From: Caldilineales bacterium
GTDB lineage: Bacteria > Chloroflexota > Anaerolineae > J102
Length of the DNA: 51,385 nt
NCBI GenBank assembly: GCA_019695115.1
Contig: JAIBAP010000042.1
Location: 1 to 51,385 of the forward strand
Reading direction: 5' to 3'
Part shown: positions 1 to 51,385 of the stretch, in pieces
Position numbering within the stretch: position 1 is the first letter of the stretch
How the letters are laid out: every line of letters starts with the position of its first letter
Notes under the pieces: generated by a model
Told to the model about the DNA's origin: nothing
Database searches by the model: none
What the model saw: only the letters and a program-made list of their open reading frames with translations
Position numbers and translations under genes: made by a program

Positions 1-183
1 GCGGCCCGGACGCCGGAGGAACTCGCCATCATCGACGTCGACGATCCGCTGCACCCCGAGGTCACCTTCGCCCGCCCCCTCGCCCCCTCGCCCGCCCCCT
101 CGTCCCCTCGCCCGCCCCCTCGTCCCCTCGCCCGCCCTCGTCCCCTCGCCCGCCCTCGTCCCCTCGCCCGTTGTTCGAGAACC
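1..183 (+). other. upstream edge, possible gene tail
   Basis: The first 69 bases read without a stop in the same frame as the methylase at 184 (ending DVDDPLHPEVTF), then run into a CCT-rich tandem repeat. This could be the tail of an upstream gene whose stop was lost in the repeat, or an N-terminal extension of the methylase. The methylase start at 184 is preferred because its conserved N-terminus (GGYYTPAPIARFL) begins about 10 residues in, as is usual for the family. I see no ribosome binding site before 184. Confidence 0.4.
71..170. repeat. CCT-rich tandem repeat
   Basis: About five units of CCCGCCCCCTCGTCCCCTCG occur in tandem: three of 20 bp, then two of 18 bp that have lost two C residues, plus a 4-bp partial unit. 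It sits directly upstream of the methylase gene and is open in its frame. The strand asymmetry (almost pure pyrimidine on plus) is striking. Confidence 0.85.
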
Positions 184-1836
184 ATGAAGACGCCCGCCAC
201 CACCCAGAAACTGCGCGGGGGCTACTACACCCCGGCGCCGATTGCGCGTTTCCTGGCCGAGTGGGCGATCCCAAGCGCCGCCACAACGGTGTTGGAGCCA
301 AGTTGCGGCGACGGCAACATCCTTGAGGCGGCGGTCGCGACCTTGTTGGCTCGCGGGGCCACCCCGTCGTTTGCGGCAGGGCAGATCCAGGGCGTGGAAT
401 TCGATGGCCATGAAGCCGAGAAAGCAATCCAGCGCCTGGCAGAATGGGGGGTGGAGGCATCGGATCACGTTCATGTCGGCGATTTCTTTGCCTACTGCCA
501 GGAAAATCTGCTCATGCCGGTGCGCTTCGACGCCATCCTCGGCAACCCTCCCTTCATCCGCTACCAGAACTTCCAGGAGGCCCATCGCGCCATCGCCTTT
601 CGGCTCATGGAACATGTCGGGCTGAAACCCACCCGCCTGACGAATGCCTGGGCGCCCTTCCTGGTGGCTTCCACCCTCATGTTGAGCGAGCACGGCGGCA
701 GGATCGCCATGGTCATCCCGGCGGAGCTGATGCAAGTCGGTTACGCCGCCGAACTGCGCCAGTTTCTGAGCAATTTCTACAGCCGGATCACCCTCATCAC
801 CTTCAAAAAACTTCTGTTCGACGACGTCCAACAAGAAGTGGTGCTTTTTTTGGGTGAACGCAACGGCAATGAACGCACAGGGATCAGGACGATTGAGCTT
901 CAGGGCGCCGACGAATTGGCAAGACACGAATACACCGAATTCCTGGCGCGTGATCTGAAGACGATGGATCACTCGCAGGAGAAGTGGACACAGTATTTTC
1001 TCGATCAAGATGAGATCGACCTGTTGCGCGACCTGCGTCGCGACAGGTGCGTGACCGTTGCCGGCAATGTCATCGAGGTCGATGTGGGCATCGTCACGGG
1101 TCTGAATGAGTTCTTCGTGATGACGCAAGGCCAGGCGGCCGCACAGCAACTGGAGTGCTACACCTGGCCCATTGTCACGCGTTCTGGCCACCTGACGGGC
1201 ATCCGATTTGCCGACGACGATCTCGCCAGTAACACTGCCAGAGGACTTCCCACCCTGCTCCTGAATGCTCCCAATACGCCGCCATCTTCGTTGCCAGAGG
1301 CGGTGAAACGTTACGTCGATTGGGGGGAGGCCAAGGACTTTCATACCGGCTACAAGTGTCGCATTCGAGAACGATGGTATGTCGTGCCTTCGCTCTGGAC
1401 GCCTGATGCCTTCATGCTCCGCCAGATTCACGGCTACCCGAAGATCATCCTCAACCAGACGCAGGCGACATCGACGGACACGATCCATCGGGTCAGGTTT
1501 GTCACGGCTCTGCCCAAGGAACAGATCACAACCGCCTTCATCAACTCGCTCACCTTTTGCTCGGCTGAAATCACCGGCCGCAGCTATGGTGGGGGGGTGC
1601 TCGAGCTGGAGCCAAGAGAGGCCGAGAAACTCCTGATTCCCCTTCTCGGTGCAGAGAATGTGAGTTTTTCAGAGATACATGAGATGCTCGCCAATGGCGA
1701 AGTAGAGAAGGCGCTTGACATCAATGATGAAATCCTCCTTGTGCAAGGACTGGGGCTTGCCCGCCGAGATGTCAGGCAACTGCGCTCTTCCTGGTGTAAA
1801 CTGCGCGATCGCAGAATCAACAGAAATCACAATTGA
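184..1836 (+). CDS. N6-adenine DNA methyltransferase, Eco57I/TaqI-like
   Basis: Predicted gamma-class DNA adenine methylase of a type II restriction-modification system. Visible motifs: GGYYTPAPIARFL (motif X, about residues 12-24), LEPSCGDGNIL (SAM-binding motif I, 37-47), EFD (acidic motif II, 72-74), VGDFF (motif III, 99-103) and GNPPFIRYQ (catalytic motif IV NPPF, 121-124). The C-terminal half (about 330-520) is the usual target-recognition region, with conserved-looking NQTQ and SAEITGRSYGGGVLELEP segments. At 550 residues it is a normal length for a stand-alone Eco57I-family methylase. The next gene starts 9 bp downstream and is probably the cognate nuclease. The recognition sequence cannot be read from the protein. 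Confidence 0.9.
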   Translation: MKTPATTQKLRGGYYTPAPIARFLAEWAIPSAATTVLEPSCGDGNILEAAVATLLARGATPSFAAGQIQGVEFDGHEAEKAIQRLAEWGVEASDHVHVGDFFAYCQENLLMPVRFDAILGNPPFIRYQNFQEAHRAIAFRLMEHVGLKPTRLTNAWAPFLVASTLMLSEHGGRIAMVIPAELMQVGYAAELRQFLSNFYSRITLITFKKLLFDDVQQEVVLFLGERNGNERTGIRTIELQGADELARHEYTEFLARDLKTMDHSQEKWTQYFLDQDEIDLLRDLRRDRCVTVAGNVIEVDVGIVTGLNEFFVMTQGQAAAQQLECYTWPIVTRSGHLTGIRFADDDLASNTARGLPTLLLNAPNTPPSSLPEAVKRYVDWGEAKDFHTGYKCRIRERWYVVPSLWTPDAFMLRQIHGYPKIILNQTQATSTDTIHRVRFVTALPKEQITTAFINSLTFCSAEITGRSYGGGVLELEPREAEKLLIPLLGAENVSFSEIHEMLANGEVEKALDINDEILLVQGLGLARRDVRQLRSSWCKLRDRRINRNHN

Positions 1837-1845
1837 CCGCGAACT

Positions 1846-2556
1846 ATGGCTTCTTTGAATCCAATACCCCCGATCAAAATAGATGTCGAGCGCCTGGCCC
1901 CGTTCGGTCAGGAATGGCTGCAGAATGGCGGCGCTTTGGGTCGCACCCCGCCGCTCTCATCGAGCGATCTGGGGAGAGTGTTCGATAGCGCCGTCGCTGC
2001 GTCGCTGGCTGCCATGCTGGGTGGCATTCCTGTTGTCTCGCCCGGTGCAAATGACCTGATCCCAAGTCAGGCCGATTGTGTAGAATTGGGACCTGTGCGC
2101 GTCGTGGGCGGCGTCCGGCCGCAGAATTTCGATGTGGGCTATCGGCCCGATGGCGTACGTTTTGTCTTCGACAGCAAGACGCTGAACGATGCTAAAAGTG
2201 TGGGAAAAAACTGGCAGAATATGGTCAACGATTTGGCAACGGAAGCCACAACCGTTCATACCCGCTTTCCACATGCCATCGTCGCCTTCCTGGTCATCAT
2301 CCCTGGCCCCTGCCTGGGAGGGCCGACGCGTTCTGCTATGATTGGCACGCTCGAACGCCTGAGCCGTCGGGCCGCACTCGATGGCCCTGCTCACATGGCC
2401 GAGGCGATCTCATTGCTTCTCTGGGAGCCGGGTACGGGCGAAATCGACGCTCATGTTCCCGAACCATCGTCACTGCTCCGCATCGAAAGGTTCTCGGAAC
2501 AGATCGAGATGGCTTATTCCGGCCGCTACAAGGGTCTGCCACCCCACGCAGGCTGA
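1846..2556 (+). CDS. putative type II restriction endonuclease
   Basis: 236-residue protein, not recognised by name. It lies 9 bp behind an adenine methylase, the classic place for the cognate restriction enzyme. Residues 101-111 read PDGVRFVFDSK, which fits a compact PD-(D/E)XK nuclease core (PD at 101-102, D109-S-K111), followed by a helix containing NWQNMVNDLATEA as seen in several restriction enzymes. A hydrophobic beta strand (IVAFLVIIPGP) follows. No signal peptide or membrane segment. The nuclease role is an inference from motif and context; the sequence could also be a specificity or accessory subunit. Confidence 0.65.
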   Translation: MASLNPIPPIKIDVERLAPFGQEWLQNGGALGRTPPLSSSDLGRVFDSAVAASLAAMLGGIPVVSPGANDLIPSQADCVELGPVRVVGGVRPQNFDVGYRPDGVRFVFDSKTLNDAKSVGKNWQNMVNDLATEATTVHTRFPHAIVAFLVIIPGPCLGGPTRSAMIGTLERLSRRAALDGPAHMAEAISLLLWEPGTGEIDAHVPEPSSLLRIERFSEQIEMAYSGRYKGLPPHAG

Positions 2557-2564
2557 AAACACCT

Positions 2565-3203
2565 ATGGCATTCATCACCTTCGAAGGCATCGAGGGCAGC
2601 GGCAAGACGACGCAGGTCAACCTGGCGCTCGACTGGCTGCGCGACCGTGTAGACAATGTATTGCACACGCGCGAACCGGGCGGCACCGCCATCGGCAACC
2701 GCATCCGCGCTATCCTGCTCGACCCCATCCATGCTGAGATGGCGGCCGAAGCTGAAATCCTCCTCTATTCCGCCGCTCGCGCCCAGATCGTCCGCCAGGT
2801 CATCCGCCCGCACCTGGAAGAAGGCGGGATCGTGATCTGCGACCGCTTCTACGATAGCACGCTGGCCTACCAGGGCTATGGCCGTGGCCTCTCCTTGCCC
2901 GACCTGCGCCACATCACCGCCTTCGCCACCGGCGGCCTGACCCCCGACCTCACGCTCTACCTCGACCTGGCGGTAGAGGCCGGGCTGCGGCGCAAGGCGC
3001 AAACACCCGAGGAATGGAATCGCCTCGAGGCGCAACCGCTCGATTTTCACCAGCGGGTGCGGGCGGGCTATCTGGCGCTGGCTGCGGCCGAGCCAGAACG
3101 CTGGCGGGTGATCGATGCCGACCGGCCGGTGGAGGTCGTCCAGGAGGAGATCAGGTGGATCCTGGGGGACGCGCTGGCTGCTGGTGTGAGGCGTGAAACG
3201 TGA
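2565..3203 (+). CDS. tmk: thymidylate kinase
   Basis: Phosphorylates dTMP to dTDP with ATP in the cytoplasm. P-loop GIEGSGKTT at residues 8-16, followed by the dTMP-binding REPGGT motif near 39-44 and the CDRFYDSTLAYQG block near 94-106. At 212 residues it is normal length. The start lies 8 bp after the nuclease stop, so it may be co-transcribed with the restriction locus. The last residues (GVRRET) and the TGA stop are formed by the heptad repeat array that begins at 3186, so the native C-terminus has been altered by the repeat. Confidence 0.95.
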   Translation: MAFITFEGIEGSGKTTQVNLALDWLRDRVDNVLHTREPGGTAIGNRIRAILLDPIHAEMAAEAEILLYSAARAQIVRQVIRPHLEEGGIVICDRFYDSTLAYQGYGRGLSLPDLRHITAFATGGLTPDLTLYLDLAVEAGLRRKAQTPEEWNRLEAQPLDFHQRVRAGYLALAAAEPERWRVIDADRPVEVVQEEIRWILGDALAAGVRRET

Positions 3204-3267
3204 GGCGTGAAACGTGAGGCGTGAAACGTGAGGCGTGAAACGTGAGGCATGAAACGTGAGGCATGAA
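3186..3267 (+). repeat. CGTG-core heptad array after tmk
   Basis: Six copies of a 14-bp unit GTGAGGCGTGAAAC, itself two 7-bp units (GCGTGAA and ACGTGAG); the last two copies carry a G-to-A change (GTGAGGCATGAAAC). The array begins inside the last codons of tmk, provides its stop codon, and ends about 12 bp before the next gene's ATG. Confidence 0.9.
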
Positions 3268-3279
3268 GTTTGGGGGGCG

Positions 3280-4317
3280 ATGCTTCTGCTTGCCCTGGCT
3301 GTGGCGTTGATGGCGGTCGCCTGTAGTCGCCCGGCCGCCAACCCCACCCCTACCCCTTGCGCCGACCCGACCACCCGGCCTGACGCCCAGTTCTGCGGCC
3401 CCGACGAGGCCGGCGGTCTGCCAGACTCATCGTCGCCGTTTCCAGGGTCAGAGGACAGCGTCACCTATGCCATCACCGAGACGCTGCGGGTGGTGAACAA
3501 GGGGCCGGGCGCGCCCGACAAGCAGAACCTGTGGGTCGCCCTCATCGCCGAGGCCGAACCCCACCAGCGGGTGGAAGCGATGACCATCGCTCCCGCCACT
3601 TACACGCTCGTGACCGACGAATACGGCAATCGCTACGCCGAATTCGACTTCTCGGGCCAACCGGCCGGCCAGACCATCCCGATCAGCATCGCTTATCGGG
3701 TGGTGGTGGATGAGGCGACCGCCGATCTGACTTCGTGCACCGGTCCTCTTCCGGCCGAATTCACCCAACCCGAACTGCACATCGAATCTGACAACCCCCA
3801 GATTACAGCCCTGGCTGCCGAGCTGGCCCAGGGCAAGGCCACGGCCTGCGACAAAGTTCGCGCCTTTTACGATTACATCGGCAGCCACCTGGTCTACAGC
3901 TACAACGGTCGCAACTGGGGGGCGCAGGCGGCACTGGGCGAGATGGGCGCCGACTGCAGCGAATACTCAGACCTGCTCATCGCCCTCAGCCGGGCGGCCG
4001 GCATCCCCGCCCGCTACCTCGAAGGCCTGGCCTGGTTCCCCCACGATGCCAGCGCCCTCGCTCGCACCGAACATGCCTGGGTCGAGGTCTTCCTGCCCGG
4101 CTCCGGCTGGACGCCCATCGACCCTACCCTCGGCCGCTCCTCGCTCACCCGCGCCGCCTACTTCGCCCACCTCCCCCCCGACCACATCCTCATCACCCGT
4201 GGCCGCAACCCCTCCACCCTGCGCGGGGCCAGCTACTTCACCCATCTCTACTGGCCGGGCAAAAGCGCCGACATCCGGATCGAGGATTTTGGTTGGGAGA
4301 TCAGGCCGGTGGAGTAA
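3280..4317 (+). CDS. transglutaminase-like lipoprotein
   Basis: Secreted, lipid-anchored protein with a transglutaminase/protease-like fold. The ATG at 3280 is preferred over a GTG at 3256 that lies inside the repeat array; it gives a clean signal MLLLALAVALMAVAC with lipobox cysteine at residue 15. The catalytic triad is visible: Cys in GADCSEYSD (about 226), His in EHAWVEVF (about 265) and Asp in PIDPTLG (about 280). A beta-rich region (about 55-150) precedes it. Such proteins act as peptidases or crosslinkers outside the membrane; the substrate is unknown. Followed at once by a strong hairpin terminator. Confidence 0.85.
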   Translation: MLLLALAVALMAVACSRPAANPTPTPCADPTTRPDAQFCGPDEAGGLPDSSSPFPGSEDSVTYAITETLRVVNKGPGAPDKQNLWVALIAEAEPHQRVEAMTIAPATYTLVTDEYGNRYAEFDFSGQPAGQTIPISIAYRVVVDEATADLTSCTGPLPAEFTQPELHIESDNPQITALAAELAQGKATACDKVRAFYDYIGSHLVYSYNGRNWGAQAALGEMGADCSEYSDLLIALSRAAGIPARYLEGLAWFPHDASALARTEHAWVEVFLPGSGWTPIDPTLGRSSLTRAAYFAHLPPDHILITRGRNPSTLRGASYFTHLYWPGKSADIRIEDFGWEIRPVE

Positions 4318-4359
4318 GACCCTCAAGGTCTTCAAGACCTTGAGGGTCTTATTTTTTTT
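4318..4359 (+). terminator. rho-independent terminator
   Basis: Perfect 15-bp inverted repeat with arm GACCCTCAAGGTCTT (4318-4332 pairing with 4334-4348), followed by TTATTTTTTTT. It sits immediately after the stop codon of the transglutaminase lipoprotein and between two convergent genes. Confidence 0.92.
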
Positions 4360-4367
4360 CAACCCCC

Positions 4368-5384
4368 TCACCCCGCGCGCCGGCGCAGGACGGCGTGCAT
4401 CGACACCGACAGGATGATGATGAGACCGTAGATCAGTTCCGTCCAGAACCCGGTCAGCCCCATGGCCACAATGGCGGCCTGGATGGCGCCGATGATGTAG
4501 CTGCCCAGGAAGGTGCCAAAGATGGTGCCCACGCCGCCAAACACCGAGGTGCCGCCCAGGAAAACCGAGGCCAGGGTCGAGAGCAAATAGCCCTCGCCCA
4601 GAGAGGGGAAGAAATTGGCGACTTGAAAACTGGCCAGCACACCGCCAAAAGCCGCCGCCGCGCCGACGATGATGAAGGTCAGCATCCGCGTCCGGCTGGC
4701 ATTCACGCCCATCAGCCTGGCGCTGTCCTCGTTGTCGCCAATCAGATAGATGTGGGCGCCCAGGCGGGTGCGGTTGAGCACAACCCAACAGGCGACGCCC
4801 ACCAGCAGCATCCAGAAGAACTGGTTGGGGATGCCGAACAGCGTCTTGCCCACCAACAGTTGGTACAGGAAGGTGTCGCGCAGATCGAGCAGCGGCTGGC
4901 CCTTGCCGTTTCGCAGCACGATGCTGGCCCCCCGCCAGAAAAACTGCGTGCCGATGGTGGCTACCAGCGATGGGATGCCCAACCGCACGACGATGGCGCC
5001 GTTCAGCGCCCCGACCAGGATGCCCACGACGATGGCCGCGGCAAAGGCCAGGAAGGCGATCTGAGTGGCATTCCAGACGAACAAGAAGCCCACGAAGCTG
5101 ACGGCCATGATCGACGGGAACGACAAGTCCATCTCGCCGGCGATCACCAGCATCGTCAGGGGCAGGGCGATGACGCCGAAAAACGGCACCGTCGTCATAA
5201 AGGCCTGATAGATGCGCGATGAGAGGAAGGTCTCGGGCGCGCCCAGGATGAAGACGAGCCACAAGGCCAGGAAGACGCCCAGAATGCCCACCTGGGTGCC
5301 GCTGCGGGCCAGAAAGGAGCGTAGGGTGAATTGGGGTTTGTACGGCGGCGTGGGGCGGGTGGTTGAGTCTGCTCCTGTTGACAT
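4368..5384 (-). CDS. sugar ABC transporter permease (RbsC-like)
   Basis: Inner-membrane permease of the ribose/xylose/branched-chain family (BPD_transp_2). About 8-10 hydrophobic segments are visible, with the family motif IPSLVATIGT and the loop GDNEDSARLMGVN, the usual EAA-like coupling region of this family. The start ATG at 5384 is preceded by AAGGAGAG, a strong ribosome binding site, so the 12 residues upstream in frame are not used. It is the last gene of the importer operon (binding protein, ATPase, permease), 10 bp after the ATPase stop. Substrate is probably a pentose or deoxyhexose, judged from the neighbouring catabolic genes. Confidence 0.92.
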   Translation of the reverse strand: MSTGADSTTRPTPPYKPQFTLRSFLARSGTQVGILGVFLALWLVFILGAPETFLSSRIYQAFMTTVPFFGVIALPLTMLVIAGEMDLSFPSIMAVSFVGFLFVWNATQIAFLAFAAAIVVGILVGALNGAIVVRLGIPSLVATIGTQFFWRGASIVLRNGKGQPLLDLRDTFLYQLLVGKTLFGIPNQFFWMLLVGVACWVVLNRTRLGAHIYLIGDNEDSARLMGVNASRTRMLTFIIVGAAAAFGGVLASFQVANFFPSLGEGYLLSTLASVFLGGTSVFGGVGTIFGTFLGSYIIGAIQAAIVAMGLTGFWTELIYGLIIILSVSMHAVLRRRAG

Positions 5385-5394
5385 GGTTCTCTCC

Positions 5395-6156
<762 letters not shown>

Positions 6157-6277
6157 GCTTTCGGTCTCCAGGTGGGGATGGGTTGGCGTTCGACTGCAAG
6201 AGAGGGCGAGGGCTGCGGGCCGGGGGACGACCGTGCAGCAGGGATGGGCGCACAGCCCTCGCCACGAGAGGGGGTGG

Positions 6278-7417
6278 CTAGCGGATCTGCTTGCCCACCA
6301 GGTCGGCCAAGAGGTCGACGTTGTCCTTGTGGGCAAAGCCGGCGCCGGTGTCGATATGCAGGCCGGTGAACAAGAACTTCTTGCTCAGGCAGAGTTGCAG
6401 GATGGACAGGTAGCCCTGAAGCCATTGCTGCTGGTCGATCACCAGGTCGGTGTATCCGGCCTTGATCGCTTCGACTGTGGCGGCCGAGAGGTCGAACCCA
6501 GCGGTGTAGACGTTGGCCGGGTCGAGATTGGCGGCTTCGAGCAGGGCCTGCTGCGAAGCGGTGAGGTTGCCGTGGTCGGTGATGACCAGCTTGACATCCG
6601 GGTTGGACGAGACATAGCCGGCGAAGGTAGCCAGGCCGGCGGCCGGGTCGGCGTTGGTGGCGTCGTCTATTTCCAGATAATCGACTTTGAGACCGGCTTC
6701 TTCCAGGGCCTCCTTCACGCCCCTAGTGCGCTCGCCGCGGCCCGGCTGCGACAGCAATCCCCAGACCAGGGCGCGGTCGCCCGCTTTCAGCCCGCCGCGC
6801 GCTACGGCTTCCATACCCAGGGCATGGCCGGCGCTGTATAGCTCGGCCCCTACATAGCCGAAGCCGTTGCTTTTGTACTGGGCTTCCAGCTTGGGCAGGG
6901 TGGTGTTCGAGCTGGTGACGATGATGCCGGACTTCTCGGCTTCCTCGACCAGGGGTGCGTAGGCGTCGTCGCCAGGATGGCCCATGATGCCGATGCCATC
7001 CGGCTTGGTGGCGATAGCCTCGCCCAACTGTGTAACCATCTTGGCGGGATCCCAATCGGACCAGACATAGTCTACGGTCGGACCAAGGTCGGCCGCTGCC
7101 GCCACGGCGCCATTATAAACGACGGTCTCGAAGGGGCCGCCGGGCGAACCGCCAGGGAAGAAGACGATCTTGACGCCGCTGCACCACTTGCCCTCAGCCG
7201 CAGGGGCGGGGCCGCTGGTCTCGGCAGGGGCGACGGTGGCGACTTCTTCGGTCGGAGCGGCGGTGGGAGCTTCGGTCGCCTGAACGACAGCCGGGGCTTC
7301 GGTGGCCGCGGGCGCTTGGGTGGCGGCAGGCGCCTGGGTGGGTTGGGCCGCGCAGGACGCCAGCATGCTCAGGACGAGAATGGCAATCACGATGCGAACC
7401 AGCGTGTTTTTCTTCAC
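6278..7417 (-). CDS. periplasmic sugar-binding lipoprotein
   Basis: Substrate-binding protein of the Peripla_BP_4 (ribose/galactose-binding) type. The start is GTG at 7417, with GGAGGA six bases upstream. Signal peptide with lipobox (MLASCAAQ) is followed by an A/P/T-rich linker of about 55 residues, then the two-lobed binding domain with motifs such as VKIVFFPGG, DGIGIMGHPGDD and LVITDHGN. Expected to be lipid-anchored outside the membrane. First gene of the importer operon, preceded by a 300-bp AT-rich region that probably holds its promoter. Confidence 0.93.
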   Translation of the reverse strand: MKKNTLVRIVIAILVLSMLASCAAQPTQAPAATQAPAATEAPAVVQATEAPTAAPTEEVATVAPAETSGPAPAAEGKWCSGVKIVFFPGGSPGGPFETVVYNGAVAAAADLGPTVDYVWSDWDPAKMVTQLGEAIATKPDGIGIMGHPGDDAYAPLVEEAEKSGIIVTSSNTTLPKLEAQYKSNGFGYVGAELYSAGHALGMEAVARGGLKAGDRALVWGLLSQPGRGERTRGVKEALEEAGLKVDYLEIDDATNADPAAGLATFAGYVSSNPDVKLVITDHGNLTASQQALLEAANLDPANVYTAGFDLSAATVEAIKAGYTDLVIDQQQWLQGYLSILQLCLSKKFLFTGLHIDTGAGFAHKDNVDLLADLVGKQIR

Positions 7418-7718
7418 GTTTTCCTCCAGAGAGTAGTAAAGTGGCAAATTGAGATGTAAAAGTAGATAATCGTGAGTATTTGTGTTTTGTTGTCTCTTAC
7501 CTCCTTTGAGTTCTGGTTATTTTGATCCAATGCCACAATCGTAGTTGACACAATGACACAAGGTCTATGAAGAAAGCACAAACTGCCGATATTTTCGTTA
7601 TTTTTGTGTTTTCTTTGTGATATTTGAGTCTTTGTGTTTTTCTTGTGCAGTTGGGGTTTTGATCAAGGTATCTAATCGCTTTATTCAGAATGGCAATAAG
7701 GTCAAGTTACGATGTTTT
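7418..7718 (-). promoter_or_regulatory. AT-rich intergenic region upstream of importer
   Basis: About 300 bp without a gene, clearly lower in GC than its surroundings. It probably carries the promoter of the sugar importer operon on the minus strand, but I cannot fix the boxes. It contains one copy of a CTTTGTGTT-type repeat near 7597-7645, also found at 8908-8946 and 10153-10190. A TTGACA-like box at 7534 is on plus, where no gene follows. Confidence 0.45.
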
Positions 7719-8792
7719 TCACTGCCACCGGCGGATTTTCTGCAGCAAATCCTTCTCTTGCTCTTCATTCTCGGTCGCAATCCACAAGAACAGGCCCTCG
7801 GGGTAGAGAGCCGCCATAAAATCGTCGAGTTCGTGCTTCTGCAGGTCGATAATCACCGGCTTCTTGCGGGCCTGGAGTTCACGGATGAAGGGAACCCATT
7901 GCATGATCGGCTGGTCGTCGCCCACCCCCTGCACCCACTGCAAGGCATGGACTTCGGGCACGCTGAGGATGGCATCCAGATGCCGGGCCACGCGCTTGCC
8001 ATCGATATGAAAGATGTTGTGGCTCATGGTCTTGACCTCGCGCTGCAAGATCGGCAGGCCGAATTCGACGAACAGCGCTGGCGAGATCATGTTGGAGAAG
8101 TCGCAACTGGGAATGTGCATGCGACCGTGCGAGGGGATGCCCATCCAACTGACGGAGAGTTGGCCGTGAGCCTTGAGGATGTCGTCGAAATGGTTGTAGA
8201 TGGTCTCGAAGTCGGCGATGGATAACTCGGCCAGGCGGTGAACCTCGTCCGGGCTGTCGAGCATGTCGATGCAGAGTTGTTGGCGGTCGCGCCAGGCGGC
8301 GGCGCAATCCAGGCCGGGGTGCAGGTCGGTGTAGCCGACCAGGGCTTTGCCAGCGCAACGCTCGAAGGCGTAGGCCGTGAGTTCGTCCAATTTCCGGAGA
8401 TATTCGTTGTTCAGGTCGAGCTTGAGGCGGTCGATCTCAAGCCAATCCCGCACCAATGGCTCGGACCACGATGTTACCTCGCCGAAATGGAGCCGGGCGC
8501 CGTAGAAAGCGGCGTAGACATCCGGGCCCAGGTTGGGCCAGTACACCGGGAAGGTCTCGGCCTGAAAGACCCGGCCGGCGAGCGATCCCACAAAACGATC
8601 GATCTGGTATTCGGGATCGTACCACCTGGCCTTGCGCTCATCGGCCGTCAGCCCCGAAAAATCAACTTCCTGGTTGGCAAAGGCGTTGTGACCGCTGAAG
8701 CGGACGGGGGGCCGGTCGATGATTTCGTTCTCGAACCAGGCATAGACGCGCTGCATGGCCTGGTCGAAGTGGGGCATGGTGTCGAGATGCAT
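7719..8792 (-). CDS. uroporphyrinogen decarboxylase-like protein
   Basis: 357-residue protein resembling the UROD/MtaA/CmuA superfamily (TIM barrel). Supported by the overall pattern: GYTDLHPGLD, the central SVSWMGIPSHGRMHIPSCDFSNMISPALF segment split over two strands, HNIFHIDGKRVARHLDAIL and QWVQGVGDD near the C-terminus. Members of this family outside haem synthesis often act in one-carbon or methyl transfer; here it lies in a sugar locus, so a haem role is unlikely. A second, divergent relative is encoded just upstream on the same strand. No clear ribosome binding site before 8792; the start could also be the Met at 8777. Confidence 0.75.
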   Translation of the reverse strand: MHLDTMPHFDQAMQRVYAWFENEIIDRPPVRFSGHNAFANQEVDFSGLTADERKARWYDPEYQIDRFVGSLAGRVFQAETFPVYWPNLGPDVYAAFYGARLHFGEVTSWSEPLVRDWLEIDRLKLDLNNEYLRKLDELTAYAFERCAGKALVGYTDLHPGLDCAAAWRDRQQLCIDMLDSPDEVHRLAELSIADFETIYNHFDDILKAHGQLSVSWMGIPSHGRMHIPSCDFSNMISPALFVEFGLPILQREVKTMSHNIFHIDGKRVARHLDAILSVPEVHALQWVQGVGDDQPIMQWVPFIRELQARKKPVIIDLQKHELDDFMAALYPEGLFLWIATENEEQEKDLLQKIRRWQ

Positions 8793-8802
8793 GAGGTTGA
8801 AG

Positions 8803-8824
8803 TAGATAGGTAGACAAGTAGAAA
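8803..8824. repeat. octamer repeat GTAGACAA
   Basis: Short tandem array reading AAGTAGATAG-GTAGACAA-GTAG just upstream of the UROD-like gene at 8792. The same TAGACAAG unit forms the arms of the repeat at 50948-51012, so this is a second copy of a small repeat family. Confidence 0.6.
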
Positions 8825-8860
8825 ATTAGATAAGAGCTAACGGCAGAAGCTATGTATTTG

Positions 8861-8888
8861 TGTCATGCTGAGCGAAGCGAAGCATCTC
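8861..8888. repeat. AGCGAAGCGAAGCAT palindromic repeat
   Basis: TGTCATGCTGAGC followed by GAAGCGAAGCATCTC. ATGCT and AGCAT form short hairpin arms around a GAAGC direct repeat. From memory, a near-identical motif is scattered through intergenic regions of many unrelated bacterial genomes; no search was possible here. Confidence 0.65.
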
Positions 8889-8907
8889 CTTGTCGATCAT
8901 GCAAAAC

Positions 8908-8946
8908 CTTTGTGTTATCTTTGTGTTCTTTGTGCCTTTGTGTTAA
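8908..8946. repeat. CTTTGTGTT-type repeat
   Basis: Imperfect 8-10 bp periodic repeat (CTTTGTGTTAT, CTTTGTGTT, CTTTGTGCC, TTTGTGTTAA). Its end supplies the TAA stop of the UROD-like gene on the minus strand (8943-8945). Related copies are at 7597-7645 and 10153-10190. Confidence 0.65.
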
Positions 8947-10031
8947 ATACGTCGATAATGTGTATTCACAATTGTATCGACCATCGCCCAGAAGTTTTCG
9001 AGTGGGGTGTCGAGTTGGACGTGGTGGCTGGGGGCCAGGATGAGGCCGCCGCCCTGGCCCAGGGTGCGCAGCCGCTCCAGCACCTCGGCCCGCACCTCGG
9101 CCGGTGTGCCAAAGGGGAGGGTGTGTTGCTCGTCGATCGACCCCCAGAAGCACAGCCGGCGGCCGAATTCTCGCTTGACCCGGGCTGGGTCCATGCAGGC
9201 CGGCTGGATGGGGTTGAGCACATCCAGACCGATCTCGATCAGTTCGGGGATGATGGGGAAGATGTCGCCGTCGGAGTGGTAGGCCACCTTGACGGCCGGG
9301 TTGATCGCCTTCAATTCGGCGATGAACTCGGCCATCCGTGGCTTGAGAAAGCGCCGCCAAAGCTCCGGCGAGATCAGCATCCCTCGCTGCGAGCCCACAT
9401 CGTCGCCCGTCCACACCATATCCACGCCCATCGCCACCAGTTTCTTGGCCGCAGCCAGATGATAGCGGAAGGGAAACTCGAGGATGGCATCGGCCAGATC
9501 GGGATCGACCAGCATATCCACCATCATCTGCGCCAGTCCGCGCAACGCCCAGGCAGCCTCGAAGATGGTGGTGACGGTGGCGCCGACAATCCAGTAGTCG
9601 TCCTTGAATTCGCGGATCATCCACTCGGAGTCTACATAAAGTTCGGGGCGGGTGGGGTCGGGCGGGCGGTAGGAGGCGATGGCGTCCTCATCGGCCAGGG
9701 GATGATGGCAGATCTCGGTGTAGTGGCCGATGCCAAAAACGGTTTCGTAGGGATGCGGGCGCCAGCCGATGCCCCATTCGTCCACATAGGGCTTGTCGTC
9801 GGCATAGTAGGAATTGGCCCAGCCCACCGAGGTCAGGAGCATGTCTTCGCCCAGGGCGCGCTCTAGCTCGTAGGTGTTGCCGCCGCCGTGCGGGTTGTGC
9901 ACCTTGTGCCCGCTCAGGTCCATGCTCTGGCGCAGCCGGTCGGCAAACTCCGGCGTGAAGCTGACCTGAAGCGGGCAGCGGTCGGGCGTCTCGTGGTTGA
10001 GCGCCATGGCGATTCGTTCGCGGGGTTTCAT
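8943..10031 (-). CDS. uroporphyrinogen decarboxylase-family protein
   Basis: 362-residue protein of the UROD superfamily, closer to the canonical pattern than its neighbour: N-terminal MKPRERIAMALNHETPDRCP (typical of methyltransferase-type UROD proteins), GIGWRPHPYETVFG, then VDMVWTGDDVGSQRGMLISP, YHSDGDIFPIIPELIEIGLD and NPIQPACMDPARVKREFG. The DGD and NPIQP motifs are usual for this group in Chloroflexota and Firmicutes. The start at 10031 is fixed by the conserved MKPRER; the in-frame upstream residues are translated heptad repeat. No Shine-Dalgarno sequence is visible. The stop lies in a CTTTGTGTT-type repeat. Confidence 0.82.
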   Translation of the reverse strand: MKPRERIAMALNHETPDRCPLQVSFTPEFADRLRQSMDLSGHKVHNPHGGGNTYELERALGEDMLLTSVGWANSYYADDKPYVDEWGIGWRPHPYETVFGIGHYTEICHHPLADEDAIASYRPPDPTRPELYVDSEWMIREFKDDYWIVGATVTTIFEAAWALRGLAQMMVDMLVDPDLADAILEFPFRYHLAAAKKLVAMGVDMVWTGDDVGSQRGMLISPELWRRFLKPRMAEFIAELKAINPAVKVAYHSDGDIFPIIPELIEIGLDVLNPIQPACMDPARVKREFGRRLCFWGSIDEQHTLPFGTPAEVRAEVLERLRTLGQGGGLILAPSHHVQLDTPLENFWAMVDTIVNTHYRRI

Positions 10032-10319
10032 GATGGATGTTGCGTGTTCCGTGTTCCGTGGTGCGTGTGGCGTGGTGCGTGAGGCGTGTGGCGTACGATG
10101 AGATGGAAACTGTGCGCGATGAGCAAGAGATAGAAAACGAAGGCTCAAAGCCACTTTGTGTTTTCTTCGTGATCTTCGTGTCTTTGTATTGATTACGGTT
10201 ATTATATAGAGGTGTGGTGTCTGTTGCGTGTTAGCTTTTGCGTGGTGCGTATTCTTCGATAACTTGTCTTATGAAACGAAATATCCCATACGGAACACGG
10301 AACACGGAACACGGAACAC
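10032..10319. repeat. heptad arrays flanking a 250-bp gap
   Basis: Two heptad arrays bound this gap. At 10038-10090 units such as GCGTGTT, CCGTGTT, GCGTGGT and GCGTGAG occur; at 10285-10319 the complement (CGGAACA repeated) occurs, so the two ends could pair over about 25 bases. Between them lie a CTTTGTGTT-type repeat (10153-10190) and an AT-rich stretch. On the minus strand the 10319 end directly follows the HAD gene's stop codon and reads CCGTGTT. Confidence 0.85.
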
Positions 10320-10320
10320 C

Positions 10321-10983
10321 CTACACCCCCAGCAGACCCTCGACGATAGTTGGCGACAGATCTGCCAGGCTATCGACCACGACATCGGCCTGGGCCAGGG
10401 CGGCGGCGGGGTTGGTGGTGGTGACGGCGATGCACTTCATGCCGGCGTTCTTGGCCCCGGCCACGCCGTTGATGGCGTCTTCGATCACCACGCAGCGTTC
10501 GGGCCGCAGGTCGATGGCCTCCGCCGCTTTCAGGAAGACATCGGGGGCGGGTTTGCCGGGCATGCCGTCGCCAGAGATGACGGCATCGAACCAGGGCCGG
10601 ACGCCGAGGCCGGCGAGCATGACATCGAGGTTCTGGGTAGGGGCGGAGGAGGCGACCGCCTGTCTGGCCCCCAGCGCCCGCAGGCTCTCCAACCAGTGTT
10701 CCACGCCCGGTAATGGGCGCGCCTGGCCGGCCATCATCTGGCGGAATAATGCCTCCTTGCGGTCGCTAATGGCCTGCACCAACTCCGGCGTGCTGCGCTC
10801 GGCCAGCAGCAAGGGCAGCAGATTGGTGTTGGTCATGCCAAAGGTGGAGCGAAAGAACTCCTCGCTCATGGTAAGGCCATAATCGGCCAGCGTCAACACC
10901 CAGGCGCGGTAGTGGGTCGGGCCGGTATCGACAAGCACGCCGTCCATGTCCCAAAGGACGCCGAAACGCCGGTCACTGGCCAT
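10321..10983 (-). CDS. HAD-family hydrolase (beta-phosphoglucomutase-like)
   Basis: 220-residue HAD phosphatase or phosphomutase. Motif I WDMDGVLVDTGP (nucleophile Asp in DMDGV), motif II VASSAPT, motif III Lys in GKPAPDVF, motif IV VIEDAINGVAGAKNAG. The inserted helical cap between motifs I and II places it in subfamily I with beta-phosphoglucomutase and phosphoglycolate phosphatase. The start at 10983 overlaps the end of araD by 11 bp, so the two are translationally coupled. It probably dephosphorylates or isomerises a sugar phosphate in the pathway; the exact substrate is not visible. Confidence 0.9.
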   Translation of the reverse strand: MASDRRFGVLWDMDGVLVDTGPTHYRAWVLTLADYGLTMSEEFFRSTFGMTNTNLLPLLLAERSTPELVQAISDRKEALFRQMMAGQARPLPGVEHWLESLRALGARQAVASSAPTQNLDVMLAGLGVRPWFDAVISGDGMPGKPAPDVFLKAAEAIDLRPERCVVIEDAINGVAGAKNAGMKCIAVTTTNPAAALAQADVVVDSLADLSPTIVEGLLGV

Positions 10984-11614
10984 AGACGTGCGTGTAACGA
11001 TGGTGCAATTTGGCCACATCCTCCGCCGGGATTTCGTCCGGCTGGCCGAGTTGGAGCGCCAGCCAGGTGGTGCGGGCCACATCCTCGACCATGACTGCCG
11101 CCTTGAGCGCCGCTTCGGCGGTGGGGCCAATGGTGAAGACGCCATGGTTCTTGAGCAGGACGGCCGGGGATCTGCCGATGGCCTCGATCACCACCCGGCC
11201 GATCTCCTCGCCGCCGATGAGGGCGAAGCCGCCGCACGGGATCGGCCCGCCGAACTCGTCGGCCATCGCCGTCAGGTAGCAGGGGATGGGCCGGCCCAGG
11301 GCGGCGAAGGCGGTGGCATAGCCAGAATGGGTGTGGACGATGCCGCCCACGTCCGGGCGCCGGCGGTAGATGTAGAGATGGCTGGCGGTGTCGGACGAGG
11401 GCTTGAGGCTGCCTTCGACGCAGCGGCCCTGGAGGTCGAGGATGACCATGTGTTCCGGCCGCAGGTCTTCGTACTTCACGCCCGACGGCTTGATCGCCAC
11501 CAGCCCGGTGGCAGGGTCGCGGGCGCTGACATTGCCGCTCGTCCACGCCACCAGGTTGTTCTTGGGCAGTTCCAGGTGCAACCGCCAGAGTTCTTCGCGG
11601 ATAGTTTCTAGCAA
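10973..11614 (-). CDS. araD: L-ribulose-5-phosphate 4-epimerase (class II aldolase fold)
   Basis: Interconverts L-ribulose-5-P and D-xylulose-5-P. Family features: TSGNVSARD, KPSGVKYEDL, the zinc-binding HTHSGYATAFA block and the third His in KNHGVFTIG. 213 residues, normal for AraD. The start codon is TTG at 11614, with AGGAG nine bases upstream and no ATG nearby. Class II aldolases such as fuculose-1-P aldolase look similar, so the substrate is assigned mainly from the ribulokinase next door. Overlaps the HAD gene by 11 bp. Confidence 0.85.
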   Translation of the reverse strand: MLETIREELWRLHLELPKNNLVAWTSGNVSARDPATGLVAIKPSGVKYEDLRPEHMVILDLQGRCVEGSLKPSSDTASHLYIYRRRPDVGGIVHTHSGYATAFAALGRPIPCYLTAMADEFGGPIPCGGFALIGGEEIGRVVIEAIGRSPAVLLKNHGVFTIGPTAEAALKAAVMVEDVARTTWLALQLGQPDEIPAEDVAKLHHRYTHVYGQ

Positions 11615-11642
11615 CAGAAATAACTCCTATCGAGGACATTGC

Positions 11643-11735
11643 CTGTTGCGTGTTCCGTATTGCGTATCAAGTCAAGAATCGCCCTAATCGGCACGCATCA
11701 CGCATCACGCATCACGCATCACGCATCACGCATCA
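11643..11735. repeat. heptad arrays after araB
   Basis: Minus-strand reading from the araB stop gives GCGTGAT repeated about six times (plus strand GCATCAC). The TGA stop of araB lies in the array. A second short array (GTTGCGTGTTCCGTATTGCG, 11643-11662) is at the araD side. Confidence 0.88.
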
Positions 11736-13412
11736 CTTCCTCATCTCCGCCTTCAACGCCTTCAACCGCTTCATCACATCGTTGGCGCCGCGGCCAAAAT
11801 AGTCGTGCAAAGTGGCGTATTCGGCGTAGAGACGGTCATAGGTGGCATGGTTGGCGGCGTTCGGCTCGTAGTGCTCTTTGCGCAGCCGGGCCATTTTCTT
11901 CGTCGCTTCGGTGATGTCGTCGTAGCCGCCCGCGGCCCGGCCGGCCGCCACAGCCCCATGCATGGCCGAACCAAGGGCGCCGATCTGTTCGGCCTCGGCC
12001 ACGTAGATGGGGATGCCGCAGACATCGGCGTAGATCTGCATCAGCAGGCGGTTGCGATTGGGCAGCCCGCCGGTGGCGATGATCTCATGCACGGGCACGC
12101 CGTTGGCCTTGAAGGTCTCCAGGATCATGCGCGTGCCGTAAGCGGTGGCCTCGATCAGCGCCCGGTAGATCTCTTCGGGCTTGGTCAGCAGGGTGGCGCC
12201 CAGCAACAGGCCGGTGAGATCGACATCGACCAGCACGCTGCGATTGCCGTTCCACCAATCCAGGGCCAGCAGACCACTCTCGCCCGGTTTCAATTTGGCG
12301 GCTTTTTCCTCTAACAACTCGTGGACGTTAAGCTCGCGGTCCGCAGCCTCGCGTTCGTACGCGGCCGGCACACAGTTCTCCACGAACCAGGCAAAATGGT
12401 CGCCCACGCACGATTGCCCGGCTTCGAAGCCCGGCAGCCCGGCGATGATGCCATCCTGCACCACGCCGCACATCCCCGGCACGGTCACTTCATTTTCGCC
12501 CAGCACCATGTGGCAGTTCGAGGTGCCCATGATGATGACCATGCGGCCCGGCTCGGTGACGGTGGCGGCGGGCACAGCCACATGCGCATCGACGTTGGCC
12601 ACGGCCACAGCCGTGCCGGGCAGCAGACCCGTCCAGCCAGCGGCCTCGGTGGTCAGCCCGCCGGCCCTGGCCCCTAGCGGCGAGATGTCCCGCGACATCT
12701 TTTCATCGACGATGTGCTCCAGCCGCGGGTCGAGCGCCCTGAAGAAGGCGTTGGGCGGGAAACCGTCGCCCTTCGACCACATGGCCTTGTAGCCGGCGGT
12801 GCAGGAGTTGCGCGTCTCCACGCCCGTCAGTTGCCACACCACCCAGTCGGCGCCTTCGATCAGCCGATCGGCCGCCGCATAGACCTCCGGGGCCTCGTCC
12901 AGGATCTGCCAGGCTTTGGGGAAGAACCATTCCGAGCTGATCTTGCCGCCGTAGCGGTCGAGGATGGCGCCAAACCCGGCCGCCCGCGCTCGCTCGTTCA
13001 GCTTGTTGGCCTCGGGCTGGGCGGCGTGATGCTTCCAGAGCTTGACCCAGGCGTTGGGCTTGCCCCGGAATTCGGGCAGGAAACAGAGGGGCGTGCCATC
13101 GGCCTGGGTGGGCAACATGGTGCAGGCGGTGAAGTCGATGCCGATGCCGATCACATCCTGCGGATCGACGCCGCTCTCTTTCAGCACAGCCGGGATGGCG
13201 CGCTTGAAGACTTCGAGATAGTCGTTGGGGTCTTGCAAGGCCCAGTCCGGCTCCAGGCGGATGTCCGAGCCGGGCAGTTTCTCGTCGATGACGCCGTTGG
13301 CGTAGGGATGGACGGCGCTGGCCAGCACCCAGCCATCGGCGACATCCACCAGCGCCGCTCGCCCGGATTCGGTGCCAAAATCGATGCCAATGGCGTATTT
13401 GGGTTTGCTCAT
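11733..13412 (-). CDS. araB: ribulokinase
   Basis: FGGY-family sugar kinase of 559 residues, the length typical of ribulokinase rather than xylulokinase. N-terminal ATP-binding motif [12 protein letters not shown], the AraB-type [30 protein letters not shown], the second phosphate loop [11 protein letters not shown] and [14 protein letters not shown] near the C-terminus. Phosphorylates L-ribulose (or D-ribulose) with ATP in the cytoplasm. Lies between the M24-fold gene and araD, the expected order for an arabinose-type pathway with the isomerase at 14715-16211. Weak ribosome binding site (AGAGG). Confidence 0.92.
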
Positions 13413-13444
13413 GGGGGCCTCTTGGGTGGAATGTGGGGTTTTGT

Positions 13445-13578
13445 GGAGATTGGTTATTGGTTATTAGAGATTGGAGATTGGAGATTGGTTATTGGAGATT
13501 TCGTGTATTGTGTTGCGTGTTGCGTAAGAACTACGGACCACGCAACACGGAACACGGAACACTAATCTCTAATCTCCA
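13445..13578. repeat. complex heptad repeat with hairpin arms
   Basis: Plus strand carries GAGATTG/ATTGGAG heptads, then GTGTTGCGTGTTGCGT (13510-13525), a 13-base spacer, then the near-complement ACGCAACACGGAACAC and finally TAATCTC heptads that overlap the M24 gene's stop codon. The whole region could fold into a long imperfect hairpin. On the minus strand the order from the stop codon is GAGATTA, CCGTGTT, GCGTGTT. Confidence 0.87.
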
Positions 13579-14656
13579 AAATGGCCGGCCGCGGCCAGGG
13601 TTGGCCATCGATGAAGACGCTCAACATCGGCCAGCCGGGGATGGCGGAGATCACTTCGTTGCTGCTCTCGCCCACCAGGATGGTGTCTTCCGACTTCGTC
13701 CCGGTGATGGAGGGGTTCCAGGCGTAGGCCTGGCCCACGGCGACGACATCGGTCGAGGCGGGCGTGGCCACCCAGTCGCGCGGCTCGTAGCTGGCGGGGC
13801 CGCCCTGGTGGTGCAATTGCCACTCGTCGGCGAAGCCGGCGGCGGCGTAGGCTGCCTGGCCGTGGGCAAAGACCTCGGCCAGGGTGGCGCCCGGCCGAGT
13901 GGCGGCGATGAAGGTCGCGTCCACCAGCGCCGTTGCCTCGGCCTTGCGTCGTAGTTCGTCGGGCAGCCTGCCGAAATAGACCAGCCGCGTGAGCGAGCAC
14001 ACCAGCCCCTGCCGCCGCCCGCACAACACCAGCATGGCATAACGGTCCAGCTTCTTGGCGGTGGGGATGGGATGGCGGTAGGAGAAGATGCGCTCGTCGG
14101 TGGCGATGAGGCTGACGATGGGCTGGGCGCCCCGCCGCTCGCTCTCGGCCTTCAGCCGGGCGCTGATTTCGTATTCCGACTGGCCGGGGCGCACCTGGCG
14201 GATGGCCGCGTCCAGCGCCTGGGCGCAGAGGGCGCCGGTTTCCCGGAAGCGCGCGCCCTCCTCCGGCGTCAGCAGGGCGCGCAGGCGAGACAGGTCGGCG
14301 TTGACATCGACGGCGCCAGGGTAGGGCCAATCGCTCCCCAACCGGGCGCCGGCGGCCAGCCGAGAAACGGGGTCGCCCGCGTTCCACCACGGCTCGACCG
14401 CGAACTCCCAGCCCTGCGCCTTGAGTCGCTCTTCGGCGTCCAGGCGGGGGGCTTCGATGGTGTTCGTGAGCAGAAAGCGGCCGTGGCGAGTGACCAGCAG
14501 GCTGGCGATGCCATCGCTGGCGGCGGTGTTCACAAACGACGCCCCGCCGCAGGTGGCCCAGGCGAAGTTGCCCACCCGGCTGAGAAGGATGGCGTCGAGG
14601 CCGCGACGGTCGAGCAGTTCTTGAAGACGAGCTTGTTTGAGGTCGAATTCGGTCAT
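13562..14656 (-). CDS. M24-family protein, metal site apparently lost
   Basis: 364-residue protein with the pita-bread fold of creatinase/Xaa-Pro peptidase proteins (N-terminal domain to about 130, then the M24 domain). In active members five ligands (D, D, H, E, E) bind two metals. Here the first Asp region reads AMLVLCGRRQG, the second reads VCSLTRLVYFG instead of a SDITR-like block, and the usual EPG motif reads WNPSITG; only a His (LHHQGG) and the Glu of SEDTILVG remain. So it is probably not a metallopeptidase. The start at 14656 has GGAGAG upstream. The last residues (EIRD) and stop are encoded by the heptad repeat. Role in the sugar locus unknown. Confidence 0.72.
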   Translation of the reverse strand: MTEFDLKQARLQELLDRRGLDAILLSRVGNFAWATCGGASFVNTAASDGIASLLVTRHGRFLLTNTIEAPRLDAEERLKAQGWEFAVEPWWNAGDPVSRLAAGARLGSDWPYPGAVDVNADLSRLRALLTPEEGARFRETGALCAQALDAAIRQVRPGQSEYEISARLKAESERRGAQPIVSLIATDERIFSYRHPIPTAKKLDRYAMLVLCGRRQGLVCSLTRLVYFGRLPDELRRKAEATALVDATFIAATRPGATLAEVFAHGQAAYAAAGFADEWQLHHQGGPASYEPRDWVATPASTDVVAVGQAYAWNPSITGTKSEDTILVGESSNEVISAIPGWPMLSVFIDGQPWPRPAILEIRD

Positions 14657-14675
14657 GGTGACTCTCCAGGGTTGC

Positions 14676-14708
14676 AGGTGCGACGCACTTGCCAAGTGCG
14701 TCGCACCT
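14676..14708. repeat. 33-bp palindromic element, copy 1
   Basis: Perfect palindrome with arm AGGTGCGACGCACTTG around a single central base. It lies between the isomerase stop (14715) and the M24 start (14656). An identical copy is at 24607-24639, with degenerate copies at 24034-24066 and 25535-25562. It may act as an intercistronic hairpin. Confidence 0.93.
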
Positions 14709-14714
14709 TCTTGC

Positions 14715-16211
14715 TCACGCCCGCAAGAAGCCAACCATCTTGTCGGCGAAGGTGCGTCTGGCCCGGCCTGGCTCGTGGTAATAGACCTCCCAGCCCAGAT
14801 ACTTGCTCATGGCCTCGTGCAGCGAGGGCGCCGTCAGCGAGAGGTTGATCGAGACATGGTGCTCGAAGCCGTACTCGCAGATGAAATAGAGCAAGTCCTG
14901 GAAATTGGGCACCCAGACCACGCCGCGACCGCCAAAAGTGGTCAGCGGATCATCGGTCAATTCGCCTTCGCCCACATAGGCCAGCATTTTGCCGCTGAAA
15001 TCATCGGTGGAGACGCGCAGATAGGTGAACGGCTCGGCCTTCACCCGGCCCACCACCGTGCCATAGGTGTTTTCTTTGCCCACGGTGCCGGCGATGATGT
15101 CCTGGAAATCCATCACCGGGATGTCCGAGGGGATGAGCGATTGCTCCATGAACACATCTTTGGGCAGGTTCGAGCAGTGGAAGATGACGCCTTTATCGGG
15201 GTCGTCGCCATAGTTGTTGTTCCAATCGACGATGGCGCTGGCCTTGCCCGAGGCCAGGGCCAGCCCGTACATGGCCACCACCCCGGCGATGTCGGTCTCG
15301 CAGGCCGAGGGCATCAAGCTGTTGCTCATCATGCTCATCAGCGTGCAGGGGACGATGCCGTAGTATTTCTCCATCGAATCCCAGCACTGCACCGCGGTGG
15401 CGACCAGTTCGTTCTTGGCCATCCAGTCATCCACCACCACCCCGAACTTGGCCATCTTGAACAACGATGCGGTCGGGATGCCTTTGGTGGGGATATAGCC
15501 CTGGATCTCCTCCAGTTTGGCCTTCACCGACGCCTGGTCGTCGCTCATCTTGCCGATCATGGCGAAGACCTCGGAGAGATCGAGCGTCTCGATGCTGATG
15601 CCGTTGCGCTCCAGCAGTTTCTCGCTGAAACGAACGGTGTTGAAAGCCTGCGGCCGGGCGCCGATGATGCCCATACGGGCGCGGCGCAGCCCTTTGACGA
15701 CCCGGCAGGTGGCGGCGAAGCGGCGCAGATCCTGGCGAAAGCTGTCGCTGAACGGATCGACGGTGTGCAACGAGGTCAGCGAATACTGGATGCCGTACTG
15801 CTTGAGGTTGTTGCAGGCCGACATCTTGCCGCAGAACGAGTCGCGGCGATGCGAGAGACCCATCTTGTCCGGCTCGTCGGGGAAAGCGTGGACGAGCACC
15901 GGCACATCGAGATCGGCCAGCCGCAGGGTGTTGGCGATGGCTTTCTCGTCGCCGAAGTTCGGCAGGGTGATCAAGATGCCATCGATCTCGTCCCGATGCT
16001 GGCGGAAAAGATCGGCGCATTTGTGGGCGTCGGCCAGATTCTCGACGCTGCCGTAGAGCGTGGTCTCTGGCGAAAGGGTGACGGCGGCGATGCCTTCCTC
16101 TTCGAGCACCTTCAGCATGGCCGCGCGCCCGGTTTCGCAGAGATGGGCGGGGAAGAAACCCCGGTTGCCGACCAGGACGCCCAGGGTAAGTTTTTTCTGA
16201 AACAATGACAT
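14715..16211 (-). CDS. L-fucose/L-arabinose isomerase-family protein
   Basis: 498-residue aldose-ketose isomerase-like protein. Recognisable blocks: LGVLVGNRGFFPAHL at the N-terminus, DGILITLPNFGDE, RMGIIGARPQAFNTVRF, PSACETDIAGVVAMYGL (Glu and Asp expected at the metal site) and HCSNLP (metal His region). Active forms bind Mn and open the sugar ring. With ribulokinase and 4-epimerase downstream, the likely reaction is L-arabinose to L-ribulose, or a related sugar such as D-arabinose or L-fucose. ATG at 16211 has GGAGGT seven bases upstream. Second gene behind the regulator, separated by a heptad array. Confidence 0.82.
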   Translation of the reverse strand: MSLFQKKLTLGVLVGNRGFFPAHLCETGRAAMLKVLEEEGIAAVTLSPETTLYGSVENLADAHKCADLFRQHRDEIDGILITLPNFGDEKAIANTLRLADLDVPVLVHAFPDEPDKMGLSHRRDSFCGKMSACNNLKQYGIQYSLTSLHTVDPFSDSFRQDLRRFAATCRVVKGLRRARMGIIGARPQAFNTVRFSEKLLERNGISIETLDLSEVFAMIGKMSDDQASVKAKLEEIQGYIPTKGIPTASLFKMAKFGVVVDDWMAKNELVATAVQCWDSMEKYYGIVPCTLMSMMSNSLMPSACETDIAGVVAMYGLALASGKASAIVDWNNNYGDDPDKGVIFHCSNLPKDVFMEQSLIPSDIPVMDFQDIIAGTVGKENTYGTVVGRVKAEPFTYLRVSTDDFSGKMLAYVGEGELTDDPLTTFGGRGVVWVPNFQDLLYFICEYGFEHHVSINLSLTAPSLHEAMSKYLGWEVYYHEPGRARRTFADKMVGFLRA

Positions 16212-16260
16212 CGGAACCTCCATATGCGACGGGATGGATGATCGAACGCAAGTCACTCTG

Positions 16261-16439
16261 ACTTGGCGATGGACGATGGATGGTGGACGATGGACGATGG
16301 CGATTCCTTCCTCCTGGCCAGCGCCCTCGCCCCCTCGCCTGATGAGCGAACCGCCGGCCCCGACGTCTCACGTTTCACGTTTCACGTTTCACTTTTCACG
16401 CCTCACGCCTCACGCCTCACGCCTCACGGAACACGCTTC
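16261..16439. repeat. heptad arrays after lacI-type gene
   Basis: At 16267-16303 GATGGAC units; at 16370-16439 CACGTTT and CACGCCT units. On the minus strand, reading away from the regulator's stop codon, this is GCGTGAG repeated, then ACGTGAA repeated, the same units in the same orientation as the array behind tmk. The regulator's TGA lies at the edge of the array. Confidence 0.88.
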
Positions 16440-17478
16440 ACACCGAACTCTCGCGCACGATCAGCGTGGGCTGGATATGGGCGTAGCGCGGGTCGCCGCC
16501 GGTGGTATTGTCCTCCTGTTCGGCCTCGATGCGCCGCACGATCTCTTGCACCGCCGTGCAGCCCAGCCGGTGCTGGTCGTGATGGATCGTCGTCAGCGGC
16601 GGTGAAAAGTAGGCGGCTTCGGTGATGTCATCGAAGCCGACCACGGCCAGATCGCCGGGCACGCGGATGCCGCGACGGTGCGCATAGTGCAGGACGCCCA
16701 GGGCCATCTGATCGTTGCCGACAAACACCGCCTCCAGGTCGGGAACCTGGGCGAGCAATTGGGCGATGCCTTCGCTGCCACTGATCGACGACCAGTCGCC
16801 TTCGACGCACCACGGCGCCGGCGCCGGCATACCCGCCGCCGCCAATGCTGCCTCCCAACCGGCCCGCCGTTCACGCGCCTCCCACCAATCCAGCGGCCCG
16901 GTGATGTGCCCGATCCGCCGGCGACCCTGCGCCAGCAGATGCTCGGTGGCCAGCCGTCCTCCGGCTTCGTTGTCGATGGCGACGATGTGCCAGCCTGCGC
17001 GGGGGGCCATGGTCAGAAAGACGATGGGAACCGGCGCCTCGACCAGGTGATCCACAAACTCCGCCCGGTTTTCGCCCACCTCGGCCACCGCCCAAATGAC
17101 GCCGTCCACCTGCCGCGCCAACAGGTCGTCGAGCAGGGGCTGTACCCGAAAGCCGCCGAAATCGGGCAGCTCCTTCACCAACAACGAATAGTTCATCCGT
17201 TGGGCCTGCGCCGCGATGCCGTTCAGGGTGCGCGACGGGCCGGTGTACATCAGCCCGGCCGTCACCACCCCCAGGGTGTGGCTGCGCCGGCGGATCAGGC
17301 TGCGCGCCAGCACATTGGGGCGATAGCCCAGGCGGTCGATGATCGAAAGCACGCGCTGTCGGGTTTCTGGGGCCACATCCGGGCGCTCGTTTACCACTCG
17401 CGACACCGTTTGGATCGAAACACCGGCTTCTTTCGCGACTTCCTTGAGAGTGGTGGGGACTTTGCGGGTGGCTGCCAT
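16438..17478 (-). CDS. LacI-family transcriptional regulator
   Basis: 346-residue DNA-binding regulator. N-terminal helix-turn-helix LKEVAKEAGVSIQTVSRVV (about 11-29) with hinge-type GYRPNVLARSL, then a sugar-binding periplasmic-protein-like domain (GVVTAGLMYTGPSRTLNGI, HIVAIDNEAGGRLATEHL, AVFVGNDQMALGVL, VVGFDDITEAAYFSPPLTT). Expected to sense the sugar or a phosphorylated intermediate and repress the catabolic locus that follows on the same strand. Three GTTATCGT/ATGATAAC half-sites 30-70 bp upstream are candidates for autoregulation. No clear ribosome binding site. Confidence 0.92.
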   Translation of the reverse strand: MAATRKVPTTLKEVAKEAGVSIQTVSRVVNERPDVAPETRQRVLSIIDRLGYRPNVLARSLIRRRSHTLGVVTAGLMYTGPSRTLNGIAAQAQRMNYSLLVKELPDFGGFRVQPLLDDLLARQVDGVIWAVAEVGENRAEFVDHLVEAPVPIVFLTMAPRAGWHIVAIDNEAGGRLATEHLLAQGRRRIGHITGPLDWWEARERRAGWEAALAAAGMPAPAPWCVEGDWSSISGSEGIAQLLAQVPDLEAVFVGNDQMALGVLHYAHRRGIRVPGDLAVVGFDDITEAAYFSPPLTTIHHDQHRLGCTAVQEIVRRIEAEQEDNTTGGDPRYAHIQPTLIVRESSV

Positions 17479-17509
17479 AGCACGAGTTGAGACAAAAATG
17501 GTCGAGGTC

Positions 17510-17545
17510 GTTATCGTTCCCGTTATCGTTCACAAAAATGATAAC
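17510..17545. promoter_or_regulatory. candidate LacI-type operator half-sites
   Basis: GTTATCGT occurs at 17510-17517 and again at 17522-17529 (12-bp spacing), with the inverted form ATGATAAC at 17538-17545. GATAAC/GTTATC dyads are common in LacI-family operators. The cluster lies in the divergent region between the regulator gene and the DUF58 gene. Confidence 0.5.
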
Positions 17546-17651
17546 ACAGCCACCGGCGGGCGTCAAAACGCGGGTGCAGCCAAGAGGCGTCGCCTGCCCG
17601 GGCGGCGCCGAACCGGGGCGAAGCCGGCCACCGCCGGGCTGGGATGACCGC

Positions 17652-17686
17652 TTGTCGAAGGCGGTGGGCCGGACTAGAATGCATCT
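17652..17686 (+). promoter_or_regulatory. promoter of DUF58 gene, leaderless geometry
   Basis: TTGTCG (17652-17657), a 17-bp spacer and TAGAAT (17675-17680), then six bases to the GTG at 17687. Transcription would start at or next to the start codon, and no ribosome binding site is present, so the mRNA is probably leaderless. Confidence 0.6.
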
Positions 17687-18985
17687 GTGTCCCCTGCCGT
17701 TCATCGCACCCTCAAGCTCCGCACCCGACTGCCGCTGTATCTCCTGGCCGTGTTGGTTGGGCTGCAGATCCTCGCGCCCGACCGCGCCTGGACCTATCTG
17801 CTGGGCGGCCTGGCGGCGCTGGTGGGGTTCAGCTATCTGTGGGCCTACGATGTCCTCACCGGTGTGCGGATCGAACGCCTCAGCCAGGGCATGTGGGTGG
17901 TGGCCGGCGACCGGCTGATCGAACGCTGGTCGCTGTTCAACGCCGGCGCCCTGCCGCTGCTGTGGGCCACCGTGCGCGACCATTCCAACATCCCCGGCTA
18001 CCGCATCGACCGCGCCGTGGCCGCCGGCAGCCGCGTCGGTTACACCTGGGAGACGGAAGGCGTCTGCGCCCACCGTGGGGTCTTCACCCTGGGGCCGTGG
18101 TCAGTCTCTTGCGGCGACCCCCTGGGGCTGTTCGAGGTCGAGATCGCCTTTCCCGAAGTCCGCACCCTGCTCGTCTACCCGCGCGTCATGCGTCTGCCCG
18201 AGATCGAACTGCCTCGCGGTAGCGCCGGCGGCGCCTCGCGACAGCCGCGCCCCACCCAGGCCGCCACCCTGCTGGCCAGCCATGTGCGGCCCTACATCCC
18301 TGGCGACAGCCTGCGCCTGATCCACTGGCGCAAGAGCGCCCAGCAGGGCCGCTTCATGGTGCGGCAATTCGACCTGGAGCCGGCCGGCGATCTCTGGATC
18401 CTGCTCGATCTGGACGCCGCCGTCCAGGCCGGCCAGGGGGCCGAGAGCACGGTCGAGTATGGCATCATCCTGGCGGCGTCGTTGGCGGCCCGCCACCTGG
18501 CCGAGAACCGCGGCGTGGGGCTGATCGCCTTTGGTCGCGAACTGGCCCTGACGCCGCCGCAGCCCGGCCAGGCCCAGCTGTGGCCGCTCTTGCAAGCCCT
18601 GGCCCGCCTGGAACCGGGCGACGAGTGGCCCCTGCCGCGTGTGCTCGACCGCATTGGCCCCACCATCGGGCGCGGGCGCACCCTCATCGCCATCACTCCG
18701 TCGCTCGATCCGGCCTGGGTGGGCGAAATGCTCCGGCTCAAGCGCCGCGACATCGCCGCCGCCGCCTTGCTGGTGGACGCCGCCTCCTTTACGGCCCAGA
18801 CGCCATCCACCCCGCCCCAGCTTGCCGCCCTGTGCGATTTGCTGGCCGACCACGCCATCCCCGCCCATCTCATCGACCGCAGCTTCGTCTTCCGGCCGCT
18901 GATCCCGATCAAGCGCAAACGCACCGTTTACAAGACCCTGGGCACTGGGCGCGTCGTTGCCGTCGAAGTGGAGGAGGAAGTATGA
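17687..18985 (+). CDS. DUF58-domain membrane protein
   Basis: 432-residue protein with two N-terminal hydrophobic helices (about 15-60), a beta-rich middle part, and the DUF58 motif (YIPGDSLRLIHWRKSA, about residues 204-219, followed by MVRQFD) leading into a von Willebrand A-like domain. DUF58 proteins usually accompany a MoxR ATPase and a transglutaminase membrane protein; the latter follows with a 4-bp ATGA overlap, the MoxR partner is absent here. Start is GTG at 17687 (leaderless promoter geometry). Function unknown in detail; probably envelope-associated. Confidence 0.88.
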   Translation: MSPAVHRTLKLRTRLPLYLLAVLVGLQILAPDRAWTYLLGGLAALVGFSYLWAYDVLTGVRIERLSQGMWVVAGDRLIERWSLFNAGALPLLWATVRDHSNIPGYRIDRAVAAGSRVGYTWETEGVCAHRGVFTLGPWSVSCGDPLGLFEVEIAFPEVRTLLVYPRVMRLPEIELPRGSAGGASRQPRPTQAATLLASHVRPYIPGDSLRLIHWRKSAQQGRFMVRQFDLEPAGDLWILLDLDAAVQAGQGAESTVEYGIILAASLAARHLAENRGVGLIAFGRELALTPPQPGQAQLWPLLQALARLEPGDEWPLPRVLDRIGPTIGRGRTLIAITPSLDPAWVGEMLRLKRRDIAAAALLVDAASFTAQTPSTPPQLAALCDLLADHAIPAHLIDRSFVFRPLIPIKRKRTVYKTLGTGRVVAVEVEEEV

Positions 18986-21303
18986 GCGAAAGCCCCCTGC
19001 TCGTGCGCCTGCTCCGTTTCCTCTCCCTGCGTCTGGCCCCGGCCGAAGGCTGGCTGAGCGCGCTCGGCCTCGCCATCGCCCTGCTGTCCCTGGCCCTGGG
19101 CATCGATCAGGCTCGCTGGACCCCAGGCGCGCCCCCCTCCTACGGCGTCGCTTTCGCCGCCGGTCTGCTCGGCCTCCTGCTGGCCAAAAGGGTGCGTCGC
19201 GGTCGCCTGGCGGTTCTGCTCGGCGCCGTCCTCGGCCTCGTCTTCTGCGTCTTCACCGCCGCCCGCGCCTGGCCGACGTTGGCGGTGTGGTGGAGCAACC
19301 TGGTCTTCGCCTTCACCTGGCTGCAAGACCGCCGGGCCGAGTTGAACGGCATCCCCCTGGGGCTGTGGGTGGGCGAGCACCTGGGCCGCTGGCTGGGGAT
19401 GATGGCAGCCTGGTGGCAGGCGATCCTGGCCGGGCAGCGGGCGGTCGCCAAAGAACCCCTGGCCTTTTTCGTCTACCTGGCGGCCTGGGCCGTATCGGCC
19501 TGGGCCGGATGGACGGCCTACCGCCGCCACCGCGCCTTCGTCGCCCTGACCCCGGCCGGTGTGCTGCTGGCGGCTACCATCTACTACGCCTTTGGCGGGG
19601 TCGAGTGGCTGCTGCCCTTCATGGCCGGGCTGCTGATCCTGGCCGTGGCCCTGCGCCAGCACACCCTGCACGAGCAATGGCAGCGGGAGGGTGTGGATTT
19701 CTCGCCCGAGATCCGCCTCGAAGCCTCGCTCTACGGCCTCGTGCTGGCGGCCGGGGTGGTGGCGGCCATGCCTCTGCTCCCCAATATCGACCTGGCCGCC
19801 CTGGCCGCCGACATCCGCCAGGCCGTCAGTGGCCCGGCCGTCGCCGCCGAAGACCAGGTGCAGGCCATCTTCCCCGCCCTCGACCGCCCCCGCCCCCAGG
19901 CCCCCACCCGCCCGACCGCCCAGACCGGCGGCCTGCCACGCCTTCATCTCCTGGGCAGCGGGCCGGAGTTGGCGGAACGGCCGGTGATGACCGTGCGCAC
20001 GAGCGACCCCGACCCGGTCGCCCAGGCCGCTAACTACCGCTGGCGAGCCTTCACCTACGCGGTCTACAACGGTCGCGGCTGGGAGAACCCCGAAACCGCC
20101 TTCGACCAGCGTTTCGGCCCCGGCGAAGTCTGGCTGGCCCACCCACCCGCCGCCCGCCGCCCACTCCGGCAGATCGTCGCCTTCGCGACCGGGGCGACAG
20201 ACGGTTGGCTCTATGCCGCTGGCGAGATGATCGCCGCCGACCGCTCCTACATCGCCTATCTGCGCCAGCCCGACGACGCCATCGGCCTGGAGGCGGACGC
20301 GACCGCCTACATCGCCCTCTCGCAGATCCCTGCCGTCTCGGAGCAACAACTGCGCGCCTCGCCGCCGCCGCCCACCGGCACGATCGCCGCCGCCTATCTC
20401 GACCTGCCCCCGGCCGTCCCCGACCGCGTCCGCCAACTCGCCCAGACGGCCACGGCCGGCGCCGCCACCGCCTACGACCAGGCCCGCATGTTGGAAGCCT
20501 ACCTGCGCCGCTTCCCCTACGACCTGGACATCTCCGAGCCGCCGGCGGGCGTGGATGTGGCTGATTACTTCCTCTTCGATTTGCAGCGCGGCTACTGCGA
20601 CTACTATGCTACGGCCTTCGTGGTCATGGCCCGCAGCCTGGGCTTGCCGGCGCGGCTGGCCATCGGCTATGCCGCCGGCCACTACGACCACCCCAGCCAC
20701 AGCTTCCTGGTCAGCGAGGCCCAGGCCCATTCCTGGCCCGAAGTCTACTTCGCTGCCCCCGATGGCGGTTCCTACGGCTGGATCCCGTTCGAGCCGACGG
20801 CGGCGCAACCGTCGTTCGTCTATGCGGCCGGCAACGACGACCAGGCGGCAGCGAGCTTATCCGCATTGGCCACCGACCTGGCCGCTCTGCGCCGTCGCGC
20901 CTGGCTGAACGCGGTCGTCCGTTGGAGCCTGCCGGTGCTGGCCGGGCTGAGCGCCTTCCTCCTGGTCAGTGCGGCCCGGCGCGAATGGCGCTTGCGCCGG
21001 CAGGCGGCCGATCCCTGGCAGTTGGCCTGGCTACGGCTGCAAGGCTGGGGATGGCGGTGGGGGGTGATCCCTGCCGTCTGGCTGACCCCGCGCGAATACG
21101 CCGCCCGCTGGCAGGGCTATCTTGCCAGCCAAATGGCCAGCCAGCCCACCGCCGCCGCCCTCGCCGCTCAGATCGACGCCCTGAGCCAGGCGGTCGAGCG
21201 CCGAACCTTCGCCCCGCCCACCCAGCGCCCGCCCGACCCCGCCGCAGCGCCCGCCTGGCGCCGCCTCCGCCGCCTGCTCTGGCAGCAGCGCCGGCGGGGA
21301 TGA
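18982..21303 (+). CDS. TgpA-like membrane transglutaminase protein
   Basis: 773-residue protein: about six transmembrane segments in residues 15-270, an extracytoplasmic transglutaminase core, one further helix near 640-665 and a cytoplasmic DUF4129-like tail (LTPREYAARW). The catalytic Cys is in GYCDYYATAF (about 538), His in AHSWPEVYF (about 584); the third position reads IPFEPT, with Glu where many relatives have Asp. Start ATG overlaps the DUF58 stop (ATGA), so the pair is translationally coupled. TgpA of Pseudomonas is essential for growth; the substrate is unknown. A heptad array begins directly after the stop. Confidence 0.9.
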   Translation: MSESPLLVRLLRFLSLRLAPAEGWLSALGLAIALLSLALGIDQARWTPGAPPSYGVAFAAGLLGLLLAKRVRRGRLAVLLGAVLGLVFCVFTAARAWPTLAVWWSNLVFAFTWLQDRRAELNGIPLGLWVGEHLGRWLGMMAAWWQAILAGQRAVAKEPLAFFVYLAAWAVSAWAGWTAYRRHRAFVALTPAGVLLAATIYYAFGGVEWLLPFMAGLLILAVALRQHTLHEQWQREGVDFSPEIRLEASLYGLVLAAGVVAAMPLLPNIDLAALAADIRQAVSGPAVAAEDQVQAIFPALDRPRPQAPTRPTAQTGGLPRLHLLGSGPELAERPVMTVRTSDPDPVAQAANYRWRAFTYAVYNGRGWENPETAFDQRFGPGEVWLAHPPAARRPLRQIVAFATGATDGWLYAAGEMIAADRSYIAYLRQPDDAIGLEADATAYIALSQIPAVSEQQLRASPPPPTGTIAAAYLDLPPAVPDRVRQLAQTATAGAATAYDQARMLEAYLRRFPYDLDISEPPAGVDVADYFLFDLQRGYCDYYATAFVVMARSLGLPARLAIGYAAGHYDHPSHSFLVSEAQAHSWPEVYFAAPDGGSYGWIPFEPTAAQPSFVYAAGNDDQAAASLSALATDLAALRRRAWLNAVVRWSLPVLAGLSAFLLVSAARREWRLRRQAADPWQLAWLRLQGWGWRWGVIPAVWLTPREYAARWQGYLASQMASQPTAAALAAQIDALSQAVERRTFAPPTQRPPDPAAAPAWRRLRRLLWQQRRRG

Positions 21304-21458
21304 GGTTCCGTGTTGCGTGTTCCGTACTGCGTGAGACGTGAAACGTGATGCGTGAAGCGTGAGCGCCTGCGACCTGCGACCTGTCACCTGCGCCCTGCCA
21401 CCTGCGACTTGCGACTTGCCACCTGCCACCTGCCACCTGCGACTTGCGACTTGCGACC
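21304..21458 (+). repeat. heptad arrays after transglutaminase gene
   Basis: Starting four bases after the stop: CCGTGTT, GCGTGTT, CCGTACT, GCGTGAG, ACGTGAA, ACGTGAT, GCGTGAA, GCGTGAG; then a change to CTGCGAC-type heptads (CTGCGAC, CTGTCAC, CTGCCAC, TTGCGAC) repeated about 13 times to 21458. It fills the whole gap up to the DUF4126 gene. Confidence 0.9.
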
Positions 21459-21466
21459 CGCCCCCC

Positions 21467-22018
21467 ATGAACATCTTCTCCGCCTTTGGCCTGGCCTCGG
21501 CTGCCGGCCTCAACGCCTACCTGCCCTTGCTCATCGTCGGCCTGCTCTCGCGCTACACCGACCTGCTCAACCTCGCCGCGCCCTGGGACACGCTCGAGAA
21601 CCCGTGGGTGTTGGCCGTGCTGGCCGTGCTGTTGCTGATCGAAATGACGGTGGACAAGATCCCCGCGGTGGACAGCCTCAACGACGGCATCCAGACCTTC
21701 GTGCGGCCGGCGGCGGGGGCCATCCTCTTTGCCGCCAGCGGCAGCATCGTCACCGACCTCAGCCCGGTGTTGGCCATGATCGCCGGCATCCTGGTGGCGG
21801 GCGGGGTGCACGGCGTCAAGGCGGCGGCGCGGCCGGTGGTGACGGCGACGACGGCCGGGCTGGGGAATCCGGTGGTGAGCGTAGTCGAAGACGTGGCTTC
21901 GGCGACAATCACGGTGCTTTCGATCCTCGTGCCCGCCCTGGCCGCCCTGACCCTGGCGCTCCTGCTCTTCCTGGTGCTGCGTCGGATCCGCCGCCGTTCC
22001 ACCGCCGACAGACCGTAG
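21467..22018 (+). CDS. DUF4126-family membrane protein
   Basis: 183-residue hydrophobic protein with four or five membrane helices. N-terminal MNIFSAFGLASAAGLNAYLP, the central VDKIPAVDSLND block and PVVSVVEDVASA are characteristic of DUF4126. ATG at 21467 is the true start; upstream in-frame codons are translated CTGCGAC heptads. No ribosome binding site is visible, only the repeat. Function unknown. It converges with the MFS gene, 17 bp apart. Confidence 0.85.
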   Translation: MNIFSAFGLASAAGLNAYLPLLIVGLLSRYTDLLNLAAPWDTLENPWVLAVLAVLLLIEMTVDKIPAVDSLNDGIQTFVRPAAGAILFAASGSIVTDLSPVLAMIAGILVAGGVHGVKAAARPVVTATTAGLGNPVVSVVEDVASATITVLSILVPALAALTLALLLFLVLRRIRRRSTADRP

Positions 22019-22035
22019 ACCCAAGTCATAAAAAC

Positions 22036-23238
22036 TCAGTGCGCGTCCGCGCGGTAGAAATCGCGCGGGAGGGCCAGGGCAAAGAGGCCGCCGATGACGG
22101 CCACCAGCGCCAGCCCCGGCAACACTGCCGCCAGCCCGATGCGGTCGCCCAGCCAGCCGGCCACGGCCGCGCCTACGGCTCCGCTGGCGAACATGAAGCC
22201 CAGCACCAGCCCCGAAGCCAGCCCCTGGCGGCCGGGCAGCATGGCCTGCGCCATCACCACGTTGATGCTGTGGCCGGCGGTCACGCACAGCCCGGCCAGG
22301 AACAGCAGCACATAGAAGGCCGGGCCGTGAGCGTCGAGGTAGAGCCAGACGAACGGCGCCGTCAGGAACATGCTGCCGATGACCACCTGCCAGCGCCCGA
22401 CCCGGTCGGCCAGGCTGCCGCCCACCACATTGCCGAAGGCGCCGCCGATGATGACCACCGACAGGGCCACGCCGTAGGCGGACGGCGACCAGCCCAGGTC
22501 TTGCAGGTGCTTGGGCAGGAAGGTGACGGTGGTGGATTGCACCGTCATGCGGGTGAAGAGCAGCATGGCAAAGAAGACCAGCGAGAGCCTGCCCAGGCGC
22601 AAGACCAGCGGCCGGGTCGCTGCGGGCGTGCGCTCGTGCTGGCGCCGGGGGAGGGGCCGCTGGCGCCACATCCACAGCCCGGTGAGCAGGGTGAGCAAGG
22701 CCAGGGCGAGGAGGCCGGCCGGGCCCCAGGCATCGACCAGCGACCCCGCCAGGCTGGGTCCCACCCCCGACCCCATCTGCCCGAAGAGGAAGAAGACGGC
22801 GGTGGCGGTCGTCGCCTGGGCCAGGGGCACGCGGCGGGCGTTGACCGCGCCTTCGGGATGGAAGGCGCCGGAGCCGAGGGCCGAGACGATCAGGAAGACG
22901 ATGGCCAGCCAGGGGTTGCGGCCAGAGACCAGGGCCGAGAGGGCGAAAAAGGCGGCGATCCACACCGCCCCGCCCGCAGCCAGGTAGTGGGGGCCGCGGC
23001 GGTCGCTCATCCAGCCGAAGATCGGTTGGGTGAGGGCGTTGGCGAAGGTGAAGCCGGTGGCAATGAGGCCGATGGCGGTGTTGCTGAGGCCCAGCGGCAG
23101 GCTGAGCCAGGCCAGCAGCAGCGAGACGCAGCTGGTGAGGACGTCGATGCTGGTGTGACCCAGGGCGTTGGCCAGATAGCGCCGGTCGCGCAAAAACGGC
23201 GGCAGCGAGATCGCCGCCAGGGGGCGGGCAGGGGTCAT
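22036..23238 (-). CDS. MFS transporter, fosmidomycin-resistance-like
   Basis: 400-residue major facilitator with 12 predicted helices, most like the Fsr group: LGHTSIDVLTSCVSLLLAW in helix 1, SDRRGPHYLAAGG between helices 2 and 3, HPEGAVNARR near 115 and GGSLADRVGRWQV in the second half. Likely proton-driven exporter of a small molecule; the substrate is unknown. The start overlaps the methyltransferase stop (ATGA), so these two are an operon. A longer frame upstream exists but is the methyltransferase's complementary frame. Confidence 0.87.
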   Translation of the reverse strand: MTPARPLAAISLPPFLRDRRYLANALGHTSIDVLTSCVSLLLAWLSLPLGLSNTAIGLIATGFTFANALTQPIFGWMSDRRGPHYLAAGGAVWIAAFFALSALVSGRNPWLAIVFLIVSALGSGAFHPEGAVNARRVPLAQATTATAVFFLFGQMGSGVGPSLAGSLVDAWGPAGLLALALLTLLTGLWMWRQRPLPRRQHERTPAATRPLVLRLGRLSLVFFAMLLFTRMTVQSTTVTFLPKHLQDLGWSPSAYGVALSVVIIGGAFGNVVGGSLADRVGRWQVVIGSMFLTAPFVWLYLDAHGPAFYVLLFLAGLCVTAGHSINVVMAQAMLPGRQGLASGLVLGFMFASGAVGAAVAGWLGDRIGLAAVLPGLALVAVIGGLFALALPRDFYRADAH

Positions 23239-24017
23239 GGGCGCGCGGCCCCCGTCTTTTCGGCCAGGATGACGCCTTCGTGCAGGCTGAAGGTGGTCTC
23301 GTCGCCGCTCCCCTGCGGGTCGAGGAAGTCCCGCGCCGGCCCCTGGCTGCCCCAGAGCATGTCGGTCAGCGTCGCCCGGTCGGCCGGCGGCACGCCCATG
23401 CGCTCCATCCAGGCGTGGAAGCCCATCGGTTTCAGCAGCCGCTCGCTGTGCAGTATGCTCAACCCCGCCTGCTGGCAGAACCCGACCAGCCCGGCCAGGG
23501 GATGCAGCCAGCCGTGCGAGGGGTCGCGCAGCTTCTCGAAGCGGTTGACAAAGGCGGCGGCTTCGGCCTCGTCCGGGCTGATGTTGTCTACCAGCACCAG
23601 CCTGCCGCCGGGCCTCAGCGTCCGCGCCCATTCGCCAATGGCCGCGGCCTGGTGCGGGAAATGGTGCAGGGCCACGCGGCAGGTGATCAGGTCGAAGGCG
23701 GCGGCGGGGAAGGGCAGGCGTTCGCCATCGCCCTGCACCCAGACGATGTTCTCGAGACTCTGGCTGCGGCCGAAGGCCCGCGCCGCCGCCAGCATGTCGA
23801 AGGTGAGGTCGAGGGCGATGACCTGGCGAGCGCGGCGGGCGATGGCCAGGGCCGAATGGCCGCCGCCGGGCGCGACATCGAGCGCCAGCCAACCGGGCTG
23901 TGGGTCGGCCAATTCGGCCAGGCGGCGCAGGCTGTCGCCGTGGGCATGGACGGCCGAGCGGACATAGGCTTCGGCGTGGGCGCCGAACTGTTGTTGGACG
24001 AGGGTGCTGGTTGCCAT
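23235..24017 (-). CDS. SAM-dependent methyltransferase (UbiE-like)
   Basis: 260-residue class I methyltransferase. SAM motif LDVAPGGGHSALAIA (about 45-59, with the unusual APGGG in place of GxGxG), acidic loop ALDLTF, post-I motif GDGERLPF and CRVALHHF, and LRPGGRLVLVDNISPDE. Acts on a small molecule, type unknown. Translationally coupled to the MFS gene, so the two could modify and export the same compound (inference). Confidence 0.88.
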   Translation of the reverse strand: MATSTLVQQQFGAHAEAYVRSAVHAHGDSLRRLAELADPQPGWLALDVAPGGGHSALAIARRARQVIALDLTFDMLAAARAFGRSQSLENIVWVQGDGERLPFPAAAFDLITCRVALHHFPHQAAAIGEWARTLRPGGRLVLVDNISPDEAEAAAFVNRFEKLRDPSHGWLHPLAGLVGFCQQAGLSILHSERLLKPMGFHAWMERMGVPPADRATLTDMLWGSQGPARDFLDPQGSGDETTFSLHEGVILAEKTGAARP

Positions 24018-24026
24018 CCCCGCAGT

Positions 24027-24419
24027 CTAGGCCAGGTGGGGCGCACTTGCCAAGTGCGTCGCGGCCTCTGTATCCATCTCCAGCCTGATCCCCTCCCGCT
24101 CGATGTTGCGGGCGAGCGGAAAGCCCTTCTCGCGCATGAATTGCCAGCGTTCCTGGTCGATGACGAAGAGGTTGAAGAGGACGTCGTATTCGAGCGAAAC
24201 GCGGACGCCCAGTCTCCAGATGGCGTCACGGATTGGGTTCGTCTCCTGCGCGACCACGACGGCAATGTCGATGTCCGAATCGATGGTGTCATCCCCGCGC
24301 GCCTTCGAGCCGAACAAGATCAGATCGAGGACGCCGAACTCAGGCCGCGCGACAAGGCCGTGGATGATGGCATTCACGGCCTGTTGTTCGTTGTCGGGCA
24401 ATCGCCACCAGGTGGTCAT
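24027..24419 (-). CDS. MNT-type nucleotidyltransferase
   Basis: 130-residue minimal nucleotidyltransferase with the polymerase-beta motif ILFGSKARGDD plus SDIDIAVVV (metal-binding Asp pair). MNT proteins are antitoxins that AMPylate HEPN RNase toxins. The upstream gene remnant (24416-24601) is the C-terminal end of such a HEPN protein and overlaps by ATGA. The last 12 residues (AATHLASAPHLA) are encoded by a degenerate copy of the 33-bp palindrome, so the native end has been replaced. Confidence 0.87.
   Translation of the reverse strand: MTTWWRLPDNEQQAVNAIIHGLVARPEFGVLDLILFGSKARGDDTIDSDIDIAVVVAQETNPIRDAIWRLGVRVSLEYDVLFNLFVIDQERWQFMREKGFPLARNIEREGIRLEMDTEAATHLASAPHLA
24034..24066. repeat. 33-bp palindromic element, degenerate copy in MNT gene
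   Basis: Core GCGCACTTGCCAAGTGCGTC is intact; the outer arms have diverged. It lies inside the coding end of the MNT gene and is translated as ATHLASAPHL, the same peptide the full copy encodes (ATHLASASHL) in this reading direction. Confidence 0.85.
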
Positions 24420-24601
24420 GCGTAGCCGTGTGCTTCGAGATAGTCAAGACTTTGTTCGACGAATTCCTGCGCCCGCGCCAACAGGCTGGCGACTTCGTCA
24501 TCATCGAGCGCCGTGAGGAGGTCGTAGTCGGCCGACTCCCTCGACTCCATGGCTTTGCCATAGGCGTCGCTCAAGCGTCGGTCAAAGGCCCCCGTCTTCG
24601 G
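24416..24601 (-). pseudogene. HEPN toxin, C-terminal remnant
   Basis: Open minus-strand frame of about 60 codons without a start, read from an in-frame TAG at 24602-24604. It contains LSDAYGKAMESRESADYDLL and ends QSLDYLEAHGYA, matching the last helices of UPF0332-type HEPN proteins (the ADYD motif is typical). Its stop overlaps the MNT start as in intact HEPN-MNT pairs. The N-terminal half is missing; the 33-bp palindrome lies at the breakpoint. The MNT antitoxin is therefore an orphan. Confidence 0.7.
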
Positions 24602-24692
24602 CTAGTAGGTGCGACGCACTTGCCAAGTGCGTCGCACCTGGAATCCACAACACCAGGTCATGCGTGCGAACGAAGATGGGAGATTGTTTCAT
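24582..24692 (-). pseudogene. Avd-like four-helix-bundle protein, N-terminal remnant
   Basis: ATG at 24692 gives MKQSPIFVRTHDLVLWI, like the N-terminus of four-helix-bundle/Avd proteins (PIF..TYDLLLW), seen with diversity-generating retroelements and in rRNA intervening sequences. After residue 17 the frame enters the 33-bp palindrome (GATHLASASHL) and stops soon after in the HEPN remnant. It is too short to work. Identity rests on a 17-residue match made from memory. Confidence 0.5.
24607..24639. repeat. 33-bp palindromic element, copy 2
   Basis: Identical to the copy at 14676-14708. It sits exactly at the junction between the HEPN C-terminal remnant and the Avd-like N-terminal remnant, so it marks, or caused, the deletion that joined them. 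Confidence 0.93.
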
Positions 24693-24719
24693 GGGGCAAT
24701 TCTGTCGGGCAATTCCGTC

Positions 24720-25003
24720 TCGTAGGGGCGAGGTCTCCTCGCCCTGGGCGTGGGGAGGGGGGCGTGGGGAGGGGGGCGTGGGGACCACGCCCCTACGACG
24801 GGGGGGCGTGGGGAGGCGGGCGTGGGGACCACGCCCCTACGACGGGGGGAGCGTGGAGAGGGGGGCGTGGGGAGGGGGGCGTGGGGACCACGCCCCTACG
24901 ACGGGGGGGGCGTGGAGAGGGGGGCGTGGGGACCACGCCCCTACGACGGGGGGAGCGTGGAGAGGGGGGCGTGGGGACCACGCCCCTACGACGGGGGGAG
25001 TGG
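24720..25003. repeat. GC-rich hairpin array (CCACGCCCCTAC units)
   Basis: Five copies of a hairpin with arms GGGGCGTGG and CCACGCCCC and a 3-base loop, each followed by TACGACGGGG, separated by GGGGCGTGGGGA/GGGAGCGTGGAGA spacers. An initial variant hairpin (GGGCGAGG TCT CCTCGCCC) is at 24725-24743. A similar GTAGGGGCG motif is, from memory, widespread between genes in cyanobacteria and Chloroflexota. The array truncates the gene at 25517. Confidence 0.9.
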
Positions 25004-25517
25004 ACGGCGCGGCGATGCGCAGAAGCTTGACCGGCAGCCCTTCCATCAACCAGGCGATGCGAAAGGCGCTCAGCGGCTCCGCCCACAGGCTATCCTGCCT
25101 GAGCTGGCGCTCGATCTCGTCCACGAAGCGCAGCAGCGGTTCGCCCATCTGCCGCCATGCCTCCGGCCCCACCGTGGCTTCCACATAACGGCGCAGCTGC
25201 TGTGGGTCGGGCTGCCCGCCCACCAACAACTGCTCGACGACAGCGTTCAAGAACTGGCGGTGTTCGAGGATAGTGGCGTAGGGCCAGCCGGGTTGGGCTT
25301 CCAACTCGCGCAGGCCGGGCAGGGCGATCTCGGCCGCCTTCTGGACGATGGCGGCCAGGCGCTGCTCGCGGCCGGCCTGCTCCTTGCGCAACTCGGTGGC
25401 GGCGCTGTGCAAGGGGGCCGAGGCTGTGTCTTTCACCAGTTCGTAGCCCTGGTCGAAAGCTTTGACCAGAGCGAGATCGAGCAATTTGGCGAAAGCGAGC
25501 GTGGCTGAGGTGGGCAT
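24837..25517 (-). pseudogene. truncated unknown protein running into the GC-rich array
   Basis: ATG at 25517 with AAGGAG six bases upstream. Residues 1-170 look like a real, mostly helical domain (LAFAKLLDLALVKAFDQG, LPGLRELEAQPGWPYATI, PEAWRQMGEPLLRFVDEIE) that I do not recognise; N-terminal domains of large STAND/NACHT NTPases in these bacteria have a similar look. From about residue 171 the frame is translated repeat (VVGAWSPRPP repeated) up to a chance stop. The rest of the gene seems to have been lost when the array expanded. It may still be translated into a chimeric product. Confidence 0.6.
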
Positions 25518-25534
25518 GGGGTCTCCTTCGCTGT

Positions 25535-25562
25535 CAGGTGCGATTTCAGGTGCGTCGCACCT
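25535..25562. repeat. 33-bp palindromic element, collapsed copy
   Basis: AGGTGCGA, then TTTC, then AGGTGCGTCGCACCT: outer arms of the element are kept while the centre has been replaced. Located upstream of the truncated gene at 25517. Confidence 0.65.
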
Positions 25563-25612
25563 AAAGTTACCCTGGACAAACGCAGCTTGTCAATCGCCGC
25601 CCAGCCAGACGA

Positions 25613-25690
25613 ATTCTCCGAATTTGCACTAATTCGGAGAATGAACTCTCCGAATTTGCACTAATTCGGAGAATAACCTAGACTACGGCC
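25613..25690 (+). promoter_or_regulatory. twin palindromes and leaderless promoter of DUF4143 ATPase
   Basis: Two copies, 32 bp apart, of the inverted repeat CTCCGAATT-TGCACT-AATTCGGAG (12-bp arms in copy 1 at 25613-25642, 10-bp arms in copy 2 at 25647-25672). The loop of copy 2 is part of TTGCAC (25656-25661), which with a 17-bp spacer and TAGACT (25679-25684) makes a promoter six bases from the ATG. A protein bound to copy 2 would cover the -35 box, so this looks like an autoregulatory operator on a leaderless gene. Confidence 0.65.
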
Positions 25691-26824
25691 ATGATCCCAC
25701 GTCTACTTCAGACCCACATCACCGAACAGGTGCAGGCCGGGGGCAAGATCGTCCTCATCTACGGGGCGCGACAGGTCGGCAAGACGACGCTCGTGCAAAG
25801 CCTGTTGGCAACTCTGCCCTATCGTAGTCTGACGATCAGCGCCGACGAGCTGCGCTACGCCGATGTCCTCTCCAGTCGCGACCTGCGCCGATTACGCGGG
25901 CTGGTCGAAGGCTATGAGTTGCTTTTCGTCGATGAGGCGCAACGCATCCCCGAGATCGGCGTCAACCTCAAATTGCTGGTGGACAATCTGCCCAATCTGC
26001 GGATCATCGTCACCGGCTCGTCGTCGCTTGATCTCGCCAGCAAGGTTCAGGAACCGCTCACCGGTCGGGCATGGGTTCACCGCCTTTATCCGATTGCCCT
26101 GGCCGAGTTGGCGCAACTCCATAACCCGTTCGAGTTGGATGACATGATCGAGGAGCGGCTGATCTACGGCAGCTATCCCGAGATCTTCGCCCTGACCGGC
26201 GACCTGCAACGCCGCGACTACCTTCAGACCCTGGCCGCCAGCTACTTGTACAAAGATGTGCTGGAAATCGGCGGCATCCGCCATTCGCAGCAACTGCGCA
26301 ATCTCGTGCGCCTGCTGGCATTTCAGATCGGGAATGAGGTCTCATTGACCGAACTTGGCAGCCAGTTGCAGCTGAGCAAAGAGACGGTGGCCACCTATAT
26401 CGACCGCCTGGAGCAATCGTTCGTCGTCTTCCGCCTGGGTGGATTCAGCCGTAACTTGCGCAAAGAGGTCACCAAGCAGGACAAAATCTACTTTTGGGAT
26501 GTGGGCGTGCGCAATGTCGCCATCGACAATCTCAAACCATTGGCCGAGCGCAACGATGTGGGCGCACTCTGGGAGAACTTCGTCATCGCCGAGCGTCTGA
26601 AGCGACTGCACTATCGCCGGGAACTGGCCAGCCTCTACTTCTGGCGCACCTACAGCGGCTCCGAGATCGACATCGTCGAGGAAGCTGGCGGCCGCATCAA
26701 CGCCTTTGAGTGCAAATGGGGACGGGCGCGCACCCGTTCGCAAGAGACATTTCTGGCTGCCTATCCTCAGGCGACCGTTGAGATCATCAATCGCGAGAGC
26801 TACCGGGCCTATTTGGTGGGGTGA
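25691..26824 (+). CDS. AAA ATPase with DUF4143 domain
   Basis: 377-residue protein of the AAA_14/DUF4143 family. Walker A YGARQVGKTT (24-33), Walker B ELLFVDEAQ (76-84), sensor-like IVTGSSSLDL (107-116), then a winged-helix-like stretch (VSLTELGSQLQLSKETVATYI) and a C-terminal DUF4143 part with SGSEIDIV and FECKWG, a PD-(D/E)XK-like pair. Widespread in bacteria and archaea, often on variable islands; function unresolved. A winged helix could let it bind its own upstream palindromes. Leaderless promoter geometry. The last 37 bp are repeated 75 bp downstream in the same frame. Confidence 0.9.
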   Translation: MIPRLLQTHITEQVQAGGKIVLIYGARQVGKTTLVQSLLATLPYRSLTISADELRYADVLSSRDLRRLRGLVEGYELLFVDEAQRIPEIGVNLKLLVDNLPNLRIIVTGSSSLDLASKVQEPLTGRAWVHRLYPIALAELAQLHNPFELDDMIEERLIYGSYPEIFALTGDLQRRDYLQTLAASYLYKDVLEIGGIRHSQQLRNLVRLLAFQIGNEVSLTELGSQLQLSKETVATYIDRLEQSFVVFRLGGFSRNLRKEVTKQDKIYFWDVGVRNVAIDNLKPLAERNDVGALWENFVIAERLKRLHYRRELASLYFWRTYSGSEIDIVEEAGGRINAFECKWGRARTRSQETFLAAYPQATVEIINRESYRAYLVG

Positions 26825-26902
26825 AACGATGGGCGGATGGGGAGGATGGGCGGATTGATGGGATATCGCGAGAGCTACCGGGCCTATCTGGTGGGGTAAA
26901 AC
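26791..26902 (+). repeat. 75-bp-spaced direct repeat at the ATPase 3' end
   Basis: The end of the ATPase gene (coding RESYRAYLVG and stop, 26791-26827) recurs at 26866-26902 with two changes (TTTGG to CTGG region and TGA to TAA). The offset is 75 bp, exactly 25 codons. GATGGGCG-type 8-bp units fill the space between. This suggests a slippage duplication. Confidence 0.8.
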
Positions 26903-26954
26903 CGGCGGCGGCGAACTTTCCCCTCCTTCACCCATCGCCCCTCCCCCACCCCTG

Positions 26955-26963
26955 TGCTATACT
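26955..26963 (+). promoter_or_regulatory. extended -10 promoter before dinG-like gene
   Basis: TGCTATACT (TG at 26955-26956, TATACT at 26958-26963) matches an extended -10 element; no good -35 is visible. It would give a pyrimidine-rich leader of about 45 bases before the ATG at 27015, without a Shine-Dalgarno sequence. Confidence 0.5.
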
Positions 26964-27014
26964 CCCTCTCTCCCCCTCCCTCCCTGCGTCCCCCCCTCTC
27001 CCCCCCTCCCACCC

Positions 27015-29981
27015 ATGAGCCGCGTCTACGTCGCCCTCGACCTCGAAACCACCGGCCTCAACGCCGAACGCGATAGCATCATCGAACTGGGCGCCGTCCG
27101 TTTTCGCGATGGCCAGGTGCTCGACACCTTCAGCCAGGTCGTCAACCCCGGCCGGCCCATCCCGCGCGGCATCCAGCAGATGACCGGGATCAGCCAGGCC
27201 GAGGCCGACCGCGCCCCCAGCCTGGGCAGCGTGGCCTCGCGCTTCCGCAGCTTCATCGGCGACGCCCCCCTGGTGGGGCACAACATCAAATTCGATGTCG
27301 ATTTCCTCAAAAGCAACAATCTCTATCGCCACAACCAGGAAATCGACACCTGGGAGATGGCCGTCATCCTCCTGCCCGGCCTGCCCAGCTACAAACTCGG
27401 CCGCGTGGCCGAGGCCTTCGGTCTCAGCCTGGAAAACGCCCACCGCGCCTTCGACGACGCCGAAGCCTCGTTTCGTATCTTCGAGGCCCTGCGCCAGCGC
27501 GCCATCGCCCTGCCCGCCGCCATCTTGCAACAGATCAACAAGCTGGCCGCCAACTCCGATTGGAACCTGCGCGATGTCTTCGCCGAATGCGAGCGCGAGG
27601 CGGCGGCGCATTGGGGGCAGGGCCGGCCGGTCGAGAAGAAGAAAGACGCCGGGCCGCTATTCGACGAACTGCGCCCGCTGGAGCCGGTGGCCAAACCGCA
27701 GCCGCTGGATGTGGAGGACCTGGCCGGGATGCTGGGGCTGGACGGGCGCTTTGCCCTGGCCTTCGAGAACTACGAACACCGGCCGCCGCAGGTCGCCATG
27801 TTGCGGGCCGTGGCCGAAGCCTTCAACAAAAGCCGCCATGTCCTGGTCGAGGCCGGCACCGGCACCGGCAAATCCGTCGCCTACCTCATCCCCGCCCTGG
27901 CCTGGGCCAACCAGACCGGCCGCCGCGTCGTCGTCAGCTCCAACACCATCAACCTGCAAGACCAACTTTTTCATAAAGACCTGCCCGACCTGCGCCGCAT
28001 CCTGCCCTTCGATTTCAAAGTGGCGGTGATGAAAGGCCGCAGCAATTACATCTGCCAGCGCCGGCTGCAACACCTGCTGGAGCGCCCCGACCTGACCGCG
28101 ACCGAGATCAGCGTCCTCGCCCGCATCCTCGTCTGGCTGCCCGGCACACTGACCGGCGACCAGGCCGAGATCACCCTGATCAACGGCCGCGAGCGGGCCG
28201 TGTGGGGGCGCGTCTGCTCGGAAGGGGCCACCTGTTCGCCCAATCGCTGCAAAGACGCCGCTGGCCAGCCCTGCCACTACTACCGCGCCCGCCGTCTGGC
28301 CGAGGCCGCCCATGTCATCATCATCAACCATGCCCTGTTGCTGGCCGATATCGCCGTCGAGAACAACGCCATCCCGGCCTACAACTACCTGATCATCGAC
28401 GAAGCCCACCACCTGGAAGACGCCGCCACCAACGCCCTCACCCTGACGATGGACCACCCCAGCTTCATCGCCAACCTGCGCGAACTGGCCCCCACCGGCG
28501 GCGAAACCCGGGCCGTGGGCCTGCTGGCGGATGTGGCCACGGCCGTGCGCAATGCCTGCCCGCCCGACCGGGCCGAAAAGACCGTCGCCTTCACCCGCGA
28601 GCTGCACGAGGCCATCCCCAGCCTCGATATGCGCAGCTACGAATTCATGGATGCGGTCGAGCGTTTCATCAAAGACCTGATCGGCAAACGCAAGTTCGAG
28701 GATAACAAGTACGACATCAAACAACGAGTGACCAACACCGAGCGAGTGCAGCCGGCCTGGGTCAACGTCGAGATCACCTGCGACAACCTGACCACACCCT
28801 TCAAACGCTTTCTGGCCAACCTGGCCGGGTTGCTGGCGGCCCTGGCCGACCTGGGCAACTACAACATCGCCAAACTCGACGAACTGATCGGCTCGCTCAA
28901 CTCCATCACCCAGGCCCTGGCCGAGGTCTACGGCCTGGTCGAGGCCGCCGTCTTCAAACCCGACCCCGCCGCCATCTACTGGATCCGCTACAACCAGCAG
29001 CAGAACGCCATCTCGCTCCACAGCGCCCCCCTCCATGTCGGCAACCTGATCCAGACCGGGCTGATGCTGCCGCGCGACACCGTCGTGCTCACATCGGCCA
29101 CCCTGCGCACCCAGAATAGCTTCGATTACCTGCGCAACCGCCTGGCCATCGACGCCGCCGACGAGTTCGTGCTCGAAAGTCCCTTCGATTACCGCACCCA
29201 CGCCCTCGTCTACGTCCCCACCGACATCCCCGAACCGAACGACCCCGCCTACCAGACCCAGGTGGAGCAGAGCATCCTGCAGCTCGCCCTGGCCACCAAA
29301 GGCCGGCTGATGGCGCTGTTCACCTCCTATGCCCAGCTCCAGCGCACCGCCGAGGCCCTGCGTCCCCTGCTCGACGAGGCCGGGTTGACGGTCTACATCC
29401 AGGGCGAGGGCGGCTCGCGGCAGCAGATCCTCGACGCCTTCCGCAAGACCGACAAGGCCGTGATCATGGGCACGCGCAGCTTCTGGGAGGGCGTCGATGT
29501 GCAGGGCGAGGCCCTCAGCGCCCTCGTCATCGCCCGCCTGCCCTTCGCCGTCCCCACCGACCCCATCGTTTCCGCCCGCTCCGAGACCTTCGACAACGCC
29601 TTTTACCAGTATTCGGTGCCCGAGGCCATCCTCCACCTGCGGCAGGGCTTCGGCCGTCTGATCCGTTCGGCCAGCGACCGCGGCCTGTGTGTGCTGTTGG
29701 ATCGCCGCGTGACCAGCAAAAGCTATGGCCGGCTGTTCCTCGAATCACTGCCTGGCTGCACGATCAAGCGCGAGCCGCTGGCCAACCTGCCCCTGGTGGC
29801 GCGCGGCTGGCTGGCCGGGACGCTGGCCCCCGACCAGCCGCTGGCGCCGCTCCCCGCGCCCCGCCCGCCGCTTCCCACCTCTCGCCCCCCGGCTACGCCC
29901 CGCCGCCCGGCTGCCGCCGACCCTTTCCCCGACTTCGACGACTACCTCCCCGCCCCACCCCCGCCCGAATTCTGGGAATGA
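27015..29981 (+). CDS. dinG: DnaQ-DinG exonuclease/helicase fusion
   Basis: 988-residue XPD-like superfamily 2 helicase with an N-terminal DEDDh 3'-5' exonuclease. Exo I LDLETTGLN (9-17), Exo II GHNIKFDVDF, Exo III HRAFDDAEASF. Helicase: Walker A EAGTGTGKS (about 279-287), cysteines in CSEGATCSPNRC and GQPCHYYRAR (about 401-420) that fit a 4Fe-4S cluster, DEAHH box (about 461-465), MGTRSFWEGVDVQGE and the motif VI region HLRQGFGRLIRSASDRG. Probably unwinds forked or RNA-containing structures in repair. Firmicute-type DinG fusions have the exonuclease but often lack the Fe-S cysteines; this protein seems to have both. The C-terminus is proline-rich. Confidence 0.92.
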   Translation: MSRVYVALDLETTGLNAERDSIIELGAVRFRDGQVLDTFSQVVNPGRPIPRGIQQMTGISQAEADRAPSLGSVASRFRSFIGDAPLVGHNIKFDVDFLKSNNLYRHNQEIDTWEMAVILLPGLPSYKLGRVAEAFGLSLENAHRAFDDAEASFRIFEALRQRAIALPAAILQQINKLAANSDWNLRDVFAECEREAAAHWGQGRPVEKKKDAGPLFDELRPLEPVAKPQPLDVEDLAGMLGLDGRFALAFENYEHRPPQVAMLRAVAEAFNKSRHVLVEAGTGTGKSVAYLIPALAWANQTGRRVVVSSNTINLQDQLFHKDLPDLRRILPFDFKVAVMKGRSNYICQRRLQHLLERPDLTATEISVLARILVWLPGTLTGDQAEITLINGRERAVWGRVCSEGATCSPNRCKDAAGQPCHYYRARRLAEAAHVIIINHALLLADIAVENNAIPAYNYLIIDEAHHLEDAATNALTLTMDHPSFIANLRELAPTGGETRAVGLLADVATAVRNACPPDRAEKTVAFTRELHEAIPSLDMRSYEFMDAVERFIKDLIGKRKFEDNKYDIKQRVTNTERVQPAWVNVEITCDNLTTPFKRFLANLAGLLAALADLGNYNIAKLDELIGSLNSITQALAEVYGLVEAAVFKPDPAAIYWIRYNQQQNAISLHSAPLHVGNLIQTGLMLPRDTVVLTSATLRTQNSFDYLRNRLAIDAADEFVLESPFDYRTHALVYVPTDIPEPNDPAYQTQVEQSILQLALATKGRLMALFTSYAQLQRTAEALRPLLDEAGLTVYIQGEGGSRQQILDAFRKTDKAVIMGTRSFWEGVDVQGEALSALVIARLPFAVPTDPIVSARSETFDNAFYQYSVPEAILHLRQGFGRLIRSASDRGLCVLLDRRVTSKSYGRLFLESLPGCTIKREPLANLPLVARGWLAGTLAPDQPLAPLPAPRPPLPTSRPPATPRRPAAADPFPDFDDYLPAPPPPEFWE

Positions 29982-30097
29982 GGGGCGGAGGCAGGGCGCC
30001 GGTGGTGAACCACGCCAGGTTCTGCAACCGCTTGGAGGGGTACAGCCTGTGCTTCGGTTCGTTGAGCCATCGACGCGCTTCACTCAGAGGGTGGCGC

Positions 30098-30931
30098 TCA
30101 GCCAACGGTCTCTGCCAAACGGATCAGCGCGCTTTGTTCGCCGGCCACGCCTTCGTTCAGCCGGGCCGCAGCCACAATGGGCATCCATCGGGCGATTTCG
30201 GCGCCGGCGAGGGGGCGCCGGCGCCGATAGGCTCGCAAATACGCAGCCAGGAAAGCCCGGCGCAGGACTTCGGTCATGATGCGCTTGGCCGCCGGCATGC
30301 CTTCCGGCAGCACCGCAATCCGAAACAGCAGCACGGTGCGGGCCACATCGGCATCCGGGTTGCCGTGGGTTCCGGTCATCCAATCGAGCACGATCGGGCC
30401 GCGCGGCGACAGGATCAGGTTGTCGGGGTGATAATCGCCGTGGCACACCGCCTCGCCATCGGGCAGGCGCAGCAGGGCCGCCATAAGCTGCCGGCGAGTT
30501 GTTTCGGGCAGCGCCGGCGCATAGTCGACGGCCCGGATCAGGCTGTCGCGCTGCGAAGGCAACTGCGGCCGCCGGCAGGCGTGCATGGCTGCGTGCACCT
30601 CGGCGAACTGCCGGGCGCTGTGCCAGAGCGTCCACGGCCGTCGCACCAGATCATCCAGCATCGAAGGCCCGGCGATGCGCTCGCTGACGATGCCCGGCCG
30701 GCCCGCCACCGTGATGACATCGCCGATGGCCGGCGCCGCCAGACCGGCCTCGGCCACGATCCGGCCCACCCTGGCCTCATGGTCAACCCAGGCTGGCTCC
30801 ATCTCTGCGCGGTAGAGCTTGAGGACGTGTCCTTCGCCCCAGGCGTAGACCTCGGCGGTGCGACCGCTGCCGATCGCAGAACCTTCTGGCTGTGGTTCGG
30901 CAGGCTGGGGCGCCGATTGTTTCGTCAGCAT
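30098..30931 (-). CDS. aminoglycoside phosphotransferase-like kinase
   Basis: 277-residue protein of the APH/choline kinase fold. N-lobe with GSGRTAEVYAW and the ATP-binding Lys in HVLKLYRAE; catalytic loop CHGDYHPDNLIL (Asp and Asn in place) and metal-binding DWMTGTHGNPDADV. Phosphorylates a small molecule; the substrate is unknown, and nothing here shows antibiotic resistance. Lies 4 bp after the GNAT gene on the same strand, so the two are an operon. Confidence 0.87.
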   Translation of the reverse strand: MLTKQSAPQPAEPQPEGSAIGSGRTAEVYAWGEGHVLKLYRAEMEPAWVDHEARVGRIVAEAGLAAPAIGDVITVAGRPGIVSERIAGPSMLDDLVRRPWTLWHSARQFAEVHAAMHACRRPQLPSQRDSLIRAVDYAPALPETTRRQLMAALLRLPDGEAVCHGDYHPDNLILSPRGPIVLDWMTGTHGNPDADVARTVLLFRIAVLPEGMPAAKRIMTEVLRRAFLAAYLRAYRRRRPLAGAEIARWMPIVAAARLNEGVAGEQSALIRLAETVG

Positions 30932-30935
30932 TGGT

Positions 30936-31868
30936 TCAGGCAGTCAGCTTCCGCCAGGCAAAGCCCCGGTAGGACTCGGTGAAGCCGAAACTGTCGTAGA
31001 AGCGATTGGCGGCCATGCTATCGCCCGTGTCGACCGTGACATCGACCGCCCCCATCGCCCCCAATCGCCGCAGCCCCTCCTGCATTAGCGCCGTGGCCAG
31101 GCCCTGGCGCAGGTGGTCGGGATGGGTGCAGACCGGCTCGAAGACGCCGCGGCGGTTGGCCGCATCATAGGGGACGCCGACATAGGCGGCGAAGGTACGG
31201 TCGGGCGCGACGGCGACCAAGTCGAGCTGGCGGTGAAAACACGGCGCCAGCTGGCAGAAGTTGGCATACTCGGCCGCGTTGTGGAAGGTGCGGCCGAAGG
31301 CGGTGTTGAGCAGGTCGGCAATGCGCTGGCAATCGGCCGGATCATCCGGGTTGGTTGGGCGGAGGGTGTAGCCTTCGGTCACATCGGGGTGCGGCAGCGG
31401 CTGCGCGCCCAGCCGCATGTGCCGGATCATGCCCCAGTTGTCGGTCTTGTGGAACCCGCGCGCGGCCAACAAGCGCGGGCGCAGGGCATCGTACTCGTAG
31501 ACATAGATTTCCAGCCCTGCCGGCGCGGCCAGATGCGCCAGCGCCCAATCGATCATCTCCCCCTCCAGATGCCGGAAATCGGGATGAACGTTCAGGTGGG
31601 CGTCATCGGCGCCCTCGGCCAGGACGAAGCCGGCAAGCTGGCCGCCGTCGGTCTCCCAAAGTTGGATGGGGCGGGCCAGCAGGCGGTTCGCCTCCAGGTC
31701 GGCGTTGTAGAAGCGTTTGCCCTCCAGCCGGCGCATGTCCCAGTTGAAGCCGATGGGGGTGATGGGAACGGTGGCAATCAACAGCTCGCGCATCCGCCAG
31801 AAGTCCTGGTCGCCGCGCAGGGGGCGGGAAATCACGCGCGGGCGGTCGTGAAGTCTCTCAGGCATCAT
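30936..31868 (-). CDS. GNAT-family acetyltransferase, tandem domain
   Basis: 310-residue protein with two GNAT-like halves. The first half is degenerate (LNVHPDFRHLEGEMIDWAL). The second carries the acetyl-CoA motif PVCTHPDHLRQGLATALM and the C-terminal ANRFYDSFGFTESYRG block. The two-domain layout recalls mycothiol synthase, but mycothiol is not expected here, so it is only called a GNAT. First gene of a two-gene operon with the kinase-like protein. Confidence 0.85.
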   Translation of the reverse strand: MMPERLHDRPRVISRPLRGDQDFWRMRELLIATVPITPIGFNWDMRRLEGKRFYNADLEANRLLARPIQLWETDGGQLAGFVLAEGADDAHLNVHPDFRHLEGEMIDWALAHLAAPAGLEIYVYEYDALRPRLLAARGFHKTDNWGMIRHMRLGAQPLPHPDVTEGYTLRPTNPDDPADCQRIADLLNTAFGRTFHNAAEYANFCQLAPCFHRQLDLVAVAPDRTFAAYVGVPYDAANRRGVFEPVCTHPDHLRQGLATALMQEGLRRLGAMGAVDVTVDTGDSMAANRFYDSFGFTESYRGFAWRKLTA

Positions 31869-31965
31869 CGTTGGTGGTCTCTTTCACGGAACGGTATGGG
31901 CGGGCTGTTATGAGAAGCGCCTCAATCCCCAATCACCCCCCCACAGACTCGCTCGTTTTCGGCCG

Positions 31966-32268
31966 TCAGATGTCCGTCAGCAGTATTCCTAGATCCCCAT
32001 AGTCATAAGGAGGACGTCTGCGCACCGTGAGAACATCAATCGCTCTGTCAGCTTCGGTGATCGCATATACGATCCGCCAGTCGCCCAGGCGAATGCGCCA
32101 CAAAGCATATTCAGAATCACCGACTGGTCGCAATTCCTTGCTGCCAGGAGGATGCGGATCCTTCTCCAATGCGTCGATTGCACGTTTGGCCCTCTGTCGC
32201 ACATGGCCGGGCAAGTGCTCGATCTCGTGCAGGGCTTGCGGGATGACATAGACCGTGTACTGGTTCAC
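31966..32268 (-). CDS. RelE/ParE-type toxin
   Basis: 100-residue toxin-like protein: YVIPQALHEIEHLPGHVRQR, then ELRPVGDSEYALWRIRLGDWRIVYAI and the basic DVLTVRRRPPYDYG. These are typical of RelE-type mRNA interferases (arginines in RIRLGDWRIVY). The start is GTG at 32268, overlapping the upstream antitoxin stop by four bases (GTGA), which explains why there is no separate ribosome binding site. Expected to be inhibited by the upstream product. Confidence 0.9.
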   Translation of the reverse strand: MNQYTVYVIPQALHEIEHLPGHVRQRAKRAIDALEKDPHPPGSKELRPVGDSEYALWRIRLGDWRIVYAITEADRAIDVLTVRRRPPYDYGDLGILLTDI

Positions 32269-32489
32269 GCTATCTCGCTTGCTACGCTTCTCCACTCCAC
32301 CCAACCGGCCCGCTTGCGATCTCCTCCCGCTGCCTTCAGTTCTGCAAAAGCAGAGCGAGCGATCTGAAGATCTTCCACCGTTTCCAGCCATTCGATCAGC
32401 GCTTCCCAATCGTCGGCGCGAAGAACTGCCAGCCGCTGATCTCTGGCTGTTACAAACTGAACAGACTGTAGAACCTCTAATCCACTCAT
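32265..32489 (-). CDS. Phd/YefM-like antitoxin
   Basis: 74-residue protein encoded directly upstream of the RelE-type toxin with a 4-bp overlap. Features fit the Phd/YefM-type antitoxins: VQFVTARDQRLAVLRADDWEALIEWLE (split over strand and helix), then an acidic helical tail. It would bind and neutralise the toxin and repress the operon from the 32490-32825 region. Confidence 0.82.
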   Translation of the reverse strand: MSGLEVLQSVQFVTARDQRLAVLRADDWEALIEWLETVEDLQIARSAFAELKAAGGDRKRAGWVEWRSVASEIA

Positions 32490-32825
32490 TGGCTTGACGT
32501 CACCTCCTGTTCTTGGGTGCGATTGACCAGGAAGGTTGAACCTGCTCGGGTTGCCTTGCCCGTGGGCCGAACCTCACTGCAATTGGACCGAGGATACCGC
32601 TCCTGTTCAGCGCCATCGTACCATCTTATCCAGGTAGCGTCAAAAGACCTCAACCGTCTCCGCATCGCTATCGCGCCATCCTGAAGGAGGCGATTCTTGA
32701 GCCTGACACAAGGCCCGTCCGCACCGGCGTTGCGGCCCCCTACAAGAGGCATGTTTGCGCGGCGATTGCACGAATGCTGGGGTGCGTTCTACAATACAAG
32801 GAGTGCAACCATTCAAGGATGGCTT
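32490..32825. promoter_or_regulatory. divergent control region, toxin-antitoxin and monooxygenase
   Basis: 336 bp with no convincing gene. On plus, TTGCAC (32766-32771), an 18-bp spacer and TACAAT (32790-32795) form a good sigma-70-like promoter for the monooxygenase; AAGGA precedes its ATG by eight bases. The antitoxin promoter must be on minus, near 32500-32560, but I see no clear boxes or dyads. The remainder holds nothing recognisable. Confidence 0.6.
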
Positions 32826-34055
32826 ATGAACACAGATTCTATCGAGACGATCATCGTCGGCGGCGGCCAGGCTGGGCTGGCGGCCAGCTATTGCCTGCAA
32901 CAACACGGACGCCACCACCTGGTGTTGGAAGGGGCAGACCACCCTGCCCCTGCCTGGCGCCAGCGCTGGGATTCCTTCACCCCCGTCACCCCCAACTGGT
33001 GTTTTCAGATGCCCGGCGCCGCCTATGCCGGCGATGGGCCGGATAGCTTCATGCCGCGCGACGACATCAGCGCCTTCTTCGAGCGTTATGTGGCCGATCA
33101 TGCCCTGCCTGTGCGTTACGGCGTCAGAGTAGAGGCAGTGGAACTGCTGGCAGGGCAGCCGGGCTATCGGGTGCAGACAAGCGCCGGCGATCTGGCAGCG
33201 ACCAATGTTGTCATCGCCACGGGCCTGTTCCAGCGACCCAAGATCCCGGGCTTTGCCGCTGGGCTGCCGGCCAAGATTCTACAACTGCATTCCGGCCAGT
33301 ATCGCCGGCCCGACGATCTGCCGCCGGGGGCGGTGCTGGTGGTGGGCAGCGGCCAGTCGGGCTGCCAGATCGCCGAGGAACTGTACAAGAGTGGACGGCG
33401 CGTGTTTTTGTCGATTGGGGGCGCGGGGCGGGGTCCGCGACGCTACCGTGGTCACGATATTTTCCGTTGGCTTGATTGGACCGGTTTCCTCGATCGCAAG
33501 CCCGACATGCTGCCTTCGCCGAAGGCTCGCTTTGCCCCCAACCCGCACGTTTCCGGCGCCGGCGGCGGCCATGATCTCAATCTACATCAGTTTGCCCGCG
33601 ATGGCGTGACGCTTTTGGGGCATGTGCGCGGGGGCGATGACGCTACCCTGGCGGTGGCGGCCGACCGCAACGAAAGCCTGGCTAAGTCCGATCAGATCAC
33701 GGCCATGCTGGTCAAAATGATCGATAACTACATCGCCAAGACCGGCATGGACGCGCCGGAAGAGCGCCTGCCGGAGTGGCGCGACGGCTATGAGGGCGAC
33801 GAGATGACGGCGCTGAACCTGGCGACGGCGGGTATTTCGTCCGTCATCTGGTCGGCGGGTTACAGCTTCGATTTCAGCCTGGTGCGGCTGCCGGTGTTGG
33901 ATGGCGACGGCTTTCCGATCACCCAGCGCGGGGTCACAGCCTTTCACGGACTTTATTTCCTCGGCCTGCCCTGGCTGTACACGCAGAAATCGGGTCTACT
34001 GATGGGCGTTGGCGCAGATGCTGCCTTCGTCGCCGGACATATTGCGGCCAGGTGA
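32826..34055 (+). CDS. FAD-dependent monooxygenase (CzcO-like)
   Basis: 409-residue flavoprotein. N-terminal FAD site IIVGGGQAGLAASYCL, substrate-side motif SFTPVTPNWCFQMPG, NADPH-binding VLVVGSGQSGCQIAEEL (about 180-196) and ATGLF. Related to flavin-containing and Baeyer-Villiger monooxygenases and the CzcO/MdeA group. Expected to oxygenate a small organic or sulfur compound; the substrate is unknown. Start at 32826 follows AAGGA and a good promoter. The DUF2652 gene follows 9 bp later and is probably co-transcribed. Confidence 0.87.
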   Translation: MNTDSIETIIVGGGQAGLAASYCLQQHGRHHLVLEGADHPAPAWRQRWDSFTPVTPNWCFQMPGAAYAGDGPDSFMPRDDISAFFERYVADHALPVRYGVRVEAVELLAGQPGYRVQTSAGDLAATNVVIATGLFQRPKIPGFAAGLPAKILQLHSGQYRRPDDLPPGAVLVVGSGQSGCQIAEELYKSGRRVFLSIGGAGRGPRRYRGHDIFRWLDWTGFLDRKPDMLPSPKARFAPNPHVSGAGGGHDLNLHQFARDGVTLLGHVRGGDDATLAVAADRNESLAKSDQITAMLVKMIDNYIAKTGMDAPEERLPEWRDGYEGDEMTALNLATAGISSVIWSAGYSFDFSLVRLPVLDGDGFPITQRGVTAFHGLYFLGLPWLYTQKSGLLMGVGADAAFVAGHIAAR

Positions 34056-34064
34056 AACGAGGCC

Positions 34065-35180
34065 ATGACTTCCACCCAGCAAGGCTATCTCCTCATCGCC
34101 GACATCACCGGCTACACCATGTACCTGAGCCAGTCGGAACTGGAGCACGCGCAGGAGGTGTTGCAGACGCTGTTGGAACTGCTGATCGACCGCACCCGGC
34201 CGCCGCTGACTATCTCGCGCACGGCCGGCGATGCTGTGATCAGCTATTCGTTGTTGGGCGCGTCTTTGGCCGGGCAGACCTTTGTCGAGCTGATCGAAGA
34301 CACCTATGCCGCCTTTCGCCGCGCCATCGAACTGATGGTGCTGAACAATTCCTGCCACTGCAATGCCTGCGCCAATATCGGGTCGCTCGACCTCAAGTTC
34401 TTCGTCCACTTTGGCGCCTTCGGCATCCAGCGGCTGGGCGGGCACGACGAGTTGGTGGGGAGCGATGTCAATCTCATCCACCGTCTGCTCAAGAACCATG
34501 TCGTCGAGCAGACAGACGTTCGGGCCTATACGCTCTATACCGACGCCGCCATCACGCGGCTCGACCTGGACGAGTTCTGCCAAAAACTGACGCCGCATCG
34601 CGAAAGCTACGAGCACCTGGGCGAGGTGAAGGTCTGGATCCAGGATATGCACCCGGTGTGGCTGCAGAAGCGGGAGGCCAACCGCATCGTCATCCCGCCG
34701 GAAAGGATTGCTTTGCAGGTCGAGGCCGAGATCGCCCTGCCGCCGGAACTGGTCTGGGATTATCTGGCCCGGCCAGAGTATCGCGTGACGGTGATCGGCT
34801 CTGACCGTCAGGAAATCCTGGATCGCAAGGACGGTCGCGTGGCCGAGGGCAGCGTCTATCTGTGTTATCACGGCAATCAGGTCACCCGCCAGGCGGTGGT
34901 GCAGTGGCGGCCCTTCGAGCAGATGACGAGCGAAGACCTGGTCCCCACGCCGTTTGGCTCGATCCGGGTGTTGGTGGATTTCCACCTGCTCCCCGACCGG
35001 GGCGGCTCGCGGCTGGTGCAGACCTTCGGCAAACCCCAGGGGCCGTTTCTGGCCCGCAAGATGGCCGAGAGGATGCTGGGATCGCTGGCCAAACAGGCGA
35101 AGCTGGACATCGAAGCCTTCCGCAGACGGATCGAGGCCGACGCCGCCGGGCGCGACGCTCATCTGCAGGAGCAACCATGA
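34065..35180 (+). CDS. DUF2652-SRPBCC fusion protein
   Basis: 371-residue two-domain protein. Residues about 5-190 resemble DUF2652, a relative of the class III nucleotidyl cyclase fold (GYLLIADITGYTMYL, SRTAGDAVISYS, FFVHFGAFGIQRL). Residues about 220-355 form an SRPBCC/START-like ligand pocket (LPPELVWDYLARPEYR, VLVDFHLLPDRGGS). The cyclase-type metal Asp (ADITGY) and Asp (GDAV) are present, so nucleotide binding is possible but unproven. Downstream of a monooxygenase; a stop-start ATGA overlap links it to the SWIM remnant. Confidence 0.82.
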   Translation: MTSTQQGYLLIADITGYTMYLSQSELEHAQEVLQTLLELLIDRTRPPLTISRTAGDAVISYSLLGASLAGQTFVELIEDTYAAFRRAIELMVLNNSCHCNACANIGSLDLKFFVHFGAFGIQRLGGHDELVGSDVNLIHRLLKNHVVEQTDVRAYTLYTDAAITRLDLDEFCQKLTPHRESYEHLGEVKVWIQDMHPVWLQKREANRIVIPPERIALQVEAEIALPPELVWDYLARPEYRVTVIGSDRQEILDRKDGRVAEGSVYLCYHGNQVTRQAVVQWRPFEQMTSEDLVPTPFGSIRVLVDFHLLPDRGGSRLVQTFGKPQGPFLARKMAERMLGSLAKQAKLDIEAFRRRIEADAAGRDAHLQEQP

Positions 35181-35368
35181 CGATCACCTTCACCGAGGCC
35201 GACATCCGCGCCTATGCGAACAGCCAATCGTTCAGCCGCGGCTACGAATATTACAGCCACGGCGCCGTCTCGAATCTCGTCCGCCGCGGCAATCTGCTGA
35301 CAGCTGAGGTCGCGGGCAGCCAGTATGAACCTGTCGGGCCTGCTAGAAAAGCACGGGCGGAAGTATAA
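35177..35368 (+). pseudogene. SWIM zinc-finger protein, truncated
   Basis: 63 codons starting with an ATGA overlap. TEADIRAYANSQSFSRGYEY and GAVSNLVRRGNLLTAEVAGS match the N-terminus of SWIM zinc-finger proteins, but the frame stops before the CxCx(n)CxH motif. Just downstream, in another frame (to about 35399), KYKLVPMLKGIR looks like a possible C-terminal end of the same kind of protein. The middle part was probably deleted. Confidence 0.6.
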
Positions 35369-35468
35369 GCTGGTGCCGATGTTGAAGGGGATACGATAGA
35401 GTGCGACCAGGTATGGTAAACTGAACGGCGTCGCACTTTCCCCAACCCTCGCTGCCCGGCCAACCGAG

Positions 35469-35741
35469 ATGAGCCAGCCCGACCTCGAACCGAAAGAACC
35501 GGTGCAATCCCTGTCTTCGCGTGAGCCTGCCCCTAACGAAGACGAAATCGTGCGTCTGCGGCTTGCCGTCGCCGCCGCCAAAGAACGCCTGGCGCCGTTC
35601 GAGCAACGCTACGGCGTCAGTTCCGAGTATTTCATGGCAGAGATGGCGGCTGAGGATTTGGAGGGTGGGGACGATGAGTATGTGCAGTGGGCGGGGGAGT
35701 GGAGGTTGTTGAAGCGATTGGAGGAGAAGTCAACGCAGTAA
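35469..35741 (+). CDS. small helical protein, possible orphan antitoxin
   Basis: 90 residues, mostly acidic and helical. The core (AAAKERLAPFEQRYGVSSEY followed by FMAEMAAEDLEGGDDEYVQW) is similar to the product at 38627-38902, which has QARLSRFEDRYAMSTDQF and GELGDEADWFEW. Such small RL..FE.RYG.S...F proteins often neighbour TumE-like toxins, and an antitoxin role is possible, but no toxin gene is adjacent. Extended -10 TGGTAAACT at 35414-35422 could drive it. Confidence 0.6.
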   Translation: MSQPDLEPKEPVQSLSSREPAPNEDEIVRLRLAVAAAKERLAPFEQRYGVSSEYFMAEMAAEDLEGGDDEYVQWAGEWRLLKRLEEKSTQ

Positions 35742-35762
35742 GAGAAGCAGGAAGTGGTAATC

Positions 35763-36431
35763 ATGCCCCACGAAGCATCCTTCTCATCCACCCTCTTTCG
35801 CATCCATGAACCCGGCGGCTGGGTGTTCGCCCCGGTTCCCGATGAATTCGCCCCGGTGACAGCCGGGGCCTGGGGCCGCATTCCCGTGATTGCAGCCGTC
35901 GATGGCGCCACCTGGAAGACCAGCGTCTGGCGCGAGAAATCGGGGCGCACCCTGCTGGCGGTGCCGAAGGCGATCCGGCGGGGGAAGGATGAAGGGGATG
36001 TCGTCGTCGCCTGCCTTGACATCGCTCACCCGGCAAGGCACAATGCAGCCAAGAACGCCGCCATCCCTGCCGCCGGACCCCAGCCACCATGCCCATCCCG
36101 CGCCCCGACCTCAGCCAGGCCGACCCCGCCATCCTCGACTACATCGCCGCCCTCGAAGCCGAGCTTGCCCGCCTGTACGCCCTCCAGGACGCCAACGACC
36201 GCTCACACCTGGCCCGCCGCCAGCCCGAAGCGCCCCCCGAACCCTCCGAGCCGCCCACCACCCTCAACATCGTCACCATCAGCGCCGGGGGGCTGGTCAA
36301 ACGTAGCCCACGCCACCTCTACCAACGACAACGGCGCGGGGGCATGGGCGTCTTCGACCTGGAAACGCCCGACCGCGACCGCCCCGCCTTCCTTGCCCTG
36401 GCCGACGCCGCTGCCGGCCTGCTGCTGCTGA
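35763..36431 (+). CDS. DUF1905 protein with read-through tail
   Basis: Residues 1-about 90 are a normal DUF1905 domain: GGWVFAPVPDEFAPVTAGAW, GRIPVIAAVDGATWKTSVW and AIRRGKDEGDVVVACLDIA. DUF1905 proteins normally end soon after this. Here no stop follows; the frame continues for another 130 P/S/T/R-rich codons that overlap the next gene in a different frame, with a promoter for that gene inside. The tail is therefore probably accidental, caused by loss of the original stop. The true length may have been about 100 residues. Confidence 0.6.
   Translation: MPHEASFSSTLFRIHEPGGWVFAPVPDEFAPVTAGAWGRIPVIAAVDGATWKTSVWREKSGRTLLAVPKAIRRGKDEGDVVVACLDIAHPARHNAAKNAAIPAAGPQPPCPSRAPTSARPTPPSSTTSPPSKPSLPACTPSRTPTTAHTWPAASPKRPPNPPSRPPPSTSSPSAPGGWSNVAHATSTNDNGAGAWASSTWKRPTATAPPSLPWPTPLPACCC
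36016..36044 (+). promoter_or_regulatory. sigma-70-type promoter before GyrA-CTD gene
   Basis: TTGACA (36016-36021), a 17-bp spacer and CACAAT (36039-36044), giving a leader of about 38 bases before the ATG at 36089. It lies within the read-through tail of the DUF1905 frame, which supports that tail not being conserved coding sequence. Confidence 0.6.
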
Positions 36432-37162
36432 CAAGCCGCGGGCGCGCCTTCCGGCTCCCGCTTGGCTCGCTGGCCGAAGCGCCCGTGCGCAGCCGGGGCC
36501 AGGCCAGCGGCGATTTCCTCAGCCTCCTGGTCGATGAGCGCCTGATCTGCGCCCTGCCGGCCGACGGCGGCAGCTATCTGGCCCTGGTCAGCGAGCGGGG
36601 CCAGGTACGCCGCTACAGCGCCCACCTTTTCGGCGAAGCCATGCGGCCCGGCGCCGCCGTCTTCGACCCGGCCTATGGCGGCGAACCGGCGGCCGCCTGC
36701 TGGACCACCGGCGACGACGACCTCTTCATCGTCACCCGCGCCGGCCTCGCCATCCGCTTTGCCGAACGCCAGGTGCCCGTGCGCGGCGTGCTGGGCATCC
36801 GCCTGGAGCGGGACGACCGCGTGGCGGCAATGACCGCGGTCAAAGACGACGCCGGCGTTTTTCTTCTCGGCGCCGATGGTCGCGGCGCCCTGCGGCAGAT
36901 GGCAGGCTTCCGTCCCCACAAAGAGCCGGGCGCCGGCGGCAAAACGGCCATGAAGACCGACGCCCTGGTCGGGGCCGTGACGGTGGGGGCGGACGACGAA
37001 CTCTTCCTCCTCTCCCGTCTGAGCAAGATCATCCGCTTCGCCGCCGCCGAGGTCCCGGCCAAAGACGGCGTGGTGCAGGGCGTCAATTGCATGGAACTGC
37101 GCAGCGACGAGACCGTCGCCGTCATCGCCAGCCGCGGCTCGGCTGCGGCCATCCCGAGGTAG
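36089..37162 (+). CDS. stand-alone GyrA C-terminal (pinwheel) protein
   Basis: 357 residues. A short N-terminal helical segment (ILDYIAALEAELARLYAL) is followed by repeated beta blades of the gyrase A C-terminal domain type: GGLVKRSPRHLY, QRRGGMG at 81-87 (the GyrA box is QRRGGKG), FLSLLVDERLICALPADG, DDLFIVTRAGLAIRF, VFLLGADGRGALR, ELFLLSRLSKIIRF. There is no breakage-reunion domain or active-site Tyr. It could bind or wrap DNA by itself or modify gyrase activity; both are inferences. Next gene starts 1 bp after its stop. Confidence 0.82.
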   Translation: MPIPRPDLSQADPAILDYIAALEAELARLYALQDANDRSHLARRQPEAPPEPSEPPTTLNIVTISAGGLVKRSPRHLYQRQRRGGMGVFDLETPDRDRPAFLALADAAAGLLLLTSRGRAFRLPLGSLAEAPVRSRGQASGDFLSLLVDERLICALPADGGSYLALVSERGQVRRYSAHLFGEAMRPGAAVFDPAYGGEPAAACWTTGDDDLFIVTRAGLAIRFAERQVPVRGVLGIRLERDDRVAAMTAVKDDAGVFLLGADGRGALRQMAGFRPHKEPGAGGKTAMKTDALVGAVTVGADDELFLLSRLSKIIRFAAAEVPAKDGVVQGVNCMELRSDETVAVIASRGSAAAIPR

Positions 37163-37163
37163 C

Positions 37164-37475
37164 ATGGACAACAAAGCCCCCGCCCAAATCCAGATCGAGG
37201 TCCCCACCGATCTGCAGGCCACCTACGCCAACTTCGCCGTCATCAACCACGCTTTCAACGAGATCGTGATCGATTTCGCCCACATCATCCCCAACGTCCC
37301 CAGCACCCGCGTGCGCCAGCGCCTTGTCCTCACCCCCTACCACGCCCGGCTGCTCTACGACGCCCTGGGGGCCAACCTGGCCAACTACGAACGACGGTTC
37401 GGGCGCATCGAGTCGCCCTCGGCTGGCTCGCACGACCTGCCCAAAATGGGCGTGGACCCCGGCCAGGTGCACTAA
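37164..37475 (+). CDS. DUF3467 family protein
   Basis: 103-residue protein. QIEVPTDLQATYANFAVINH and LTPYHARLLYDALGANLANY are typical of DUF3467. The ATG begins one base after the GyrA-CTD stop, so the two are co-transcribed. Function unknown; members are small cytoplasmic proteins. Confidence 0.83.
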   Translation: MDNKAPAQIQIEVPTDLQATYANFAVINHAFNEIVIDFAHIIPNVPSTRVRQRLVLTPYHARLLYDALGANLANYERRFGRIESPSAGSHDLPKMGVDPGQVH

Positions 37476-37503
37476 GCCACCCCGCTCACTCGCTCCTCCT
37501 GCC

Positions 37504-38535
37504 ATGACCCAGCCAGCGACCAATTTTGGCTTTAGCGACGCCGAAATCGGCGACGGCAGCCGCACCCTCAGCTATATCGCCGCCATCAGCGAGGCCCTAC
37601 GCGAAGAAATGCGCCGCAACCCCGATGTGCTCGTGGTCGGCGAAGACATTGGCGGGGAGTTCGGCGGCGCCTTCAAAGTGACGAAGGGCTTCGAGGCCGA
37701 GTTTGGCCGGCAGCGGGTGCTGAACACCCCTCTGGCCGAGTTGAGCTTCACCGGCATGGGCACGGGCATGGCGCTGATGGGGTTGCGACCGGTGATCGAG
37801 ATCCAGTTCGCCGACTTCATCAGCTCGGCCTTCGATGCCATCGTCCAGTTCGCTGCCACCGTCCACTATCGCTGGGGCGGCGCCGTGCCGTGGGTCATCC
37901 GGGCGCCCAGTGATGGCGGCATCCGCTCCGGCCCTTTCCATAGCCAGAACCCTGAAGCCTGGTTCGTCCACACCCCCGGCCTCAAAGTTGTGGCTCCCGC
38001 CACCCCTGCCGATGCCAAAGGCCTGCTCATCGCCGCCATCCGCGACCCGAACCCTGTCATCTACTTCGAGAGCAAACCGCTCTATCGTTCGCTCAAGGGC
38101 CGGGTGCCGGCGGGCGAGTATGTCACACCCATCGGCCAGGCTCGCACGGCGCGCGAGGGCGATGACCTGGCCATCATCGCCTACGGCGCCCAGGTGCACG
38201 AATCTCTGAAGGCCGCCGAACGGTTGGCGGAGGAGGGCGTCCAGGCTGAGGTGCTCGACCTGCGCTCGCTCAAACCCCTCGACATCGAGGCCATCCTCGC
38301 CACTGCCCGCAAGACCGGCAAAGTCCTGGTCGTCCACTCGGCCAACCGGCTGGCCGGGGTGGGGGCCGAAGTGGCCGCCCTGATCGCCGAGCAAGCCTTC
38401 GCCTGGCTGGACGGCCCCATCGTCCGCCTGGGCGGGCTGGACACGCCCGTTCCCTTCAGCCCACCCCTCGAAGACGCCTATCGCCCCACCTCCGAAAGCA
38501 TCTATCAGGCTGCGAGAACTCTGGCGGCGTTCTAA
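37504..38535 (+). CDS. 2-oxoacid dehydrogenase E1 beta subunit
   Basis: 343-residue thiamine-diphosphate enzyme beta subunit (pyruvate or branched-chain 2-oxoacid dehydrogenase). Visible blocks: ALREEMRRNPDVLVVGEDIG (TPP-binding Glu region), RVLNTPLAELSFTGMGTGMA, PVIEIQFADFI, IRSGPFHSQNPEAWFVHTPG, VVAPATPADAKGLL and FESKPLYR. The matching alpha subunit and the E2/E3 components are not in the window, so it is an isolated beta gene or its partner is elsewhere. Start fixed at 37504 from the conserved N-terminus. Confidence 0.88.
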   Translation: MTQPATNFGFSDAEIGDGSRTLSYIAAISEALREEMRRNPDVLVVGEDIGGEFGGAFKVTKGFEAEFGRQRVLNTPLAELSFTGMGTGMALMGLRPVIEIQFADFISSAFDAIVQFAATVHYRWGGAVPWVIRAPSDGGIRSGPFHSQNPEAWFVHTPGLKVVAPATPADAKGLLIAAIRDPNPVIYFESKPLYRSLKGRVPAGEYVTPIGQARTAREGDDLAIIAYGAQVHESLKAAERLAEEGVQAEVLDLRSLKPLDIEAILATARKTGKVLVVHSANRLAGVGAEVAALIAEQAFAWLDGPIVRLGGLDTPVPFSPPLEDAYRPTSESIYQAARTLAAF

Positions 38536-38626
38536 AGATCAGCTATTGGCTGAACAATGGTATGATGTACACTGTGCTGGAAAGGAAATGATGCCGCACA
38601 CTGCATTATTCTCAAGGACCTTGCCG

Positions 38627-38902
38627 ATGTTAGCAACCCTGACCGTACAACAAGAAGCAATGCCAATAATCCGTTCAGGCATTGAGATGAAACGTAAGGC
38701 TCTTGAATTCAACCTGAGGCAGTATCAGGCGCGTTTGAGCAGATTTGAAGATCGGTACGCAATGAGCACCGACCAGTTTGCCCACCGCTTCGCTGCCGGT
38801 GAATTGGGTGACGAGGCTGATTGGTTCGAGTGGGAATATGTGCTGGATGTTTGGCGAGAAACCGATCGCCAATTGAAATTGATCGGGACCGTTCGTTTGT
38901 AA
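38627..38902 (+). CDS. small helical protein, paralogue of 35469 product
   Basis: 91 residues if the ATG at 38627 is used (AAGGA eight bases upstream); a longer frame upstream exists from 38546. QARLSRFEDRYAMSTDQFAH and ELGDEADWFEWEYVLD align with the 90-residue protein at 35469-35741. Length and composition fit an antitoxin-like protein without a neighbouring toxin. It converges with the glycosyltransferase, one base apart. Function unknown. Confidence 0.6.
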   Translation: MLATLTVQQEAMPIIRSGIEMKRKALEFNLRQYQARLSRFEDRYAMSTDQFAHRFAAGELGDEADWFEWEYVLDVWRETDRQLKLIGTVRL

Positions 38903-38903
38903 G

Positions 38904-39659
38904 TCATCCCGTATTCCGCATCTGCACCACCACTGGCGCCGTCTGCGCCAGAACCTTGAGGTCGAACCAGAACGAACGCTGCTCCACATAGCGCAGATCC
39001 CATTGCACGATCTGGGGGAAGGGGATGCTGCTGCGGCCGTGGATCTGAGCCAGACCGGTGATGCCGGGCAACACCGACAGCCGCGGCAGATACCAATCGA
39101 AATAGACTTCGGCTTCGTAATCGATCGATGGCCGCGGCCCCACCAGGCTCATATCGCCGAGAATGACATTGAAAAGCTGCGGCAATTCGTCCATGCTCGT
39201 CTTGCGCAGCACCTTGCCCACGCGGGTGATCATGCGCCCGTCGCCGGTGGGTTTCAGCAGGCCGCCGTTGCTATGCGGTCCTTTGGTGATCTCGCCGCGA
39301 ATGACCTGTTGGGCAAAGGCCCGGTGCGAGAGCGAGTGATCGACATCGCGCCTCATCGAGCGAAACTTGTAGAACGAAAACACCCGCCCGCCCAAGCCAA
39401 CCCGTCTTTGTTCGATGATGACCGGGCCTCCATCTTCCAGCTTGATGGCCAGCCAGATGACAACCAGCAGCGGGGACAGCAGAACCACCAACAGCAGGGC
39501 GAGCGATAGATCGAAAATGCGTTTGCTCAGGCGATAGCTGAGCGCCGCCGGCGCCGGTTCGACCGCAACCGTGGCATGGCTGGCAGCCGCGGCGGGATGG
39601 GCAGGCAAAGGCGATGAGCGCAGGGCAGAACCAATGATCTGGGGTTTGGTGGTGATCAT
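38904..39659 (-). CDS. undecaprenyl-phosphate sugar-1-phosphate transferase (short WcaJ/PglC-like)
   Basis: 251-residue transferase that moves a sugar-1-phosphate onto a lipid carrier. One N-terminal membrane segment ([20 protein letters not shown]), then [39 protein letters not shown] and [12 protein letters not shown]. Without the large N-terminal membrane region of WcaJ it is the minimal catalytic type. ATG at 39659 has AGGA about 11 bases upstream; an alternative Met at 39680 has none. Third gene in an exopolysaccharide-type cluster. Confidence 0.9.
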
Positions 39660-39922
39660 GTCGGCGTCGTTCCTGATCATGGCGGCGGCGGGGATGGGTG
39701 CGAAGATGGGTGCAGGCTGGCCGGTGCGAAGGCCGGACTACATTAGCACAAGTTGGGAAAATCTCCCAAGCCAGGCGCAGCCCGCTGCGGGCGCCGTGAA
39801 CGCTCTCGATTCGTCTAGGCCGCCGGTCGGACGAAGCGATGTCCTCGGTCTGTTGATACAGTAGCACATGCCCATGAAATGCCGATGAAAATGCCCCCGC
39901 CGCCGCATGAGAGTTCGTTCAT

Positions 39923-40417
39923 CTACAGCAGCCGGCCGGCATAGCGCGCCCGCGGGTAGCGGCGAAGATGATGTTGCCATTGCAGATAGACGCGGTCGGC
40001 CAGCCGCAGATGATAGATCAGCCGCCCCGTCAGACTGATCCGCTCCGGCTTGGAGGCCGACTCGATGAAGATGTGGGGGATGCGGTGCAGCCTGGACAGG
40101 AGGGCGAAAGGGATCTGCAAGCTCGGTCCCGCGCCGAGGATGGCGTCGGGCTGGGATTGGGAGAGGATGGTCTTGGCCTGGCGCAGGGCCGAAGGCATCT
40201 TGCGCACCACCGTGAGCGGGTCTTCGGTCACGCCCTGGCGCTTCTCGCGCGGCTGCACCACCCGATACACCGGCCCCATCCGCATGATTTTGTGCGCGGA
40301 CACGGCGTCATAGTCGGCGACAACATAGTGATAATCATGGTGCGGGCCGAGTAGCTCTACCAGGCGCAGCATCTGCTTGGTGTGGCCGCCGGCGCCCAGG
40401 ATGATCAACAGGCGCAT
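39923..40417 (-). CDS. Alg14/PssD-like glycosyltransferase subunit
   Basis: 164 residues. The LLIILGAGGHTKQMLRLVEL start, the central YVVADYDAVSAHKIMRM and DAILGAGPSLQIPFALLSRL resemble PssD/Cps14F/Alg14, the membrane-anchoring half of a two-subunit GT-B transferase that adds a sugar to a lipid-linked acceptor. The partner (PssE/Alg13-like) is not seen here. Start overlaps the oxidoreductase stop (TGATG). Confidence 0.85.
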   Translation of the reverse strand: MRLLIILGAGGHTKQMLRLVELLGPHHDYHYVVADYDAVSAHKIMRMGPVYRVVQPREKRQGVTEDPLTVVRKMPSALRQAKTILSQSQPDAILGAGPSLQIPFALLSRLHRIPHIFIESASKPERISLTGRLIYHLRLADRVYLQWQHHLRRYPRARYAGRLL

Positions 40418-41475
40418 CAGTCCAGGGCCGCGGCGGAGGAGGATGGCAAGAGGCGGGCCGGGATGGGTGTGTAGGGCGGCAGAGTGATCAGCCGGCGTTC
40501 GCGGCTGGCTAGCAGGATTTGCTCGGCCAGAAAGACGGCCCTCAGCCCCTCCTCTCCGTTCACCAACCCGTTGTAGCCATGCTGCGCCGCCGCCACGAAC
40601 GCCTCCAACTCGGCCCGCAGCGGTTCCACCCGCTCCAGTTCATACTTGATCACACTGCCCTCGCTCGCTCCCGAAGTAGCCAGCGTTTCCCACTTGTCCG
40701 CCGACGAGCGATTCTCATAGAACCAGAGTTCCTGGGTCAGATAGTTGACCAGGAACATGCCGTGCTCGCCCAGGATCGAGAGTTGCCGGATCTTGGTCGG
40801 GGTCAGCCAGTTTACATCCAGCATCCCCACCACCTCGTCGTCGAAGCGGACGATGCTCGAGACCATGTCCTCGTGCTCGTTTTGCAGCGTCCGTTTCACC
40901 TCGGCGGCGATGCTGCGGATGCCCGTCCCCACCAGATACTCCATCACATTCAGTTCGTGCGTGGCCAGGTCGAAGACCACGCCCACATCCTGCACCCGCG
41001 GCGGAAAAGGCCCGATGCGCCGGGCGTGGATCTGGTAGATGCGGCCCAGTTGGCCGTTTTCCAGGCGCTGTTTGAGGGCGATGACGGCCGGGTTGTAGCG
41101 CTCGATGTGGCCCACGCCCAACACGCGGTTGTAGCGATGGCTGGCCTCGATCATCACCCGGCCATTGTCCACCGAATCGGCCAGCGGTTTTTCGACAAAG
41201 GTGTGGAGGCCGGCCGACATTGTCTCCAGCGCGGCCTGGCAATGCATGTGGGTGGGCAGGGCGATGCTGACGACATCGATCTGCTCCGTGTCCAGCATCT
41301 CGCGGTAGTCGCGGTAGGGAGTGGCCTTGTAGGTGCGGGCCGCCCGGTCGCAGACTTCGGGGTCGGCGTCGGCGACGGCCACCAGGTTGGTCATCGGCAT
41401 GCGGGCATAGACGCGAGCATGGTTGGCGCCCATGGCGCCCACCCCGATCACAGCCGCATTCAACGTCTCGGGCAC
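40417..41475 (-). CDS. Gfo/Idh/MocA-family oxidoreductase
   Basis: 352-residue NAD(P)-dependent dehydrogenase. N-terminal Rossmann motif VIGVGAMGANHARVY, nucleotide-binding VAVADADPE, catalytic Lys in TFVEKPLADS and the GVGHIERYNPAVIALK region; C-terminal HARRIGPFPPRVQDVGVV is like the UDP-N-acetyl-sugar 3-dehydrogenases such as WlbA. Located with two glycan genes, so it probably oxidises a nucleotide sugar for polysaccharide synthesis. First gene of the cluster. Confidence 0.88.
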   Translation of the reverse strand: MPETLNAAVIGVGAMGANHARVYARMPMTNLVAVADADPEVCDRAARTYKATPYRDYREMLDTEQIDVVSIALPTHMHCQAALETMSAGLHTFVEKPLADSVDNGRVMIEASHRYNRVLGVGHIERYNPAVIALKQRLENGQLGRIYQIHARRIGPFPPRVQDVGVVFDLATHELNVMEYLVGTGIRSIAAEVKRTLQNEHEDMVSSIVRFDDEVVGMLDVNWLTPTKIRQLSILGEHGMFLVNYLTQELWFYENRSSADKWETLATSGASEGSVIKYELERVEPLRAELEAFVAAAQHGYNGLVNGEEGLRAVFLAEQILLASRERRLITLPPYTPIPARLLPSSSAAALD

Positions 41476-41843
41476 AGAAGGAACCTCGAAAGATTAGGGA
41501 TGATGTGCACCAGGCGCAAGCGACGCCGTGAGAAGCAGTCAGATCGCGCCAGGCTGCCCGGAAGGTCAGGTCAAGCTGGCTTTGGCGACGCCGTCGTGGT
41601 GCAAGGGCGTATTCTGCCTGCTTTTTCGGCTGCGGTCAAAAGCGCATTGCTTTGCCGCTTCGGGCCGACTCGCCCTGCTTGTGATCGCCATCTTGCCAGC
41701 TGAGGATGAAAGCGACGTGAACGCGGCTGTGCGGCAAGATGACAGTTTGGCAAGGTCGCCAAGACGACGACGGGCCAGGAAATTGGTGGGCGCCTGCCGC
41801 CTTTGGTAACATGGCTGCATCTACTTTCTTCAGGAGTTTCTGG
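41476..41843. other. intergenic region, divergent genes
   Basis: 368 bp between the divergent oxidoreductase and heme A synthase genes. I see no gene, hairpin or heptad array. AGGAG lies seven bases before the synthase ATG. Weak promoter-like boxes only (TTGTGA near 41680). Both promoters presumably lie here. Confidence 0.5.
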
Positions 41844-42878
41844 ATGACCGCATCCTCGCAACGTCTTATTCGCATCTGGTTGTACACCCTCTGCTTTTTG
41901 ATCGCCGCCATGGTCGTGGTTGGCGGTTTCGTTCGCCTCAGCCGCGCCGGGCTTTCGATTGTGGAATGGAACGTTCTCACCGGCGTCGTCCCCCCCATCG
42001 GCGCGCAGGCCTGGCAGGCGGAATTTGCCAAATATCAGCAGTCGCCTGAGTTTCAGCAGGTCAACAGCGCCATGACGCTGGCCGGTTACCGGCGCATCTT
42101 CTTGATCGAATGGGCGCACCGGCTCATCGCCCGGCTGGTGGGGTTGGTGGTGTTCGTCCCCCTGCTGGTTTTCCTCTTGCGCCAGACGGTTCCCTGGCGA
42201 AAATCCGGCATCTACCTTCTCATTCTGTTTCTGTTCGGCTTCCAGGGCTTCTTGGGCTGGATCATGGTTGCCAGCGGCTTGATCGACCACCCCCACGTCA
42301 GCCATTATCGCCTCACCATCCATCTGCTCACGGCCCTGAGCCTGTTGGCGATCTGCCTGTGGCAGGCGTTGAACCTGACCCCGCGCTTCGCCGCCGTGCG
42401 CCGGCTGCCGGCCATCCCCGGTCAGCGCGGCCTGGCTGTGTTCTTGCTGGTTGTGGTCATCCTCCAGGTCGCTTATGGCGGTCTGGTGGCCGGACTCAAG
42501 GCCGGACACGCCTCGAACACCTGGCCGACGATGTTCGGCTCTCTGCTCCCGCCCGGTCTGCTGTCGGCGATCACCCCCTGGTGGCAGAACCTGGTCGAGA
42601 CGGCGGCCACCGTCCAATTCATCCATCGCTGGTTCGCCTTCGTCGTCCTGCTGGTGGCTGGCGCCGTCTACTACCGGGCGCGCAAGACCGGCGACGCCGG
42701 CGCCGTGCAGGGCGGGGCGTTGGCCCTGATCGGCATCGTGGGGCTACAGATCCTGTGGGGGATTGGCGTCGTCATCTTCGGTGTGCCGCTTTGGCTGGCG
42801 CTCTTGCACCAGGCCACGGCCGTGCTTCTGTTCGCCACGACCATCTTCCTGAATCATCAACTCTGGCGAGGCGGCTGA
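41844..42878 (+). CDS. ctaA: heme A synthase, COX15/CtaA-like
   Basis: 344-residue membrane protein with about eight helices that converts heme O to heme A. Key parts: GGFVRLSRAGLSIVEWNVLTG split around the conserved Glu, EWAHRLIARLVG (heme His), SHYRLTIHLL, the second-half VQFIHRWFAFVV and LALLHQATAV (heme His pair). The Ser-containing GLS loop with EWN follows the COX15 type. ATG at 41844 follows AGGAG. Sits just before nosZ; heme A implies an aa3-type oxidase elsewhere in the genome. Confidence 0.93.
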   Translation: MTASSQRLIRIWLYTLCFLIAAMVVVGGFVRLSRAGLSIVEWNVLTGVVPPIGAQAWQAEFAKYQQSPEFQQVNSAMTLAGYRRIFLIEWAHRLIARLVGLVVFVPLLVFLLRQTVPWRKSGIYLLILFLFGFQGFLGWIMVASGLIDHPHVSHYRLTIHLLTALSLLAICLWQALNLTPRFAAVRRLPAIPGQRGLAVFLLVVVILQVAYGGLVAGLKAGHASNTWPTMFGSLLPPGLLSAITPWWQNLVETAATVQFIHRWFAFVVLLVAGAVYYRARKTGDAGAVQGGALALIGIVGLQILWGIGVVIFGVPLWLALLHQATAVLLFATTIFLNHQLWRGG

Positions 42879-42926
42879 GAGACGGGGTTGGGGAGGGCGG
42901 TGGGCGCCCAAAAAAAGCCAGATCGA

Positions 42927-42985
42927 GGGGCGGCGATGTGATAAAAGTCATATCGCCGCCCCTGATATTGTGCTAAGCTGCACAA
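42927..42985 (+). promoter_or_regulatory. tandem dyads upstream of nosZ
   Basis: Dyad 1 (42927-42962): arms GGGGCGGCGATGTGA and its complement with one wobble, 6-base loop; this could be a hairpin ending the ctaA transcript (no T-run) or an operator. Dyad 2 (42968-42985): TTGTGC-N6-GCACAA, the size and spacing of a CRP/FNR-family site (5-6-5 around TGTGC/GCACA). The nosZ ATG is 85 bp further, with GGAGG eight bases before it. Confidence 0.55.
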
Positions 42986-43069
42986 ACAAAGACCGGAGGC
43001 TGCAAGGCGGCCGGCGCTAGTCCCTGTTTTGTTCTACTCTCCCATCTCACAACCTCGGAGGCAACACCC

Positions 43070-45046
<1,977 letters not shown>

Positions 45047-45085
45047 GCCTCCATCTTCAACCCACCCCACCACCCCGTTTCTCCA

Positions 45086-45129
45086 CCTGACAGGCCCGGT
45101 GGCTTGCCGCCGGCCTGTCAGGTTTTCTT
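45086..45129 (+). terminator. rho-independent terminator after nosZ
   Basis: Perfect 11-bp outer arms (CCTGACAGGCC at 45086-45096 and its complement ending 45122) with inner pairing GGTGGC/GCCGCC, followed by TTTTCTT. It separates nosZ from the nosB-like gene, so downstream genes would be made at lower levels or depend on read-through. Confidence 0.88.
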
Positions 45130-45152
45130 ACCTTTTTCAGAGGTGAGCAACT

Positions 45153-45809
45153 ATGACCAATATCGACCGAGTCATCGGTCCTCGCATCCCTGCCGAGGAA
45201 ATGAGAACCCGCGGCGGGCGCTACATCTTGCCCACGGCGCTGTTCCTGGTCGCGACCGTCCTGCTGCTGATCTCCATCTTCCTCCCCTACTGGCAACTCA
45301 CGCTCCACGCCCCGCAATATCCCGAGGGGCTGACCGTCACCTCCTATCTCAACCAGATGTCCGGCGACGTGCACGAGATCGATGGTTTGAACCACTATAT
45401 CGGTATGCGCCCCCTGGGCGAGGCGGCGGTGTTCGAACGCTCGGTCTCGATCATCGGTGTGATCGTGCTGATCCTGCTCGTGTTGGCGGCTGTCTTCGTC
45501 CACAACCGTTGGGCGGCGCTGCTGGCCCTGCCGGCGCTGCTGTTCCCGGCCATCTTCCTGGCCGACCTGCAGTTCTGGCTGGCGAATTTCGGCCAGCATC
45601 TCGACCCCAAGGCTCCCCTTTCCAGCAGCATCAAACCCTTCATCCCGCCGGCTTTGGGCGAAGGACACATCGCTCAATTCAGCACTACCGCCGTGCCTGC
45701 CATCGGTCTGTGGCTGGCGATCCTGGCCTCGGCCCTGATCCTGGTGGGTCTCTACTTCCACCGCCGCGCCTACAAGCCGTTGGTCGAAGCGCAGTTGGCC
45801 GAGGCCTAG
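45153..45809 (+). CDS. NosB-like membrane protein
   Basis: 218 residues with four predicted membrane helices (about 27-47, 98-118, 121-143, 184-208). The gene lies directly after nosZ and before nosD, the place of nosB in clade II clusters, and the protein is of similar type. Function unknown even in studied organisms; presumed to help NosZ maturation or electron supply. The loop between helices 1 and 2 (GDVHEIDGLNHYIGMR) contains two His residues. Start follows AGGTG. Confidence 0.75.
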   Translation: MTNIDRVIGPRIPAEEMRTRGGRYILPTALFLVATVLLLISIFLPYWQLTLHAPQYPEGLTVTSYLNQMSGDVHEIDGLNHYIGMRPLGEAAVFERSVSIIGVIVLILLVLAAVFVHNRWAALLALPALLFPAIFLADLQFWLANFGQHLDPKAPLSSSIKPFIPPALGEGHIAQFSTTAVPAIGLWLAILASALILVGLYFHRRAYKPLVEAQLAEA

Positions 45810-45826
45810 CCAGCTGGCGGCCTGCG

Positions 45827-47197
45827 ATGAAAGCCTTCGTCCCCTTCTTGGCCCTGGTCGTCTTCCTGGTTGCCGCCCTGGCGCCGGCTTCGGCTCAGCA
45901 ACCTGGCTTCGACCTGGCCGCCGCCCTGGCCGCTGCCCAACCAGGCGAGACCGTCACCGTTCCGGCAGGCGTCTATCCCGGCCCGCTTGTCATTGGCCGC
46001 TCGCTGAAGCTGGTCGGCGAGGGCCGGCCGGTCATCCAGGGTGACGGCCGGGGCAATGTGGTGGCGATCACCGCCCCTGATGTCACCTTCGATGGTTTTG
46101 TGGTGCGTGGCAGCGGCGACTCCATCGACCGCGAGGACGCCGGCATCCTTGTCAAGGCTCCGCGTGCGATCATCGCCGACAACCGACTTGAGGATGTGCT
46201 CTTCGGCATCTATTTGCAGGAAGCGCCCGAGAGCACCATCCGTGCGAATACCGTGCTGGCCAAGGATCTGCCGATCTCGCGGCGCGGGGATGGCATCAAA
46301 ATCTGGTATAGCCACAACAGCTTGATCGAAGGGAATCACGTGCAGGGCAGCCGCGACATTCTTTTCTGGTTCTCGCCCGACAGCATCATCCGCAACAACG
46401 TCGTCGAAGATGGCCGCTACGGCATGCACTTTATGCAGACCAGCCAGCAGATGATCGAGAACAATGTCCTGCGGGGCAATGCCGTGGGCATCTATTTGAT
46501 GTACGGCAAGGGTTTCACCTTGCGTCGCAACCTCCTGCAAGACAATCACGGGCCGAGCGGCTACGGCCTGGGATTGAAGGATGTGGATGATGTCGTGGTC
46601 GAGGGCAACCGCATGATTAGCAATCGATTGGGGGTTTATGTCGACAATTCGCCTGTCAGCAGCGATGCCTTCGTCCGCTTCGAGAACAATCTTTTTGCCT
46701 ACAACGAGATCGGCGCCAATCTGCTGCCGCTGGTGCAGCGCAATACCTACACCCAGAACATCTTCCAGGACAACGGCGAGCAGATCGCCATCCAGGGCGG
46801 CGGCGAATTGGTCGGCAACCAGTGGTCGGACGAGAGCGGTCTCGGCAATTATTGGAGTGACTACGCCGGCTTCGACGCTGATGGCGACCGGGTGGGCGAC
46901 ATCCCCTACAAATCCATCAGTCTGTACGAGAACCTGATGGCGCTCTATCCTGAATTGCGACTTTTCCAGCTTAGCCCCGCCGCCGATGCCCTCGATTTCG
47001 CCGCCACCGCCTTTCCGCTCTTCCAGCCGCGGGCCAAGATGAGCGATGAGCGACCGTTGATGGCGCCGCCCGCCCTCCCCCTTGTCCCTGGCCTCAGCCG
47101 CCCGCCCTTCCTGGGTAATGCCCTGGCGGCGTTTGCCATGCTGTTCCTGGCCGGCCTGATCCTCCTCGCGGCCACCCGCTCCCATCGTCTCTCATGA
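45827..47197 (+). CDS. nosD: NosD copper-site maturation protein
   Basis: 456 residues. Signal peptide with ASAQ cleavage site (about 1-23), then a right-handed beta-helix built of N-x-(V/I)-type turns (GNHVQG, NNVVEDG, NNVLRGNAVGIYLMYG, GNRMISNRLG), ending in GNYWSDYAGFD...GDIPY, the NosD signature, and one C-terminal membrane helix (about 430-452). With NosFY it is needed to build the CuZ sulfide centre of NosZ. The end overlaps the nosF start (ATGA). Confidence 0.95.
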   Translation: MKAFVPFLALVVFLVAALAPASAQQPGFDLAAALAAAQPGETVTVPAGVYPGPLVIGRSLKLVGEGRPVIQGDGRGNVVAITAPDVTFDGFVVRGSGDSIDREDAGILVKAPRAIIADNRLEDVLFGIYLQEAPESTIRANTVLAKDLPISRRGDGIKIWYSHNSLIEGNHVQGSRDILFWFSPDSIIRNNVVEDGRYGMHFMQTSQQMIENNVLRGNAVGIYLMYGKGFTLRRNLLQDNHGPSGYGLGLKDVDDVVVEGNRMISNRLGVYVDNSPVSSDAFVRFENNLFAYNEIGANLLPLVQRNTYTQNIFQDNGEQIAIQGGGELVGNQWSDESGLGNYWSDYAGFDADGDRVGDIPYKSISLYENLMALYPELRLFQLSPAADALDFAATAFPLFQPRAKMSDERPLMAPPALPLVPGLSRPPFLGNALAAFAMLFLAGLILLAATRSHRLS

Positions 47198-48045
47198 TCC
47201 AATTCACCGATCTCACGAAACGCTTTGGCGCTTTCACTGCCGTCGATGCCCTCAGCTTCAGCGTGCCCGAACGCACGGCCGTCGCGCTGTGGGGGCCGAA
47301 TGGCGCCGGCAAAACCACGATCATCAAGTGCCTGTTGGGGCTGCTTTCGTATTCTGGTCGCATCGAAGTGGCCGGTTTGGATGCCCATCGCCAGGGCCGC
47401 TTGGTGCGCCGTTCGTTGGGCTATGTGCCCCAGGAACTGGCCTTCTACCCCGACTTGAGCACCCTTGACACCGCCTTGTTCTACTCCCGACTCAAACGCG
47501 TCCCGGCGGCGCGGGCCGCTGAGGTGTTGGCGCAGGTAGGCCTGGCCGAGCACACCGCCAAACCGGTGCGGGCGCTTTCGGGCGGGATGAAGCAGCGGCT
47601 GGCCCTGGGCCTGGCCCTGCTGGCTGACCCGCCCCTGCTGGTACTGGACGAGCCGACCTCCAGTCTGGACACCTCGGCCCGGCATCAGTTCCTCAACCTG
47701 CTGCTCGATGTCAAGGCCGCTGGCAAGACCATCCTCTTCACCTCGCACCGGCTGGAGGAGGTCGAGTCGTTGGGCGATGAGGTGCTGGTGCTGGAGGCGG
47801 GCCGACTGCGGCTCACCTGCCGGGCGGCCGAGCTTTCGCGTTGCCTGGGGCTGCGCACACAGGTGCGCTTGTTCGTGCCGCCCGAAGCAATGGACGCCGC
47901 CCTTGTGGCGTTGCAGGCGGATGGCCTCAGCGCCCACAAAAACGGCGCCGGCCTTCTGGTCGATGTCCTGCCCGACGAAAAAGCCCGCCCCATCCATGTC
48001 CTCAGCCAGGCCGCCATTCGCGTCGATGACTTCGAGCTGGAATAG
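47194..48045 (+). CDS. nosF: NosF ABC ATPase
   Basis: 283-residue cytoplasmic ATPase of the NosDFY complex. Walker [14 protein letters not shown]-loop [14 protein letters not shown], signature [16 protein letters not shown], Walker [13 protein letters not shown] and H-loop FTSHR. ATG overlaps the nosD stop by four bases. The C-terminal region past 210 is the usual small extra domain. Drives NosD-dependent copper-sulfide assembly through the NosY permease. Confidence 0.95.
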
Positions 48046-48051
48046 AAGCAT

Positions 48052-48072
48052 TGCGGATTGCGGATTGTGAAA
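48052..48072 (+). repeat. short heptad array after nosF
   Basis: ATTGCGG, ATTGCGG, ATTGTG directly after the nosF stop (48045); a short member of the heptad-type arrays, without the CGTG core. It lies in the 41-bp gap before nosY. Confidence 0.6.
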
Positions 48073-48086
48073 CCCACCCCCCGCCC

Positions 48087-48926
48087 ATGAACCTCGACCT
48101 CACTTCCATCTGGACGCTGGCGCAAAAGGAACTGCGCGACGCCCTCCGCAACCGCTGGTTTCTGCTCTACACCATTGCTTTCGTCGTCCTCTCGCTGGCC
48201 TTCGCCTACCTCTCGCTGGCGGGCGCCGGCATCGCCGGCCTGGCCGGGTTTGGCCGCACCGCCGCCAGCCTGATCAACCTCGTCCTGCTGATCGTGCCCT
48301 TGATGGCGCTAACGGTGGGCGCGCAGAGCCTGGCCGGCGAACAGGAGCGCGGCACGCTCAGTTATTTGCTCGCCCAGCCGGTTGGCCGGGTCGAGGTCTT
48401 CCTGGGCAAGTACCTGGGGCTTTCGCTCGGCCTGTTGGCCTCGCTGGCGCTGGGGTTCGGCATCTCTGGCCTGGTGATGGCGTTTAGTGGCAACGGCGCC
48501 AACGACCCTGGCGTCTATGCCCGGCTGGTGGTGCTGGCCTTTCTGCTCAGCCTGACCATGCTCAGTGTAGGGCTGCTGATTTCAGCCTTCACCCGCCGCG
48601 CCAGCGTGGCCATCGGCATCGGGCTGTTTCTCTGGCTCGTCTTCGTCTTCCTGGGTGACCTGGGCATGATGGGCACCGCCATCGTCTTGCGTCTGCCCGT
48701 CGAGTCGTTGTTTTGGCTCTCGCTCAGCAACCCCCTGCAGGTCTTCAAGATGGCCGCCATCCTCGACATCCACACCACACTCGATGTGCTGGGCCCGGCC
48801 GGCATCTATGCCAGCCAGGAATTCGGCGACAGCCTCCTGGCCATCTTCCTCGTTGCCCTTGTCGCCTGGGCCGTGGCGCCGGCCCTGGGCGCTTTTGCCC
48901 GTTTTGCCACCAAATCCGATTGGTAG
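48087..48926 (+). CDS. nosY: NosY membrane permease
   Basis: 279-residue permease of the NosDFY complex with six helices. Cytoplasmic N-terminus IWTLAQKELRDALRNRWFLL, SLAGEQERGTLSYLLAQPVGR (coupling region, the EQERGTL motif typical of ABC-2 permeases) and FLWLVFVFLGD. Follows nosF after a short heptad repeat. No ribosome binding site is evident near the ATG. A heptad hairpin begins 7 bp after its stop. Confidence 0.93.
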   Translation: MNLDLTSIWTLAQKELRDALRNRWFLLYTIAFVVLSLAFAYLSLAGAGIAGLAGFGRTAASLINLVLLIVPLMALTVGAQSLAGEQERGTLSYLLAQPVGRVEVFLGKYLGLSLGLLASLALGFGISGLVMAFSGNGANDPGVYARLVVLAFLLSLTMLSVGLLISAFTRRASVAIGIGLFLWLVFVFLGDLGMMGTAIVLRLPVESLFWLSLSNPLQVFKMAAILDIHTTLDVLGPAGIYASQEFGDSLLAIFLVALVAWAVAPALGAFARFATKSDW

Positions 48927-48933
48927 GGGCGAT

Positions 48934-48981
48934 GTTGCGTGTTGCGTGGCGGCGAAAAATACGCACCACGCAACACGCAAC
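48934..48981 (+). repeat. heptad hairpin between nosY and nosL
   Basis: GTTGCGTGTTGCGTGG (48934-48949) and its exact complement (48966-48981), a 16-bp perfect stem with a 16-base loop. Extra heptads (CACGAAATACGCACCACGCA) continue to about 49001, close to the nosL ATG. In the nos transcript it would form a stable hairpin without a U-tract. Confidence 0.9.
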
Positions 48982-49007
48982 ACGAAATACGCACCACGCA
49001 ATAACCC

Positions 49008-49469
49008 ATGAAACACGCCCTCTTCGTCCTCCTCATCGCTCTCCTGCTAGCAGGCTGCGCCCGCGGCCAACGCCAGCCGCAGCCGCCCGACATCCACTAC
49101 GGCGAGGATATCTGCGTCGAATGCAATATGATCATCAGCGACGCCCGTTTTGCCGCCGGCTACGCCCACGAAATCAGCCCTGGCCGCTACGAGAGCCTGC
49201 CCTTCGACGACATCGGCGACATGCTCGTCCATAGCCTCAAGCATCCCGAGCACAAGATCGCCTTTTGGTATGTGAACGACTACACCACCAAAACCTGGCT
49301 GGACGCTTCCCAGGCTTTCTTCGTCGTCAGCCCGGATCTGCAAACGCCGATGGGCTTCGGCATCGCCGCCCACGCCACCGCTGAGGCGGCCGCAGCCCAG
49401 GCCGCCGAATTGAACGGCGAGGTATTGACCTGGGAAGAATTGCGGGCCAAATTCAAACCGGAGATGTGA
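49008..49469 (+). CDS. nosL: NosL copper-binding lipoprotein
   Basis: 153 residues. Signal and lipobox LIALLLAGCARG (Cys at 17), then the copper motif CVECNMII (C36, C39, M41), DARFAAGYAHEI, FDDIGDMLVHS and YTTKTWLDASQAFFV. NosL delivers Cu(I) to NosZ. No ribosome binding site is visible; the heptad array lies directly upstream. Last nos gene; nosR and nosX are absent, as is usual for clade II clusters. Confidence 0.95.
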   Translation: MKHALFVLLIALLLAGCARGQRQPQPPDIHYGEDICVECNMIISDARFAAGYAHEISPGRYESLPFDDIGDMLVHSLKHPEHKIAFWYVNDYTTKTWLDASQAFFVVSPDLQTPMGFGIAAHATAEAAAAQAAELNGEVLTWEELRAKFKPEM

Positions 49470-49472
49470 GCC

Positions 49473-50240
49473 GTGCACATCCTGGCCGTCTATTCGGGGG
49501 AGTATGGCCTGCGGCACATTGCCAACATCCGGGCGCATGCCCCGGCCGGTTGGGAGATCACTGTCTGGCAGGCGCCGCTGCTGCTGCCGCCGGTGATCGA
49601 CTACCCCGAAGACTATCTGCCCGCCTCGCTGCCGCCCTGTGACCTGCTGCTTTCCTTTGCCGAGCACCGGGGTGTGGCCGAACTTCTGCCTGACATCGCC
49701 CGCCTGACCGGGGCGCGGGCCGTCATCGCCGCCATCGACAACGAATCCTGGCTCCCGCGCGGGCTGGCGCGGCAACTGCGCGGCTGGCTGGCGGCAATGG
49801 ATGTGGCCTGCGCCACACCCAAGCCGCTCTGTTCCCTGACCCCCAGCCATTTCGGCCTGGCCCGTCGCGAACGCGTGGCCTACACCGACCCGTTCATCGC
49901 CGAATTCGCCCGCTACTTCGGCCAGCCAGAGCTGAAACTCGCGGTCGATCCCGCCTCGCGCACCATCATCGCCGCCGAAGTCGAGCGCGATGCTGTGTGT
50001 GGCTGCGCCCGGTTTGTGGCCGAGCGGCTGGTGGGAGTGGGGGCGGACGAGGCCGAACAGGAGGCCGGGATGCTGCACCATCACTTCCCTTGTCTGGCCA
50101 GTATGGGCATCGACCCCGACTTCGGCGACACCCTCATGCACGTCTCTGGCAACCTGCTGCGCGACCACGTCGCCGCCCAAGTGAAGCCCTATAAGCAGGT
50201 GGCCTACATTGCGCCCGGCCTGCGCAGCGATTCTCCCTGA
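49473..50240 (+). CDS. DUF166-domain protein
   Basis: 255 residues starting at GTG 49473, three bases after the nosL stop. The pattern ILAVYSGEYGLRHIANIRAH, LLLSFAEHRGVAELLPDIA, IAAIDNESWLPRGLARQL and CGCARFVAERLVG suggests DUF166, a family of uncertain function first described mainly in archaea. Several Cys (CDLLL, CATPKPLCS, CGCARF) could bind a metal. It may be co-transcribed with the nos genes, but nothing shows a role in N2O reduction. Confidence 0.72.
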   Translation: MHILAVYSGEYGLRHIANIRAHAPAGWEITVWQAPLLLPPVIDYPEDYLPASLPPCDLLLSFAEHRGVAELLPDIARLTGARAVIAAIDNESWLPRGLARQLRGWLAAMDVACATPKPLCSLTPSHFGLARRERVAYTDPFIAEFARYFGQPELKLAVDPASRTIIAAEVERDAVCGCARFVAERLVGVGADEAEQEAGMLHHHFPCLASMGIDPDFGDTLMHVSGNLLRDHVAAQVKPYKQVAYIAPGLRSDSP

Positions 50241-50803
50241 TGCATCCGATCCACCATCTCTGGGTTTCGACGGCGGCGGCGTGGGCGGTCTCGAAACGGC
50301 GCCGCTCCTTTCCCTGGCTGGCCTGGGCCGCCAGCCTGCTGGCCGATGCCGACCATCTGGCCTGGCACAGCGCCCGCACCGGCCGCCTCGATCCCTCGGC
50401 CGCCTATCGTTTCTTCCGTCAAGACCCCATCGACGGCCCGGAGTCCCGGCTGCTGCTGCATCGCGCCCCGGTCATCGGCCTGGGACTGCTGGCGGGGCGA
50501 TTCTGGCCCCCGGCCGGCGATCTGGCCCTCGGCCTGGCTTTCCATCGGGCGCTGGATGAATTGACCACGATCTGGCGATTGGGGCGTCGCGCCTACGACC
50601 GGCGGCTGGTGCAGCGATTGAAGATCATCGTCTTTGCCCGCGAGAACCACACCTGCCAGGGGTGCGGCGCCGCCGGCGTGTCGCTCGAACTCCACCATCG
50701 CCTCCCCGAGGCCCAGGGCGGCCCCAACCATCCCGACAACCTGCTGGCCCTCTGCCGGCCCTGCCACGACCGCGCCCACGGCCGGCCCGAACGACCGCAA
50801 TAA
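50240..50803 (+). CDS. membrane metal-hydrolase-like/HNH nuclease fusion
   Basis: 187 residues; start overlaps the DUF166 stop (TGATG). The N-terminal part (about 1-110) resembles YdjM-type metal-dependent hydrolases: HPIHHLWVSTAAAW, LLADADHLAWH, LLLHRAPVIGLGLLAG, LALGLAFHRALDE. The C-terminal part (about 125-182) is an HNH domain with two zinc CxxC pairs: TCQGCG, LELHHRLPEAQGGPNHPDNL, ALCRPCHDRAH. Such a join is unusual. Both halves look intact in their key residues; function unknown. Confidence 0.78.
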   Translation: MHPIHHLWVSTAAAWAVSKRRRSFPWLAWAASLLADADHLAWHSARTGRLDPSAAYRFFRQDPIDGPESRLLLHRAPVIGLGLLAGRFWPPAGDLALGLAFHRALDELTTIWRLGRRAYDRRLVQRLKIIVFARENHTCQGCGAAGVSLELHHRLPEAQGGPNHPDNLLALCRPCHDRAHGRPERPQ

Positions 50804-50807
50804 ACAA

Positions 50808-50841
50808 ACACCTGCCAGGTCTGAGCCGATCTGACAGGTGT
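50808..50841 (+). terminator. hairpin after the HNH gene
   Basis: ACACCTGCCAG pairs with CTGACAGGTGT (one G-U type mismatch) around a 12-base loop, just after the stop codon. No T-run follows (GAGGGGGGA), so termination is uncertain; the outer arm shares CCTGnCAGG with the nosZ terminator. Confidence 0.55.
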
Positions 50842-50855
50842 GAGGGGGGAACAGG

Positions 50856-50941
50856 CGGAGAGGGTGGGATTTGAACCCACGATCCCCGGAGGGATACGCG
50901 CTCTCCAGGCGCGCGCACTAGTCCAACTATGCGACCTCTCC
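50856..50941 (-). tRNA. tRNA-Ser (GGA)
   Basis: Minus-strand cloverleaf of 86 bases. Acceptor stem GGAGAGG/CCTCTCC, D-loop region CATAGTTGGACTAGTGC, anticodon stem-loop GCGCCTGGAGAGCGC with loop CTGGAGA (anticodon GGA), long variable arm, T-loop GGTTCAAATCC. The 3' CCA is not encoded. Serine type with a long variable arm. Confidence 0.95.
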
Positions 50942-50947
50942 ATTGGG

Positions 50948-51012
50948 AAGGAAGTAGACAAGTAGACAAGCTTGCCTTCGAGACTTGTCTACTTGTCTAC
51001 CTGTCTACCTGT
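50948..51012. repeat. octamer repeat with hairpin arms between tRNAs
   Basis: GTAGACAA units (50952-50970) are followed by the complement (CTTGTCTA, CCTGTCTA) at 50983-51012, so the region can fold on itself. Lies between the two serine tRNA genes. Related to 8803-8824. Confidence 0.8.
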
Positions 51013-51029
51013 TTCCTTGCGAAGCGAGG

Positions 51030-51118
51030 CGGAGAGGGTGGGATTCGAACCCACGAGGGCCTTTGGGACCCTACCCGTTTTCGAGACGGGCGCACTAGGC
51101 CGACTATGCGACCTCTCC
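51030..51118 (-). tRNA. tRNA-Ser (CGA)
   Basis: Minus-strand cloverleaf of 89 bases. Acceptor stem GGAGAGG/CCTCTCC, anticodon stem CCCGT/ACGGG with loop CTCGAAA (anticodon CGA), long variable arm (AGGGTCCCAAAGGCCCT) and T-loop GGTTCGAATCC. CCA is not encoded. Acceptor stem and T-arm are almost identical to the Ser-GGA gene 90 bp away. Confidence 0.95.
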
Positions 51119-51133
51119 GAACGCACAAGAAAG

Positions 51134-51205
51134 AGCGGGTGATCGGACTCGAACCGACGACATATAGCTTGGGAAGCTATCGTTCTACCGCTGAACTACA
51201 CCCGC
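51134..51205 (-). tRNA. tRNA-Gly (CCC)
   Basis: Minus-strand cloverleaf of 72 bases. Acceptor GCGGGTG/CACCCGC, D-arm TAGTTCAGCGGTAGAAC, anticodon stem ATAGC/GCTAT with loop TTCCCAA (anticodon CCC), T-arm GTCGGTTCGAGTCCGAT. CCA is not encoded. Confidence 0.94.
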
Positions 51206-51245
51206 AGTAGGTGCATTATATGCCAGGCCGTTCCTGGTCGTCAAT

Positions 51246-51275
51246 CTTTGACGCGGTGGCGGGTGAGCGTCAAAG
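51246..51275. repeat. inverted repeat near window end
   Basis: CTTTGACGC and GCGTCAAAG form 9-bp arms around a 12-base loop. It lies upstream of the tRNA-Gly gene on the minus strand; no gene is visible from 51206 to 51385, and the role is unclear. Confidence 0.5.
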
Positions 51276-51385
51276 TTTCCCGGGTTGAGCAGAGTGGGAG
51301 GGACGAAAGCGAGCGCGGCCAATGGGAGAACGGCGCCAAGGGTGGTCGGGCGCAGGAGAGTGAGTACGGCGAGTGGGAGGTGGGG

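Follow-up and report, generated by a model that had tools for sequence, protein, structure and literature searches.

A predicted self-read operator at the promoter of a DUF4143 ATPase gene from a Caldilineales bacterium

The 51,385-nt stretch of DNA analyzed here (the window), a contig of a Caldilineales bacterium, carries on its plus strand a DUF4143 ATPase gene at positions 25691–26824, which encodes a protein of 377 amino acids (P0001). The protein matches PDC-S01, the PADLOC family of COG1373-type ATPases composed of AAA_14 and DUF4143, over its full length (475 bits, 3.5e-143, residues 1–375 of 377), and both Pfam domains score above the gathering cut-off (PF13173, 93.7 bits; PF13635, 146.8 bits). 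PDC-S01 has been described as an ATPase fused to PD-(D/E)-X-K and is an unvalidated phage-defence candidate, with about 39,000 occurrences in one survey and fourth place among the most common defences across prokaryotes (PMC12988326). That description presents an ATPase-nuclease and mentions neither regulation, nor an operator, nor a DNA-reading winged helix. The gene is patchy in distribution and is also found on plasmids and phage-like records. The genome studied here encodes nine full-length family members, including the window ATPase, plus one partial match. No obvious defence island lies directly around the ATPase gene in the window, which also contains an Eco57I-type DNA methyltransferase (184–1833), CtaA (41739–42875) and a nitrous-oxide-reductase/NosD pair (43070–47194). 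The last ~30 bp of the gene (26790–26827) recur ~75 bp downstream at 26865–26902 (ATCGCGAGAGCTACCGGGCCTATYTGGTGGGGTRAAAC), as if the 3′ end of an earlier homologue had been left behind.

An AlphaFold2 model of the protein (mean pLDDT 93) comprises an AAA+ core, a lid, a winged helix and a C-terminal domain. A sequence search of the PDB with the ATPase returned P-loop noise only. The AAA_14 ATPase core (25691–26110, plus strand; Pfam match to residues 19–140) contains the Walker A motif GARQVGKTT and the Walker B motif LLFVDEAQ, its residues G30, K31, T32, D81 and E82 are invariant, and it is also visible in the model. What the initial annotation had noticed as a winged-helix-like segment appears in the model as a high-confidence winged helix-turn-helix (wHTH), a feature also assigned by fold comparison (residues 199–268; 26285–26494, plus strand). 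It is built from helices 199–211 and 219–226, followed by the recognition helix (residues 229–242; 26375–26416, plus strand) and a wing that extends to residue 268. Residue 230, encoded at 26378–26380, is the putative base-reading residue. The Pfam families HTH_IclR and HTH_5 match the equivalent stretch of a Thermus relative. The C-terminal part of DUF4143 (26558–26821, plus strand) is nuclease-like; among 66 sequences D327 and E340 are invariant and K342 is present in at least 90%, a PD-(D/E)XK signature that marks it as a candidate nuclease.

Directly ahead of this gene, in the region read from 25201 to 27300, CTCCGAATT-TGCACT-AATTCGGAG occurs exactly twice (25616–25639 and 25648–25671). 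The two near-identical 24-bp palindromes, with their six-base loop and a centre-to-centre distance of 32 bp, are as initially annotated, base for base. The predicted distal operator spans 25613–25642 and is a perfect 12+6+12 palindrome, ATTCTCCGAATT-TGCACT-AATTCGGAGAAT; the predicted proximal operator, TCTCCGAATT-TGCACT-AATTCGGAGA, spans 25647–25672 with its dyad axis between 25659 and 25660, and neither is assigned a strand. Together the copies form a 32-bp direct repeat (25611–25642 and 25643–25674, 97% identical). Allowing up to three mismatches, CTCCGAATT-N6-AATTCGGAG has two matches in the whole window; shuffled sequences gave a mean of 0.02 and never two. At the same tolerance the entire 5.99-Mb genome holds one further match, an unrelated site with three mismatches. 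The genome search found no matching copy at the other end of the ATPase gene, and a nucleotide search of the operator region against plasmids gave no match.

The −35 hexamer TTGCAC (25656–25661, plus strand) lies inside the proximal operator, whose palindrome is centred on it, and its loop forms part of the −35 as first proposed. A 17-bp spacer (25662–25678) separates it from the −10 hexamer TAGACT (25679–25684, plus strand), which starts 12 nt before the ATG at 25691 and leaves six bases in between, a leaderless geometry; all of these coordinates agree with the earlier reading. A consensus promoter scanner reported no promoter here. As the hexamers match the consensus at four of six positions each (8/12 together) and are too weak for such a scanner, the promoter call rests on comparison with relatives. 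Orthologues have TATAAT, TATCAT, TATACT or TTACAAT at the −10 position. Among 64 non-redundant family genes whose −10 lies near the start, its position is exactly −12 in 45, which places the predicted transcription start at or beside the ATG. Operator dyad axes in these 64 promoters peak 19–20 bp upstream of the −10, i.e. on the −35 (z 5–6); arm complementarity shows a further peak at 36.5 bp, between two tandem operators (z 3.5), and a third at 10–10.5 bp. The candidate operator therefore overlaps the promoter of its own ATPase gene.

This geometry bears on whether the twin palindromes act as RNA, in the form of an attenuator, a leader hairpin or a terminator. As RNA, the region would form a stable structure (−33.7 kcal/mol, z −6.8), but any DNA palindrome would fold likewise. 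With a predicted start at or beside the ATG the palindromes stand outside the mRNA, a terminator-like T run is absent, and the dyads are locked to the −35. We rejected the RNA reading on the leaderless start geometry, the missing T run and the dyad register, and regard it as scarcely credible.

The palindromes are kept at orthologous genes. A scan of 61 related genomes located the twin palindromes in one, G048, followed by a 75%-identical ATPase whose gene is apparently frameshifted near its start. When 396 genomes of the class were scanned with the operator pattern, nine sites were found in five genomes (control, 0), and all nine stood directly upstream of an ATPase orthologue of 66–100% protein identity. 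The distal operator is the same site at the orthologues L211/L031, L214 and L215/L015, and the position of the proximal operator is kept in the five genomes. A second clade of 19 genes (tree support 0.999) has a different operator, ACTCC-N7-TTGACA-N7-GGAGT; its pattern gave 15 sites, in 15 of 201 genomes (controls, 0). For 14 of these sites the gene directly downstream is a DUF4143 gene; the fifteenth precedes a Phd/Doc-like pair. The initial annotation had held that loss of the palindrome from orthologues, or many copies at unrelated genes, would speak against an operator; instead, the orthologues in all five genomes carry it and the sites of both patterns gather at DUF4143 genes. Its proposal of a dedicated operator is supported, but one fixed operator is too narrow a picture, as clades differ in its sequence and sometimes in its position. 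In L008 and the Thermus genes it straddles the −10, and a clear palindrome is missing from some family members.

The habit extends beyond the close orthologues. For 99 relatives drawn from many phyla, the best upstream inverted repeat scored 17.8 bits in the median, compared with 11.2 in 200 flanking-gene controls (p 2.6e-18), and 18 bits were reached by 47/99 family members and 19/200 controls. As about half of the loci lack a strong palindrome, the sequences suggest a habit that is common in the family and not universal. Distant DUF4143 genes, the only relatives that a first viral scan reached, have weaker palindromes that nevertheless exceed controls (40 genes, p 3.7e-4). More distant DUF4143 ATPases have other palindromes, often in the same register, and mostly leaderless starts. 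When clade A is aligned in a fixed register, changes fall on both arms in 10 of 15 pairs, with 36 both-sides cells compared with 13.8 after shuffling (0/500 shuffles as high), and this compensatory signal is lost when the register is slid by one base. The symmetric covariation looked for in aligned upstream regions, a check that had been suggested at the outset, is thus present.

Other arrangements were seen within the family. The paralogue L005 of the same genome has no palindrome at the −35; it belongs to one clade with L021, L022, L038, L161, L162 and L165, in which AAATTC and GAATTT half-sites, ~18 bp apart, flank the −10 and replace the palindrome on the −35. The distant paralogues L008, L012, L007 and L010 of the same genome have other long upstream palindromes that for the most part differ between the genes (e.g. 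CTCATGCATATTTGC-N9-GCAAATATGCATGAG).

Which protein reads the operator was approached through co-variation. A line-up of proteins and operators hinted that the base after TCC tracks residue 230. An unbiased scan of 299 protein positions ranked residue 230 first for the base next to TCC (z 6.9), and so did a rescan of 257 positions over 32 non-redundant operators with permutations stratified by clade (z 7.7, 0/500 permutations); ranks 2 and 3 in the latter, residues 220 and 222, also lie within the wHTH. The residue-230 rule, fixed beforehand, was right at five of seven new loci. Both failures and the earlier exceptions carry K234, one helical turn beyond residue 230, and the two residues together fit 32/32 operators, the K234 part being post hoc. 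The pairings arose independently on the tree, each at least twice (Y with T twice, H with C twice, V plus K234 with C twice), a pattern difficult to account for if the ATPase made no contact of its own with the base. Nine loci with no callable operator were left out of this analysis. The code comes from a sister subfamily, and the window protein, which has K230 and a G at the corresponding operator base, belongs to a small clade of its own outside the set that built the code. When the recognition helix as a whole was compared with operator distance in a partial Mantel test, the result was null (r 0.02, p 0.40). In the full matrix of operator positions and residues, phylogeny alone makes position +8 correlate with a large number of residues; the analysis was therefore confined to the +3 base, with stratified permutations. 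As the operator base co-varies with residue 230 and K234 of the recognition helix, it is very probably the ATPase that reads its operator, in line with the initial suggestion that its winged helix could bind its own promoter.

A separate transcription factor encoded elsewhere might instead bind the palindromes and regulate the ATPase gene. Separate repressors classically bind palindromes at −35 boxes, and one locus, L206 (G491:C382:517-546), has a clade-A type operator and promoter ahead of a Phd/Doc-like toxin–antitoxin pair rather than a DUF4143 gene; a search of that genome, which is 86% complete, turned up no clade-A ATPase. As that ATPase was not found there, the promoter looks captured by the toxin–antitoxin pair. 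Against a separate factor, the operator is confined to the ATPase gene in each genome and changes along with the ATPase's own recognition helix, so that such a factor would need to co-travel unseen across phyla. We consider it improbable.

The palindromes could also serve mainly as a binding or cutting site of the nuclease part, in self-recognition, recombination or replication, and not as a transcriptional operator. The PD-(D/E)XK-type residues would agree with this, as would the patchy occurrence of the gene and its presence on plasmids and phage-like records, and the protein may fold like STAND and Orc1/Cdc6 ATPases. Among solved structures it comes closest to the archaeal Walker ATPases 2qen and 2fna, the alignment covering ATPase core, lid and winged helix across ~255 residues (Z ~16); STAND proteins and Orc1/Cdc6 come next, with Z 12–14 for NB-ARC proteins and Orc1/Cdc6, one match being Orc1/Cdc6 on origin DNA (Z 12.8). 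These alignments, at 11–18% identity, end at about residue 280, and the C-terminal nuclease-like part is unmatched. The sites, however, are fixed to the −35/−10 register and occur only upstream of the start codon, with no matching copy at the other end of the gene, which makes a nuclease site very unlikely.

We therefore favour the view that the palindromes are an operator dedicated to the ATPase gene, with the encoded protein as its reader and autorepression, possibly cooperative, as the predicted effect; from the sequence comparisons we judge this likely. Position, conservation, exclusivity, the matched changes in the two arms and the link between operator base and recognition helix all support it at the level of sequence. 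Each palindrome would probably be bound by a dimer whose winged helices grip the CTCC half-sites. As the proximal palindrome lies on the −35 and the distal copy about three helical turns upstream, the bound ATPase would exclude RNA polymerase, and autorepression is the likeliest outcome judged by operator position. The tandem arrangement at about three turns suggests that binding may be cooperative. Relief of repression might come, as a guess, from the ATP state, the nuclease cycle or invader DNA.

Similar designs are known. MarR-/ArsR-type winged-helix autorepressors likewise have a palindrome over the −35 of their own gene, and the nearest solved folds of the wHTH modelled alone are the repressors MepR, SlyA, CzrA and SmtB (E ~0.004, TM ~0.6); their DNA-binding domain sits in a small dimeric repressor, whereas that of the window protein sits in an AAA+ ATPase-nuclease. 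Type Ia ParA partition ATPases bind an operator at their own promoter and repress their own operon (PMC8465637), but the window ATPase is of a different ATPase class. Self-regulating operators have thus long been known as a kind. No operator for DUF4143, COG1373 or PDC-S01 was reported in the open-access literature searched.

In Thermus, a gene that encodes AAA_14 and DUF4143 domains, TT_P0211, rises 6.6-fold when plasmid DNA is present (PMC4406477). The DUF4143 gene of Thermus HB27, probably TT_P0211, has the promoter TTGTCT-17-TATCAT-6-ATG and a palindrome spanning its −10, and the 6.6-fold rise fits an inducible promoter. On Thermus plasmids (L111 and L265), a DUF4143 ATPase gene, near type I-E cas1/cas2 in L111, has a palindrome over the −10 and leaderless geometry and is a probable homologue of TT_P0211.

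A self-read operator would offer a binding assay, a reporter for relief of repression and a way to predict DNA targets from sequence. More tentatively, and with doubt on our side, the ATPase may be a candidate antiviral switch made of one protein, with sensor, repressor and nuclease in a single chain: at rest it would occupy its own promoter, and on invasion it would change state, leave its operator, and be both produced and activated. Each lineage would then have a private operator set by the two-residue code, so that many paralogues could work in one cell without cross-talk.
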